Assembly: GCA_017458145.1 (NCBI GenBank)
Contig: JAFTGA010000016.1
Coordinates: 1-47,506 of the forward strand
From: Bacteroidales bacterium
GTDB taxonomy: Bacteria > Bacteroidota > Bacteroidia > Bacteroidales > UBA932
Direction of reading: 5' to 3'
DNA: 47,506 bases
A program made the translations under genes and the position numbers. The notes beneath the pieces are model-generated. The model made no database searches, was not told the origin of the DNA, and saw only the letters and a list, made by a program, of their open reading frames with translations. This document shows, one piece after another, positions 1 through 47,506 of the stretch (its first letter is position 1; each line of letters opens with the position of its first letter).

Positions 1-122
1 AGGCCGAAGATGACGTTGAGGGGGCGGATGATGAGTTGTTTCTTGCCGGATTCCTTGAAGATGCGCTTGAATCCGAAGTCGACCATCGGGTCGATGTACT
101 TGATGTTTGTCAGGTTTTTCAT
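1..122 (-). CDS. Rpn-like PD-(D/E)XK nuclease/transposase, N-terminal part
   Basis: Only the first 40 codons lie in the window; the rest is beyond the left edge. The start codon is at 120-122. The visible residues include KYIDPMVDFGFKRIFKE, which resembles the conserved opening (Y-I-N/D-P-x-x-D-F-G-F-K-x-x-F) of the recombination-promoting nuclease family, often annotated in Bacteroidetes as a PD-(D/E)XK nuclease family transposase. The catalytic residues would lie outside the window, so activity cannot be judged. No clear -7 box is seen upstream; the closest is a degenerate TATCTTCG on the minus strand near 214-221. The assignment rests on memory of the family opening and is moderate. Confidence 0.6.
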   Translation of the reverse strand, partial: MKNLTNIKYIDPMVDFGFKRIFKESGKKQLIIRPLNVIFG

Positions 123-458
123 ATTCCTATGGTTTTGTCCGACAAACATCGGGATTCCGCCCATAGGTGATGATAAGAATCTTCGCTATTTTTTCTTACC
201 CCCGAAAAAAGCGAAGATATTTATCGTTTTTTGCTGTTTTTTATGCATCAGCCGGCTCGCCCGCCGCGCGGCCCTCGCGCCGCCCGCCGCTGTGTAAAGC
301 GTTAACACCGATAAACTGCTTGGCTGCATTCGCCACTGACAGCCCGTTTGTTGATGTATGTTTCATTGTTTTGCTTGCGGATTCCGCTTTTTACAAATGC
401 AGCAGCGCCAATGTCGCTGGTTTTTCGTATCTTTGCTCGGTTAATAATTGTTTTGTCT
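123..458. other. Intergenic region between divergent genes
   Basis: This 336-bp stretch separates the divergent Rpn-like gene and the S41 peptidase. Apart from the -7 box at 428-435 I see no gene with a credible start or protein signature. It holds an A/T-rich part near 180-245 and a GC-rich run near 250-290. No convincing tRNA, riboswitch or terminator hairpin was recognised. Confidence 0.5.
428..435 (+). promoter_or_regulatory. -7 promoter box for the S41 peptidase gene
   Basis: TATCTTTG matches the Bacteroidetes -7 consensus TAnnTTTG exactly. It lies 23 bases before the ATG at 459. No good TTTG -33 box is visible at the usual spacing of about 19-20 bases. Confidence 0.5.
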
Positions 459-2063
459 ATGAAATTCCGGATTTTATCCATCAGTCTCTGCGTGCTGGCG
501 TTGCTGGGCTGCGAAAAGAAACAGCTGGCCCCGGTGGACAACACGCAGGAGCAGGAGCAGGAACAAGAGCAGCAGCAACAGCAGGAGCAGGCTGAGCTGC
601 AGAAGACCTATAAGTATGTCAACACGTTTGCCTACAATATGATGAACCTGTACTATCTCTGGAAGAAGGAGATTGCGTCCGGGCTTGAAAAATGGAAGCA
701 GACGGATGAGCCCGTGGCGAAGGTCCTGGAGCTCCGCTACAAGGATGCCGCCGGCAACGACATCGACCGCTGGACGACGGTGATCGACGACTTCGAGTCG
801 TTCTACGGCTCCGTCACGGGCGAGAGCAGCGGGACCTATGGCTTCGACCTGACGCTGATGTACTATGACGAGTCGCACAAGCAGATCGTCGCCGTCGTCA
901 CGTACACCTACGCGGACAGCCCTGCACGGGAAGCCGGGCTGAAGCGCGGCGACGTCATCATGGAGGTGAACGGAAAGACCATGACGCCGAGCAACTACGT
1001 GGACCTGGTCAATAAGGCCATCTTCGACAGCAAGTCCTTGAAACTGACCCTGATGGATGGTAAGTCCGTCTCGATGCAGGCCCGGGAGATGTACGAAGAT
1101 CCCGTCCTGCTGTCCAAGGTGTTCGACTGCGGCGGCGGCCGGAAGGCCGGATACCTGGTCTATACGAGTTTCACGATGGAGTCCTACAAGGCCCTGACCG
1201 AGGCCTGCCGGGCCTTCCGTGCGGAGGGCATTTCCGACCTGATCCTGGACCTGCGCTACAACGGCGGCGGCTTCGCCCGGGCCGAGCAGATCCTGGCCTC
1301 GCTGATCGGCCCCGAGGACGAGGTCCTGGCCGGGAGCGTGCTGGCCACGGAAGTTTTCAATGAGGACCTGACGGAGTACTACAAGTCCAAGGAGATAGAC
1401 ACCAAGACCTACTTCGCCACGGAGTACGATTTCTCGGTGAATGACAAGAATTATAAATTCAGCACGAAAGGCGCCAATGCGAAAGCCGGCAAGCTCTATG
1501 TGATCATCTCGTCCGGGACGGCTTCCGCGTCGGAGGCGCTGGTGTGCGACCTGTCCCCGTATATGGACGTCACGCTGATCGGCTCGCAGTCCCACGGAAA
1601 ATACTGCTCCGGACTCCCGCTCGAGGCGGTGGAGTTCTACGAAGACTATGCCGAGGAGCTGGGCAAGACCGAGGCTGCCGCGGGGAAGAAATACGCGGAG
1701 AACTGGGGCTTGTATGTGATGTATTCCCGCTTTGCGGACAAGAACGGCGAGACGCTCTGCATGCCGGACGGCCTGAAGCCGGACGTGGAGGCAGACGACA
1801 AGCCCTCGGAGCCGTATCAGCTCGGTGATCCTTCGGAGGCGATGCTGGCCAAGGCCCTGGCCCTGTGCGGCTATACCTTCCCGACTGCCAGGCCTTCTTC
1901 GGCTGCTGCGCCGGCCAGGGCCTATGAGCGCCTGGACATTGCGCCGCTCCGTCCCGGGTTCGGATTATACATTCACCCAATGGATGACGGTACCGCTGCG
2001 TTCCATGCCGCGAAACCAGGTCATCTGCCGCTTGGCAAGCTGGTGGATGGCGGTAGCGAGTAG
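459..2063 (+). CDS. S41 family peptidase lipoprotein (CTP-like, PDZ domain)
   Basis: This 534-aa protein opens with a lipoprotein signal (MKFRILSISLCVLALLGC, lipobox Cys18). A Gln/Glu-only linker follows (about residues 29-46), encoded by a CAG/GAG-rich tract at 546-598. Then come an S41 N-terminal region, a PDZ-like domain (about 130-200) and the peptidase core with DLRYNGGG (about 264-271) and TASASEA (354-360). Ser356 and Lys381 are 25 residues apart, as in the Ser-Lys dyad of C-terminal processing peptidases. It should act as a serine protease on the outer-membrane or periplasmic face. I chose ATG 459 because it gives the signal peptide and follows the -7 box. The last 33 codons overlap miaA on the other strand, and the C-terminal tail from about residue 475 looks unlike the family, suggesting loss of an earlier stop. 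Confidence 0.88.
   Translation: MKFRILSISLCVLALLGCEKKQLAPVDNTQEQEQEQEQQQQQEQAELQKTYKYVNTFAYNMMNLYYLWKKEIASGLEKWKQTDEPVAKVLELRYKDAAGNDIDRWTTVIDDFESFYGSVTGESSGTYGFDLTLMYYDESHKQIVAVVTYTYADSPAREAGLKRGDVIMEVNGKTMTPSNYVDLVNKAIFDSKSLKLTLMDGKSVSMQAREMYEDPVLLSKVFDCGGGRKAGYLVYTSFTMESYKALTEACRAFRAEGISDLILDLRYNGGGFARAEQILASLIGPEDEVLAGSVLATEVFNEDLTEYYKSKEIDTKTYFATEYDFSVNDKNYKFSTKGANAKAGKLYVIISSGTASASEALVCDLSPYMDVTLIGSQSHGKYCSGLPLEAVEFYEDYAEELGKTEAAAGKKYAENWGLYVMYSRFADKNGETLCMPDGLKPDVEADDKPSEPYQLGDPSEAMLAKALALCGYTFPTARPSSAAAPARAYERLDIAPLRPGFGLYIHPMDDGTAAFHAAKPGHLPLGKLVDGGSE
546..598 (+). repeat. CAG/GAG-type simple repeat encoding a Gln/Glu linker
   Basis: The sequence is built of GAG, CAG, GAA and CAA triplets and encodes an EQEQEQ...QQQQ stretch directly after the lipoprotein anchor of the S41 peptidase. 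It may act as a flexible tether. Triplet repeats can change length by slippage without breaking the frame. Confidence 0.6.
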
Positions 2064-2768
2064 CGTCCGCATCTGCTCATAGGACAATTCTCCCAGGAGG
2101 TAGAGCGTAACAAACTTGTATTCAAGTCCATAGCTGATCAGGGCCTGCGCCGGCACACCGCTGTTGAGCAGGCCCTGGATTTCGTCCGTCATCCCTTCCT
2201 GCAGGCGGGCGTCCAGCCGCGCATCAATGCGCGCGTTGCGGGTGTCCCGGTCCACCAGCGTGCCGATGAAGAAGGGCTTTGCCGGGAGCGTTTCGCTGAA
2301 GGATGATTCCGTCCTGGGTGCGCTCAGGGGCCGCTTTTCCGAGAAATCATAGCCGCGCGTGACGGCGTTGATGTACATCCCGGTGCCGCCGCAGAGGATG
2401 GGGACGGCGCCGCGGCGGCGGATGTCGGCCCAGACGCGGATGAAATCCTGCTGGAACTGCCAGACATTGTACTGCGTCCCCGGGTCGGCGATGTCGATGA
2501 GGTGGTAGGGGATGTCGCCGTATTCGGACAGGTCCTTGCCCGTGCCGATGTCCATCCCGCGATAGACCTGCCGCGAGTCGGCGGAGATGATCTCGCCGCC
2601 GAGCTGCCGCGCCAGGGCCACGGCGTATTTCGTCTTGCCGGAAGCCGTGGGGCCGAGCACGACCACGAGGTCGCACGTGCCGTCCGCACAGTCCCGGGCG
2701 AGCTGCGCGAAATCGATCTGCTCGGCGGGGGGCAGTTCGGCGGGGATGCTGTGCTTGAGGCGGGGCAT
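1965..2768 (-). CDS. miaA: tRNA dimethylallyltransferase (MiaA), shortened
   Basis: This 267-aa enzyme transfers a dimethylallyl group to N6 of A37 in tRNAs reading UNN codons. The P-loop GPTASGKT (about 39-46), the SADSRQVYRGMDIGTGK segment, GGTGMYI and the C-terminal QLAKRQMTWFRGMER segment are all present, so it belongs to MiaA. The stretch between VTRGY and KPFFIG is only about 23 residues. Relatives usually have about 60 or more there, forming the helical insertion domain that helps clamp the anticodon loop. It is followed by smpB 17 bp upstream on the same strand, and its 3' end overlaps the S41 gene by 99 bp. Family assignment is secure; full activity is less certain. Confidence 0.9.
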   Translation of the reverse strand: MPRLKHSIPAELPPAEQIDFAQLARDCADGTCDLVVVLGPTASGKTKYAVALARQLGGEIISADSRQVYRGMDIGTGKDLSEYGDIPYHLIDIADPGTQYNVWQFQQDFIRVWADIRRRGAVPILCGGTGMYINAVTRGYDFSEKRPLSAPRTESSFSETLPAKPFFIGTLVDRDTRNARIDARLDARLQEGMTDEIQGLLNSGVPAQALISYGLEYKFVTLYLLGELSYEQMRTLLATAIHQLAKRQMTWFRGMERSGTVIHWVNV

Positions 2769-2785
2769 AGGGAGGGGTGCGTGCG

Positions 2786-3246
2786 TTATTCCCGTTCCAT
2801 TTCGCGGCGGATGTCTTTCTCCTTGATCGTGGCGCGCTTGTCGAATTCCTTCTTGCCCTTCGCAAGGGCGATGTGGAGCTTGGCAAAGCCGTTCGCGGCG
2901 ATGTAGGCGCGCACGGCGACGATCGTCAGGCCCTTGGTCTTGACGGCCTGGGCGAGGTGCTTGAGCTCGCGCCGCGTCAGCAGGAGCTTGCGGTCGCGCA
3001 TCGGTTCGTGGCTGCTCCAGGCGGAGGCCCAGAAGTAGGTGGCGATGTTCATTCCGCGCACATAGAGTTCCCCGCCGGAGAAATAGCAGTAGGCATCCTG
3101 CAGGGAGGCCTTGCCGGCGCGGATGGACTTGATCTCCGTGCCCACGAGCACGATGCCGGCGTCGTACTCCTCGAGAAACTCGTAGTCGAACGACGCCCGC
3201 TTGTTGGAGATGCGGACCTGCTGGGGCTTTTTGTCCTTACGTGCGG

Positions 3247-3250
<4 letters not shown>
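2786..3250 (-). CDS. smpB: SsrA-binding protein SmpB
   Basis: SmpB (154 aa) binds tmRNA and delivers it to stalled ribosomes for trans-translation. Signature segments are [40 protein letters not shown], the [10 protein letters not shown] motif and the basic C-terminal tail ending in DIRREMERE. Length is normal for the family. Its ATG (3248-3250) overlaps the metK stop (TGA, 3247-3249) in an ATGA arrangement, so the two are probably translationally coupled in a metK-smpB-miaA unit. If the amber codon in metK is real, polarity could lower smpB expression. Confidence 0.97.
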
Positions 3251-4467
<1,217 letters not shown>

Positions 4468-4539
4468 CTTTTTTAGCATTTTTGACGAGGTTGCAAGCAA
4501 TCAAATCTTTCCTCGTAGGTTCATGATTAATTTATCAGG

Positions 4540-4547
4540 CAAAGATA
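4540..4547 (-). promoter_or_regulatory. -7 promoter box for metK-smpB-miaA
   Basis: On the minus strand this reads TATCTTTG, an exact TAnnTTTG match, 72 bases before the metK ATG. No clear -33 box was found. Confidence 0.45.
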
Positions 4548-4576
4548 ACAATAATCTTTGAATAACATCAATAAAG

Positions 4577-4614
4577 AATAAGATCGCCCGGGCGGGAGTC
4601 CGGACGATCTTATT
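4577..4614 (-). terminator. Hairpin terminator after the minus-strand TonB receptor
   Basis: AATAAGATCG (4577-4586) pairs perfectly with CGATCTTATT (4605-4614). After one mismatch, four inner G-C pairs (4588-4591 with 4600-4603) extend the stem. On the minus strand the stem is followed by a U-rich run. It lies just beyond the receptor stop codon at 4631, so it most likely ends that transcript and insulates the metK promoter region. Confidence 0.75.
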
Positions 4615-4630
4615 TCAAGTAATTCGTTGG

Positions 4631-7600
4631 CTAGAAGAACAGACGGACGCTGAAGAGCATCTGCCAGGTGTTGTAGGTGCTGCGGTATGTCTGGACGGTA
4701 GGAGCGGAGAAGGTGTATTTGCCACCGCTATATGCGAGGATATTCTCCGTGCTGACCTGCTTGCAGAGGCCCCAGTTGGAGTTCAGCAGGTTGGCGACAT
4801 TGTTGATGTCGACACCGATCTGCAGGGTCGTCGGCTTGTTCGCAATGTTGAAGATGAAGTCCTGGGCGATCTTGAGATTGAAGCGGTTCATCCAGGGAGC
4901 GACCTTGGCACCGCGCTCGGAATACTGGCCGCGGTGGGTGCTGAGGTAGCTGTCCTCCTCGATGAACTTCTTGAATTCAGCCTTGTTGGCATCGTCCGAG
5001 AATTCCATCTTGGCAAGATCGGCGTCCGTCGGGATGTAGATCAGGTTGTAGGAGCCGCCGACGCCGGTCACATCGCTCTTAAGCGTATAGGAATAGCGGG
5101 TGTATGAGTAGCCGCCGACATAGCAGTGGTTGTAGCCCTCGTAGAAGAGACCGAGCGTGGTGGCGAAGTGCCTGCCTTCCTGGATGCGGTAGCTCACGTT
5201 GGCAATCACGCGGTTCGGGGACACATAGGCTGAGTGTCCGAGTTCGGGCACGTTGGAACCATTGACGCTGTAGTTCCCGCCGGAGAACAGGGAAGAAACC
5301 TGATCACCGTAACCTTCCTGGATGGAGCGGGAGCCGCTCCGGGTATAGGCGGCCATCAGGTTCAGGCCGAACGGGAAGCTCTTGGAGAGACTGGCAGTAA
5401 TGGAATAGTATGTGCCGTGCAGGTTGGAGTTGGTCAGATAATACGGGGACACCGTGCTGCCCAGCGAGTTCTTGACGCCCTCGGACGTCCAGTGCGCACG
5501 GGATCCCGGCTCGCCGGGAAGGGTGACGGTGTCCTGCGTATAGCCAAGACGCTTGGCATAAACGCTGGAGAGGTCATAATTGAAGATTCCTTCCAGAGAA
5601 CCCTTGATGCCCCAGGGCAGCTCAGCATCGATGGCCAGGGATGACTTCCACGTAGTCGGCATATGCAGATTGGTATCGATGATGGTGGCGCCGGTCGGTG
5701 CAGCCAGGTTCTGTGCCTTGAACTGTCCTCCGTAGAGGTCGGTCAGGATGTCGTTGAGATTTGCGTGGAATGAGGGTGTGTTGGGATTCGTCCCGGTGTT
5801 GTCGATGAACTGGGCCTGCAGGTTGTTGCTGTTGCCGGCCACGGAGACGATCCAGACGAAGGGGATGCGGCCGGTGTAGAGGCCGCTGCCGCCGCGGATG
5901 ACGAGTTTGCGGTTCTTCAGGACATCCCAGTTGAAGCCAACGCGCGGGCTCAGGTTCAGGCGGGCTTTCGGCATGTTGGCCGTGCTCAGGCCCTTCATGG
6001 ACTGGCTGTTGTTTGCCAGCGTGCGGAACTCGGCATTGTCGTTGCCCTGGATGGCCGGATAGAACGGGAGCTCTGCACGCAGGCCGAGCGTCAGTTTGAA
6101 GTAGTCGCTGAAATCAATCTCATCCTGGATATAGGCAGAAATCTGGTTGTAGTTGAAAGAGGGGAACACTTGTGCGAGGTCATCGCGATTGGAGTGCGTG
6201 ACGGCGAAAGCCGCCGGCTTTCCTGCCGCTTTGAAATCCTCCCAGCTGTTGTAAACATAGAATCCGAGACCGCCCTGCATATAGCCGTTTTTGGTGTTGT
6301 CGTACTCATACTGGAGGCCGGCCACCAGGTTGTGCTTTCCGGCGGTGTAGGACAGTTCGTCTGTCACGACAAGGGTGTGCACGTCGCGGAGGTTGCCGTA
6401 GGTGAAGGGGTCCGGACCGAAGGAAGTTAGGACAGCTTTCGTGCCGTCTTCCAGCGGTTCGAGGATATCAACGGTCGGGAAGTTTGCTCCCACAAAACTT
6501 CTGGGCTCGTTCTGGTGGGACCAGGTGGCGCGGAACATATTGGCGCCGCGGCCTTCGAACAGACGGGAATTGAGTTCCGCAGCCACGGACGTGAAATTCA
6601 TATCCGTATTGTAGCGGCTGGACTCAAAATACTGGGCGTAGGTTGATGTGCGGCCGTATGTATTCCGGTTATACACGCTGCTTGCCATCGGACTGATGGA
6701 ATTGGACGGATTGGAGGCACTCGAGTTGTGGGTGTGGCTGAAGCGCAGGTTCAACTTGTTGTTGTCGTTGATGTTCCAGTCCAGGCGGGCCATGATCTTG
6801 TAGTCCGGGGTGCTGATGGAGTAGCCCTGGTAGCGTCCGGGATTATACCCGTATGTATTGTCGAGATATTCGAGGACTTCTTTCATGAAATTCTCGGTCG
6901 GACGCACGACATCCTTGTTCGGGACGAAGGCGGGATCCACGCGGCCGGAAGCCGTACTGACGACCTTGCTGGAGCCGGGAACCACGTCGGAGCTGTACTC
7001 GGCGTTGACGAAGAAAAACAGCTTGTTTTTCACGATCGGGCCACCGACGGTGAAACCGACGGTGTTGTCCAGAAAGTCGGTCCTGTTGAGGTTCTCTCCT
7101 TCGATCTTGTAGCCGCGGACGGCCTGGGAGGTGTAGTAGTCATACACGGAAGCGTGGAACTCGTTGGTGCCGCTCTTGGTCACGGCGTTGATGGCACCGC
7201 CGGTGAAGCCGGAGAGGCGCACGTCGAACGGCGTGATGTTGACGCTCATCTGTTCGATGGCGTCCAGGGAAATCGGGGCGCCCCCGGCAGGGAGGTTGGA
7301 GCCAATACCGAAGGCGTTGTTGAACGCGGCGCCGTCCACGGTGACATACGAGGAACGATAGTTGCCGCCTCCGACGGCCAGACCATTGGAGGTCGTGGAA
7401 GCCTGCGGCGTCAATTTCATCACATCGTTCAAACTGCGGCTGACCGTCGGAAGGTTGCGCATCGTGTTCTGGCTGACGGAAGTGCCTGCGCCGGAGCGGT
7501 GGATGTTCATGTTGGACAGGGAGCCGTCGGCAACAAACACTGCGGCTTCCAGGCTGATGGAGTCATCCTCAAGGACAGCATCCACCGTCAGGGTCTCTCC

Positions 7601-7897
7601 CAGGGGAGCATACAGGTTCTGGTTCTCGATGGTCCGGTAGCCCATCATCTGCACGGTGACGGTGTAGGGACCGCCCGGGGTGACGTTGTTGATGCGGAAG
7701 TTACCGTTCTTGTCGGTCACGGAGTAGTAGGTCGCAGCCGTCGGCTGATAGACAGCTATCACTGTGGCTCCGACAACAGCACCCTCCTTGTCGGTCACAT
7801 GGCCGCCAAAGGAAGACGTCGTTACCTGCGCGAATGCGGAGAAGCCCGCAAAAAGGAGGATGAGCGCAGGGACAAGGGTTTTAAGTGTTTGTCTCAT
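4631..7897 (-). CDS. TonB-dependent receptor, Oar-like, with carboxypeptidase-regulatory domain
   Basis: This 1088-aa outer-membrane protein starts with a signal peptide (MRQTLKTLVPALILLFAGFS, ending at AFA-Q). A carboxypeptidase-regulatory-like beta domain (about 26-113), a TonB plug (about 125-245, with YVTVDGAAFNNAFG and GGAINAVTKSGTNEFH) and a long barrel follow, ending in the aromatic VRLFF. It should import a large substrate using TonB energy; there is no SusD partner beside it. The start at 7897 was preferred over an upstream in-frame start because it gives the signal peptide and matches the start of the divergent paralog at 8732. Its -7 box lies inside an inverted repeat shared with that paralog, with the invertase between them. 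Substrate unknown. Confidence 0.92.
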   Translation of the reverse strand: MRQTLKTLVPALILLFAGFSAFAQVTTSSFGGHVTDKEGAVVGATVIAVYQPTAATYYSVTDKNGNFRINNVTPGGPYTVTVQMMGYRTIENQNLYAPLGETLTVDAVLEDDSISLEAAVFVADGSLSNMNIHRSGAGTSVSQNTMRNLPTVSRSLNDVMKLTPQASTTSNGLAVGGGNYRSSYVTVDGAAFNNAFGIGSNLPAGGAPISLDAIEQMSVNITPFDVRLSGFTGGAINAVTKSGTNEFHASVYDYYTSQAVRGYKIEGENLNRTDFLDNTVGFTVGGPIVKNKLFFFVNAEYSSDVVPGSSKVVSTASGRVDPAFVPNKDVVRPTENFMKEVLEYLDNTYGYNPGRYQGYSISTPDYKIMARLDWNINDNNKLNLRFSHTHNSSASNPSNSISPMASSVYNRNTYGRTSTYAQYFESSRYNTDMNFTSVAAELNSRLFEGRGANMFRATWSHQNEPRSFVGANFPTVDILEPLEDGTKAVLTSFGPDPFTYGNLRDVHTLVVTDELSYTAGKHNLVAGLQYEYDNTKNGYMQGGLGFYVYNSWEDFKAAGKPAAFAVTHSNRDDLAQVFPSFNYNQISAYIQDEIDFSDYFKLTLGLRAELPFYPAIQGNDNAEFRTLANNSQSMKGLSTANMPKARLNLSPRVGFNWDVLKNRKLVIRGGSGLYTGRIPFVWIVSVAGNSNNLQAQFIDNTGTNPNTPSFHANLNDILTDLYGGQFKAQNLAAPTGATIIDTNLHMPTTWKSSLAIDAELPWGIKGSLEGIFNYDLSSVYAKRLGYTQDTVTLPGEPGSRAHWTSEGVKNSLGSTVSPYYLTNSNLHGTYYSITASLSKSFPFGLNLMAAYTRSGSRSIQEGYGDQVSSLFSGGNYSVNGSNVPELGHSAYVSPNRVIANVSYRIQEGRHFATTLGLFYEGYNHCYVGGYSYTRYSYTLKSDVTGVGGSYNLIYIPTDADLAKMEFSDDANKAEFKKFIEEDSYLSTHRGQYSERGAKVAPWMNRFNLKIAQDFIFNIANKPTTLQIGVDINNVANLLNSNWGLCKQVSTENILAYSGGKYTFSAPTVQTYRSTYNTWQMLFSVRLFF

Positions 7898-7932
7898 TGA
7901 TTGATAATTATGATTTGAATTGCTCTTATCCA

Positions 7933-7954
7933 AAAACTGCGGCAAAAATACGAA
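7933..7954 (-). repeat. Left 22-bp inverted repeat flanking the invertase
   Basis: On the minus strand this reads TTC followed by GTATTTTTGCCGCAGTTTT. It is identical over 22 bases to 8667-8688 on the plus strand, so the two form a perfect inverted repeat 712 bp apart. It contains the -7 box of the minus-strand receptor. It may be an invertase crossover site or simply a conserved promoter core. Confidence 0.85.
7943..7950 (-). promoter_or_regulatory. -7 promoter box for the minus-strand TonB receptor
   Basis: Reads TATTTTTG on the minus strand, 45 bases before the ATG at 7897 and inside the left inverted repeat. The region 19-20 bases upstream (about 7970) has no TTTG, so the promoter looks incomplete in this orientation. 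Confidence 0.55.
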
Positions 7955-8005
7955 CCTATCTGTCCGGCGTTATAAGAGAAGAGGTAATCCTTAACTTTTT
8001 ATATT

Positions 8006-8608
8006 ATGGTATATGGCTATATTCGTGTCAGCAGCGACAAACAAACTGTTGAAAACCAGCGGTTTGAGATTATCAATTTCTGTAAATGTGAGTGCCTCGG
8101 CGTGGACGGGTGGATCGAGGAGACGGTCAGCGGAACCAAACGCTACAGCAAACGGGAGATCGGCCGCCTGCTGAAAAAGGTGCATTCCGGGGATTTGATT
8201 ATCTGTACGGAACTATCGCGGCTTGGCCGCAATCTGTTCATGATTCTGGAAATCCTGAATGTCTGCCTGGACAAAGGCTGCCGTGTATGGACGGTCAAGG
8301 ACAACTATCGTCTGGGCGAAGACCTCCAGAGCAAGGTGCTGGCCTTTGCATTCGGGCTTTCCGCCGAGATTGAGCGGGAACTGATCAGCCAGCGGACCCG
8401 GGAGGCCCTCAGGCGCAGGAAAGCGGAGGGGACGGTCCTGGGAAGGCCCAGGGGCCGGAAGACCGATGAGACCAAGTACAAACTATATCCGATGAAGGAT
8501 AAAATTGTGAAATTGCTTGCCGCCGGCGTGTCCCAGCAGCGCATCGCGAATATCTGCAAGGTGGACAGGGAGACAGTGCATCGCTACATCAGTACTTTTC
8601 TGTCCTGA
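8006..8608 (+). CDS. Mpi-family serine site-specific DNA invertase
   Basis: This 200-aa protein has the resolvase/invertase catalytic domain: YGYIRVSSDKQT with the conserved Arg7 and nucleophile Ser9, ELSRLGRN, and KVLAFAFGLSAEIERELISQRTREAL. A C-terminal helix-turn-helix follows (AAGVSQQRIANICKVDRETVHRYI). The sequence closely resembles Mpi, the Bacteroides fragilis master invertase that flips capsule promoters. It sits alone between two divergent TonB receptors and inside a perfect 22-bp inverted repeat. No terminator is seen between its stop and the plus-strand receptor, so read-through into that gene is plausible. Base composition is AT-richer than its neighbours. Family assignment is strong; the target sites are inferred. 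Confidence 0.93.
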   Translation: MVYGYIRVSSDKQTVENQRFEIINFCKCECLGVDGWIEETVSGTKRYSKREIGRLLKKVHSGDLIICTELSRLGRNLFMILEILNVCLDKGCRVWTVKDNYRLGEDLQSKVLAFAFGLSAEIERELISQRTREALRRRKAEGTVLGRPRGRKTDETKYKLYPMKDKIVKLLAAGVSQQRIANICKVDRETVHRYISTFLS

Positions 8609-8666
8609 GTGTCCGCTCCGTTTCTCCCTTAAAAAGGCAAAAAAAATTTCCGGTTGTCAGAAAACC

Positions 8667-8688
8667 TTCGTATTTTTGCCGCAGTTTT
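8667..8688 (+). repeat. Right 22-bp inverted repeat flanking the invertase
   Basis: Perfect inverted partner of 7933-7954. It contains the -7 box of the plus-strand receptor. Sequence identity stops after 22 bases on both sides and resumes in short blocks within the two 5' leaders. Confidence 0.85.
8671..8678 (+). promoter_or_regulatory. -7 promoter box for the plus-strand TonB receptor
   Basis: TATTTTTG matches TAnnTTTG. TTTC at 8647-8650, 20 bases upstream, is a near match to the -33 box TTTG. The ATG at 8732 gives a leader of roughly 50 bases. Confidence 0.55.
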
Positions 8689-8731
8689 AAAGGAAGAGTA
8701 AGTTATTCTAATCATAATTATTTATTAATCA

Positions 8732-11700
8732 ATGAAACAAACACTCAAAGGTTATGCCCTCGCATTCATCGGAATGTTTGTGGGTATTGTCGCCTTCGCG
8801 CAGGTGACGACCTCCTCTCTGAACGGTTCGATCTCCGATCAGAAGGGTGAACCGGTTGCGGGTGCGACGGTGGTCGCCATCCACACGCCTTCCGGTACTC
8901 AGTACTACGCTGTGGCGAATGCCGAAGGCCGTTTCTCGATCAACGGTATGCGTACCGGTGGTCCCTACAATGTCGAGGTCAGCTGCCTGGGCTACCAGAG
9001 CGTGACCTACACGGACGTAACCCTTCAGCTTGCTGAGCCTTACGCCATCAACGCCACCCTCCCGGATGACAGCCAGATGCTGAGCGAGGCCATCGTGATC
9101 TCCGAGGCTGCCTCCAAGTTCGCGGCCGAGAAGACCGGTGCTGCCACCAACATCAACAGCAGCCAGATCGCATCCCTTCCGACGGTCTCCCGCAGCATCA
9201 CCGACGTGACCCGCCTGTCCCCGTACGGCGGCAACGGCATGACCTTCGCCGGTGCTGACGGCCGTACCGCCAACTTCACCGTGGACGGTGCCAGCTTCAA
9301 CAACAACTTCGGCCTGTCCGACGCCCTGCCCGGCGGCGGCAACCCGATCTCCATCGACGCCATCGAGGAAATGCAGGTTGTGATCTCCCCGTACGACGTG
9401 CGCCAGACCAACTTCATCGGCGGCGGCGTCAACGCCATCACCAAGTCCGGTACCAACACCTTCAAGGGCACGGCCTACATCTATCATCGCAACGAGTACA
9501 TGCGCGGTGACACCGTGGACGGCGAGCAGATCGGCGGCGCGCGCGCCGTGGACCGCAACACCACCTATGGCTTCACCCTCGGCGGCCCGATCGTGAAGAA
9601 CAAGCTGTTCTTCTTCGTCAACGCCGAGTATTCCAAGATCCCGACCGTCGCCAACCGCTGGCAGGGTTCGACCAACGGCGTGGCCAATGCGGACAACTAC
9701 ATCTCCCGCACCACGCTCGCCGACCTCGAGGCAGTCAAGAACCACGTGGCCCAGAAGTATGGCTATGACACCGGTTCCTACACCGACTTCCCGGCCAACG
9801 AGAACAACCTCAAGGTTCTGGCCCGCATCGACTGGAACATCAGCGACAAGCACCACCTGGCCCTGCGTTACAACCACACGCTGAACAACCGCTGGAGCGC
9901 CCCCAACGCCACCTCGATGGACGGCGGCACCCGTATGCCCGGCGCCCGTATGTCCCAGTATTCAATGTCCTTCGCGAACTCGATGTATTCGATGCAGAAC
10001 ATCGTCCACTCCGCCTCCCTCGACCTCAACAGCCGCCTGAGCGACAACCTGTCCAACCAGTTCCTCGCCACTTATTCCAAGCTTGACGATATCCGTGGTT
10101 CCGGCTCTGCCGAGTTCCCGTTCATCGACATCCTCGACGGCGACCTGACGGAGGACGGTGTCGGCGCCGACAACTACATGGCCCTTGGCTATGAACTGTT
10201 CACTTGGAACAATGCCGTGCACAACACCGTGGCGAACATCAAGGACGACCTGACCTACTATGCCGGCGCCCACAAGATCACGGCCGGTCTCAATTTTGAG
10301 TACCAGATGGCCGACAACCAGTATATGCGCAACGGTACCGGCTACTACCGCTACAATTCCGTCAGCGACTTCATCGGCGGCGCCGCCCCGGAGATCGTCG
10401 ACCTTACCTACGGCTACGGCGGCGAGAAGAAGCCTGCCGCCCGCGTGCAGTTCTACAAGGCCGGTATCTACGGCCAGGATGAGTGGAACATCAACGACAA
10501 GTTCAAGCTCACGTTCGGCCTCCGCCTGGACGGCCTGTTCTTCAACAACTCCGACCTGATGACCAACAACGCCATCTATGCACTGAAGTACTATCCGAAG
10601 GGCTACAACTACACCGAGCAGCACATTGACACCGGCAAGTGGCCGACCTCCAAGGTGACCGTCTCCCCGCGTATCGGCTTCAACTGGGACGTCCTCGGCG
10701 ACAAGTCCCTCAAGGTCCGCGGCGGCACCGGCCTCTTCTCCGGCCGTCTGCCTCTCGTGTTCTTCACCAACATGCCGACCAACGGCGGTATGGTGCAGTA
10801 CCAGGCCCAGCTGAGCGGCTCCAAGAAGATTCCTGCCGGTTATACCGGACCCTACACGGAAGATGCCAAGGGCAACAAGTACATTGACATGGACCAGTTC
10901 GCCGGCGGTCTGGTGACCGAGGGCGGCAAGGCTACCATCGACGCCCTGTACAACAAGCTCCTCAAACTCGGCTATCCGAGCACCGTCAAGCCGGAGGACG
11001 GCACCGTGCCTTCCGCCGTAAACGGTGTGGATCCCCGCTTCAAGATGCCGCAGGTCTGGAAGACTTCCCTCGCGGTCGACTATTCCTTCCCGACCTCCTT
11101 CCCGTTCTCGATCGAGGTGGAAGGTATCTACAACAAGACCGTCAACGCCGTGTCCATCTCTGACTGGAGCATCCCCAACGTCGGCGGCTTCGCCCGCTTC
11201 AACGGCGTGGACAACCGTCCGATCTATCCTGCCGGCTACCGCACCGCCACCAAGGCTTTCGTCCTGGAGAACACCTCCAAGGGCTACGGCTGGTCCGGCA
11301 GCGTCACCCTCAACATGCGCCCGATCGAGGGCCTGAGTCTCATGGCCGCCTACACGCACACCGTCTCCAAGGAGATCACCGGTATGCCGGGCAGCGCCGC
11401 CGAGTCCGCCTTCACCTACGTGCCGACCGTCGAGGGCCCGAACTACATCGGCCTCCACAACTCCCAGTACGTGACTCCGGACCGTATCGTGGCTTCCGTG
11501 ACCCACGACGACAAGAGCGGCAACCACTTCAGCCTCATCTATGAGACCTGGCGCGGTGGTTACAACTACTCCTATATGATGACCAATGATATGAACGGCG
11601 ACGGCTACAACTACGACGCCCTTTATATCCCGACCGACCAGCAGGTGGCCTCCAACCAGTTCCGCTTCGTCAGCGCCGACGATGCCGCCCGCTTCATGGA

Positions 11701-12091
11701 CTATGTCCATAAGGACAGCTACCTGAGCAAGCACCAGGGCCAGTATGCCGAGGGCTACAGCGTGTATTCCCCGTGGGTCCACCGTCTGGACTTCAGCTAC
11801 AAGCACGACTTTACTTTCCGCATCGGCAACACGACCAACACCCTGCAGCTCAACTTCGACATCAAGAACCTGCTGAACCTGTTCAACTCCAGCTGGGGCG
11901 TGAGCAAGTACCTCAATCCGGCCATCGGTTCCGATGCCCGCATCCTCAAGTATGAGGGCGTCGATGCGGACGGCTATGCCACCTTCTCCACGCCGAAGGC
12001 GATCAACGGCAACACGGAGACCTGGACCTACAACCACGCGCTCGGTCAGTGCTGGTATGCTTCCATCGGTATCAAGTATCTGTTCAACTAA
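8732..12091 (+). CDS. TonB-dependent receptor, Oar-like, paralog of the divergent receptor
   Basis: This 1119-aa outer-membrane receptor has a signal peptide ending at AFA-Q (residues 1-23), a carboxypeptidase-regulatory domain (about 26-110), a plug (NFTVDGASFNNNFG, GGGVNAITKSGTNTFKG) and a barrel ending in IGIKYLFN. It shares with the minus-strand receptor the QVTTSS mature N-terminus, the plug motifs and the 5' leader, but the coding sequences have diverged clearly. It heads a same-strand run with a BACON/OB lipoprotein 15 bp downstream, then nuclease lipoproteins. No SusD-like gene is present, so the OB lipoprotein may act as the surface partner. A polymeric substrate such as nucleic acid or its fragments is an inference from that context only. 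Confidence 0.93.
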   Translation: MKQTLKGYALAFIGMFVGIVAFAQVTTSSLNGSISDQKGEPVAGATVVAIHTPSGTQYYAVANAEGRFSINGMRTGGPYNVEVSCLGYQSVTYTDVTLQLAEPYAINATLPDDSQMLSEAIVISEAASKFAAEKTGAATNINSSQIASLPTVSRSITDVTRLSPYGGNGMTFAGADGRTANFTVDGASFNNNFGLSDALPGGGNPISIDAIEEMQVVISPYDVRQTNFIGGGVNAITKSGTNTFKGTAYIYHRNEYMRGDTVDGEQIGGARAVDRNTTYGFTLGGPIVKNKLFFFVNAEYSKIPTVANRWQGSTNGVANADNYISRTTLADLEAVKNHVAQKYGYDTGSYTDFPANENNLKVLARIDWNISDKHHLALRYNHTLNNRWSAPNATSMDGGTRMPGARMSQYSMSFANSMYSMQNIVHSASLDLNSRLSDNLSNQFLATYSKLDDIRGSGSAEFPFIDILDGDLTEDGVGADNYMALGYELFTWNNAVHNTVANIKDDLTYYAGAHKITAGLNFEYQMADNQYMRNGTGYYRYNSVSDFIGGAAPEIVDLTYGYGGEKKPAARVQFYKAGIYGQDEWNINDKFKLTFGLRLDGLFFNNSDLMTNNAIYALKYYPKGYNYTEQHIDTGKWPTSKVTVSPRIGFNWDVLGDKSLKVRGGTGLFSGRLPLVFFTNMPTNGGMVQYQAQLSGSKKIPAGYTGPYTEDAKGNKYIDMDQFAGGLVTEGGKATIDALYNKLLKLGYPSTVKPEDGTVPSAVNGVDPRFKMPQVWKTSLAVDYSFPTSFPFSIEVEGIYNKTVNAVSISDWSIPNVGGFARFNGVDNRPIYPAGYRTATKAFVLENTSKGYGWSGSVTLNMRPIEGLSLMAAYTHTVSKEITGMPGSAAESAFTYVPTVEGPNYIGLHNSQYVTPDRIVASVTHDDKSGNHFSLIYETWRGGYNYSYMMTNDMNGDGYNYDALYIPTDQQVASNQFRFVSADDAARFMDYVHKDSYLSKHQGQYAEGYSVYSPWVHRLDFSYKHDFTFRIGNTTNTLQLNFDIKNLLNLFNSSWGVSKYLNPAIGSDARILKYEGVDADGYATFSTPKAINGNTETWTYNHALGQCWYASIGIKYLFN

Positions 12092-12106
12092 TTCATCGAG
12101 AGCAAT

Positions 12107-13747
12107 ATGAAAGCGAAATATATTATCCTTTCCCTGATCGCTTCCCTGGCCGTCCTGGTCGGTTGCCAGAAGGAGAATCCTACGTACCTGGATCAGGTCA
12201 CGGTGTCCTCCTCCTATGTGAGCGTCCCCCTCGCCGGTGGTTCCAACACCATCACGGTCGATGCTTCTTCCAGCTGGTCGATCTCCGAGATCCCCCAGTG
12301 GCTGACCGTCAGCCCGGCTTCCGGCGCTGCCGGACAGACGACGGTGTCCTTCTCCGCTGAGGGCGTCCTTGACGGCCGCGAGGTTACTGTCAAGCTTGTT
12401 TGCGACGGTGCAACCCAGCTTATCAATGTGATCCAGGGCGTTGCTGTCGTGTCCCCGGCCACCTGCGCCGAGGTGATCGCCGGCCCGGACAAGAGCTACA
12501 AGGTCACGGGCATCTGCACCAAGATCGCCAATACCTCCTATGGCAACTGGTATCTGAACGACGGCACCGGCGAGATCTATATCTACGGTACGGTCAATGA
12601 GGGCGGCAGCTATGCCTGGTCCAGCTTCAACATCGAAGTGGGTGACGAGGTCACCGTCCAGGGCCCGAAGACGGTCTACAACGGTACCGTCGAACTCGTG
12701 GATGCCACCTTCATCAGCGTGAGCAAGTCCCTCATCAAGGTCGCCGAGATGGATCCGGAGGATGGTACCATCCCTACCGAGGGCGGTGAACTCACCGTCG
12801 TGCTCGAGAACAAGGGCAACGGCATCATCGTCGAAGTCCCCGAGGCTGCCAAGAGCTGGCTCTCCATCGCTTCCGTCAACGGCAATACCGTGACTTTCAA
12901 CGCTGCAGAGAACGTCGCCGGCCCGCGCAATGCGACCCTCGTGTTCCAGACCACCGACGGCAAGAAGATCTATTCCGCCGAGACCAGCATCACCCAGCTG
13001 GGCGCTACCGGCTCCAAGGATCTTCCGTTCACCGTCACGGAGGCGATCGAGTACATCCAGGGCCTCGGTGAAGAGACCGCCAAGGACTTCTACGTGAAGG
13101 GTATCGTGTCCAAGATTGTGAATAAATTCGATGCCGAATATGGCAATACCACGTTCTGGATCTCCGAGGACGGCGAATACAACGATGATCTGTCCCTGGA
13201 CTTCGAAGGCTATCGCGTCCTCTGGTTGGGTAATGAGAAGTGGGAGGAAGGTAATGCCCAGATTGAAGTCGGTGCCGAGGTGATCCTCTGCGGCAAGTTG
13301 ACGGTTTACAAGGGCACCGCCGAGACTTCCGGCAACAAGGCTTATATCTATCAGATCAACGGTGTCACCGGTGAGGATGACGGTATCGGCACGATGGAGA
13401 GCCCGTTCTCCGCAGTCGGTGCCATCGAAGCGGCCAAGGCTGCTCCGGCTTCCAACGTGTATGTGGCCGGGACGATCTCCAAGATTGTGGATGGCGGTGA
13501 GTTCGGAAGCTATGGCAATGCCACATTCTGGATTTCCGAGGATGGCGAGTACCATAGCGACCTCGACCTGGATTTCGAGGCCTATCGTGTCCTCTATCTT
13601 GGCAACAAGAAGTGGGCTGAGGGAGACACCCAGATCAAGGTCGGTGACGATGTGATCCTTTACGGTCAGTTGACCACCTATAAGGGTACGTCCGAGACGG
13701 TCCAGAACAAGGCTTACATTTATAGCCTCAACGGCAAGACCGAATAA
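12107..13747 (+). CDS. Surface lipoprotein with two BACON and three OB-fold-like domains
   Basis: This 546-aa protein begins with a lipoprotein signal (lipobox LVGC, Cys20). I read the domains as BACON (about 30-112), OB-like (115-208), BACON (210-300), OB-like (303-420) and OB-like (430-546). The last two OB-like units are close repeats: both contain TFWISEDGEY, YRVLxLGNxKW, VGxxVIL and NKAYIY, so they arose by internal duplication. BACON domains are typical of Bacteroidetes surface glycan- and mucin-associated proteins, and OB folds often bind nucleic acids or oligosaccharides. It follows the TonB receptor by 15 bp and is followed by a terminator, so the two form one transcription unit. It may be the substrate-capture partner of the receptor. 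Domain calls are by eye. Confidence 0.8.
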   Translation: MKAKYIILSLIASLAVLVGCQKENPTYLDQVTVSSSYVSVPLAGGSNTITVDASSSWSISEIPQWLTVSPASGAAGQTTVSFSAEGVLDGREVTVKLVCDGATQLINVIQGVAVVSPATCAEVIAGPDKSYKVTGICTKIANTSYGNWYLNDGTGEIYIYGTVNEGGSYAWSSFNIEVGDEVTVQGPKTVYNGTVELVDATFISVSKSLIKVAEMDPEDGTIPTEGGELTVVLENKGNGIIVEVPEAAKSWLSIASVNGNTVTFNAAENVAGPRNATLVFQTTDGKKIYSAETSITQLGATGSKDLPFTVTEAIEYIQGLGEETAKDFYVKGIVSKIVNKFDAEYGNTTFWISEDGEYNDDLSLDFEGYRVLWLGNEKWEEGNAQIEVGAEVILCGKLTVYKGTAETSGNKAYIYQINGVTGEDDGIGTMESPFSAVGAIEAAKAAPASNVYVAGTISKIVDGGEFGSYGNATFWISEDGEYHSDLDLDFEAYRVLYLGNKKWAEGDTQIKVGDDVILYGQLTTYKGTSETVQNKAYIYSLNGKTE

Positions 13748-13764
13748 TATTTATCATGATTTCG

Positions 13765-13799
13765 AGAGGACCGGCCCCGGAAGGACCGGTCCTCTTTTT
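13765..13799 (+). terminator. Strong hairpin terminator after the BACON/OB lipoprotein
   Basis: AGAGGACCGG (13765-13774) pairs with CCGGTCCTCT (13786-13795) around an 11-base loop and is followed by a T run to 13799. It should end the receptor-lipoprotein transcript before the nuclease gene. Confidence 0.9.
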
Positions 13800-13828
13800 G
13801 CTACTTCACGAAAAAATCCGTAACTTCG
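13797..13828 (+). promoter_or_regulatory. Promoter for the NUC1 nuclease operon
   Basis: TTTG (13797-13800), formed by the end of the terminator T run, and TAACTTCG (13821-13828) are separated by 20 bases, close to the Bacteroidetes -33/-7 arrangement. The ATG at 13835 is only 6 bases beyond the -7 box, so the transcript would have little or no leader. Confidence 0.55.
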
Positions 13829-13834
13829 AAGGTT

Positions 13835-15262
13835 ATGAGACTTTCAAGGAACATTTTCTTAGTGGCTATGCTGGGTGCGGTGGCGCTCGGCTGCAGCAAG
13901 GTGAATCCGGCCAGCCTGAACCTGCTGACCATCAACCTCTCGTTCGACAGTGCCGGCGGTTCGGAGCAGATTTCCGTCCAGACCAACCAGAACTGGTCCG
14001 TATCCGCCGACCAGACCTGGGTCGAGATATCCCCTTCTGCCGGTTCCGGATCGGACAGCTACCAGCTCGTGACGGTCTCGGTGGGGGAGAATGAGTCGGA
14101 GCAGGCCCGCCAGGCCACGATTACGGTGCGTGCGGGCGAACTGTCCAAGCTCCTGCAGCTCACCCAGGCGGGCGCGCCGAAGTTCACGATCCGTGATTTC
14201 CGTGCCAAGAAGGCCGACAAGACCACCTGGTATAAGCTGACGGGCGAGATTGCGTCCATTGCGAACGAAGAATACGGCAACTTCTACATCTTCGATGAGA
14301 CGGATTATGTCTATGTCTACGGTCTCACGAAGGATCAGCAGAGCTCCAACGACCAGTCCTTTTCCAAACTGGACCTCAAGCCCGGCGATACCGTCACGAT
14401 GATGACCCTGCGCAGTGAGCACAACGGTCTGGTCGAAGCCGGCGGCACGATCCCGGCCTATTTCGTGTCCAGGACCGCAGGGGAGTACAAGCTCGGCACC
14501 AAGGTCTCTTCGACCAAGGCCGGCTGGCTGGAACTCCCGGCCACTTCCGCCTCCGACGGCCAGGACCTGCTGATCCACCGTTTCCCGGACGGGAGCCGCA
14601 ACTACGCCGCCTACTACGACTACAAGCATTTCGTTTCCACCTGGGTGGCTTATCCGTTGTGTGGGGGAAATATCGGTTCCTCGGGCGGCCGCACGGACGC
14701 CTTTGCGCTGGACCCGCTCCTGCCGCGCGACAAGCAGGCCTATCTGACGGGCGCCTTCCGCGAGGGCAACGCCGGCAAGTTCGACCGGGGACACCAGATC
14801 CCTTCGGCCGACCGCCTGGAGACCCGCGTGAACCTGGAGACCTTCTTCAGCACCAACATGACCCCGCAGCTCAATGCGCTCAACGCCAACGGCTGGGAAG
14901 TGCTGGAGAGCAAGGTGCGCGGCTGGGCGAAGAAATCCGATACGCTCTACGTGGTGACGGGCTGCTCCGTGGCGGGCAGCGACCAATACGCCCTGGACAG
15001 CGAGGGCAAGCAGATTACCGTGCCGACGGGCTATTACAAGGCCCTGCTGCGCCTGGACAAGGACAAGAATTACTCGGCCCTCGGTATCTGGATGGACCAC
15101 GCGGCCAACAGCGCCACCAGCATCCGCAAGGACATGGTGATGAGCATTGACGAGCTTGAGAAGAAGGTGGGCGTGGACTTCTTCGTGAACCTGCCCGAGG
15201 CGGTCCAGAAGACCGTGGAGGCGCAGAATCCGGCCGACGAGGCCTGGTGGTGGAACAATTAA
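13835..15262 (+). CDS. DNA/RNA non-specific endonuclease lipoprotein (NUC1), with BACON and OB-like domains
   Basis: This 475-aa protein has a lipoprotein signal (lipobox ALGC, Cys20), a BACON domain (about 30-112), an OB-like segment (about 115-215, with YGNFYIFDETDYVYVYG) and a C-terminal NUC1 domain (about 225-450). The catalytic core reads FDRGHQIPSADR, with DRGH at 317-320 (His320 the general base). The downstream TNMTPQ supplies the metal-binding Asn341. Such enzymes cut DNA and RNA without sequence preference, here at the cell surface or periplasm. It shares BACON and OB-like modules with the preceding lipoprotein and starts a run with the EEP and M3 genes (gaps of 15 bp and -4 bp). 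This is the strongest single clue for nucleic-acid breakdown at this locus. Confidence 0.9.
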   Translation: MRLSRNIFLVAMLGAVALGCSKVNPASLNLLTINLSFDSAGGSEQISVQTNQNWSVSADQTWVEISPSAGSGSDSYQLVTVSVGENESEQARQATITVRAGELSKLLQLTQAGAPKFTIRDFRAKKADKTTWYKLTGEIASIANEEYGNFYIFDETDYVYVYGLTKDQQSSNDQSFSKLDLKPGDTVTMMTLRSEHNGLVEAGGTIPAYFVSRTAGEYKLGTKVSSTKAGWLELPATSASDGQDLLIHRFPDGSRNYAAYYDYKHFVSTWVAYPLCGGNIGSSGGRTDAFALDPLLPRDKQAYLTGAFREGNAGKFDRGHQIPSADRLETRVNLETFFSTNMTPQLNALNANGWEVLESKVRGWAKKSDTLYVVTGCSVAGSDQYALDSEGKQITVPTGYYKALLRLDKDKNYSALGIWMDHAANSATSIRKDMVMSIDELEKKVGVDFFVNLPEAVQKTVEAQNPADEAWWWNN

Positions 15263-15277
15263 CGACCGTCAGTATAT

Positions 15278-16351
15278 ATGAAAAGAAGTTTTTTCCTGCT
15301 CGCGGGCCTGCTTGCCCTGCTCGCGGCCTGTACCCCCAAAATCCCCGACGACGCCTATGTGATCGGCTTCTACAATGTCGAGAACCTTTTCGATACGACC
15401 CACGACCGGGGCAAGAACGACCAGGCCTTCACGCCGGACGGCGAGAACCGCTGGACCCCGGACAAATACGAGAAGAAACTGTCCAACATCGCTTCCGTGA
15501 TCCGGGCGATGTCGCAGACCAACGGCCGCTGGCACACCATTCTCGGCCTGGCCGAGGTGGAGAACGAGCACGTGCTGCAGGATCTGGTCGCCTGCGATGA
15601 GATCGCCGAGGCCGGCTATAAGTTCGTCCATTTCGAGAGCCCGGACGTGCGCGGAATCGACTGCGCGCTGCTCTACCGGCCCGGCCAGTTCGAGGTGCAA
15701 GAGAGCCGTACGATCGGCTATGATTTCAATACCCATAGCGGGATCGTCTTCGAGAAGACGCCCCAGGAGCAGGCGGAGTTCCTGACCCGCGACGTGCTCT
15801 TCGTGCGCGGCTGGCTGGGCGGGGAGATGTTCGGCATCTACGTCGCGCATTATCCTTCCCGCATCGGCGGCAAGGGGATGGACCTGCGCAGCCGTGCCTC
15901 GGAGATCATCTACGATGATATCCGCGAGCAGGAGCAGCGCCATCCCGGCATCAAGATCGTGGTGATGGGCGATATGAACGACAACCCGGAAGACGAGAGC
16001 CTGCTCACCTGGCTGCACAGCCGCGAGACCATCGCGCAGATGCAGGGGGGCGACCTCTTCTCCCCGTTCCTGCGGATGCACAAGGACGGCTTCGGGTCAG
16101 AGGAGTACCACGGCGAGTGGAACATCTTCGACTGCATCTTCGTCAACGGCGCCCTGGCGAATCCTTCCGACGGGAGCCTGCGGATCCAAAAGAGCGACGA
16201 CGTCCACTACGGCTACATCTTCAACCCGCCCTTCCTCGTCCAGCAGGATGGACCGTATGCCGGTACGCCCTTCCGGACCTTCTCCGGCGGGCAGTTCATC
16301 GAAGGGTATTCCGACCACTATCCGACTTATATCATCGTCAGCAAACAATGA
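15278..16351 (+). CDS. Endonuclease/exonuclease/phosphatase family lipoprotein
   Basis: This 357-aa protein carries a lipoprotein signal (LLAAC, Cys18) and an EEP fold. Motifs are GFYNVENLFDT, LAEVENEHVLQDL (metal-binding Glu), VVMGDMNDNPEDESL (catalytic Asp and Asn) and a terminal EGYSDHYPTYI (catalytic Asp-His). EEP enzymes cut phosphodiester or phosphate bonds in DNA, RNA, nucleotides or phospholipids, so the exact substrate is open. Next to a NUC1 nuclease it could trim oligonucleotides or remove phosphates. It starts 15 bp after the NUC1 gene and its stop overlaps the next ATG (ATGA), indicating one operon. Confidence 0.88.
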   Translation: MKRSFFLLAGLLALLAACTPKIPDDAYVIGFYNVENLFDTTHDRGKNDQAFTPDGENRWTPDKYEKKLSNIASVIRAMSQTNGRWHTILGLAEVENEHVLQDLVACDEIAEAGYKFVHFESPDVRGIDCALLYRPGQFEVQESRTIGYDFNTHSGIVFEKTPQEQAEFLTRDVLFVRGWLGGEMFGIYVAHYPSRIGGKGMDLRSRASEIIYDDIREQEQRHPGIKIVVMGDMNDNPEDESLLTWLHSRETIAQMQGGDLFSPFLRMHKDGFGSEEYHGEWNIFDCIFVNGALANPSDGSLRIQKSDDVHYGYIFNPPFLVQQDGPYAGTPFRTFSGGQFIEGYSDHYPTYIIVSKQ

Positions 16352-18345
16352 AAAAACTACTGCCACTCGCAGCCATCGTCATGACCATGACCGCTTGCAA
16401 CACCCGTGTCAATCCGTTCCTGACGGAATGGGACACTCCCTACGGCATTCCGCCGTTCGAGCAGATCCAACCTTCCGACTACATCCCGGCCATCCGGGCC
16501 GGCATCGCGGAGCAGAATGCCGAGATCGACGCCATCACGGCCAACCCCGACACACCGACCTTCGAGAATACCATCGTCCCGCTGGAGCTCTCCGGCCGGA
16601 CCCTCGCCAAGGTGACGGGCGTGTTCTACAACGTCACCGAGACCGACCGCACCGATGCGCTGGGCGCCGTGGAGGAGGAAGCCATCCCGCTGATGAGCGA
16701 GCATGAGAACAACATCGCATTCAACAAAGCCCTCTACAACCGCGTGGCCGCCGTCTACAAGGCGGACCAGGGCGGCCTGACGCGCGAGCAGCAGATGGTG
16801 CTCAAGAAGCATTTCGAGGCCTTCGAGCGCGAGGGCATCGGCCTGCCCGAAGAGCAGCAGGCGCGCCTGCGCCAGATCAACGCCGACATCGCCGCCAAGA
16901 CGCAGAAGATCGGTAACAACATCCTCGCGGAGTCCAATGACTTCAAGGACCGCTTCGGCTTCAGCGTAGCCGCCTATCCCGACAAGATGACGACTACGGA
17001 AGACCGCGAACTGCGCCGCCAGTACAACGAGGCCTACACGGCCCGCGGCCACCGCGGCAACGAATACGACAACCGCCAGCTCCTGCTGGAGGTCCTCGGC
17101 CTGCGTGCCGAGAAGGCCCGGATCCTGGGTTACCCCAATGCCGCCGCCTGGCTGCTCGCCGACAAAATGGCGGGCGACCCCGGGACCGTGGACGATTTCC
17201 TCGCCGGCATTATGAAGGCCGCCGTGGCCAAGGCCCGGGTGGAGCTGGCCGATATGCAGGCCGTGATGGACCGCGACGTCAAAGCGGGCAAGCTCCCGGC
17301 CGGATCGAAGATCGAGCCCTGGGACTGGTGGTACTATGCCGAGAAGGTCCGGAAGGAGAAGTACGACCTCGACGAGACCCTCACCAAGCCCTATTTCCAG
17401 ATCGACAGCGTCGTCAACGGCGTCTTCACCAACGCGCACATCCTCTACGGCGTGAACTTCGAGCGCCTGGAGGGCGTCCCCGTCTATAACCCGGAGGTCC
17501 GCACCTACAAGGTCACGGCGGAGGACGGCTCCCTGCTCGGCATCTTCACGACCGACTACAAGCCCCGCTCCAGCAAGCGCGGCGGCGCCTGGATGAACAA
17601 CGTCCGCGAGCAGTATGTGGATGCACAGGGCAATGAGGTCCGCCCCATCATCGTCAACGTCTGCAATTTCTCCGACGACTACCTCACCATCGACGAGGTG
17701 GAGACGGCGTTCCACGAGTTCGGCCACGCCCTGCACGGCCTGCTCACGCAGTGCCGCTATCCGTCCGTGAGCGGCACCAACGTCACCCGTGACTTCGTGG
17801 AGATGTTCTCCCAGTTCGACGAGAACTGGGCCTTCCTGCCAGAAATGCTCGCCCGGTATGCCCGCAACGCCCAGGGAGAGCCGATCCCGGAGGCGCTCGT
17901 GAAGAAGATTGTCCAGGCCCGCAAGTTCAACCAGGGCTTCATGACCACGGAACTCTGCGCCGCCTCGATTCTCGACATGCGCTGGCACGAGCTGGAGACG
18001 ACGGAGGGCGTGGACATCGACGCTTTCGAGAAGCAGGTCGCCGAAGAGATCGGCTTGATCCCGGAGATTACCTTCCGCTACCGTTCGACTTACTTCAACC
18101 ACATCTTCTCCAGCGGCTACGCCGCGGGCTACTACGGCTACCTGTGGTCCGAAGTGCTGGACAAGGACGCCTTCAGCGTCTTCACGGCTTCGCCGAAAGG
18201 CCCGTACGACCTGGAACTCGCGAAGAAGTTCAAGCAGACCTTCCTGGAGAAGGGCGGCTCCGAGGAGCCGATGACCCTCTACCGCTCCTTCACCGGCCGC
18301 GAGCCGGACTCCGCCCCGATGCTCCGCGCCCGCGGGTTGCTGTAG
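16348..18345 (+). CDS. M3 family oligopeptidase lipoprotein (Dcp-like)
   Basis: This 665-aa zinc peptidase starts at ATG 16348, overlapping the EEP stop by 4 bp, with a lipoprotein signal ending at TAC (Cys17). The zinc motif HEFGH is at 456-460 (AFHEFGHALHGLL), and the further metal ligand Glu485 lies in DFVEMFSQF. Length and motifs fit peptidyl-dipeptidase Dcp/oligopeptidase A. It would cut short peptides, probably in the periplasm. The TAG stop is immediately followed by a palindromic repeat. Confidence 0.93.
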   Translation: MKKLLPLAAIVMTMTACNTRVNPFLTEWDTPYGIPPFEQIQPSDYIPAIRAGIAEQNAEIDAITANPDTPTFENTIVPLELSGRTLAKVTGVFYNVTETDRTDALGAVEEEAIPLMSEHENNIAFNKALYNRVAAVYKADQGGLTREQQMVLKKHFEAFEREGIGLPEEQQARLRQINADIAAKTQKIGNNILAESNDFKDRFGFSVAAYPDKMTTTEDRELRRQYNEAYTARGHRGNEYDNRQLLLEVLGLRAEKARILGYPNAAAWLLADKMAGDPGTVDDFLAGIMKAAVAKARVELADMQAVMDRDVKAGKLPAGSKIEPWDWWYYAEKVRKEKYDLDETLTKPYFQIDSVVNGVFTNAHILYGVNFERLEGVPVYNPEVRTYKVTAEDGSLLGIFTTDYKPRSSKRGGAWMNNVREQYVDAQGNEVRPIIVNVCNFSDDYLTIDEVETAFHEFGHALHGLLTQCRYPSVSGTNVTRDFVEMFSQFDENWAFLPEMLARYARNAQGEPIPEALVKKIVQARKFNQGFMTTELCAASILDMRWHELETTEGVDIDAFEKQVAEEIGLIPEITFRYRSTYFNHIFSSGYAAGYYGYLWSEVLDKDAFSVFTASPKGPYDLELAKKFKQTFLEKGGSEEPMTLYRSFTGREPDSAPMLRARGLL

Positions 18346-18371
18346 TCATTCCGGGCTTGACCCGGAATCTT
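18345..18371. repeat. Palindromic repeat ATTCCGGG-N5-CCCGGAAT (copy 1)
   Basis: The stem halves are at 18348-18355 and 18361-18368, followed by CTTT. It abuts the stop codon of the M3 gene and could act as a weak terminator. Related copies occur at 25963, 36215, 45249 and 45780. Confidence 0.8.
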
Positions 18372-18396
18372 TAAGCAGAACCAATAACCAACCGAT

Positions 18397-20853
18397 ATGA
18401 TGACAAAAAGACTGATAATCAGCACGGTGCTGCTGCTTGCGACGATGGGCGCGAGCGCCCAGTACCAGCGGCAGAGCGGCCCGCAGGTGGAGCCGAACTC
18501 TCCCCTCGAGACCTTCGCGGACCAGCAGAAGGTCCTGTTCAACTTCGACTGGAAATTCCGGCTCGGCCCGCTGGACGGCGCCGCTGCCCCGGGCCTTGAC
18601 GACAGCGCGTGGCGCAGCCTCGACCTCCCGCACGACTTCCAGTTCGAGCAGCCGTGGGACAAGGACGTCGTGTCCTCCTCCCGCGCCTTCAAGCCCCTGT
18701 GCGAGGGCTGGTACCGCAAGCATTTCCAGGCGGATCCCGCCTGGCAGGGCAAGCGCGTGTATCTCGACTTCGACGGCATTATGTATGTCAGCGACGTCTA
18801 TGTGAACGGCGAGAAGGTCGCCTCGGGCGAATACGGATACCTCGGCTACGAGGCGGAAATCTCCCGATACCTCAAGTACGACGCTCCCAATGTCGTGGCC
18901 GTCTACGCTTCCACGGGGCCGTGGAACGCCTCCCGCTGGTACACCGGCGCCGGCATCTTCCGCGACGTGTACCTGGAGGTCAAGAACCCGACGCACATCG
19001 CCCGCCACGGCGTCTTCGTGACCACGCCCGAGGTCGGGCGCGACCGCGCCACCGTGGCCCTGCAGGTCGAGGTGGACGGCTACAAGAACCACGACGCCTC
19101 CATCCGCGCCCGCATCTTCGCGCCGGACGGCTCCGTGGTCGGCACGGCGGAGGCCGGCTTCCCGAAGCTCACCAAGCGCACCCGCGTGGAGGTGGCGATG
19201 CCCGAAGTGGCCGTGGCCCGTCCGCAGCTGTGGTCGCCTGACAGCCCCGCGCTCTACGAGGCCGAAGTGGAGGTCTGGGCCGACGGGATGCTGGTGGACC
19301 GCAGGCGTGAGCATTTCGGCATCCGCCGGGTGGAGTTCTCGCAGGAGCGGGGCCTGACCCTCAACGGCGAGAAGGTGTTCCTGCGCGGCGTGGCGGACCA
19401 CCACGATTTCGGCGCGCTGGGCGCCGCCTCCTACGACACCGCCATCGAGCGTCTGTTCGTGCAGCTCAAGGCCTTCGGCTTCAACTCCGTGCGCTGCTCC
19501 CACAGCCCCTACGGCGAGCGGTTCACCAAGATCGCCGACCGGATGGGGATCCTCGTCGTGGACGAGCTGATTGACAAGTGGAGCAACGAGGAATACTGGG
19601 GCGGACGCGTGCCCTTCACGGACTACTGGTACAAGCTGATCCCCGAGTGGATCAAGCGCGACCGCAACTGCCCGTCGGTGGTGATGTGGAGCCTCGGCAA
19701 TGAATTGCAGAACCGCGACGTCTGGGCCGGCTTCCCGACCGAGGACTGGGGCGTGACGACCTACAAGATTTTCGATACGATGGTCAAGCGCTACGATCCC
19801 ACGCGCAAGACCACGGTGGCGATGTTCCCGTCCCGTGCCGGCGCCATCCGCGACGAACCGGAGTTCCCGACCTACCTGGTCCCGCCGGAGCTGTCCTGCA
19901 TCACGGAAGTGGCCAGTTTCAACTACCAGTGGAAGGTCTACCCGGGCTACCTGGAGAACGCCCCGCACCTGATCATCTACCAGAGCGAGGCCACGACGCG
20001 CGAGCTGTTGGGTCCCTATTACGGGATGGACCGCGACAAGATGGTGGGCCTGGCGTACTGGGGCGCCGTGGAGTACTGGGGCGAGTCGAACGGCTGGCCC
20101 AAGAAGGGCTGGAACTACAGCTACTTCAGCCACACGCTGGAGCCGTATCCGCAGGCCTGGCTGCTCAAGAGCGCCTTCATCCCGGAAGAGCCGGTGGTGC
20201 GCGTGGCCGTGGCTGACGGCAGCGCCACCATCGAGGAGTGGAACGACGAACTGGTGGGCCAGCAGACCTACAGCTCCACCTGGAATTTCCCGGCGGGTTC
20301 CCGCCAGCAGGTGGCCGTGTTCTCCAATGCGGAGCAGGTGGAACTCTTCGTGAACGGCAAGTCGCTGGGCCGCAAGGCCAACGACAACACCGAGCCGGGC
20401 ACGCAGCACATCGTGACCTTCAAGGATGTGCCTTACGGCAAGGGCGGCAGCATCGAGGCGGTCGGTTACAACGCCGGACGCGAAGTGGCCCGCCACCGCA
20501 TCGAGACGGCCGGGAAGGCCGTGGCGCTGCGCGTGGAGGCCGAGACTCCGGACAGCTGGGAAGCCGACGGGATGGACCTGCAGTACCTGAAGGTCTATGC
20601 CGTGGACCGCAAGGGCCGCGTGGTCCCCGGATTCTCCGAACCCGTGACCGTGAGCGTGGAGGGAGCGGCGAGCCTGCTGACCCTCGACGACGGCGACCAC
20701 TACACCGAACAGCTCTCCTACGGAGTGGACACCAAGGCGATGCGCGGCGGCTTCCTGCAGGTCATCCTGCGCAGCAGGCGCGAGTCCGGTCCCGTGACCG
20801 TCCGGCTCACCTCGCCTTCGCTGAAGAAGACCGTTACGCTGGAGACGAAATAG
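18397..20853 (+). CDS. Glycoside hydrolase family 2 (beta-galactosidase-like), secreted
   Basis: This 818-aa enzyme has a signal peptide (MMTKRLIISTVLLLATMGAS, cut near AQ). The N-terminal sugar-binding sandwich spans about 40-200, the immunoglobulin-like domain 205-305 and the TIM barrel 310-600. The acid/base Glu436 is in MWSLGNELQ and the likely nucleophile Glu531 in YQSEATTRE. A DUF4982-like and a further C-terminal Ig-like domain follow (AEQVELFVNGKSLGRKA; GMDLQYLKVYAVD). Exact specificity (beta-galactoside, glucuronide or other) cannot be read from sequence alone. It follows the M3 gene by 51 bp, with a palindromic repeat between, and ends before a strong terminator. Its link to the nuclease genes may be only positional. 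Confidence 0.92.
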   Translation: MMTKRLIISTVLLLATMGASAQYQRQSGPQVEPNSPLETFADQQKVLFNFDWKFRLGPLDGAAAPGLDDSAWRSLDLPHDFQFEQPWDKDVVSSSRAFKPLCEGWYRKHFQADPAWQGKRVYLDFDGIMYVSDVYVNGEKVASGEYGYLGYEAEISRYLKYDAPNVVAVYASTGPWNASRWYTGAGIFRDVYLEVKNPTHIARHGVFVTTPEVGRDRATVALQVEVDGYKNHDASIRARIFAPDGSVVGTAEAGFPKLTKRTRVEVAMPEVAVARPQLWSPDSPALYEAEVEVWADGMLVDRRREHFGIRRVEFSQERGLTLNGEKVFLRGVADHHDFGALGAASYDTAIERLFVQLKAFGFNSVRCSHSPYGERFTKIADRMGILVVDELIDKWSNEEYWGGRVPFTDYWYKLIPEWIKRDRNCPSVVMWSLGNELQNRDVWAGFPTEDWGVTTYKIFDTMVKRYDPTRKTTVAMFPSRAGAIRDEPEFPTYLVPPELSCITEVASFNYQWKVYPGYLENAPHLIIYQSEATTRELLGPYYGMDRDKMVGLAYWGAVEYWGESNGWPKKGWNYSYFSHTLEPYPQAWLLKSAFIPEEPVVRVAVADGSATIEEWNDELVGQQTYSSTWNFPAGSRQQVAVFSNAEQVELFVNGKSLGRKANDNTEPGTQHIVTFKDVPYGKGGSIEAVGYNAGREVARHRIETAGKAVALRVEAETPDSWEADGMDLQYLKVYAVDRKGRVVPGFSEPVTVSVEGAASLLTLDDGDHYTEQLSYGVDTKAMRGGFLQVILRSRRESGPVTVRLTSPSLKKTVTLETK

Positions 20854-20855
20854 TT

Positions 20856-20869
20856 ATTCCGGACGGAAT
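20856..20869. repeat. Short palindrome ATTCCG-GA-CGGAAT
   Basis: A 14-bp near-perfect palindrome two bases after the GH2 stop codon. It looks like a reduced relative of the ATTCCGGG-N5-CCCGGAAT repeats. Confidence 0.45.
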
Positions 20870-20877
20870 CTCACCAT

Positions 20878-20916
20878 AAATAAGGATGGCTACCGTAAGG
20901 GGCTATCCTTATTTTT
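20878..20916 (+). terminator. Hairpin terminator after the GH2 gene
   Basis: AAATAAGGAT (20878-20887) pairs with ATCCTTATTT (20905-20914) and is followed by T residues. It separates the degradative run from the restriction-modification genes. Confidence 0.8.
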
Positions 20917-20918
20917 GC

Positions 20919-20926
20919 TATATTTG
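20919..20926 (+). promoter_or_regulatory. -7 box for the restriction-modification operon
   Basis: TATATTTG fits TAnnTTTG; TATTTTTG at 20910-20917 is a second candidate that overlaps the terminator tail. The first ATG of the methyltransferase is 9 bases after the downstream box. Confidence 0.5.
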
Positions 20927-20935
20927 TGGGATAAT

Positions 20936-22813
20936 ATGCTTGGCGGAGACGTGGGTGTTTGTGTCTGGGAAATGGAGATCATTCGTCCGCCGGATTGGAG
21001 AATTAAGATTGTGAAAATGATGGCCGAGAATGTCTTGTTGGAATTTGACGTTGTTGAGCCGGATCGGCAAGCGTCCGATGTCCGGTCAGGCGGAGCGTTG
21101 TTTTCAAAGGATGTTATATACCTGATAGGCGGCTATAGGAAAGATTCCAAGGACCAGCTTTCCTGGATTCTCGGGACACGGGCGGACAGGAAGGATGACT
21201 TGTATAATGTTCGCCTTGACCGTGGACGGGACGGATGGGTATATCCGGAAAACCCGAAGGTTGCGAATCCAACATTCGTCATATTGTACGAAATTGGAAA
21301 CGAACGGAGCGGACAGCTCTTTTTCCGTGTCATATCATCTTGCAGGATGTCGGAGACTGAAATGTTGGAGGCCGGGTATCCCAACCCGAAAGGTGCATAT
21401 CTGGTATATCGCTTGTCTCCAGCCCGAGCCGGACAACCGTTGGACATTCTTAAGGTGCTCACCTTTTTTAGGGAGAGGCGGAATTACGTAGAAGGCAAGC
21501 CCATATTTGTTTCTGGTGCGGAATTGCGTTCCATCTTGCGGAAAACGATTCCGGTAAAGCCCAAGGACACACCTATTCCGTTTCTCCGCGAAGCTGGCGA
21601 AAATGGCTTGCCGACAAGGGATCAGGTGTGTGCCCGGATTAATCCATTTGCCGATTTCGTTGATTCCGGACTGACTTCCATTGACTTGTTCTCCGGATGC
21701 GGTGGGCTGACGAAGGGATTCGAGATGGCAGGCATCCGTTCCATCCTCGCTTCCGACATAGATGAAAACTGCGAGAAGACATTTCGTCGGAATTTCCCGG
21801 GGGTCCCATTCCTGTGCAAGGACGTGACAGAGATCAGCAAGGAGGAAGTAGATGCTTTGATCGGGAAGCAATTGCCCGACATAATCATCGGGGGACCGCC
21901 TTGTCAGGGATTCAGCCTGGCGAACAAGCGGCGGAACAAGATCGCGGACGATCCCCGAAACAGGTTGTTCTATGGCTTTGTCAAGTTTATCAATTGGTAT
22001 TCTCCGAAAGTTTTTGTTATGGAGAATGTGAAAGGACTTTTGTCTATGAAAAACGGCGAGGTCATCAAAACGATGGTCGAGGAATTCACCAAAGCCGGGG
22101 AGTACGGATACAATGTTACTTATAAAATGCTGTTGGCATCCGATTTTGGTGTTCCGCAGAACCGAGAGCGCATCATTATGATCGGCACCCGGAAAGACCT
22201 TTCCATCCAACCGGTGTATCCTGTCCCTTTGGCGGAAGGACGCCGCATCAGCGTGGATGAAGCTATTTCAGATCTCCCGCAAATTGCCGCCGGAGAAGGA
22301 AATGAGGTTGAGGAATATCTCGTCCCTCCGCAAAATGACTATCAGCGACTGATGCGCAGCCGATCTGAGTACGTGCTGAACCATATCGCTATGCGGCATA
22401 CACCCAGACTTGTTGCACGGTTTAAGGCCATCCGTCCTGGACAGTCCCTGGTGGATGTTTGGGACACCCACGGGTCAGTCAAACGTGGAGCTCCCAAGGA
22501 GAAATCCATCGTCAAGTTCAGCCAGAATAACCAAAGGCTGTATGGAGACCAGCCAGCCCCGACGATTGCGGCTTCGTTTCAATCCAATTTCATCCATCCT
22601 CATCTGGACCGTAATTTTACGGCACGTGAAGGAGCGCGACTCCAATCGTTCCCGGATGATTTCATTTTTGAGGGGATGCGCACCAAGATGAGCTGGGAGA
22701 AGGGATTAAGCCAGTACCAGCAGATTGGAAATGCTGTTCCTGTCCTGATGGCGAAGGCAATCGCCGATTGTATAGTTGAACAATTACAACCTGACAACGA
22801 TGAATCCGTTTGA
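20936..22813 (+). CDS. DNA (cytosine-5) methyltransferase of a type II R-M system
   Basis: This protein (625 aa from ATG 20936) transfers methyl groups to cytosine C5. Motif I (TSIDLFSGCGGLTKGFEMAG) is near 248-266, motif IV PPCQGFS has the nucleophile Cys323, and ENVKGL, QNRERIIMIG and the C-terminal QQIGNAVPVLMA are present. About 240 residues precede the catalytic domain and match no domain I recognise; they could be a target-recognition or regulatory part. The start is uncertain: inner Met codons at 20972 (MEIIRPPDW) or about 21017-21020 (MMAENVLL) are alternatives. It overlaps the endonuclease by 14 bp. Both genes are visibly AT-richer than the flanks, which suggests horizontal transfer. 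Confidence 0.93.
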   Translation: MLGGDVGVCVWEMEIIRPPDWRIKIVKMMAENVLLEFDVVEPDRQASDVRSGGALFSKDVIYLIGGYRKDSKDQLSWILGTRADRKDDLYNVRLDRGRDGWVYPENPKVANPTFVILYEIGNERSGQLFFRVISSCRMSETEMLEAGYPNPKGAYLVYRLSPARAGQPLDILKVLTFFRERRNYVEGKPIFVSGAELRSILRKTIPVKPKDTPIPFLREAGENGLPTRDQVCARINPFADFVDSGLTSIDLFSGCGGLTKGFEMAGIRSILASDIDENCEKTFRRNFPGVPFLCKDVTEISKEEVDALIGKQLPDIIIGGPPCQGFSLANKRRNKIADDPRNRLFYGFVKFINWYSPKVFVMENVKGLLSMKNGEVIKTMVEEFTKAGEYGYNVTYKMLLASDFGVPQNRERIIMIGTRKDLSIQPVYPVPLAEGRRISVDEAISDLPQIAAGEGNEVEEYLVPPQNDYQRLMRSRSEYVLNHIAMRHTPRLVARFKAIRPGQSLVDVWDTHGSVKRGAPKEKSIVKFSQNNQRLYGDQPAPTIAASFQSNFIHPHLDRNFTAREGARLQSFPDDFIFEGMRTKMSWEKGLSQYQQIGNAVPVLMAKAIADCIVEQLQPDNDESV

Positions 22814-23669
22814 TTTCTTTAAGAAGATGGAGACAATCCATCCCCAGCTTGCTCACGCCTCCAATTATCTGGCCAAGAAGGTAGACCGGAAAACATCATC
22901 CAGCCAGCGGCGTGCCCTAGAGACGCTTGCCCCAACTTACCAAAAGTATTTGTATGAAAACCTAAACCTTGTTGGCTATTCCGATGAAATTGTCCGCCAG
23001 CGGGTTGCCTTGCTGAACCAGTATTATGACTTCATCTCGGAGAAAGGGCTTGACAATGTTTTCTCCGCACAAGGGAAGTTTCGGCCAACCATTCTCGAAG
23101 AGTTCCTCTTCCTCCTGTTGAAAGACTATGTGGCGGATTTGTCAGAAAAATTTGACGAGGCGAAAGTTATGGGAAGCGGAGCCATCAAGGCATATTCCAA
23201 TATTTTCTTCAAATCCCGGGACTTTCCATCTTTCTTGAAAAATCCTTCAATCGGGATCAATGTCAAGGATCAGGATTATGCCATTTTCCGGACATTTGAT
23301 CTGACCGTCAATAACCAGTCCCATAAAATAGCTATTCCTTGTGTCGCGGCGGAGGCCAAGACACATATTGACAAGACTATGCTGGATTCGATTATCGCGA
23401 CGGCTGCAAAAATGAAGGAGGGGAACCCTTATACGTGGTTCATTGCTGTTGCCGAGTACTACGATGTCAATTTGGATGTCGATCCGGCATATTCACGTAT
23501 TGACCAGATTTATATCCTCCGGAAGCAAAAGCGGAGGGACATAAAGTCAGGGCGCAACCCTATTGACGAAAAAGTGGTGCGGATCCTTTTCTCCGATATA
23601 AAAAAACATCTTGCCCGCCCGTGGTCTGATATCGGGTCCAGGCTTGCAAGTGACGGTTTAGTTTTGTAA
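22800..23669 (+). CDS. Type II restriction endonuclease, Bpu10I-like
   Basis: This 289-aa protein begins at ATG 22800 (MNPFDFFKKMETIHPQL), overlapping the methyltransferase by 14 bp; an upstream TTG was rejected. It resembles, from memory, the Bpu10I-type endonucleases: AAEAKTHIDKTMLDSIIATA provides the E-x-K half of a PD-(D/E)XK site. SRIDQIYILRKQKRRD and PIDEKVVRILFSDIKKHL are typical of that family's C-terminal part. Bpu10I cuts CCTNAGC; the target here is unknown. Cutting DNA that lacks the partner's 5mC mark would defend against phage. The family call is moderate; the restriction role is well supported by the gene pairing. Confidence 0.75.
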   Translation: MNPFDFFKKMETIHPQLAHASNYLAKKVDRKTSSSQRRALETLAPTYQKYLYENLNLVGYSDEIVRQRVALLNQYYDFISEKGLDNVFSAQGKFRPTILEEFLFLLLKDYVADLSEKFDEAKVMGSGAIKAYSNIFFKSRDFPSFLKNPSIGINVKDQDYAIFRTFDLTVNNQSHKIAIPCVAAEAKTHIDKTMLDSIIATAAKMKEGNPYTWFIAVAEYYDVNLDVDPAYSRIDQIYILRKQKRRDIKSGRNPIDEKVVRILFSDIKKHLARPWSDIGSRLASDGLVL

Positions 23670-23694
23670 AGAAGCATAATAAAACAACATCAAT

Positions 23695-25215
<1,521 letters not shown>

Positions 25216-25220
25216 CGCTG

Positions 25221-26153
25221 ATGTACAAGTTCAAGCCGATTCTCAAGACGCTGGTCTGGGGCACGGAGAGCTGGGTGCTCTCCGGTGTCCCGGGCTTTGA
25301 ATCGGTGGTGGCCGAAGGCCCGGAGGCCGGCAGGAAGATCACAGACCTGTGGCCGGGTGAGTTCCCGCTGCTGATCAAGTTCATCGACGCCAAGCGCGAC
25401 CTCAGCATCCAGGTGCATCCGAACGATGAACTGGCTGCCAGGCGCCACGGCTGCAAGGGCAAGACGGAGATGTGGTACGTGATTGGCGCAGAGCCGGGGG
25501 CGAAGCTGCTCTCGGGGCTCAAGGAGAAGATCACGCCGGACGATTATGTCCGTCTGGTGGCCGAGGACCGGATTACCGAGGTCCTCGCCGAGCAGGCCGT
25601 CGCGCCGGGCGATGTCTTCTTCCTGCCTGCCGGGCGGATCCACGCCATCGGCGGCGGATGCCTGCTGGCCGAGATCCAGCAGACCTCCGACATCACCTAC
25701 CGCATCTACGACTACAACCGGCCCGGCCTGGACGGCAAGCCGCGTCCGCTGCATACGGAGTTGGCGCAGGAGGCGATCGATTATACGGTGTATCCGGATT
25801 ACCGCACGCATTACGAGGTGCGGCAGAATGCGCCTGTCGAGTTGGTGAAGTGTCCGTACTTTACCACGACGCTCCTGGATCTGACAAAGCCGGAGGCGGA
25901 GACGGCTCCGCTATCCGTCGCCGGCTCAATGGACAGCAGTCAGCGCGAATCCTTGTCTCGTCATTCCGGGCGTGACCCGGAATCTCCTGCCTTTTTGATT
26001 CTGATCGGGTTAAACGGCAGCGGAAAGGTCACGACAGAGGCGGATGAGACGACCCTGCAGGCCGGCGAAGCGATCCTCGTCCCGGCCGCCGACGGCCCTG
26101 TCACCTTCCTGCCCGGTCCCGGCGGACTCCGCCTGCTGACTACGCATCCGTAG
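25221..26153 (+). CDS. manA: Type I mannose-6-phosphate isomerase with repeat-derived insertion
   Basis: This 310-aa zinc enzyme interconverts mannose-6-phosphate and fructose-6-phosphate. The metal ligands are in IQVHPNDELA, GKTEMWYVIG and AGRIHAIGGG, and DITYRIYDYNR is also conserved. ATG 25221 was chosen because the family starts with YKFKPILKTLVWG. Between TKPEAETAPLSVAG and FLILIGLNGSG there is an extra segment containing SRHSGRDPESP. It is encoded by a palindromic repeat (25963-25983) inserted in frame, in the C-terminal cupin region away from the active site, so activity is probably kept. It forms an operon with gpmI. Confidence 0.93.
   Translation: MYKFKPILKTLVWGTESWVLSGVPGFESVVAEGPEAGRKITDLWPGEFPLLIKFIDAKRDLSIQVHPNDELAARRHGCKGKTEMWYVIGAEPGAKLLSGLKEKITPDDYVRLVAEDRITEVLAEQAVAPGDVFFLPAGRIHAIGGGCLLAEIQQTSDITYRIYDYNRPGLDGKPRPLHTELAQEAIDYTVYPDYRTHYEVRQNAPVELVKCPYFTTTLLDLTKPEAETAPLSVAGSMDSSQRESLSRHSGRDPESPAFLILIGLNGSGKVTTEADETTLQAGEAILVPAADGPVTFLPGPGGLRLLTTHP
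25960..25986. repeat. Palindromic repeat inside manA (copy 2)
   Basis: ATTCCGGG (25963-25970), CGTGA loop, CCCGGAAT (25976-25983), flanked by GTC and CTC as in copy 1. It keeps the manA frame open. Confidence 0.85.
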
Positions 26154-26177
26154 CCGAGGCGGAAATCTTTTTGCCTG

Positions 26178-26453
26178 CTATTGGATGGCCTTGGGCTGCG
26201 GATCGCCGCTGATCAGGCGCTTCGCGCCGCGCACGAGGGCCAGCCCGATGCCGGTCCAGGAGAGGTAGGGGGAGTATTTGTAGAAGAAGCCGGATATCAG
26301 GTGGGAAGGCTGGTTGTGCCGCCAGAGGGTGGTGGCGTCTTTCTTGATGCTCCTCTCGGACTTGAGCCGCCGGGACCGGACCTGATTGATGGCCTTGTCC
26401 AGATCGGCCATCGTGCGGATCTGGCTGTAGTTATTCTTCTGCGTCGGTGTCAT
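26178..26453 (-). CDS. Small hypothetical protein
   Basis: This 91-aa protein is not recognised. It is rich in Lys and Arg in the first half (SRRLKSERSIKK). A weakly hydrophobic stretch near residues 55-80 (GFFYKYSPYLSWTGIGLALV) could touch or cross the membrane. It overlaps the holin-like gene by 23 bp and ends the rnr-led minus-strand unit, so it is probably co-expressed with the two membrane proteins upstream. Confidence 0.65.
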   Translation of the reverse strand: MTPTQKNNYSQIRTMADLDKAINQVRSRRLKSERSIKKDATTLWRHNQPSHLISGFFYKYSPYLSWTGIGLALVRGAKRLISGDPQPKAIQ

Positions 26454-26781
26454 AGAATACGTCGATGAACAGTTGGACGAAGAGGTCGCGGAACAGTTTC
26501 TGCCGGTTCAGCCAAAGCAGAATCAGCGCAATGATGAACACGCCGGCCACGATGAGCGTCCCCCACGGGGCGCCCAGCAGGGCGTTGAGCCATTGCAGGA
26601 GGGCCAGTGCGAGCAGGCCCAGCACAATGGAGAGCACTGCGAAAATCAGCAGGAAGGCGAGGGTCTGCCCCAGGGTAGTGGAGAGCCCGCGGGTGGCCTT
26701 GAGCTTGACTTCGTCCAGGCGCAGGTCAGCATACTCGCGGGCCTCCTGCGCGAGTTCGGCAAGCGTTTTGTCCCGGGCCAT
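26431..26781 (-). CDS. Holin-X-like (DUF1469) membrane protein
   Basis: This 116-aa protein has an amphipathic N-terminus (ELAQEAREYADLRLDEVKLKA), then two hydrophobic helices (about 40-67 and 73-93) joined by a short turn with LGAPWG. This is the pattern of the phage-holin-superfamily III / DUF1469 proteins common in Bacteroidetes chromosomes. They are not phage genes in this context; envelope stress roles have been suggested for neighbours of this type. It lies one base from the YtxH-like gene and overlaps the next gene by 23 bp. Confidence 0.75.
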   Translation of the reverse strand: MARDKTLAELAQEAREYADLRLDEVKLKATRGLSTTLGQTLAFLLIFAVLSIVLGLLALALLQWLNALLGAPWGTLIVAGVFIIALILLWLNRQKLFRDLFVQLFIDVFYDTDAEE

Positions 26782-26782
26782 G

Positions 26783-26992
26783 TCAGTCCTCCTTCTCCTT
26801 CTTGACGAGGGTGTCCTCGAGTTTGTCCAGCCCGTTCAGGACCGCTGCGCGGCCATTCTCAAAGGCCTCGGAGCCTTTCTCCTTGATGTTCTCGATGACT
26901 TCCTCTCCCTTCTCGGTGTTGGCGAGGATCAGAAGCGCTGCGCCGGTCACGACGCCGGCGAAGAAAGCGAAAATTGAATTGCCGTTTGCCAT
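26783..26992 (-). CDS. YtxH-like protein
   Basis: This 69-aa protein has one N-terminal membrane helix (SIFAFFAGVVTGAALLILA) and a charged, probably coiled-coil tail. This is the form of YtxH domain proteins, which in Bacteroidetes are often found beside DUF1469 proteins. It starts 6 bp after the rnr stop and is likely co-transcribed with it. Confidence 0.78.
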   Translation of the reverse strand: MANGNSIFAFFAGVVTGAALLILANTEKGEEVIENIKEKGSEAFENGRAAVLNGLDKLEDTLVKKEKED

Positions 26993-26998
26993 ACTCTT

Positions 26999-29149
26999 TT
27001 ATTCTTGGTTTTCAATGAGTTCATAGTCCAGTAGCCGCTGCTCCAGGTTGGCGCTCTTGACGCGGATGCGCACCGGATCGCCCAGGCGGAACTGCTTGTG
27101 GCGGCGCTTGCCGACCAGCCGGTAGCGGGCTTCGTCGAATTCGTAGAAATCGGACTTGAGGTCGCGCACGGACACCATGCCCTCAATCTTGGTCGGCTCG
27201 ATCTCCACGTACATTCCCCACTCGGTGATGCCGGACACGTGGCCGTCAAACTCCTCCCCGATCTTGTCCATCATGAATTCGACGAGTTTGTATTTGGTGG
27301 AGGTGCGCTCGGCATCCGCCGCCACGAGTTCGCGCTCGGAGGCGTAGCGGCATTCCTCTTCGTATTTTTCCTTCTTGCGGCTCTCCGCGCCGTCCAGGTA
27401 CAGCGCCAGCAGGCGGTGGACCATCAGGTCCGGGTAGCGCCGGATCGGCGAGGTGAAATGCGTGTAGAACTTGAACGCCAGGCCGTAGTGGCCGATGTTG
27501 TCGGGGCTGTAGCACGCCTTGGCCATCGCCCGCAGGGCGAGATTCTCCAGGGCGGCGAATTCGGGCTTGCCCTTGGCGGAGTCGAGGAGCTGGTTGAGGC
27601 TCTTCGCCGTGGCGCGGCCGCCCGTCGGCGCGTCGGTCGGGATACGGTAGCCGAAACCCTTGGCGAAGGTGTAGAGGTTCTCGAGCTTGAGCTCGTTGGG
27701 CTCGCCGTGGACGCGGTACACGAAAGTCTTGGCGTTCTTCTGTGCCACGCCGTTCATCTGCCCGCCCGTGGCCACGAACTCCGCCACCGTGCGGTTCGCC
27801 AGGAGCATGAACTCCTCGATCAGCCAGTTGGCCTCCTTGGAGACCTTCTGATAGACGCGCACCGGCTTGCCCTTCTCATCCACCTCCACCTTCATCTCAG
27901 GCCGGTCGAAGTCGATCGCCCCTGCGGCGCGCTCGCGTTCCTTCAGGATCGACGCCAGCCTGTTCAGCGTCCGGATCGCTTCTGCCAACTCTTCGCTGTG
28001 CGGCAGCTCGATGCTGAAAACGTCCGACTGTGCCGGACTCCTCCCACTGACTTCGTCAGCGGGCCCCACCCTCTTACGGAGCCGAGGGTGGCTACGGTTT
28101 TCAGCATCGACTGCCGTCTCCGCTTGGTCGGCAGAGGCGGATTCGATAATCTCCTGCGCCTGCTCATAGTCCAGCCGGTGGTCGGAGTTGATGACGGTGC
28201 GCCCGATCCAGCGGGACTTGATCTCGGCCTTGGGCGTCATCTCGAACACGGCCGAGAATGTCAGCTTGTCCTCGTGCGGCCGCAGCGAGCAGAGCTTGTT
28301 GCAGAGCTTTTCGGGGAGCATCGGGACCGTGCGGTCCACCAGATAGACGGACGTGCCGCGCTCGCGCGCCTCCTTGTCCACCGGCGACCCCGGCCGCACA
28401 TACCAGGACACATCCGCGATATGCACACCGACCTCGTAATTGCCGTTCTCCAGCGGCCGGAACGACAGCGCGTCGTCGAAATCCTTGGCGTCCGCCGGGT
28501 CGATGGTCAGCGTGAAGGTCTGGCGGAAATCCCTGCGGCCCTTCAGGTCGGCCTCCGTGATCTCGTCCGAAATCTTGTCGGCGGCGTGCTCCACCTCCTC
28601 GGAGAAACGGTAGGGGAGGTTGAACTCTGCCAGGATGGCGTGCATCTCGGTATCGTTCTCGCCCGGCACGCCGAGCACATCCACCAGATGGCCGGACGGG
28701 CCGTGGTCCCGGCGGTCCCAGCGGTCCACGACCGCGGCGACCTTCATCCCGGCCTGCGCCCCCATCGCGGCCGCCTTCCCGGCGTCCACCTGGATGTCGT
28801 ACGGCATCGTCTTGCTCTGCATCAGGACCCAGGCCTGGGCCCCGACGGTGTGATAAAAGCCCACGAAAGGATGGTTGGAGCGCGCAATGATCTCCACGAC
28901 CTCGCCTTCGCGGCGTTTGGAATCGTTTTTCTCCCGCGTCACGGCCACCCGGACGGTATCCCCGTGCAGGGCGTGGCGGGTCTTGGAGGCCTTGACGAAG
29001 ACATCGTCGTCCTGGCCGTCGATAATCACGAAGATGTACCCCTCGCGGGTCATCTGTACCTTTCCGACAAACTGCGGGAAAACTTTCTTGCCTGTGCCGG
29101 ATCTCTTTCTGCTGGATGTCTTCCGGCCTTTTCCACTTCTTTTCTGCAT
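26999..29149 (-). CDS. rnr: Ribonuclease R with an in-frame palindromic insertion
   Basis: The protein (716 aa from ATG 29149; ATG 29155 is an alternative) is a 3'-5' exoribonuclease that degrades structured RNA. It has a basic N-terminal tail, cold-shock-like domains, the RNB domain with DPADAKDFDDALSF (metal Asp residues) and YTHFTSPIRRYPDLMVHRLL, and a C-terminal S1 domain (FDGHVSGITEWGMYVEIE). Inside the RNB region, after DYEQAQEIIE, about 40 extra residues (including SHPRLRKRVGPADEVSG) are encoded by a 103-bp nested palindrome. Relatives pass directly from this helix to LNRLASILKERE. The insert lies in a surface loop between helices, so activity may be kept. The -7 box is 8 bases from the chosen start. 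Confidence 0.95.
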   Translation of the reverse strand: MQKRSGKGRKTSSRKRSGTGKKVFPQFVGKVQMTREGYIFVIIDGQDDDVFVKASKTRHALHGDTVRVAVTREKNDSKRREGEVVEIIARSNHPFVGFYHTVGAQAWVLMQSKTMPYDIQVDAGKAAAMGAQAGMKVAAVVDRWDRRDHGPSGHLVDVLGVPGENDTEMHAILAEFNLPYRFSEEVEHAADKISDEITEADLKGRRDFRQTFTLTIDPADAKDFDDALSFRPLENGNYEVGVHIADVSWYVRPGSPVDKEARERGTSVYLVDRTVPMLPEKLCNKLCSLRPHEDKLTFSAVFEMTPKAEIKSRWIGRTVINSDHRLDYEQAQEIIESASADQAETAVDAENRSHPRLRKRVGPADEVSGRSPAQSDVFSIELPHSEELAEAIRTLNRLASILKERERAAGAIDFDRPEMKVEVDEKGKPVRVYQKVSKEANWLIEEFMLLANRTVAEFVATGGQMNGVAQKNAKTFVYRVHGEPNELKLENLYTFAKGFGYRIPTDAPTGGRATAKSLNQLLDSAKGKPEFAALENLALRAMAKACYSPDNIGHYGLAFKFYTHFTSPIRRYPDLMVHRLLALYLDGAESRKKEKYEEECRYASERELVAADAERTSTKYKLVEFMMDKIGEEFDGHVSGITEWGMYVEIEPTKIEGMVSVRDLKSDFYEFDEARYRLVGKRRHKQFRLGDPVRIRVKSANLEQRLLDYELIENQE
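28008..28110. repeat. 103-bp nested palindromic element inside rnr
   Basis: Outer inverted arms share 14 bases, TCGATGCTGAAAAC at 28008-28021 and its complement at 28097-28110. Inside are two hairpins: CCC-A-CTGAC/GTCAG-C-GGG (28043-28063) and CCACCCTC/GAGGGTGG (28066-28091). The element adds codons in frame. It has a different sequence from the ATTCCGGG family. Confidence 0.8.
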
Positions 29150-29157
29150 AATCATCA

Positions 29158-29165
29158 CAAAGATA
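29158..29165 (-). promoter_or_regulatory. -7 box for rnr
   Basis: Reads TATCTTTG on the minus strand. It is 8 bases before ATG 29149 and only 2 bases before ATG 29155, which favours the inner start. Confidence 0.5.
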
Positions 29166-29241
29166 AGCATTCTTGGCAAACCGCACACCAAACGGGCGCT
29201 GAAAAAGCAGACTTCCCGGCGGAAATTTCATAGAAAAGTTG

Positions 29242-29249
29242 TACCTTCG
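29242..29249 (+). promoter_or_regulatory. -7 box for the apt operon
   Basis: TACCTTCG is a one-mismatch form of TAnnTTTG, 20 bases before the apt ATG in the short divergent region shared with rnr. Confidence 0.4.
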
Positions 29250-29269
29250 TGTGTTGTTAGTAAAAACCT

Positions 29270-29797
29270 ATGAGCGTAGAAAGTCTGAAAGCAAGTCTCC
29301 GGACTGTTCCGGATTTCCCCGTCAAGGGCATCCTGTTCTGGGATGTCACCACGCTGTTCAAGGATCCCGGCTGCCTGCGGGAAGCCGTCGATATTCTGTA
29401 TGACTATTACAAAGACAAAGGCATCACCAAGGTGGTGGGCCTGGAGGCCCGCGGCCTGGTGCTCGCGCCCGCTCTGGCGATCCGTCTCGGCGCCGGTCTG
29501 GTGATGGCCCGCAAGCCGGGCAAACTGCCTGCCGAAACCTACAGCGGGCAGTACATGAAGGAATACGGTCCCGACACGATCGAAATCCACAAAGACGCCA
29601 TCTCGCCGGATGACGTGGTGCTGATCCACGATGACTTGCTCGCCACGGGAGGCACGGTGGAAGCCGTCGTGCAGATGATGGAGAAGCATTTCCGTCCCAG
29701 GAAGATGATGGCCAACTTCATCATCGAACTGGAAGAACTGAACGGCCGCGCCGCGCTGCCTGCGGACATGGACGTGATGTCCGTCATCAAAGTATGA
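29270..29797 (+). CDS. apt: Adenine phosphoribosyltransferase
   Basis: This 175-aa cytosolic enzyme makes AMP from adenine and PRPP. The start (LRTVPDFPVKGILFWDVTTL), GLEARGLVLAPALA, the RKPGKLPAETYS loop and the PRPP-binding VVLIHDDLLATGGTVEA are all characteristic. It is followed 21 bp later by a Tsx-like outer-membrane protein and then a purine permease. The operon therefore covers outer-membrane entry, inner-membrane uptake and base salvage. Confidence 0.97.
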   Translation: MSVESLKASLRTVPDFPVKGILFWDVTTLFKDPGCLREAVDILYDYYKDKGITKVVGLEARGLVLAPALAIRLGAGLVMARKPGKLPAETYSGQYMKEYGPDTIEIHKDAISPDDVVLIHDDLLATGGTVEAVVQMMEKHFRPRKMMANFIIELEELNGRAALPADMDVMSVIKV

Positions 29798-29818
29798 ATT
29801 CAAAACAAAACCGATACG

Positions 29819-30568
29819 ATGAAAAAAGTATTCCTGATGGCGGTCCCGGCCGCCGCGCTGCTGTTTGCTCAAGGAGCAAAGGCACAGACCAACCTCCAGG
29901 TTTTTTATGACTTCGGCTCCGACCGCCAGCACGTCACGACGACCCTCGAAGGGTTCTACAACGACAACTGGGGCAACACCTTCTTCTTCATTGACCACGA
30001 TTTCAATGCGAAAGACAACAAGGGCAAGGTGGAGGCCCCGAGCGGCACGTACCTGGAAGTGGCCCGCTGCCTGAATTTCTGGCAGAACACCGCCATCGCC
30101 CCGCTCAGCCTGCAGGTCGAGTACAACGGCGGCGTGTACAACGGATATACCATCAAGAACGCCCTGCTCGTCGGACTGGATTACTTCGTGCACAGTGCCG
30201 ACTTCAACAATACGTTCAATTTCAAGGTGCTCTACAAGAAGATCTGGAACACCACGCAGAACGTCCCCCTGCAGTTTACCTTTGTCTGGGGCCTGAACGA
30301 CCTGTTCGGCGCCAAGGGCCTCCGCTTCTCCGGCTTTGCGGATTTCTGGTGGGAGGACCATGCCCTCCTGGCGGACCACGCCGGTGAAATCCTGCCCATG
30401 ATGTCCCACACCGTATTCATCTCCGAACCCCAGCTCTGGTACAATGTCGGCCAGCATTTCGGCTGCAAGAACCTGAACGTCGGCGGCGAGGTCGAACTCT
30501 CCTTCGATTTCGGAACGAAGAAAGGCTTCTGGTGCCGTCCGTGCGCCGGTATCAAGTGGGTATTCTAG
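29819..30568 (+). CDS. Outer-membrane protein, DUF5020/Tsx-like
   Basis: This 249-aa protein has a signal peptide (MKKVFLMAVPAAALLFAQG, cut at AKA-Q). Alternating aromatic beta strands follow (LQVFYDFGSDRQHVTTTLEG, YLEVARCLNFWQ, LSLQVEYNGGVYNGY), ending in CAGIKWVF, typical of a small beta barrel. It resembles the DUF5020 proteins of Bacteroidetes, related to the nucleoside channel Tsx. Placed between apt and a purine permease, a role in letting nucleosides or bases across the outer membrane is likely but inferred. Confidence 0.78.
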   Translation: MKKVFLMAVPAAALLFAQGAKAQTNLQVFYDFGSDRQHVTTTLEGFYNDNWGNTFFFIDHDFNAKDNKGKVEAPSGTYLEVARCLNFWQNTAIAPLSLQVEYNGGVYNGYTIKNALLVGLDYFVHSADFNNTFNFKVLYKKIWNTTQNVPLQFTFVWGLNDLFGAKGLRFSGFADFWWEDHALLADHAGEILPMMSHTVFISEPQLWYNVGQHFGCKNLNVGGEVELSFDFGTKKGFWCRPCAGIKWVF

Positions 30569-30580
30569 CAACAGGCGGAT

Positions 30581-31921
30581 ATGACAAATTTTCTGAACAA
30601 GGCTTTCGGATTCGAGTCCGGCAAGCATAATGTCCGCACGGAGATCGTGGCGGGCATCACCACCTTCCTGACGATGGCCTACATCCTGGCCGTCAATCCG
30701 AGTATTTTCAGTGCGCTGGACGGGATGCCCGGCGGCGCCGTCTTTACTTCCACGGCCCTGGCCGCCATCATCGGTACGCTGGTGATGGCCTTCTATGCCA
30801 AGAAGCCCTTCGCGCTGGCGCCGGGCATGGGCCTCAATGCCTTCTTTGTCTATACGGTCTGTCTGACCATGGGCTATTCCTGGCAGTTCGCCCTGACCGC
30901 CGTGCTGCTGGAAGGTATCATCTTCATCATCCTGACGATCACCAAGGTGCGCACCTGGCTGCTGGATGCCATTCCCGGCACGCTCAAGAAGGCCATCGGC
31001 GCCGGTATCGGCCTGTTCATCGCTTTCATCGGCCTGCAGAACGCCGGGATCATCGTCAACTCCGATTCCACCCTCGTGACGCTGGGCGACATCACCCACG
31101 GCACGGCGCTGGTGGGCATCATCGGCCTGATGATCACGGCCGGCCTGGTGATGCTCAAGGTCCGCGGAGGCATCCTGATCGGCATCATCATCACCGCCCT
31201 GATCGGCCTGGTGATCAAGGATCCCGCGACGGGCGAGGCCGTGACGCAGCTCGTCCGCAACGATGCCGGAGCCGTCAAGCTCCTGTCCCTGCCCGACAGC
31301 GTGTCTCCGATTTTCTGCCAGTTTGAGTGGCACAATATCTTCACCTGGGATATGCTGGTGGTCGTCTTTACCTTCCTGTTCATCGACATGTTCGACACGA
31401 TGGGGACCATCATCGGCGTCCACCAGGGCGCCGGCCTGGTCCAGCGTGACGAGGTCGAGGGGATGGAGAAGATGTTCATGGCCGATTCCATCGCGACCGT
31501 CTGCGGCGCCTGCCTCGGCACTTCCACCACCACGACCTATGTCGAAAGCGCTGCGGGTGTCGGTGCCGGCGGCCGCACGGGCCTCACCGCCCTCTCCACG
31601 GCTGTCTGCTTCGCGCTGGCCCTGTTCTTCTCCCCGATTTTCCTGTCCATTCCGGGTGCCGCCACGGCGCCGGCACTGGTCATCGTGGGCGTGATGATGA
31701 TGCCGTCCGTGAAACGCATCCACTGGGACGACTATTGCAGGAGCATCCCGGCCTTCCTGACCATCATCCTGATGCCGGTAGCCTACAGCATCTCCGACGG
31801 CATCCTGATCGGCGTGATCGCCTATGTGGTCACCCACGCCATTGCCGGCCGTTTCAAGGAGATCTCCATCCCGATGTGGATCATGGCGGTGCTCTTTGTG
31901 TTGCGGTATATCTTCATCTAG
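30581..31921 (+). CDS. NCS2 family purine permease (AzgA/PbuG-like)
   Basis: This 446-aa inner-membrane transporter has about 12 hydrophobic segments. Family signatures are TEIVAGITTFLTMAYILAVN, ALAPGMGLNAFFVYTVC, GIGLFIAFIGLQNAGIIV and TTTYVESAAGVGAGGRTGLTA. AzgA/PbuG members import adenine, guanine or hypoxanthine with protons. It lies 12 bp after the Tsx-like gene. The 3' end overlaps ogt by 8 bp on the opposite strand. Confidence 0.94.
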   Translation: MTNFLNKAFGFESGKHNVRTEIVAGITTFLTMAYILAVNPSIFSALDGMPGGAVFTSTALAAIIGTLVMAFYAKKPFALAPGMGLNAFFVYTVCLTMGYSWQFALTAVLLEGIIFIILTITKVRTWLLDAIPGTLKKAIGAGIGLFIAFIGLQNAGIIVNSDSTLVTLGDITHGTALVGIIGLMITAGLVMLKVRGGILIGIIITALIGLVIKDPATGEAVTQLVRNDAGAVKLLSLPDSVSPIFCQFEWHNIFTWDMLVVVFTFLFIDMFDTMGTIIGVHQGAGLVQRDEVEGMEKMFMADSIATVCGACLGTSTTTTYVESAAGVGAGGRTGLTALSTAVCFALALFFSPIFLSIPGAATAPALVIVGVMMMPSVKRIHWDDYCRSIPAFLTIILMPVAYSISDGILIGVIAYVVTHAIAGRFKEISIPMWIMAVLFVLRYIFI

Positions 31922-32432
31922 CTTTTTCCAGCTCCAGGAGTTGGACTTTGCGGTCGAGGCCGCCGGCGTAGCCTGTCAGGCGGCCGGCGGCGCCGACGAC
32001 CCGGTGGCAGGGGACGATCAGTGAGACGGGATTGTACCCTACGGCGCCGCCGACCGCGCGGGCCGAGGTGTCCAGCTGCCGGGCGAGTTGGCCATAGGTT
32101 ACGGTCTGCCCGTAGGGGATCAGGAGCAGCTGCGCCCAGACCGCCCGTTGGAAGGGCGTCCCCCGCAGACCGACCGGCGGGGTGAAGTCCGGCTCCCGGC
32201 CGCTGAAATAGACATCCAGCCAGCGGCGGGCCTCCTCGAAAACGGGAAGTCCGGGCCTGGCTTGCGCGGCCTGCCTGCCCGGCCGGGCCCATTCTTCTGC
32301 GGAGACGTTGCCCCGGCCCGGCAGTTCTCCGAAATGCGCCTGTCCGTCGAACCAGAGGCCGACCAGACAGTCTCCCTCGCCCGCCAGCGTGATGCCGCCG
32401 AGCGGCGTATCGCAGTGTGCTGTGAGAATCAT
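31914..32432 (-). CDS. ogt: Methylated-DNA-protein-cysteine methyltransferase
   Basis: This 172-aa repair protein removes O6-alkyl groups from guanine by a one-time transfer to its own cysteine. The active-site motif IVPCHRVVGAAG, the TPFQRAVWAQL helix, YGQTVTYGQLA and the arginine-finger region RAVGGAVGYNP are present. No Ada regulatory domain is attached. It converges on the purine permease with an 8-bp overlap. Confidence 0.95.
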   Translation of the reverse strand: MILTAHCDTPLGGITLAGEGDCLVGLWFDGQAHFGELPGRGNVSAEEWARPGRQAAQARPGLPVFEEARRWLDVYFSGREPDFTPPVGLRGTPFQRAVWAQLLLIPYGQTVTYGQLARQLDTSARAVGGAVGYNPVSLIVPCHRVVGAAGRLTGYAGGLDRKVQLLELEKAR

Positions 32433-32472
32433 AGGCCTAAAATACGTATTTTTTTACTATCTTGCATCCCGT

Positions 32473-32907
32473 ATGAAAACGGTTTATTCCAATACACAGC
32501 GTCCGGAGCTGGTCAAGTGGGGCTGCATCGCGGTCGGTGTCTTCGGGGTCGTGAGCCTGGTCCTCTATATCATCTTCACCCAGGAGAGCTACCTGTTCAG
32601 CCTGTTTGTCAACCTGGTCGTCGGGGCGATATTCTTCGCCGATCTCAAGCTCGCCACCATCACCTTCGACGAGGAGGCGGATACCATCATCGACAGCCGG
32701 CAGAAGAACTACCCGCTCCGGCTGTCCGGCATCACGACCGTCACTTTCAACGAGAACAAGAAGGGGAAGTTCCGCTACCTGCTCATCCACGATGCCGGCG
32801 TCGGTTTCATGCAGATCCGCACATCCAGGGACAATGCCGAGCGGATGACAGCCCAGATCCTGAAAGCCAACCCCTCCGCCGAAATCAAGCACGCCAACTA
32901 TATCTGA
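32473..32907 (+). CDS. Small membrane protein of unknown function
   Basis: This 144-aa protein has two hydrophobic helices (about 15-36 and 42-58). A cytosolic C-terminal part with alternating strands follows (LATITFDEEADTIIDSRQ, ISGITTV-like strand, FRYLLIHDAGVGFMQIRT), perhaps a PH-like fold. No family was recognised. ATG 32473 was chosen because it follows a -7-like TATCTTGC (32458-32465) by 7 bases; longer upstream readings run through ogt. Its end overlaps the MATE gene by 10 bp, convergent. Confidence 0.7.
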   Translation: MKTVYSNTQRPELVKWGCIAVGVFGVVSLVLYIIFTQESYLFSLFVNLVVGAIFFADLKLATITFDEEADTIIDSRQKNYPLRLSGITTVTFNENKKGKFRYLLIHDAGVGFMQIRTSRDNAERMTAQILKANPSAEIKHANYI

Positions 32908-34262
32908 CCGGCCGCTCCCAGCACGTCCCGGCGGTAGCGTACGCTCAGGTGGACGGTCCGGGCGGCCAGGTGGGCGAAATAAGCCACAAAGAGCAGATGG
33001 ATGGCTGCTGCGCCTTCGGGCTGCAGCAGCCATTTGCCGATATACCAGACCCCGAAGAAGGCGGCTGCGGCGAGGCCCATCGAGTCCCGCAGGGCGCGGG
33101 AAGCCGTGGCGCCCAGGTAGATGCCGTCCCAGGTGAAGGCCGCGCAGCCCAGCGGCGGCATCAGCAGCAGCCACGGGAGAAACTGCCAGGCGGTCTGGAC
33201 GACGGCTTCGTCGGAGGTCAGCAGCCGCAGCACGGGCAGGCCGGTGGAGGCGTAAAGTCCGACGAAAAGCACCGCGAGCGCCAGGCTCCAGGCGAAGACA
33301 TAGCGAACGCTCCGGCGGAGCATCACCCCGTCGCGGGCACCGATGAAGCGGCCCGACAGGGCCTCTCCCGCATAGGCGAATCCGTCGGTGAAATAGCTGA
33401 AGAACATCAGCAGCTGCATCATGATCGATCCGGCGGCGAGCAGCCGGTCGCCGTAGCCGGCGTTGATCATCGTGAAGCCGATGTAGATGAGGATGAAGAA
33501 GAACGAACGCCCCAGCAGGTCGAGGTTCATCCGGAAGAAGCGTCCCATCGAACCGTCGTGCAGCAGCGCCCGCAGGTCATCGGCTCCCAGCAGGGAGAAC
33601 ACGTCCCGTCCGTACTTGTGCCGGCAGACCCACAGCCCGTAGGCCAGCCCGCAGTACTGCGCGATGACCGTCCCTAGCGGGATGCCTGCGAAGCCCAGTC
33701 CCGGCCAGGGGCCGATCCCGAAGGCCAGCAGGATGCTGGCGAGGATATTGACCCCGTTGACGATCAGGTCCATCCACATCGAGTCCACGGAGTTCTGCAT
33801 CCCCACGAACCAGCCCCGCAGGGCCATCAGCGTCATCGTGGCGGGAGCTGCCCAGATGCGGATGAAGAAATAGCGCTCCGCCAGCGCCTTGACGCCCGGC
33901 GTGGCGTCGGTCAGCCGCATCACGCCTTTGAAAAAAGGCCACTGGAGCACCAGTGCGGCCAGAGCGGCGAGCAGGGCGAGCCCCATCCCGCGCAGGAAGA
34001 TGCGCCCGCAATCTGCCGGATCCTGCCGGCCGAAAGCCTGCGCCGTCAGGCCGCCCGTGCCGGTGCGCAGGAAACCGAAGCACCAGTAGAGCAGCGAGAG
34101 CACCATCGAGCCCACGGAGATGGCGCCAATCTGCGCGGCGGAATCCCCTGCGAGATGCCCCGCCACGGCGGTGTCCACCATCCCGACCAGCGGCACGGTG
34201 ATCCCGGCGAGGATACTCGGGACGGCAAGCCGCAGAATCTCCCGGTTCAAAGATTGGTTCAT
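32898..34262 (-). CDS. MATE family efflux transporter
   Basis: This 454-aa inner-membrane protein has about 12 hydrophobic helices. MATE features include ILRLAVPSILAGITVPLVGMVDTAVAG near the start, GFLRTGTGGLTAQAFGRQD and the duplicated half-structure. It most resembles the DinF branch. It would export cationic or toxic compounds using a Na+ or H+ gradient. Its ATG overlaps the rsgA stop (ATGA), so it is the last gene of the prenyl synthase-rsgA-MATE unit. Confidence 0.93.
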   Translation of the reverse strand: MNQSLNREILRLAVPSILAGITVPLVGMVDTAVAGHLAGDSAAQIGAISVGSMVLSLLYWCFGFLRTGTGGLTAQAFGRQDPADCGRIFLRGMGLALLAALAALVLQWPFFKGVMRLTDATPGVKALAERYFFIRIWAAPATMTLMALRGWFVGMQNSVDSMWMDLIVNGVNILASILLAFGIGPWPGLGFAGIPLGTVIAQYCGLAYGLWVCRHKYGRDVFSLLGADDLRALLHDGSMGRFFRMNLDLLGRSFFFILIYIGFTMINAGYGDRLLAAGSIMMQLLMFFSYFTDGFAYAGEALSGRFIGARDGVMLRRSVRYVFAWSLALAVLFVGLYASTGLPVLRLLTSDEAVVQTAWQFLPWLLLMPPLGCAAFTWDGIYLGATASRALRDSMGLAAAAFFGVWYIGKWLLQPEGAAAIHLLFVAYFAHLAARTVHLSVRYRRDVLGAAGQI

Positions 34263-35197
34263 CGGAACTTACTGTCCTGCTCGAGCATGCCGAGGTAGGA
34301 GTTGTAGCGCTCCGCGCTGATCTGCCCGGCATCCACGGCGGCCTTGACGGCGCAGCCGGGCTCGTGCGTGTGGGTGCAGGGGACGAAACGGCAATGGTCC
34401 ATTACCCGGAGCATCTCCGGAAAATACTTGGAGATCTCCTCCTTCTCCAGATCGACCAGGCCGAATCCGCGCAGGCCCGGCGTATCAATGAGGAACCCGC
34501 CTCCGCCCAGACGGTACATCTCATAGAGGGACGTGGTGTGCTTCCCCTGCAGGTGCGCTTCGGAGATTTTCCCCACTTTGGCATCGAGCGAAGGGTCTAG
34601 GGCGTTGACGAGGCTGGATTTTCCCACGCCGGACTCGCCCGAGAAGAGATTGATCCGCCCGCGGCAGTGTTCGCGCAGGGCGCCGATCCCTTCGCCGGTC
34701 ACGGCGGAAGTCTCGATGACGGGATAGCCGGCGCCTTCATAGATGCGCAGGAACGCAGCGAGCATTTCCGGAAGCTCTTCCCGGTAGAGGTCCACCTTGT
34801 TGAGAACGATGACGGCCGGCACCTTGTAGACCTCGCAGGTCACCAGGATGCGGTCCAGGAAGGGAAGTTTGATCTCCGGGAAGAGCAGGCTTGCCACGAT
34901 GACGGCCTGGTCCAGGTTAGCGGCGATCACGTGGGACTGGCGGGAGAGGTTGGTGGAGCGCCGGATGAGGTAGTTCTCGCGCGGGAGGATCTCCTTGATC
35001 ACGGCAGGGTGCTCCTCGGTGGCGGCGCCGTCGCGTTCATAGCGTACACGGTCGCCCACCGCCACCGGGTTGGTGGCCCCGCTGCGCTCCAGGCGCACCT
35101 TGCCGCGCAGCACCGCCGGGAACAGTTCCCAGGACGGCAACTCGCTCAGCAGGTAATGGCTTCCCGCATTCTTTACGACCGTCGCAATCCCTTCCAT
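34259..35197 (-). CDS. rsgA: Ribosome small subunit-dependent GTPase A
   Basis: This 312-aa circularly permuted GTPase checks and matures the 30S subunit. It has an N-terminal OB fold, then the permuted motifs in the order NKVDL (G4), GESGVGKSSLVN (G1) and DTPGLRGFGL (G3). A C-terminal zinc site CRFVPCTHTHEPGCAVKAAV follows. Length is normal. It lies 6 bp after the prenyl synthase gene and overlaps the MATE gene by 4 bp. Confidence 0.97.
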   Translation of the reverse strand: MEGIATVVKNAGSHYLLSELPSWELFPAVLRGKVRLERSGATNPVAVGDRVRYERDGAATEEHPAVIKEILPRENYLIRRSTNLSRQSHVIAANLDQAVIVASLLFPEIKLPFLDRILVTCEVYKVPAVIVLNKVDLYREELPEMLAAFLRIYEGAGYPVIETSAVTGEGIGALREHCRGRINLFSGESGVGKSSLVNALDPSLDAKVGKISEAHLQGKHTTSLYEMYRLGGGGFLIDTPGLRGFGLVDLEKEEISKYFPEMLRVMDHCRFVPCTHTHEPGCAVKAAVDAGQISAERYNSYLGMLEQDSKFR

Positions 35198-35203
35198 CCC
35201 GGA

Positions 35204-36184
35204 CTATTTGGCCCTGCCGACCAGTTTCTCCGCGAAGCGGTGCAGGACTTCCAGTTTGAGGGAGCCGAGTCCGATGCCGGAGACGGCCTGCATGGCCTGC
35301 TCCGTGAAACGGACGATCTCGCCCTTGGCATCGGCGTCCACGCCGTTTTGCAGATAGATTTCCTTGACGGCCGCGATCTTGGCGGCCTGCTGCTCCGGTG
35401 TGTCCGCCGGGAGGGCGAAAGCCGCGAGGAAACCGTCCTTGTCGGCAGTTTTCTCCATGGTCCGGACCGTCAGCCAGCTCTTCTTGCAGTTGACGATATC
35501 TCCGCCGATCGGCTTGCCGAAGACTTTCTCGTCTCCGAAGGCATCCAGATAATCATCCGCCACCTGGAAGGCCATTCCCAGTCCGTAACCATAGCGGTAG
35601 AGCGCCTCGCATTCGGCCTCGCCGGCGCCTCCGATCAGCGCGCCCATCTCCGCCGAGCAGGCCAGCAGGACGGCGGTTTTCAGGCCGATCATCTTGTTGT
35701 AGTCCTCCATCGGGACTTCGGTCTCGGACTCGAAATCCATATCGTACTGCTGCCCGTCGCAGACCTGGGCGGCCGTACGGGAGAACAGCTCCAGCACGCG
35801 GTCCATCACGGCGCGGGGGGCCTTGGCAATGCGCTGGTACGCATCGATCAGCATCACGTCGCCGGACAGGATGGCGGTGTCTTCGTTCCATTTCTTCCAG
35901 ACGGTCGGCATCCCGCGGCGCAGGGGCGAGCGGTCCATGATGTCGTCGTGCAGCAGGGTGAAGGAATGGAAGACCTCCAGGGCCGTTGCCGGGGAGAGAA
36001 TCCCCTCGCCGAAGGTGTCGGAGTAGAAGGAATACGTGGTCAGGCACAGGAGGGGACGGATCCGCTTGCCCCCGATGGCGATCATATACCGGAGCGGGTC
36101 GTACAGGCCCGCCGGCTCCCGCGTGAATTCGATACCGTCAAACAACTGTCTGACGAGACCGTCGAGTTGGCTTTCTGTCATCAT
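35204..36184 (-). CDS. Polyprenyl (farnesyl/geranylgeranyl-type) diphosphate synthase
   Basis: This 326-aa enzyme (326 from ATG 36184; 325 from 36181) condenses isopentenyl diphosphate with allylic diphosphates. The first aspartate motif is LLHDDIMDRSPLRRG (DDIMD about 80-84) and the second is FQVADDYLDAFGD, with IGGKRIRPLL upstream. The residues before the first Asp motif (FHSFTLL) do not fix chain length with confidence. The upstream in-frame extension was rejected because it encodes a palindromic repeat and covers the -7 box (36192-36199). Confidence 0.92.
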   Translation of the reverse strand: MMTESQLDGLVRQLFDGIEFTREPAGLYDPLRYMIAIGGKRIRPLLCLTTYSFYSDTFGEGILSPATALEVFHSFTLLHDDIMDRSPLRRGMPTVWKKWNEDTAILSGDVMLIDAYQRIAKAPRAVMDRVLELFSRTAAQVCDGQQYDMDFESETEVPMEDYNKMIGLKTAVLLACSAEMGALIGGAGEAECEALYRYGYGLGMAFQVADDYLDAFGDEKVFGKPIGGDIVNCKKSWLTVRTMEKTADKDGFLAAFALPADTPEQQAAKIAAVKEIYLQNGVDADAKGEIVRFTEQAMQAVSGIGLGSLKLEVLHRFAEKLVGRAK

Positions 36185-36191
36185 ATGTTCG

Positions 36192-36199
36192 CAAAGATA
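36192..36199 (-). promoter_or_regulatory. -7 box for the prenyl synthase-rsgA-MATE unit
   Basis: Reads TATCTTTG on the minus strand, 7 bases before ATG 36184, implying a leader of almost no length. Confidence 0.5.
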
Positions 36200-36211
36200 A
36201 TCATAATCGCC

Positions 36212-36238
36212 GTCATTCCGGGCTTGCCCCGGAATCTT
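36212..36238. repeat. Palindromic repeat between divergent promoters (copy 3)
   Basis: ATTCCGGG and CCCGGAAT halves (36215-36235) surround a short GCTTGC-type centre. It sits in the 76-bp space between the prenyl synthase and rdgB starts. The central TTG (36224-36226) is 20 bases before the rdgB -7 box and might serve as its -33 element. Confidence 0.8.
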
Positions 36239-36246
36239 TTTCCTAT

Positions 36247-36254
36247 TATCTTTG
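36247..36254 (+). promoter_or_regulatory. -7 box for rdgB
   Basis: TATCTTTG, 6 bases before the ATG at 36261. Confidence 0.55.
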
Positions 36255-36260
36255 TCTTGT

Positions 36261-36842
36261 ATGAAAATCCTTTTCGCCACCGCCAACAAAGGCAAACTCC
36301 GCGAGGCCGCCGAGGTGCTGGGCCCGGACTATGAGGTCATCTCCCCGGCCGACCTGGGGGTGAATGAAGATATCCCGGAGACGGGATCCACCCTGCAGGA
36401 GAATTCCCTGCAGAAAGCCCGGTATCTCTTCGACCGCACCGGCATCCCCTGTTTCGCCGACGACACCGGGCTGGAGGTGGACGCCCTGGGCGGCGCCCCG
36501 GGCATCTATTCGGCACGCTACGCCGGGCCCGCGCACGACAGCCAAGCCAATATGGACAAGCTCCTGGCGGAGCTTACCAGGCTCGATGACCGGGGGGCGC
36601 GGTTCCGCACCGTCGTCACGCTGATCCTCGCCGACGGGCGGCCCCGCTTCTTCGAAGGCGTCTGCGAAGGCAGCATCGCCCGGCAGAAACAAGGCAGCGG
36701 CGGGTTCGGCTACGACCCGGTTTTCCTGCCGGATGCTTATCCTGGCCGGACGCTCGCGGAGGTGTCCGAGGAGGAAAAGAACGCCGTCTCGCACCGCGGC
36801 AAGGCCATCCGCGCGATGGCGGACTGGTTGAGGAAGCGGTAG
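36261..36842 (+). CDS. rdgB: Non-canonical purine NTP pyrophosphatase (RdgB/HAM1)
   Basis: This 193-aa enzyme hydrolyses dITP, ITP and XTP to keep damaged purines out of DNA and RNA. Signature parts are ILFATANKGKLREA at the start, ENSLQKARY, CFADDTGLEVDALGGAPGIYSARYAG, GSGGFGYDPVFLP and AVSHRGKAIRAM. ATG 36261 is preferred over an upstream TTG because it fits the family start. The convergent unknown gene ends 8 bp downstream. Confidence 0.96.
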   Translation: MKILFATANKGKLREAAEVLGPDYEVISPADLGVNEDIPETGSTLQENSLQKARYLFDRTGIPCFADDTGLEVDALGGAPGIYSARYAGPAHDSQANMDKLLAELTRLDDRGARFRTVVTLILADGRPRFFEGVCEGSIARQKQGSGGFGYDPVFLPDAYPGRTLAEVSEEEKNAVSHRGKAIRAMADWLRKR

Positions 36843-36849
36843 CGGGAGC

Positions 36850-37539
36850 CTATTTCAGGCGGCGGTTGGCTTCCGCGAGGAAGGCGGCGAGTTCCTGATT
36901 GCCCCGGACCTTTTCGTAGTGGTGCGCCCCCACGTAATCGTCCGCGAAGCGCTCGGCGTCATAGCCCGCGTAGAAGTCCTCGGGCAGGTCGGTGCGGACG
37001 GTCCCGCCGCCGGTATTGCCGGCGGAGATGCCGGAACATTTGTCGTCCCGCCAGAAAAAAGGCGGCTCCTGATACTGGAAGCACAAGGTGATCTCCGTAC
37101 TTTGGTCGTGGTCCCTGTCGCAGTAGCGGGACAGGAAGATGTTCTTGTGGATGAAACGCAGGCCCAGCTTCTTCGCCATCTTCTCGGCAGGCGAGTTGAA
37201 GGAGCCGCGCAGGATCACGTCATTGCGCTTGAGGAGGGCCTCCGCCTCGGGCGTGCATCCGAGTTTCTGGAGGTCCGACTCGGTGATCAGGTCCAGCAGG
37301 TTAGGGAACAACTCGATGACGCCGCTCTTGACTTCCTTGATGCCTTTGCCGATCACCAGGGTATGGAACTCCTCCGGCTTGACACCGGCGGATACGATGT
37401 CCTTCGTGCTGACGCTCAGCAGCTTCTCGCAGTCCCAGTGCCGCTTGGCAAAGAGATTGGCGCCGTACAGGGTGTAGGGCCCTGGATTGAACTCGTCGAA
37501 ATAGAGCCCCCTGTCGGATTCGGGGTAATAACTCGCCAT
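36850..37539 (-). CDS. Unrecognised soluble protein
   Basis: This 229-aa protein has no signal peptide from ATG 37539 (MASYYPESDRGLYFDEF) and matches no family I recognise. The middle (GKGIKEVKSGVIELFPNLLDLITESDLQKLG) looks helical. The C-terminal end (AERFADDYVG...GNQELAAFLAEANRRLK) resembles the remnant at 38142-38285, so it belongs to a small local paralog family. It is preceded by a lipoprotein gene 14 bp upstream. An upstream GTG was rejected because it would overlap that gene. Confidence 0.65.
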   Translation of the reverse strand: MASYYPESDRGLYFDEFNPGPYTLYGANLFAKRHWDCEKLLSVSTKDIVSAGVKPEEFHTLVIGKGIKEVKSGVIELFPNLLDLITESDLQKLGCTPEAEALLKRNDVILRGSFNSPAEKMAKKLGLRFIHKNIFLSRYCDRDHDQSTEITLCFQYQEPPFFWRDDKCSGISAGNTGGGTVRTDLPEDFYAGYDAERFADDYVGAHHYEKVRGNQELAAFLAEANRRLK

Positions 37540-37553
37540 GGTATCCTGCGTTT

Positions 37554-38135
37554 TTATTCTGTTTTCAGCAGTTGCCACGCACCGGCTTCCAGTTCTTTGC
37601 TCTCCGGCAGGGCGTCCATATAGGCGCGGCAGGCCGCATCGTCGAGATCCTCGCCGTTGAGCGAGCCCTCAAAATCGTCATAGACCTGCATCTGGTAGTA
37701 GCGGTCCGTGATGCGGCTGTTCTGCAGCGTGATGATTTCCGTGTAGTAGGACGGGCCGCCGGCGGGGCCTCCCTTGCACCACCAGCCCTTGCCGTCCTGC
37801 GGCTCGCGGGTGTAGGCCTTGAAACGGGAGGTCGCCACTCCGATCAGCTCAAACGCTTCTCCGGAATGGGCGAAGAAGGCTTCGTATTCTCCGTCGGTGT
37901 TGCGGAGCCGGATCTCGTTGACACCGTCCCCGTCGAGGTCCACGTACTGCCACTCCGTGAGCGGCCCCCGGCCGTGGTCCTCGTCCGATTCCTCATAGAG
38001 CCCCTGCATCGTCTCGAAATCTTCGGCCGAAGGGGTCTGCGGGGCCTGTTTGCCCTGCTTGTCGGGGTTGCCGCCGCAGGCGGCGAGCAGCAATGCGGCG
38101 GACAGGATCGCCGCGGGGATCAATAGTATCTTCAT
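37554..38135 (-). CDS. Lipoprotein with EF-hand-like loop, unknown function
   Basis: This 193-aa protein has a lipoprotein signal (MKILLIPAAILSAALLLAAC, Cys20). A region with VDLDGDGVNEIRL follows, the D-x-D-x-D-G form of a calcium loop or FG-GAP-like element often seen in Bacteroidetes and Firmicutes surface proteins. ATG 38135 was chosen; the codon at 38141 is a TTG. It lies between the paralog remnant and the unrecognised gene at 36850. Confidence 0.7.
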   Translation of the reverse strand: MKILLIPAAILSAALLLAACGGNPDKQGKQAPQTPSAEDFETMQGLYEESDEDHGRGPLTEWQYVDLDGDGVNEIRLRNTDGEYEAFFAHSGEAFELIGVATSRFKAYTREPQDGKGWWCKGGPAGGPSYYTEIITLQNSRITDRYYQMQVYDDFEGSLNGEDLDDAACRAYMDALPESKELEAGAWQLLKTE

Positions 38136-38141
38136 TATCAA

Positions 38142-38285
38142 TTATTGCTGTTTTATTTCGCGGTTGGCCTCCTCGAAGAAGGCGGCAAGCCCGGCATTCT
38201 GCCGGATCTGCTCCCGGAAGCGTCCGCCGAAACGCTCCGCAAAGGAGTCCGGCGTCTGTCCCTTCACGGCTGCGGCAGAGTTTAT
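38142..38285 (-). pseudogene. C-terminal remnant of a paralog of the 36850-37539 gene
   Basis: An open frame without a start codon ends in TAA at 38142-38144. It encodes SFAERFGGRFREQIRQNAG, then LAAFFEEANREIKQQ. This mirrors the end of the neighbouring protein (AERFADD..., then ELAAFLAEANRRLK). A stop lies just upstream at 38286-38288, so only the tail survives, wedged between cysS and the lipoprotein gene. It looks like a duplication that was cut short by deletion. Confidence 0.6.
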
Positions 38286-39808
38286 TCAAGCGTCCATTCT
38301 GCGCCGTCCTTGGTGTCCTTGACCCGGATGCCCAGGGCGGCGAGGGTGTCGCGGATGTGGTCGGACGTGGTCCAGTCCTTCGCGGCCTTGGCGGCGGCGC
38401 GGTGCTCCAGGATCATCTGCATCAGGCCGTCGATGACCTGGCCCGTGGCGCCGCCGGAGGCCTCTTCATCCTTGAGGCCGAGCACGCCGAAGACGATGTC
38501 GTCGAAGAGCTGCACGAGGGTGTCCAGATCGCCCCCGGAGAGCTTCAGCTGCCCCGCCTTGGCGGAGTTGACCAGCTTGACCGCCTCGGAGATGTGCGCC
38601 AGGGCCACCGGGGTGTTGAGGTCGTCGCAGAGGGCTTCGTAGATGCCCGCGAAGACGGCCTTGAGCTCGGCATTGTCCGCCGGGCAGCTGTCGGGGGCCA
38701 CGTGTACCGGCTCTTCGCCGTAGGGGTATTGCGGGGCCTTGCGTCCTGCCATCGCATAGAGGTCGCGGGCGGCCTGCATCAGGCGTTTGAGACCCTTCTC
38801 GGCGGCCTGCAGGGCTTCGTTGGAGAAGTCCAGCGTGCCGCGGTAATGGGCCTGGAGGATGAAGAAGCGCACCGTCATCGGGCTGTATGCCTGCGTGAGC
38901 TTGGGATGGTCGCCCGTGAAGAGCTGCGGCAGGGTGATGAAGTTGCCCAGCGACTTGCCCATCTTCTGCCCGCCGATGGTGATCATGTTGTTGTGTACCC
39001 AGTAGTGTACGCCCTGCGTGCCGCGGGAGGCTACGTTCTGCGCGATTTCGCACTCGTGGTGCGGGAACATCAGGTCCATGCCGCCGCCGTGGATGTCGAA
39101 CTCGCGGCCGAGGTATTTCTCGCCCATCACCGAGCACTCCAGGTGCCAGCCCGGGAAGCCTTCGCCCCACGGGGACGGCCAGCGCATGATGTGCTCCGGC
39201 TCCGCCTTCTTCCAGAGGGCGAAGTCGTAGGGGGCGCGCTTGTCGCCCTGTCCGTCCAGGGCGCGGGTGCCCTCCAGGGTGTCGTTCAGGTTGCGGCCGG
39301 ACAGGACCCCGTAGTGGTGGTCCCGGTTGTATTTCTCGACGTCGAAGTAGATGCTGCCGTTGGACTCGTAGGCGTAGCCGGCCTCGAGGATCTTCTTCAC
39401 GGCCTCGATCTGCTCGATCACGTGGCCCGAGGCGCGCGGCTCGATGGAGGGCGGCGCCACGTTCAGCAGGCGCATCGCCTCGTGGTAGCGCAGGGTGTAG
39501 GCCTGTACGACCTCCATCGGCTCCAGCTGCTCCAGCCGGGCTTTCTTGGCGATCTTGTCCTCGCCCTCGTCGGCGTCGTGCTCGAGGTGCCCCACGTCCG
39601 TGATGTTGCGCACGTAGCGCACCCGGTAGCCCAGGTGGCGCAGGAACTTGCTCAGCACGTCGTAGGTCACGCCCGGGCGGGCGTGGCCCAGATGGGCGTC
39701 GCCATAGACTGTCGGCCCGCAGACATACATGCCCACGTGGCCGGGATGGGCGGGGGTGAAGAGCTCCTTGCGGCGGCTCAAGGTATTGGTAATGTAGAAA
39801 TCTCGCAT
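38282..39808 (-). CDS. cysS: Cysteinyl-tRNA synthetase
   Basis: This 508-aa class I synthetase charges tRNA-Cys. [21 protein letters not shown] contains the zinc Cys and HIGH-like signature. [12 protein letters not shown] and [15 protein letters not shown] supply the other zinc ligands, and the KMSKS-like loop is KMGKSLGNF. Start ATG 39808 fits the family ([15 protein letters not shown]). The -7 box TATCTTCG is 21 bases upstream. Confidence 0.97.
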
Positions 39809-39829
39809 GTCCAAAATCTTATATCTTGG

Positions 39830-39837
39830 CGAAGATA
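39830..39837 (-). promoter_or_regulatory. -7 box for cysS
   Basis: Reads TATCTTCG on the minus strand, a one-mismatch form of TAnnTTTG, 21 bases before the cysS ATG. Confidence 0.4.
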
Positions 39838-39850
39838 CGAATTTTCTGTG

Positions 39851-39858
39851 TATCTTTG
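39851..39858 (+). promoter_or_regulatory. -7 box for the exonuclease III gene
   Basis: TATCTTTG, 5 bases before the ATG at 39864, in the 55-bp divergent space shared with cysS. Confidence 0.55.
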
Positions 39859-39863
39859 AGCAT

Positions 39864-40616
39864 ATGAAACTCATAAGTTGGAACGTGAACGGCCTGCGGG
39901 CCGTGGCGGGCAAGGGCTTCGCCGATATTTTCGCGGCCCTGGACGCCGATTTCTTCTGCCTGCAGGAGACCAAGTTGCAGGCCGGGCAGCTGGACCTGGA
40001 ATTTCCCGGCTACCGGTCCTGGTGGAACTATGCCGACAAGAAAGGCTACTCCGGCACCGCCATCTACACGCGCCATACGCCCCTGTCCGTGGTGAACGGC
40101 ATCGGGGTGGACGAACACGACCACGAGGGGCGCGTGATCACCCTCGAGATGCCGGACTTCTACCTGGTTGATGTCTATACGCCCAACTCGCAGGACGGCC
40201 TGAAGCGGCTGGACTACCGGATGCGGTGGGAGGATGCCTTCCGCGCCTATGTGGGCGGCCTGGCGGCGAAGAAGGGCGTGGTGATCTGCGGCGACATGAA
40301 CGTCGCCCACGAGGAGATCGATCTCAGGAACCCGGCTACGAACCACTTCAACGCCGGCTTCTCCGACGAGGAACGGGCCAAGATGGGCGAGCTGCTTGCC
40401 GCGGGCTTCCGCGACAGCTGGCGCGATCAGCATCCCGGCGAGGCCAGGTACTCCTGGTGGTCCTACCGGATGGCCGCCCGCGAGCGGAACGTGGGGTGGC
40501 GCATCGACTACTTCCTCGTCTCCGAGGCCCTCGCCCCGCGCATTGCGGGGACGGACATCCACAATGAAATCTTCGGCTCCGACCACTGTCCGGTGGAGTT
40601 GGTCCTGAATCCGTGA
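39864..40616 (+). CDS. xth: Exodeoxyribonuclease III
   Basis: This 250-aa enzyme is an AP endonuclease and 3'-5' exonuclease in base-excision repair. [21 protein letters not shown] (metal Glu), [18 protein letters not shown] and [11 protein letters not shown] (catalytic Asp-His) identify it. Length is normal and there is no signal peptide, unlike the secreted EEP lipoprotein at 15278. The ATG lies 5 bases after the -7 box. Confidence 0.96.
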
Positions 40617-40632
40617 CTTAAACGATAAAACG

Positions 40633-41034
40633 ATGAAAAAGAACCTCTTGATCTCGCTGCTCGCAGCGCTGTGCGCCATCTCCGCCGCACAGGCACAGCC
40701 CATCCGGGTCGGAGACCGCTTCTATGACGGATTCGCCGTCTACACCGTCCGGGAAATCCGGATGGACAGCATCGTTTATATGACGGATGCCATCGGCGAC
40801 AACGAACTGACCCTGGAGAAGTGGGGGACGGCGCCCGGAGGGGTCTTCCGGCTGCGGCCCAGCCGCAACGCCATCCTCGCCTCCCACGGCTATGTGTTCC
40901 AGTCGAAGGACCTGAAGGCCTATTTTGAGGCGCAGCCGTGGTACACCCCGGCGGAGAGCAATGCTTCCGTCAAGCTGTCGCTTCTGGAGCAGCTCAACGT
41001 CGCCCTGATCCAGGCCGCCGAACGGGCGGAATAA
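40633..41034 (+). CDS. Secreted YARHG-domain protein
   Basis: This 133-aa protein has a signal peptide (MKKNLLISLLAALCAISAAQ, cut near AQA-Q). A C-terminal YARHG-type domain follows: RPSRNAILASHGYVFQSKDL, then KAYFEAQPWYTP. The YARHG domain is thought to be extracellular; its ligand is unknown. It follows exonuclease III by 16 bp and stops 3 bp before the convergent U32 gene. Confidence 0.78.
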   Translation: MKKNLLISLLAALCAISAAQAQPIRVGDRFYDGFAVYTVREIRMDSIVYMTDAIGDNELTLEKWGTAPGGVFRLRPSRNAILASHGYVFQSKDLKAYFEAQPWYTPAESNASVKLSLLEQLNVALIQAAERAE

Positions 41035-41037
41035 GTG

Positions 41038-42297
41038 TCATTCCGCCTCGACCCAGAGGAAGACTTTGTCGCCGCGGCGGAGTTTGCCGTCGGGGCAGCG
41101 GTCCACCGGCACGGCCACGGAACAGCGGCTGCCCTTGGGCGCCAGCTCCACCGGGTCGAATTCCAAGCGGATATCTTCCGCATCGAATTCCACCACGCCC
41201 GTGGTGGGCCCGATGGCCATCAGCTGCGCACCGCGGTGCAGGTCGGCCGTCTCCACGGAGATCTCCGCCACGCCGATCTGGTCGAACCAGTTGGTCACCT
41301 TGCCCAGATAGACCTTGCGCCGGGTGGCCTGCGTGCCATAGACGGCGCTCCACTCGCCCAGCCGGGCGCCCTGGTAATAGCCGTCCCAGAAGCCCCGGTT
41401 GAAGACCTCGGCCAGCTCCCTTTTCAGCCCGGCCGCCAGCTCCGGGGTATAGGTCCCGTCGCACACGGCATCCGCCGCCCGGCGGTAGCAGGAGGCGCAG
41501 CGCTTGACGTATTCCGCGGAGCGGGCGCGGCCCTCGATCTTGAACACCCGTACCCCGGAGTCGATGATGCGGTCCATGAACTCGATGGTACAGAGGTCCT
41601 TGGGGGACATGATGTATTCGTTGTCAATGAGCAGTTCTTTGCCGGTCTCCCGGTCGCGGACCTCGTAGCTGCGGCGGCAGACCTGGTAGCATGCGCCCCG
41701 GTTGGCGGAGGCCCCGGCGGCATGCAGGGAGAGGTAGCATTTGCCGCTCACGGCCATGCACAGGGCGCCGTGGGCGAACATCTCGATGCGCACCGGCTGC
41801 CCCGAGGGGCCGCAGATTCCCTCCCGGACGATGGCCTCATGGATCTCCTGCACTTGGTCGAGCGTAAGCTCCCGGGCGAGCACCACCACGTCGGCGAACT
41901 GCGCATAGAAACGCAGCGCTTCCACGTTGGAAATGGACAGCTGCGTGGAAATGTGGACCTCTAGCCCGATCTGCCGGCAGTACCGGATGGCGGCGATGTC
42001 CGAAGCGATGACCGCGTCCACCCCGGCCGCCCGGGCGGCGTCCAGCGCACCGCGCATGTCCGCGAGGTCCTGCTGGAACAGGGTGATGTTGAGCGTCAGG
42101 TAGCTGCGCACGCCGGCCGCCCGGCAGATTCGCACCACCTCCGGCAGGTCTTCCGGCAGGAAGTTGCTGGCGGAGCGGCTGCGCATATTGAGCCGGCCGA
42201 TGCCGAAATAGACGGAGTCCGCCCCGCCCTGGATGGCGGCTCGCAGGCAGTCGAATCCGCCCGCCGGTGCCATGATTTCGAGGTCCTTCTTGTTCAT
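41038..42297 (-). CDS. U32 family peptidase (TrhP/RlhA-like)
   Basis: This 419-aa protein has EIMAPAGGFDCLRAAIQGGAD at the start. It carries the four-cysteine cluster region typical of the family (FAHGALCMAVSGKCYLS, then GACYQVCRRSY) and FKIEGRARSAEYV. U32 members related to E. coli TrhP and RlhA take part in tRNA or rRNA hydroxylation; others were named collagenases. Which holds here is not decided by sequence. Start ATG 42297 is 6 bases after a -7 box. The region upstream carries the left double-hairpin element. Confidence 0.93.
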   Translation of the reverse strand: MNKKDLEIMAPAGGFDCLRAAIQGGADSVYFGIGRLNMRSRSASNFLPEDLPEVVRICRAAGVRSYLTLNITLFQQDLADMRGALDAARAAGVDAVIASDIAAIRYCRQIGLEVHISTQLSISNVEALRFYAQFADVVVLARELTLDQVQEIHEAIVREGICGPSGQPVRIEMFAHGALCMAVSGKCYLSLHAAGASANRGACYQVCRRSYEVRDRETGKELLIDNEYIMSPKDLCTIEFMDRIIDSGVRVFKIEGRARSAEYVKRCASCYRRAADAVCDGTYTPELAAGLKRELAEVFNRGFWDGYYQGARLGEWSAVYGTQATRRKVYLGKVTNWFDQIGVAEISVETADLHRGAQLMAIGPTTGVVEFDAEDIRLEFDPVELAPKGSRCSVAVPVDRCPDGKLRRGDKVFLWVEAE

Positions 42298-42303
42298 AGA
42301 TGG

Positions 42304-42311
42304 CAAAGTTA
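42304..42311 (-). promoter_or_regulatory. -7 box for the U32 peptidase gene
   Basis: Reads TAACTTTG on the minus strand, 6 bases before the ATG at 42297 and 17 bases from the double-hairpin element. Confidence 0.5.
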
Positions 42312-42327
42312 GTAAAAACAGCGACAG

Positions 42328-42414
42328 CTCGCCCGTTTCAGCCCCTGAAAACGGGCGACCCTTGGCGCTTTGGCTGGGGGTCGCCCGGATTTCCCGCCTT
42401 TTCCGGGCGAGGTG
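42328..42414. repeat. 87-bp double-hairpin (BIME-like) element, left copy
   Basis: Two hairpins flank a short spacer. The first has CGCCCGTTTCA paired with TGAAAACGGGCG; the second has TCGCCCGGA paired with TCCGGGCGA. It matches the right copy (44724-44810) in inverted orientation. The outer 36 bases are identical and the other arm nearly so, whereas the spacer agrees better in direct orientation. It ends 8 bp from the stop of the RAYT gene. Confidence 0.88.
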
Positions 42415-42422
42415 CACACAAA

Positions 42423-43316
42423 CTATCCGCGCCGGGGATTAAGAACCGGTTCCAGCTCTGTTAGTTTGAGACGGACGATCCGGGCGGTCTGCTTGGCTGA
42501 CGCGCCGGTTTCTTTCTTCAGCAGACGTGCCAGTTGCACCCGCTGCTGTACATTGAGATCGGCTATCTGCCTGCATCTAAACAGTTTGCCTGCCAGATCC
42601 CTGGCCCGGGATTTGATATCCCGGGCCGGAAGCGATATCTGCTGGCTGTACATTTCGAGATTGACTTCATCTTCAACCCGTTTGTTCAGGACAAACTGAT
42701 AGTCCCGGACCGAATCGAACTGTCGCTCCATCACCTGCGTGCTGACATAATTGCCAGACCAGATCATCCCGTCGGGCAGCAGGATCCAGTCGTCCGGGAG
42801 TTCTGTCTTGCTATTGAGAATCCGGCGTCGTTCGTAGATGGACAGACTGCCCATCCGCCGCCCGAACGATTGAATCCAGATATTGTCAGCAAATAGCAAA
42901 GAGGCGGAACTCCATCGGTAACCCGCAGGACTGACTGCCATGCCGGCCGCGGTCGGATTGCGATGGATATAGGCGATGCTCGTGCGAAGCCGGTCCTTGT
43001 CCGGAATCGGCCAATGGCCGATCTGCCAGAACTTCCCCGGCAGATTGTCGCCTCCGTGATGACGAAGCCATAGCTCGGTGGCCTGTTTGTATCTTTCCAT
43101 GAACAAAACGCAATCCTCCTCTGTCCCATAGAGGATAAAATGGACATGATTGTCCATCAGACAAAAACAAATAACAATAACGGGGTGATCCGGTCCGAGC
43201 CGGCTGAGACAAAGTGCAATGCGGTTCATTCCCGCGATGAACTCTTGAACCGATCCGAAGAGGATATCATCCTCCAGCCCTTTTGTCGCGAAGTGATAGA
43301 AATGCTTGGTTTTCAT
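42423..43316 (-). CDS. REP-associated tyrosine transposase (RAYT), Y1/HUH family
   Basis: This 297-aa protein starts at ATG 43316 (MKTKHFYHFATKGLEDDILF). The HUH motif is in ICFCLMDNHVHFILYG, and AYIHRNPTAAGM and YRWSSA are typical of IS200-like/RAYT enzymes. The catalytic Tyr is expected in the helix after the HUH region, perhaps in MERYKQATELW. These enzymes nick single-stranded REP hairpins, and here such hairpins lie directly at its 3' end and 1.4 kb upstream. The C-terminal extension includes a helix-turn-helix-like segment (LLKKETGASAKQTARIVRL). It is AT-richer than its neighbours. Confidence 0.85.
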   Translation of the reverse strand: MKTKHFYHFATKGLEDDILFGSVQEFIAGMNRIALCLSRLGPDHPVIVICFCLMDNHVHFILYGTEEDCVLFMERYKQATELWLRHHGGDNLPGKFWQIGHWPIPDKDRLRTSIAYIHRNPTAAGMAVSPAGYRWSSASLLFADNIWIQSFGRRMGSLSIYERRRILNSKTELPDDWILLPDGMIWSGNYVSTQVMERQFDSVRDYQFVLNKRVEDEVNLEMYSQQISLPARDIKSRARDLAGKLFRCRQIADLNVQQRVQLARLLKKETGASAKQTARIVRLKLTELEPVLNPRRG

Positions 43317-43331
43317 AATTTTCGTTTTGTT

Positions 43332-43339
43332 CAAAAATA
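43332..43339 (-). promoter_or_regulatory. -7 box for the RAYT gene
   Basis: Reads TATTTTTG on the minus strand, 15 bases before ATG 43316. Confidence 0.45.
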
Positions 43340-43409
43340 ACGAGAACTTTTGCGACGCGGAAGGGATTTCGCCACATTTATACGATTTTTATCGTTTTGA
43401 TATGATTTT

Positions 43410-43417
43410 TATCTTTG
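43410..43417 (+). promoter_or_regulatory. -7 box for the alpha/beta hydrolase gene
   Basis: TATCTTTG, 21 bases before the ATG at 43439, in an A/T-rich divergent region. Confidence 0.55.
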
Positions 43418-43438
43418 CGCAAACAAATACTGCAATCC

Positions 43439-44722
43439 ATGAAACGTTTTCTTTCAGTCATATTCTTTGTTCTGGTGTGCTTCGCCAGCAGCGCACAGAT
43501 ACCGGCAGGTGTCTGGAGCGGGAAGGTAGAAGTCCGGCAGGGGGTTTCTCTCGGGTTGGTCTTCCGCTTTTCGGAAGAAGGCGGATGCACGCTGGACGTC
43601 CCGGACCAGGGCGCGCGGGGCATCCCTGCGCAGGCCACGGCAACACTGGTAGGCATCAAGATCACGGTCCCGTCGATCGGAGCGGCTTTCGAAGGGGTGC
43701 GGCTGGCCAGGGGAATCAGCGGAAGTTTTACGCAGCGCGGTGTCTCTTTCCCGTTGACGCTGTCGCCGGGCGAACCGCGCCTGAACCGCCCCCAGACCCC
43801 GCAGGGTCCCTTCCCCTATCAGACAGAGGAAATCTCATTCAGCAACGGGGATGCCACCCTGCGCGGTACGCTCACGCTTCCGGAAGGTTGTACGCGCCAG
43901 ACCCCCGTGCTCCTGCTCGTTACGGGCAGCGGCCAGCAGAATCGGGATGAGGAAATCTTTGAGCACAAGCCGTTTGCGGTCATCGCTGATTACCTTGCGC
44001 GGAGGGGGATCGCGACGCTCCGCTACGATGACCGGGGCTTCGGTGAATCTACGGGAGATGTGCTGTCGGCTACCACGGAAGACTTCAAGGAAGATGCCCG
44101 GGCGGGTATCGACCTGCTGCGCGAAAGATTTGCCAGAGTGGGCGTCCTCGGCCATAGTGAGGGCGGGACCATCGCCCTGATGCTGGCCGCTGAAGGCAAG
44201 ATCGATTTCGTGGTCAGCCTGGCGGGTATGGTTGTATCCGGCGCCCGGACGTTGCTGGCGCAGAACCACGCTGCGCTGCTCCAGGCCGGATTTCCGGAAA
44301 GTGAGACCATTCGCTACTGTGATGCGCTGGAGAAGGCTTTTGCGCAGATTTCCGCCGGGGAGCAGCCCGCTGCTTCCATCGATGACTACGACCTGCCGGA
44401 AGCCTTGAGACAGAATTACAAGCTGGCCATCACCCAGTTCTTGACGCCCTATATGCGATATTTCATCACCCTGGATGCCACGAAGCTGTTGGGGCAGGTC
44501 CGCTGTCCCGTATTGGCGCTGAACGGCACCAAGGACACCCAGGTGGATGCAGCCACGAACCTGGGCGCGTTGGAGGAGGGCCTTCCGGCTGCCCGCATTA
44601 TCCGGTGTGAGGGGCTGAACCATCTGTTCCAGCATTGCCGGACCGGCCTCGCCACCGAATATCGCGAAATCGAGGAGACCATCGCTCCGGAGGTCCTGGA
44701 ATGGATTGCCGGCTGGATTTAG
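43439..44722 (+). CDS. Secreted alpha/beta hydrolase
   Basis: This 427-aa protein has a signal peptide (MKRFLSVIFFVLVCFASSAQ) and an N-terminal beta domain of about 100 residues. The hydrolase domain has LLLVTGSGQQNRDEE, RYDDRGFGESTG, the nucleophile elbow GVLGHSEGGTIA, a likely acid in LALNGTKDTQVD and a final His in CEGLNHLFQH. It fits the Bacteroidetes esterase/lipase-like family of COG1073 type; the substrate is unknown. It lies inside the pair of inverted double-hairpin elements with the RAYT gene, and its stop is 2 bp from the right copy. Confidence 0.88.
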   Translation: MKRFLSVIFFVLVCFASSAQIPAGVWSGKVEVRQGVSLGLVFRFSEEGGCTLDVPDQGARGIPAQATATLVGIKITVPSIGAAFEGVRLARGISGSFTQRGVSFPLTLSPGEPRLNRPQTPQGPFPYQTEEISFSNGDATLRGTLTLPEGCTRQTPVLLLVTGSGQQNRDEEIFEHKPFAVIADYLARRGIATLRYDDRGFGESTGDVLSATTEDFKEDARAGIDLLRERFARVGVLGHSEGGTIALMLAAEGKIDFVVSLAGMVVSGARTLLAQNHAALLQAGFPESETIRYCDALEKAFAQISAGEQPAASIDDYDLPEALRQNYKLAITQFLTPYMRYFITLDATKLLGQVRCPVLALNGTKDTQVDAATNLGALEEGLPAARIIRCEGLNHLFQHCRTGLATEYREIEETIAPEVLEWIAGWI

Positions 44723-44723
44723 A

Positions 44724-44810
44724 CACCTCGCCCGGAAAAGGCGGGAAATCCGGGCGACCCCTGGCGATAGAGCTGGGGGTCGCCCGTTTTCAGGGGGTGA
44801 AACGGGCGAG
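44724..44810. repeat. 87-bp double-hairpin (BIME-like) element, right copy
   Basis: Inverted counterpart of 42328-42414, occupying almost all the space between the hydrolase stop and the metH stop. Hairpins: TCGCCCGGA with TCCGGGCGA, then CGCCCGTTTTCA with TGAAACGGGCG. It may also serve as a bidirectional terminator. Confidence 0.88.
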
Positions 44811-44819
44811 GTACCGCTC

Positions 44820-47506
<2,687 letters not shown>

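Follow-up and report, generated by a model that had tools for sequence, protein, structure and literature searches.

The locus described here raises the question of whether a serine invertase, encoded between two divergently transcribed receptor genes and inside an inverted repeat, determines which of the two receptors a cell makes. Phase variation of the surface of gut Bacteroidales is best known from ON/OFF promoters, several of which are under the control of one master invertase, and receptors of this sort can admit nutrients as well as phages. By analyzing the 47,506-nucleotide stretch of a Bacteroidales genome that carries the locus (the window) together with related loci, we conclude that the locus is very probably a two-way receptor switch, flipped by the Mpi-family invertase that it encloses. 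If this is true, a self-contained cassette picks between two receptors, one of them heading a putative DNA-degrading operon, and an assay of cassette orientation should predict the receptor made by the cell.

Table 1. Features of the candidate receptor switch and its surroundings (positions in the window).
Feature	Position	Strand	Remarks
Left receptor (OML), 1088 aa	4631..7897	-	OMP_b-brl_4 + CarboxypepD_reg; predicted OFF as oriented
Left arm of 22-bp inverted repeat	7933..7954	-	presumed core TT at 7954-7953, minus strand
-7 box TATTTTTG of left receptor	7943..7950	-	present in left arm
Predicted invertible segment	7955..8666		712 nt separating the arms; anatomy and comparative evidence
Mpi-family serine invertase P0001, 200 aa	8006..8608	+	Resolvase 1.3e-33; NF009949
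-33-like box TTTC	8647..8650	+	within segment, 20 nt 5' of plus-strand -7 box
Right arm of 22-bp inverted repeat	8667..8688	+	presumed core TT at 8667-8668
-7 box TATTTTTG of right receptor	8671..8678	+	present in right arm
Right receptor (OMR), 1119 aa	8732..12091	+	OMP_b-brl_4 + CarboxypepD_reg; predicted ON
BACON-domain lipoprotein-like protein	12107..13747	+	same direction as OMR
BACON + DNA/RNA non-specific endonuclease	13835..15262	+	Pfam
Endonuclease/exonuclease/phosphatase-family protein	15278..16351	+	Exo_endo_phos_3

A sequence-only reading of the window had placed an invertase of the Mpi family between two divergent receptor genes, and both the open reading frame and the family assignment held. 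The protein scores 308.4 bits with the NCBIfam profile NF009949 ('master DNA invertase Mpi family serine-type recombinase'), whose curated cut-off is 272, over residues 1-197 of 200, and it matches PF00239 (Resolvase). Its best solved-structure matches are the DNA invertases 4m6f and 3uj3, aligned over residues 1-192; its C-terminal HTH matches all stay under their cut-offs. The motifs of the resolvase catalytic domain we take to be an N-terminal serine and RLGR. Judged by these profile and structure matches, the window enzyme is a Mpi-family serine DNA invertase.

The genes on either side had been read as TonB receptors. That they encode divergent outer-membrane receptors stands; neither protein has a Plug match in Pfam, and their class is that of OMP_b-brl_4/CarboxypepD_reg proteins. 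OML and OMR are homologous, with 34.6% identity (the start of OML was taken at the ATG at 7897, the frame reaching 7945 beginning at an upstream TTG). The neighbouring genes scanned gave no SusD match, and the receptors of the window do not fit the picture of a SusC/SusD pair, in which a receptor with TonB plug and barrel is followed by a SusD lipoprotein. Plug domains are present in the receptors of five relative loci (L003, L090, L108, L110 and L160). The genes led by OMR may, by their annotation, form an extracellular-nuclease operon, the ExeM/NucH match of its last listed member lying far under its cut-off; a BACON homologue is also found 3' of OMR in relatives.

The anatomy of the intergenic region agrees with what had been described from the letters alone, namely two perfect inverted arms (22/22 nt identical) set 712 nt apart, a -7 box in each of them, and a TTTC box near the plus-strand promoter, without a counterpart on the minus side. 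On that left side, no -33-like box is seen by eye at the 20-nt spacing. Inverted repeats here flank promoter elements 5' of a gene, as they do in invertons. The -33 box of the window is imperfect, which counts against the switch reading. Allowing up to 3 mismatches, the 22-mer occurs at just two sites, both local, in the 2,182,661-base assembly (2.18 Mb, 64 contigs, 80.5% complete), although distant targets may be too degenerate for this search or lie in the fifth of the genome absent from the assembly; the 22-mer read backwards, used as a control, gave 0 matches in the same assembly. With its arms local, the window enzyme does not show the many dispersed target sites that mark a global master invertase. 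Outward of the arms, similarity between the two sides goes on through the leader and signal-peptide region (35 nt at 83%, 35 nt at 77% and 99 nt at 71%), and inward of them homology ends sharply at the inner edge. Since similarity extends outward and not inward, part of the repeat reflects paralogous leaders. The recombination unit is likely a crossover site rather than the entire 22-bp arm. A 2-nt crossover core TT at the inner edge of the arms is probable; the inner half-sites of the window are degenerate.

Homologues of the invertase are present in 124 of the 400 genomes of a genus sample (E <= 1e-40); in a DNA search of 400 genomes, 273 were scored. We analyzed 168 loci, the invertase being matched at E <= 1e-15 in all except L081, which carries a fragment. 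L081 is a decayed orthologous locus that has lost most of the invertase and the left receptor and retains the right receptor with a similar promoter. At 68 loci both flanks of the invertase have, in the nearest 1.6 kb or so, an open reading frame of at least 300 aa that points away from it, and homologous flanking proteins divergent from the invertase are found at 46 of the 168, a filter that leaves out loci cut by contig ends and loci with other neighbours. It also missed locus L087/L244, where extra genes displace one receptor and which was handled separately. At all 46 loci, both flanking proteins match one of eight receptors tested with Pfam. This architecture recurs with many receptor pairs in this genus. 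Another locus of the kind, G000:C16 (L003), lies in the same genome as the window, and its receptors have Plug domains; its invertase, searched in 199 family genomes, matched in 8, its own included (E <= 1e-60), the matches being spread over 3 of 25 genera. A search of named genomes with P0001 returned 48 loci, L081 among them, in other contexts, 0/48 being among the 46 receptor-pair loci. Among the loci listed, L035, L036 and L082 have inverted repeats beside other genes, and at L082, the one locus of the three checked with Pfam, the neighbours are methylase and specificity-domain genes.

On which side of the invertase does the promoter lie? The motif TTTG-N17-21-TAnnTTTG was scored, out of 10, in the 220 nt 5' of each receptor at the 46 loci. 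Scores of at least 9 were reached on the 3' side of the invertase at 34 loci and on the 5' side at 2, and the 3' side scored higher at 37, lower at 3 and equal at 6 (sign test 1.9e-8); the spacer is exactly 20 in 25 of the 34 high-scoring 3' sides. Composition by itself accounts for some of the asymmetry, the A+T content being higher on the 3' sides than on the 5' sides (0.673 vs 0.624). Base composition as its only source was rejected, shuffles reproducing part of the asymmetry and not its full size: Markov-shuffled 3' sides reached 9 at a mean of 8.9 of 46 loci (maximum 17 in 100 runs) and shuffled 5' sides at a mean of 5.5, and the win-loss difference was 34 as observed against 7.2 (maximum 23) from shuffles alone. 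The 3' side likewise has the longer gap before its receptor at 33/46 loci, with medians of 321 vs 139 nt. Higher scores on the 5' side were obtained at L003 (7 vs 8 for 3' vs 5'), L090 (7 vs 9) and L153 (6 vs 8). L003 is the second switch of the window's own genome. At L153 the scoring window was misplaced, because the automatic start precedes the homologous start of the receptor by 164 nt; read by eye from the homologous start (L212), the locus has a -33-like box on the 3' side. The one-sided motif suggests that the segment bears a promoter, here its upstream half, at one end, so that orientation would pick the receptor that is read. In SusC-like relatives the promoter-like motif usually seems to be contained entirely in the segment, and for this reason a promoter split by crossover between its -33 and -7 boxes looks like a peculiarity of the window's receptor class.

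Homologues of OMR, 71-88% identical, are found at 30 relative loci, and a related invertase stands beside three of them, in genomes G242 (L212), G166 (L214) and G019 (L244). The other 27 show no invertase in the stretch examined, which is short for several, and the flanks of L194, L201 and L204 (OML orthologues) show none upstream. The promoter form AAATTTCC-N19-TATCTTCG occurs 5' of two orthologous receptors without invertase (L223 and L239). In G166 and G019 both receptors are orthologous (75.9% and 72.6%) and the invertases are 68.8% identical, yet the invertase strand is opposite, + in one and - in the other, and in both genomes TTTTG-N18-TATCTT(C/T)G lies on the side to which the invertase points. 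At a threshold of 55% for both receptors, the 46 loci contain just three further pairs, two of opposite orientation and one of the same, which makes 3/4 orthologous receptor pairs of opposite orientation overall. Such opposite orientations fit inversion, although one event in the past would be enough to explain each pair. The earlier proposal that flipping chooses the receptor is supported by the oppositely oriented orthologous pair and by the one-sided motifs across relatives, and its further idea, in which the -7 boxes remain in place while the -33 half changes sides, agrees with this locus and, read by eye, with L212, L214 and L244. The comparison of the locus in related genomes, suggested in the same reading, indeed yielded both invertase orientations between species.

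Assembly breaks offer a further hint. Invertase genes lie less than 500 nt from a contig end in 19 of 120 cases, against 4.6 expected at random in the same contigs and a maximum of 14 in 20,000 simulations. The sample comprised 118 fetched loci and 2 own ones, chosen from the matches rather than covering all, and several contig-edge loci were passed over in choosing, a bias that works against the excess. Unresolved inversions could cause these breaks, as ordinary repeats also can.

Relatives also bear on the site of recombination. In those whose receptors belong to the window's class, similarity between the two sides starts at GGTCGTATNTT, and in L212 the inner half mirrors the outer (CAAATATACG-GT-CGTATATTCG); at several SusC-like loci the sites resemble AAACG-NN-CGTTT. 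CG-NN-CG[T/A] with the same middle bases on both sides, at most 150 nt from the start, was found at 21 of the 46 loci, the window not being one of them, and at a mean of 0.1 (maximum 1) in 50 Markov controls. These paired motifs may represent a serine-recombinase dyad with a 2-nt core. The evidence for the core rests on this count, a free dyad search being unclean: it gave 16.0 vs 10.0 in shuffles, yet many of its picks were an AT-rich palindrome near the start codon. Leader identity over the 46 loci averages 67.0 within a locus vs 57.2 between loci. It is clearly higher within the locus than between orthologues at L263, L271, L244 and L110 and slightly so at L156; it is not above orthologue identity at L250 and L270, and at L276 it falls between two orthologue values. 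The evidence for concerted evolution of the leaders is mixed.

Altogether, we propose that the invertase would recombine two flanking crossover sites (core TT, outer half-site CGTATTTTTGC), turning over the 712-bp segment with its own gene included. The -7 box, leader and start would stay with each receptor, outside the crossover, and the upstream promoter half at the invertase's 3' end, TTTC plus spacer, would pass to either receptor. With the segment as it stands in the window, the right receptor and the nuclease genes are predicted to be ON and the left receptor OFF or weak.

Could the repeat instead be no more than two conserved copies of a receptor promoter and leader, with an invertase that is inactive or acts elsewhere? 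The likeness of leaders and signal peptides beyond the arms would be accounted for, as would the similar promoters 5' of certain OMR orthologues whose examined surroundings show no invertase. Paralogy of this kind does not, however, lead one to expect an arm free of further genomic copies at up to 3 mismatches, a similarity that ends at the inner edge, promoters that are one-sided across 46 loci, or orthologous pairs in opposite orientation, and we regard it as highly improbable. It is also quite improbable that the segment was inverted once and is now effectively fixed: the invertase frame is intact, with the family model spanning nearly all of it, and the two arms are identical, even if a single orientation was assembled here and L081 shows how invertase and left receptor can be lost while the right receptor keeps a similar promoter.

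Rather unlikely, by our estimate, is a segment that merely turns the right operon ON and OFF, the left receptor having its own segment-independent promoter. A full -7 box does stay at the left receptor in either orientation, and the -33 box might be dispensable; against this, inversion between identical arms would set one and the same promoter in front of whichever receptor it turns to, and the oppositely oriented relative has its -33 at the other receptor. For the two-way switch itself, we infer that flipping continues in the present day, what the exact core is, and that expression of the receptors is exclusive in this organism. More tentatively, and with a smaller chance of being right than wrong, the recombination half-site may be the promoter -7 box itself (CGTATATTTGC-like in relatives, CGTATTTTTGC here), so that crossover splits promoters between -33 and -7 and bound invertase excludes RNA polymerase. 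The enzyme would then act as switch and receptor repressor in one and, by way of the inner half-site, would also control its own gene, and such switches would be widespread and unrecognised in this Bacteroidales genus.

Receptor shufflons, as well as invertons close to genes for TonB-dependent receptors and SusD, are described in several sources (PMC4747536, PMC11892184, PMC10939037, PMC5903667, PMC11868660). In the literature searched, the original Mpi and Tsr0667 papers aside, we found no description of a Mpi-type invertase that lies within its own segment and selects one of two divergent receptors. An invertible promoter that encloses its invertase is a known kind; new here would be its two-way action and its recurrence in a genus, a novelty that is not proven. 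Mpi of Bacteroides fragilis is described as a master enzyme whose targets are at least 13 regions, scattered rather than local (PMC4747536, PMC5903667). The window enzyme shares with it the recombinase family (NCBIfam) and invertible promoters for surface molecules, but its one unique arm pair surrounds the gene for the enzyme itself, and the receptors that it serves are two. In the Hin segment, one operon is driven directly and the other is silenced through a repressor. Hin is likewise named as a recombinase within its own segment (PMC5903667). The window resembles this flagellar switch of Salmonella in having a serine invertase inside the flipped segment and an outward promoter at one end, and differs from it in that each end of the segment borders on a receptor gene without an intermediary, with a crossover that separates -33 from -7. 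Tsr0667 of B. fragilis is a tyrosine-type enzyme. Its multiple inversions, of the shufflon type, are reported for three SusC/SusD receptor gene clusters (PMC4747536). There too, outer-membrane receptors alternate by inversion, in three clusters, whereas the window offers a choice of two genes. Finally, at sapA of Campylobacter fetus, homologous recombination turns a promoter toward one or the other of two surface-protein genes lying on opposite sides of it, and no dedicated invertase is known in the segment. The window shares with it one promoter for two opposed surface genes and differs in that its segment carries its own invertase.

The genome that carries the window holds another switch-like locus (L003), in which an Mpi-type invertase is flanked by two divergent Plug-domain receptors with leaders in inverted arrangement. 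A promoter clearly confined to one side of L003 was sought there and none was found. In the relative G019, a nucleotidyltransferase/DUF6577 gene and, on inspection by eye, one more small open reading frame also lie in the inter-receptor segment, both as cargo within the predicted switch. The related locus L081 retains the right receptor together with its promoter, while the left receptor and the invertase are mostly absent; it is either a decayed, apparently locked switch or a misassembly.

Coordinates of three further loci
Locus	Source	Coordinates	Feature
L003	own genome, contig G000:C16	2226-9926	second invertase with divergent receptors
L081	uncultured Bacteroidales, Reindeer_2_mag_58	4119-4612	decayed switch or misassembly
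L087	G019	6641-7880	cargo gene between receptors

Homologues of both window receptors also occur in tandem without an invertase, separated by ~145 nt (L219, genome G016), and this order is possibly the ancestral arrangement. At two of the three loci inspected (L194 and L204), nuclease genes resembling those 3' of the window's right receptor stand downstream of a left-receptor homologue, and thus the left receptor, as well as the right, may serve nucleic-acid use.

Inverted repeats of ~300 bp lie near relatives of the invertase in six loci (L035, L036, L082, L145, L150 and L162), all of which, except L162, carry an additional repeat pair of 25-37 bp. Those of L082 fall within a stand-alone TaqI_C specificity-domain gene and an Eco57I-type methylase facing it, a placement suggesting that DNA-recognition domains are swapped.
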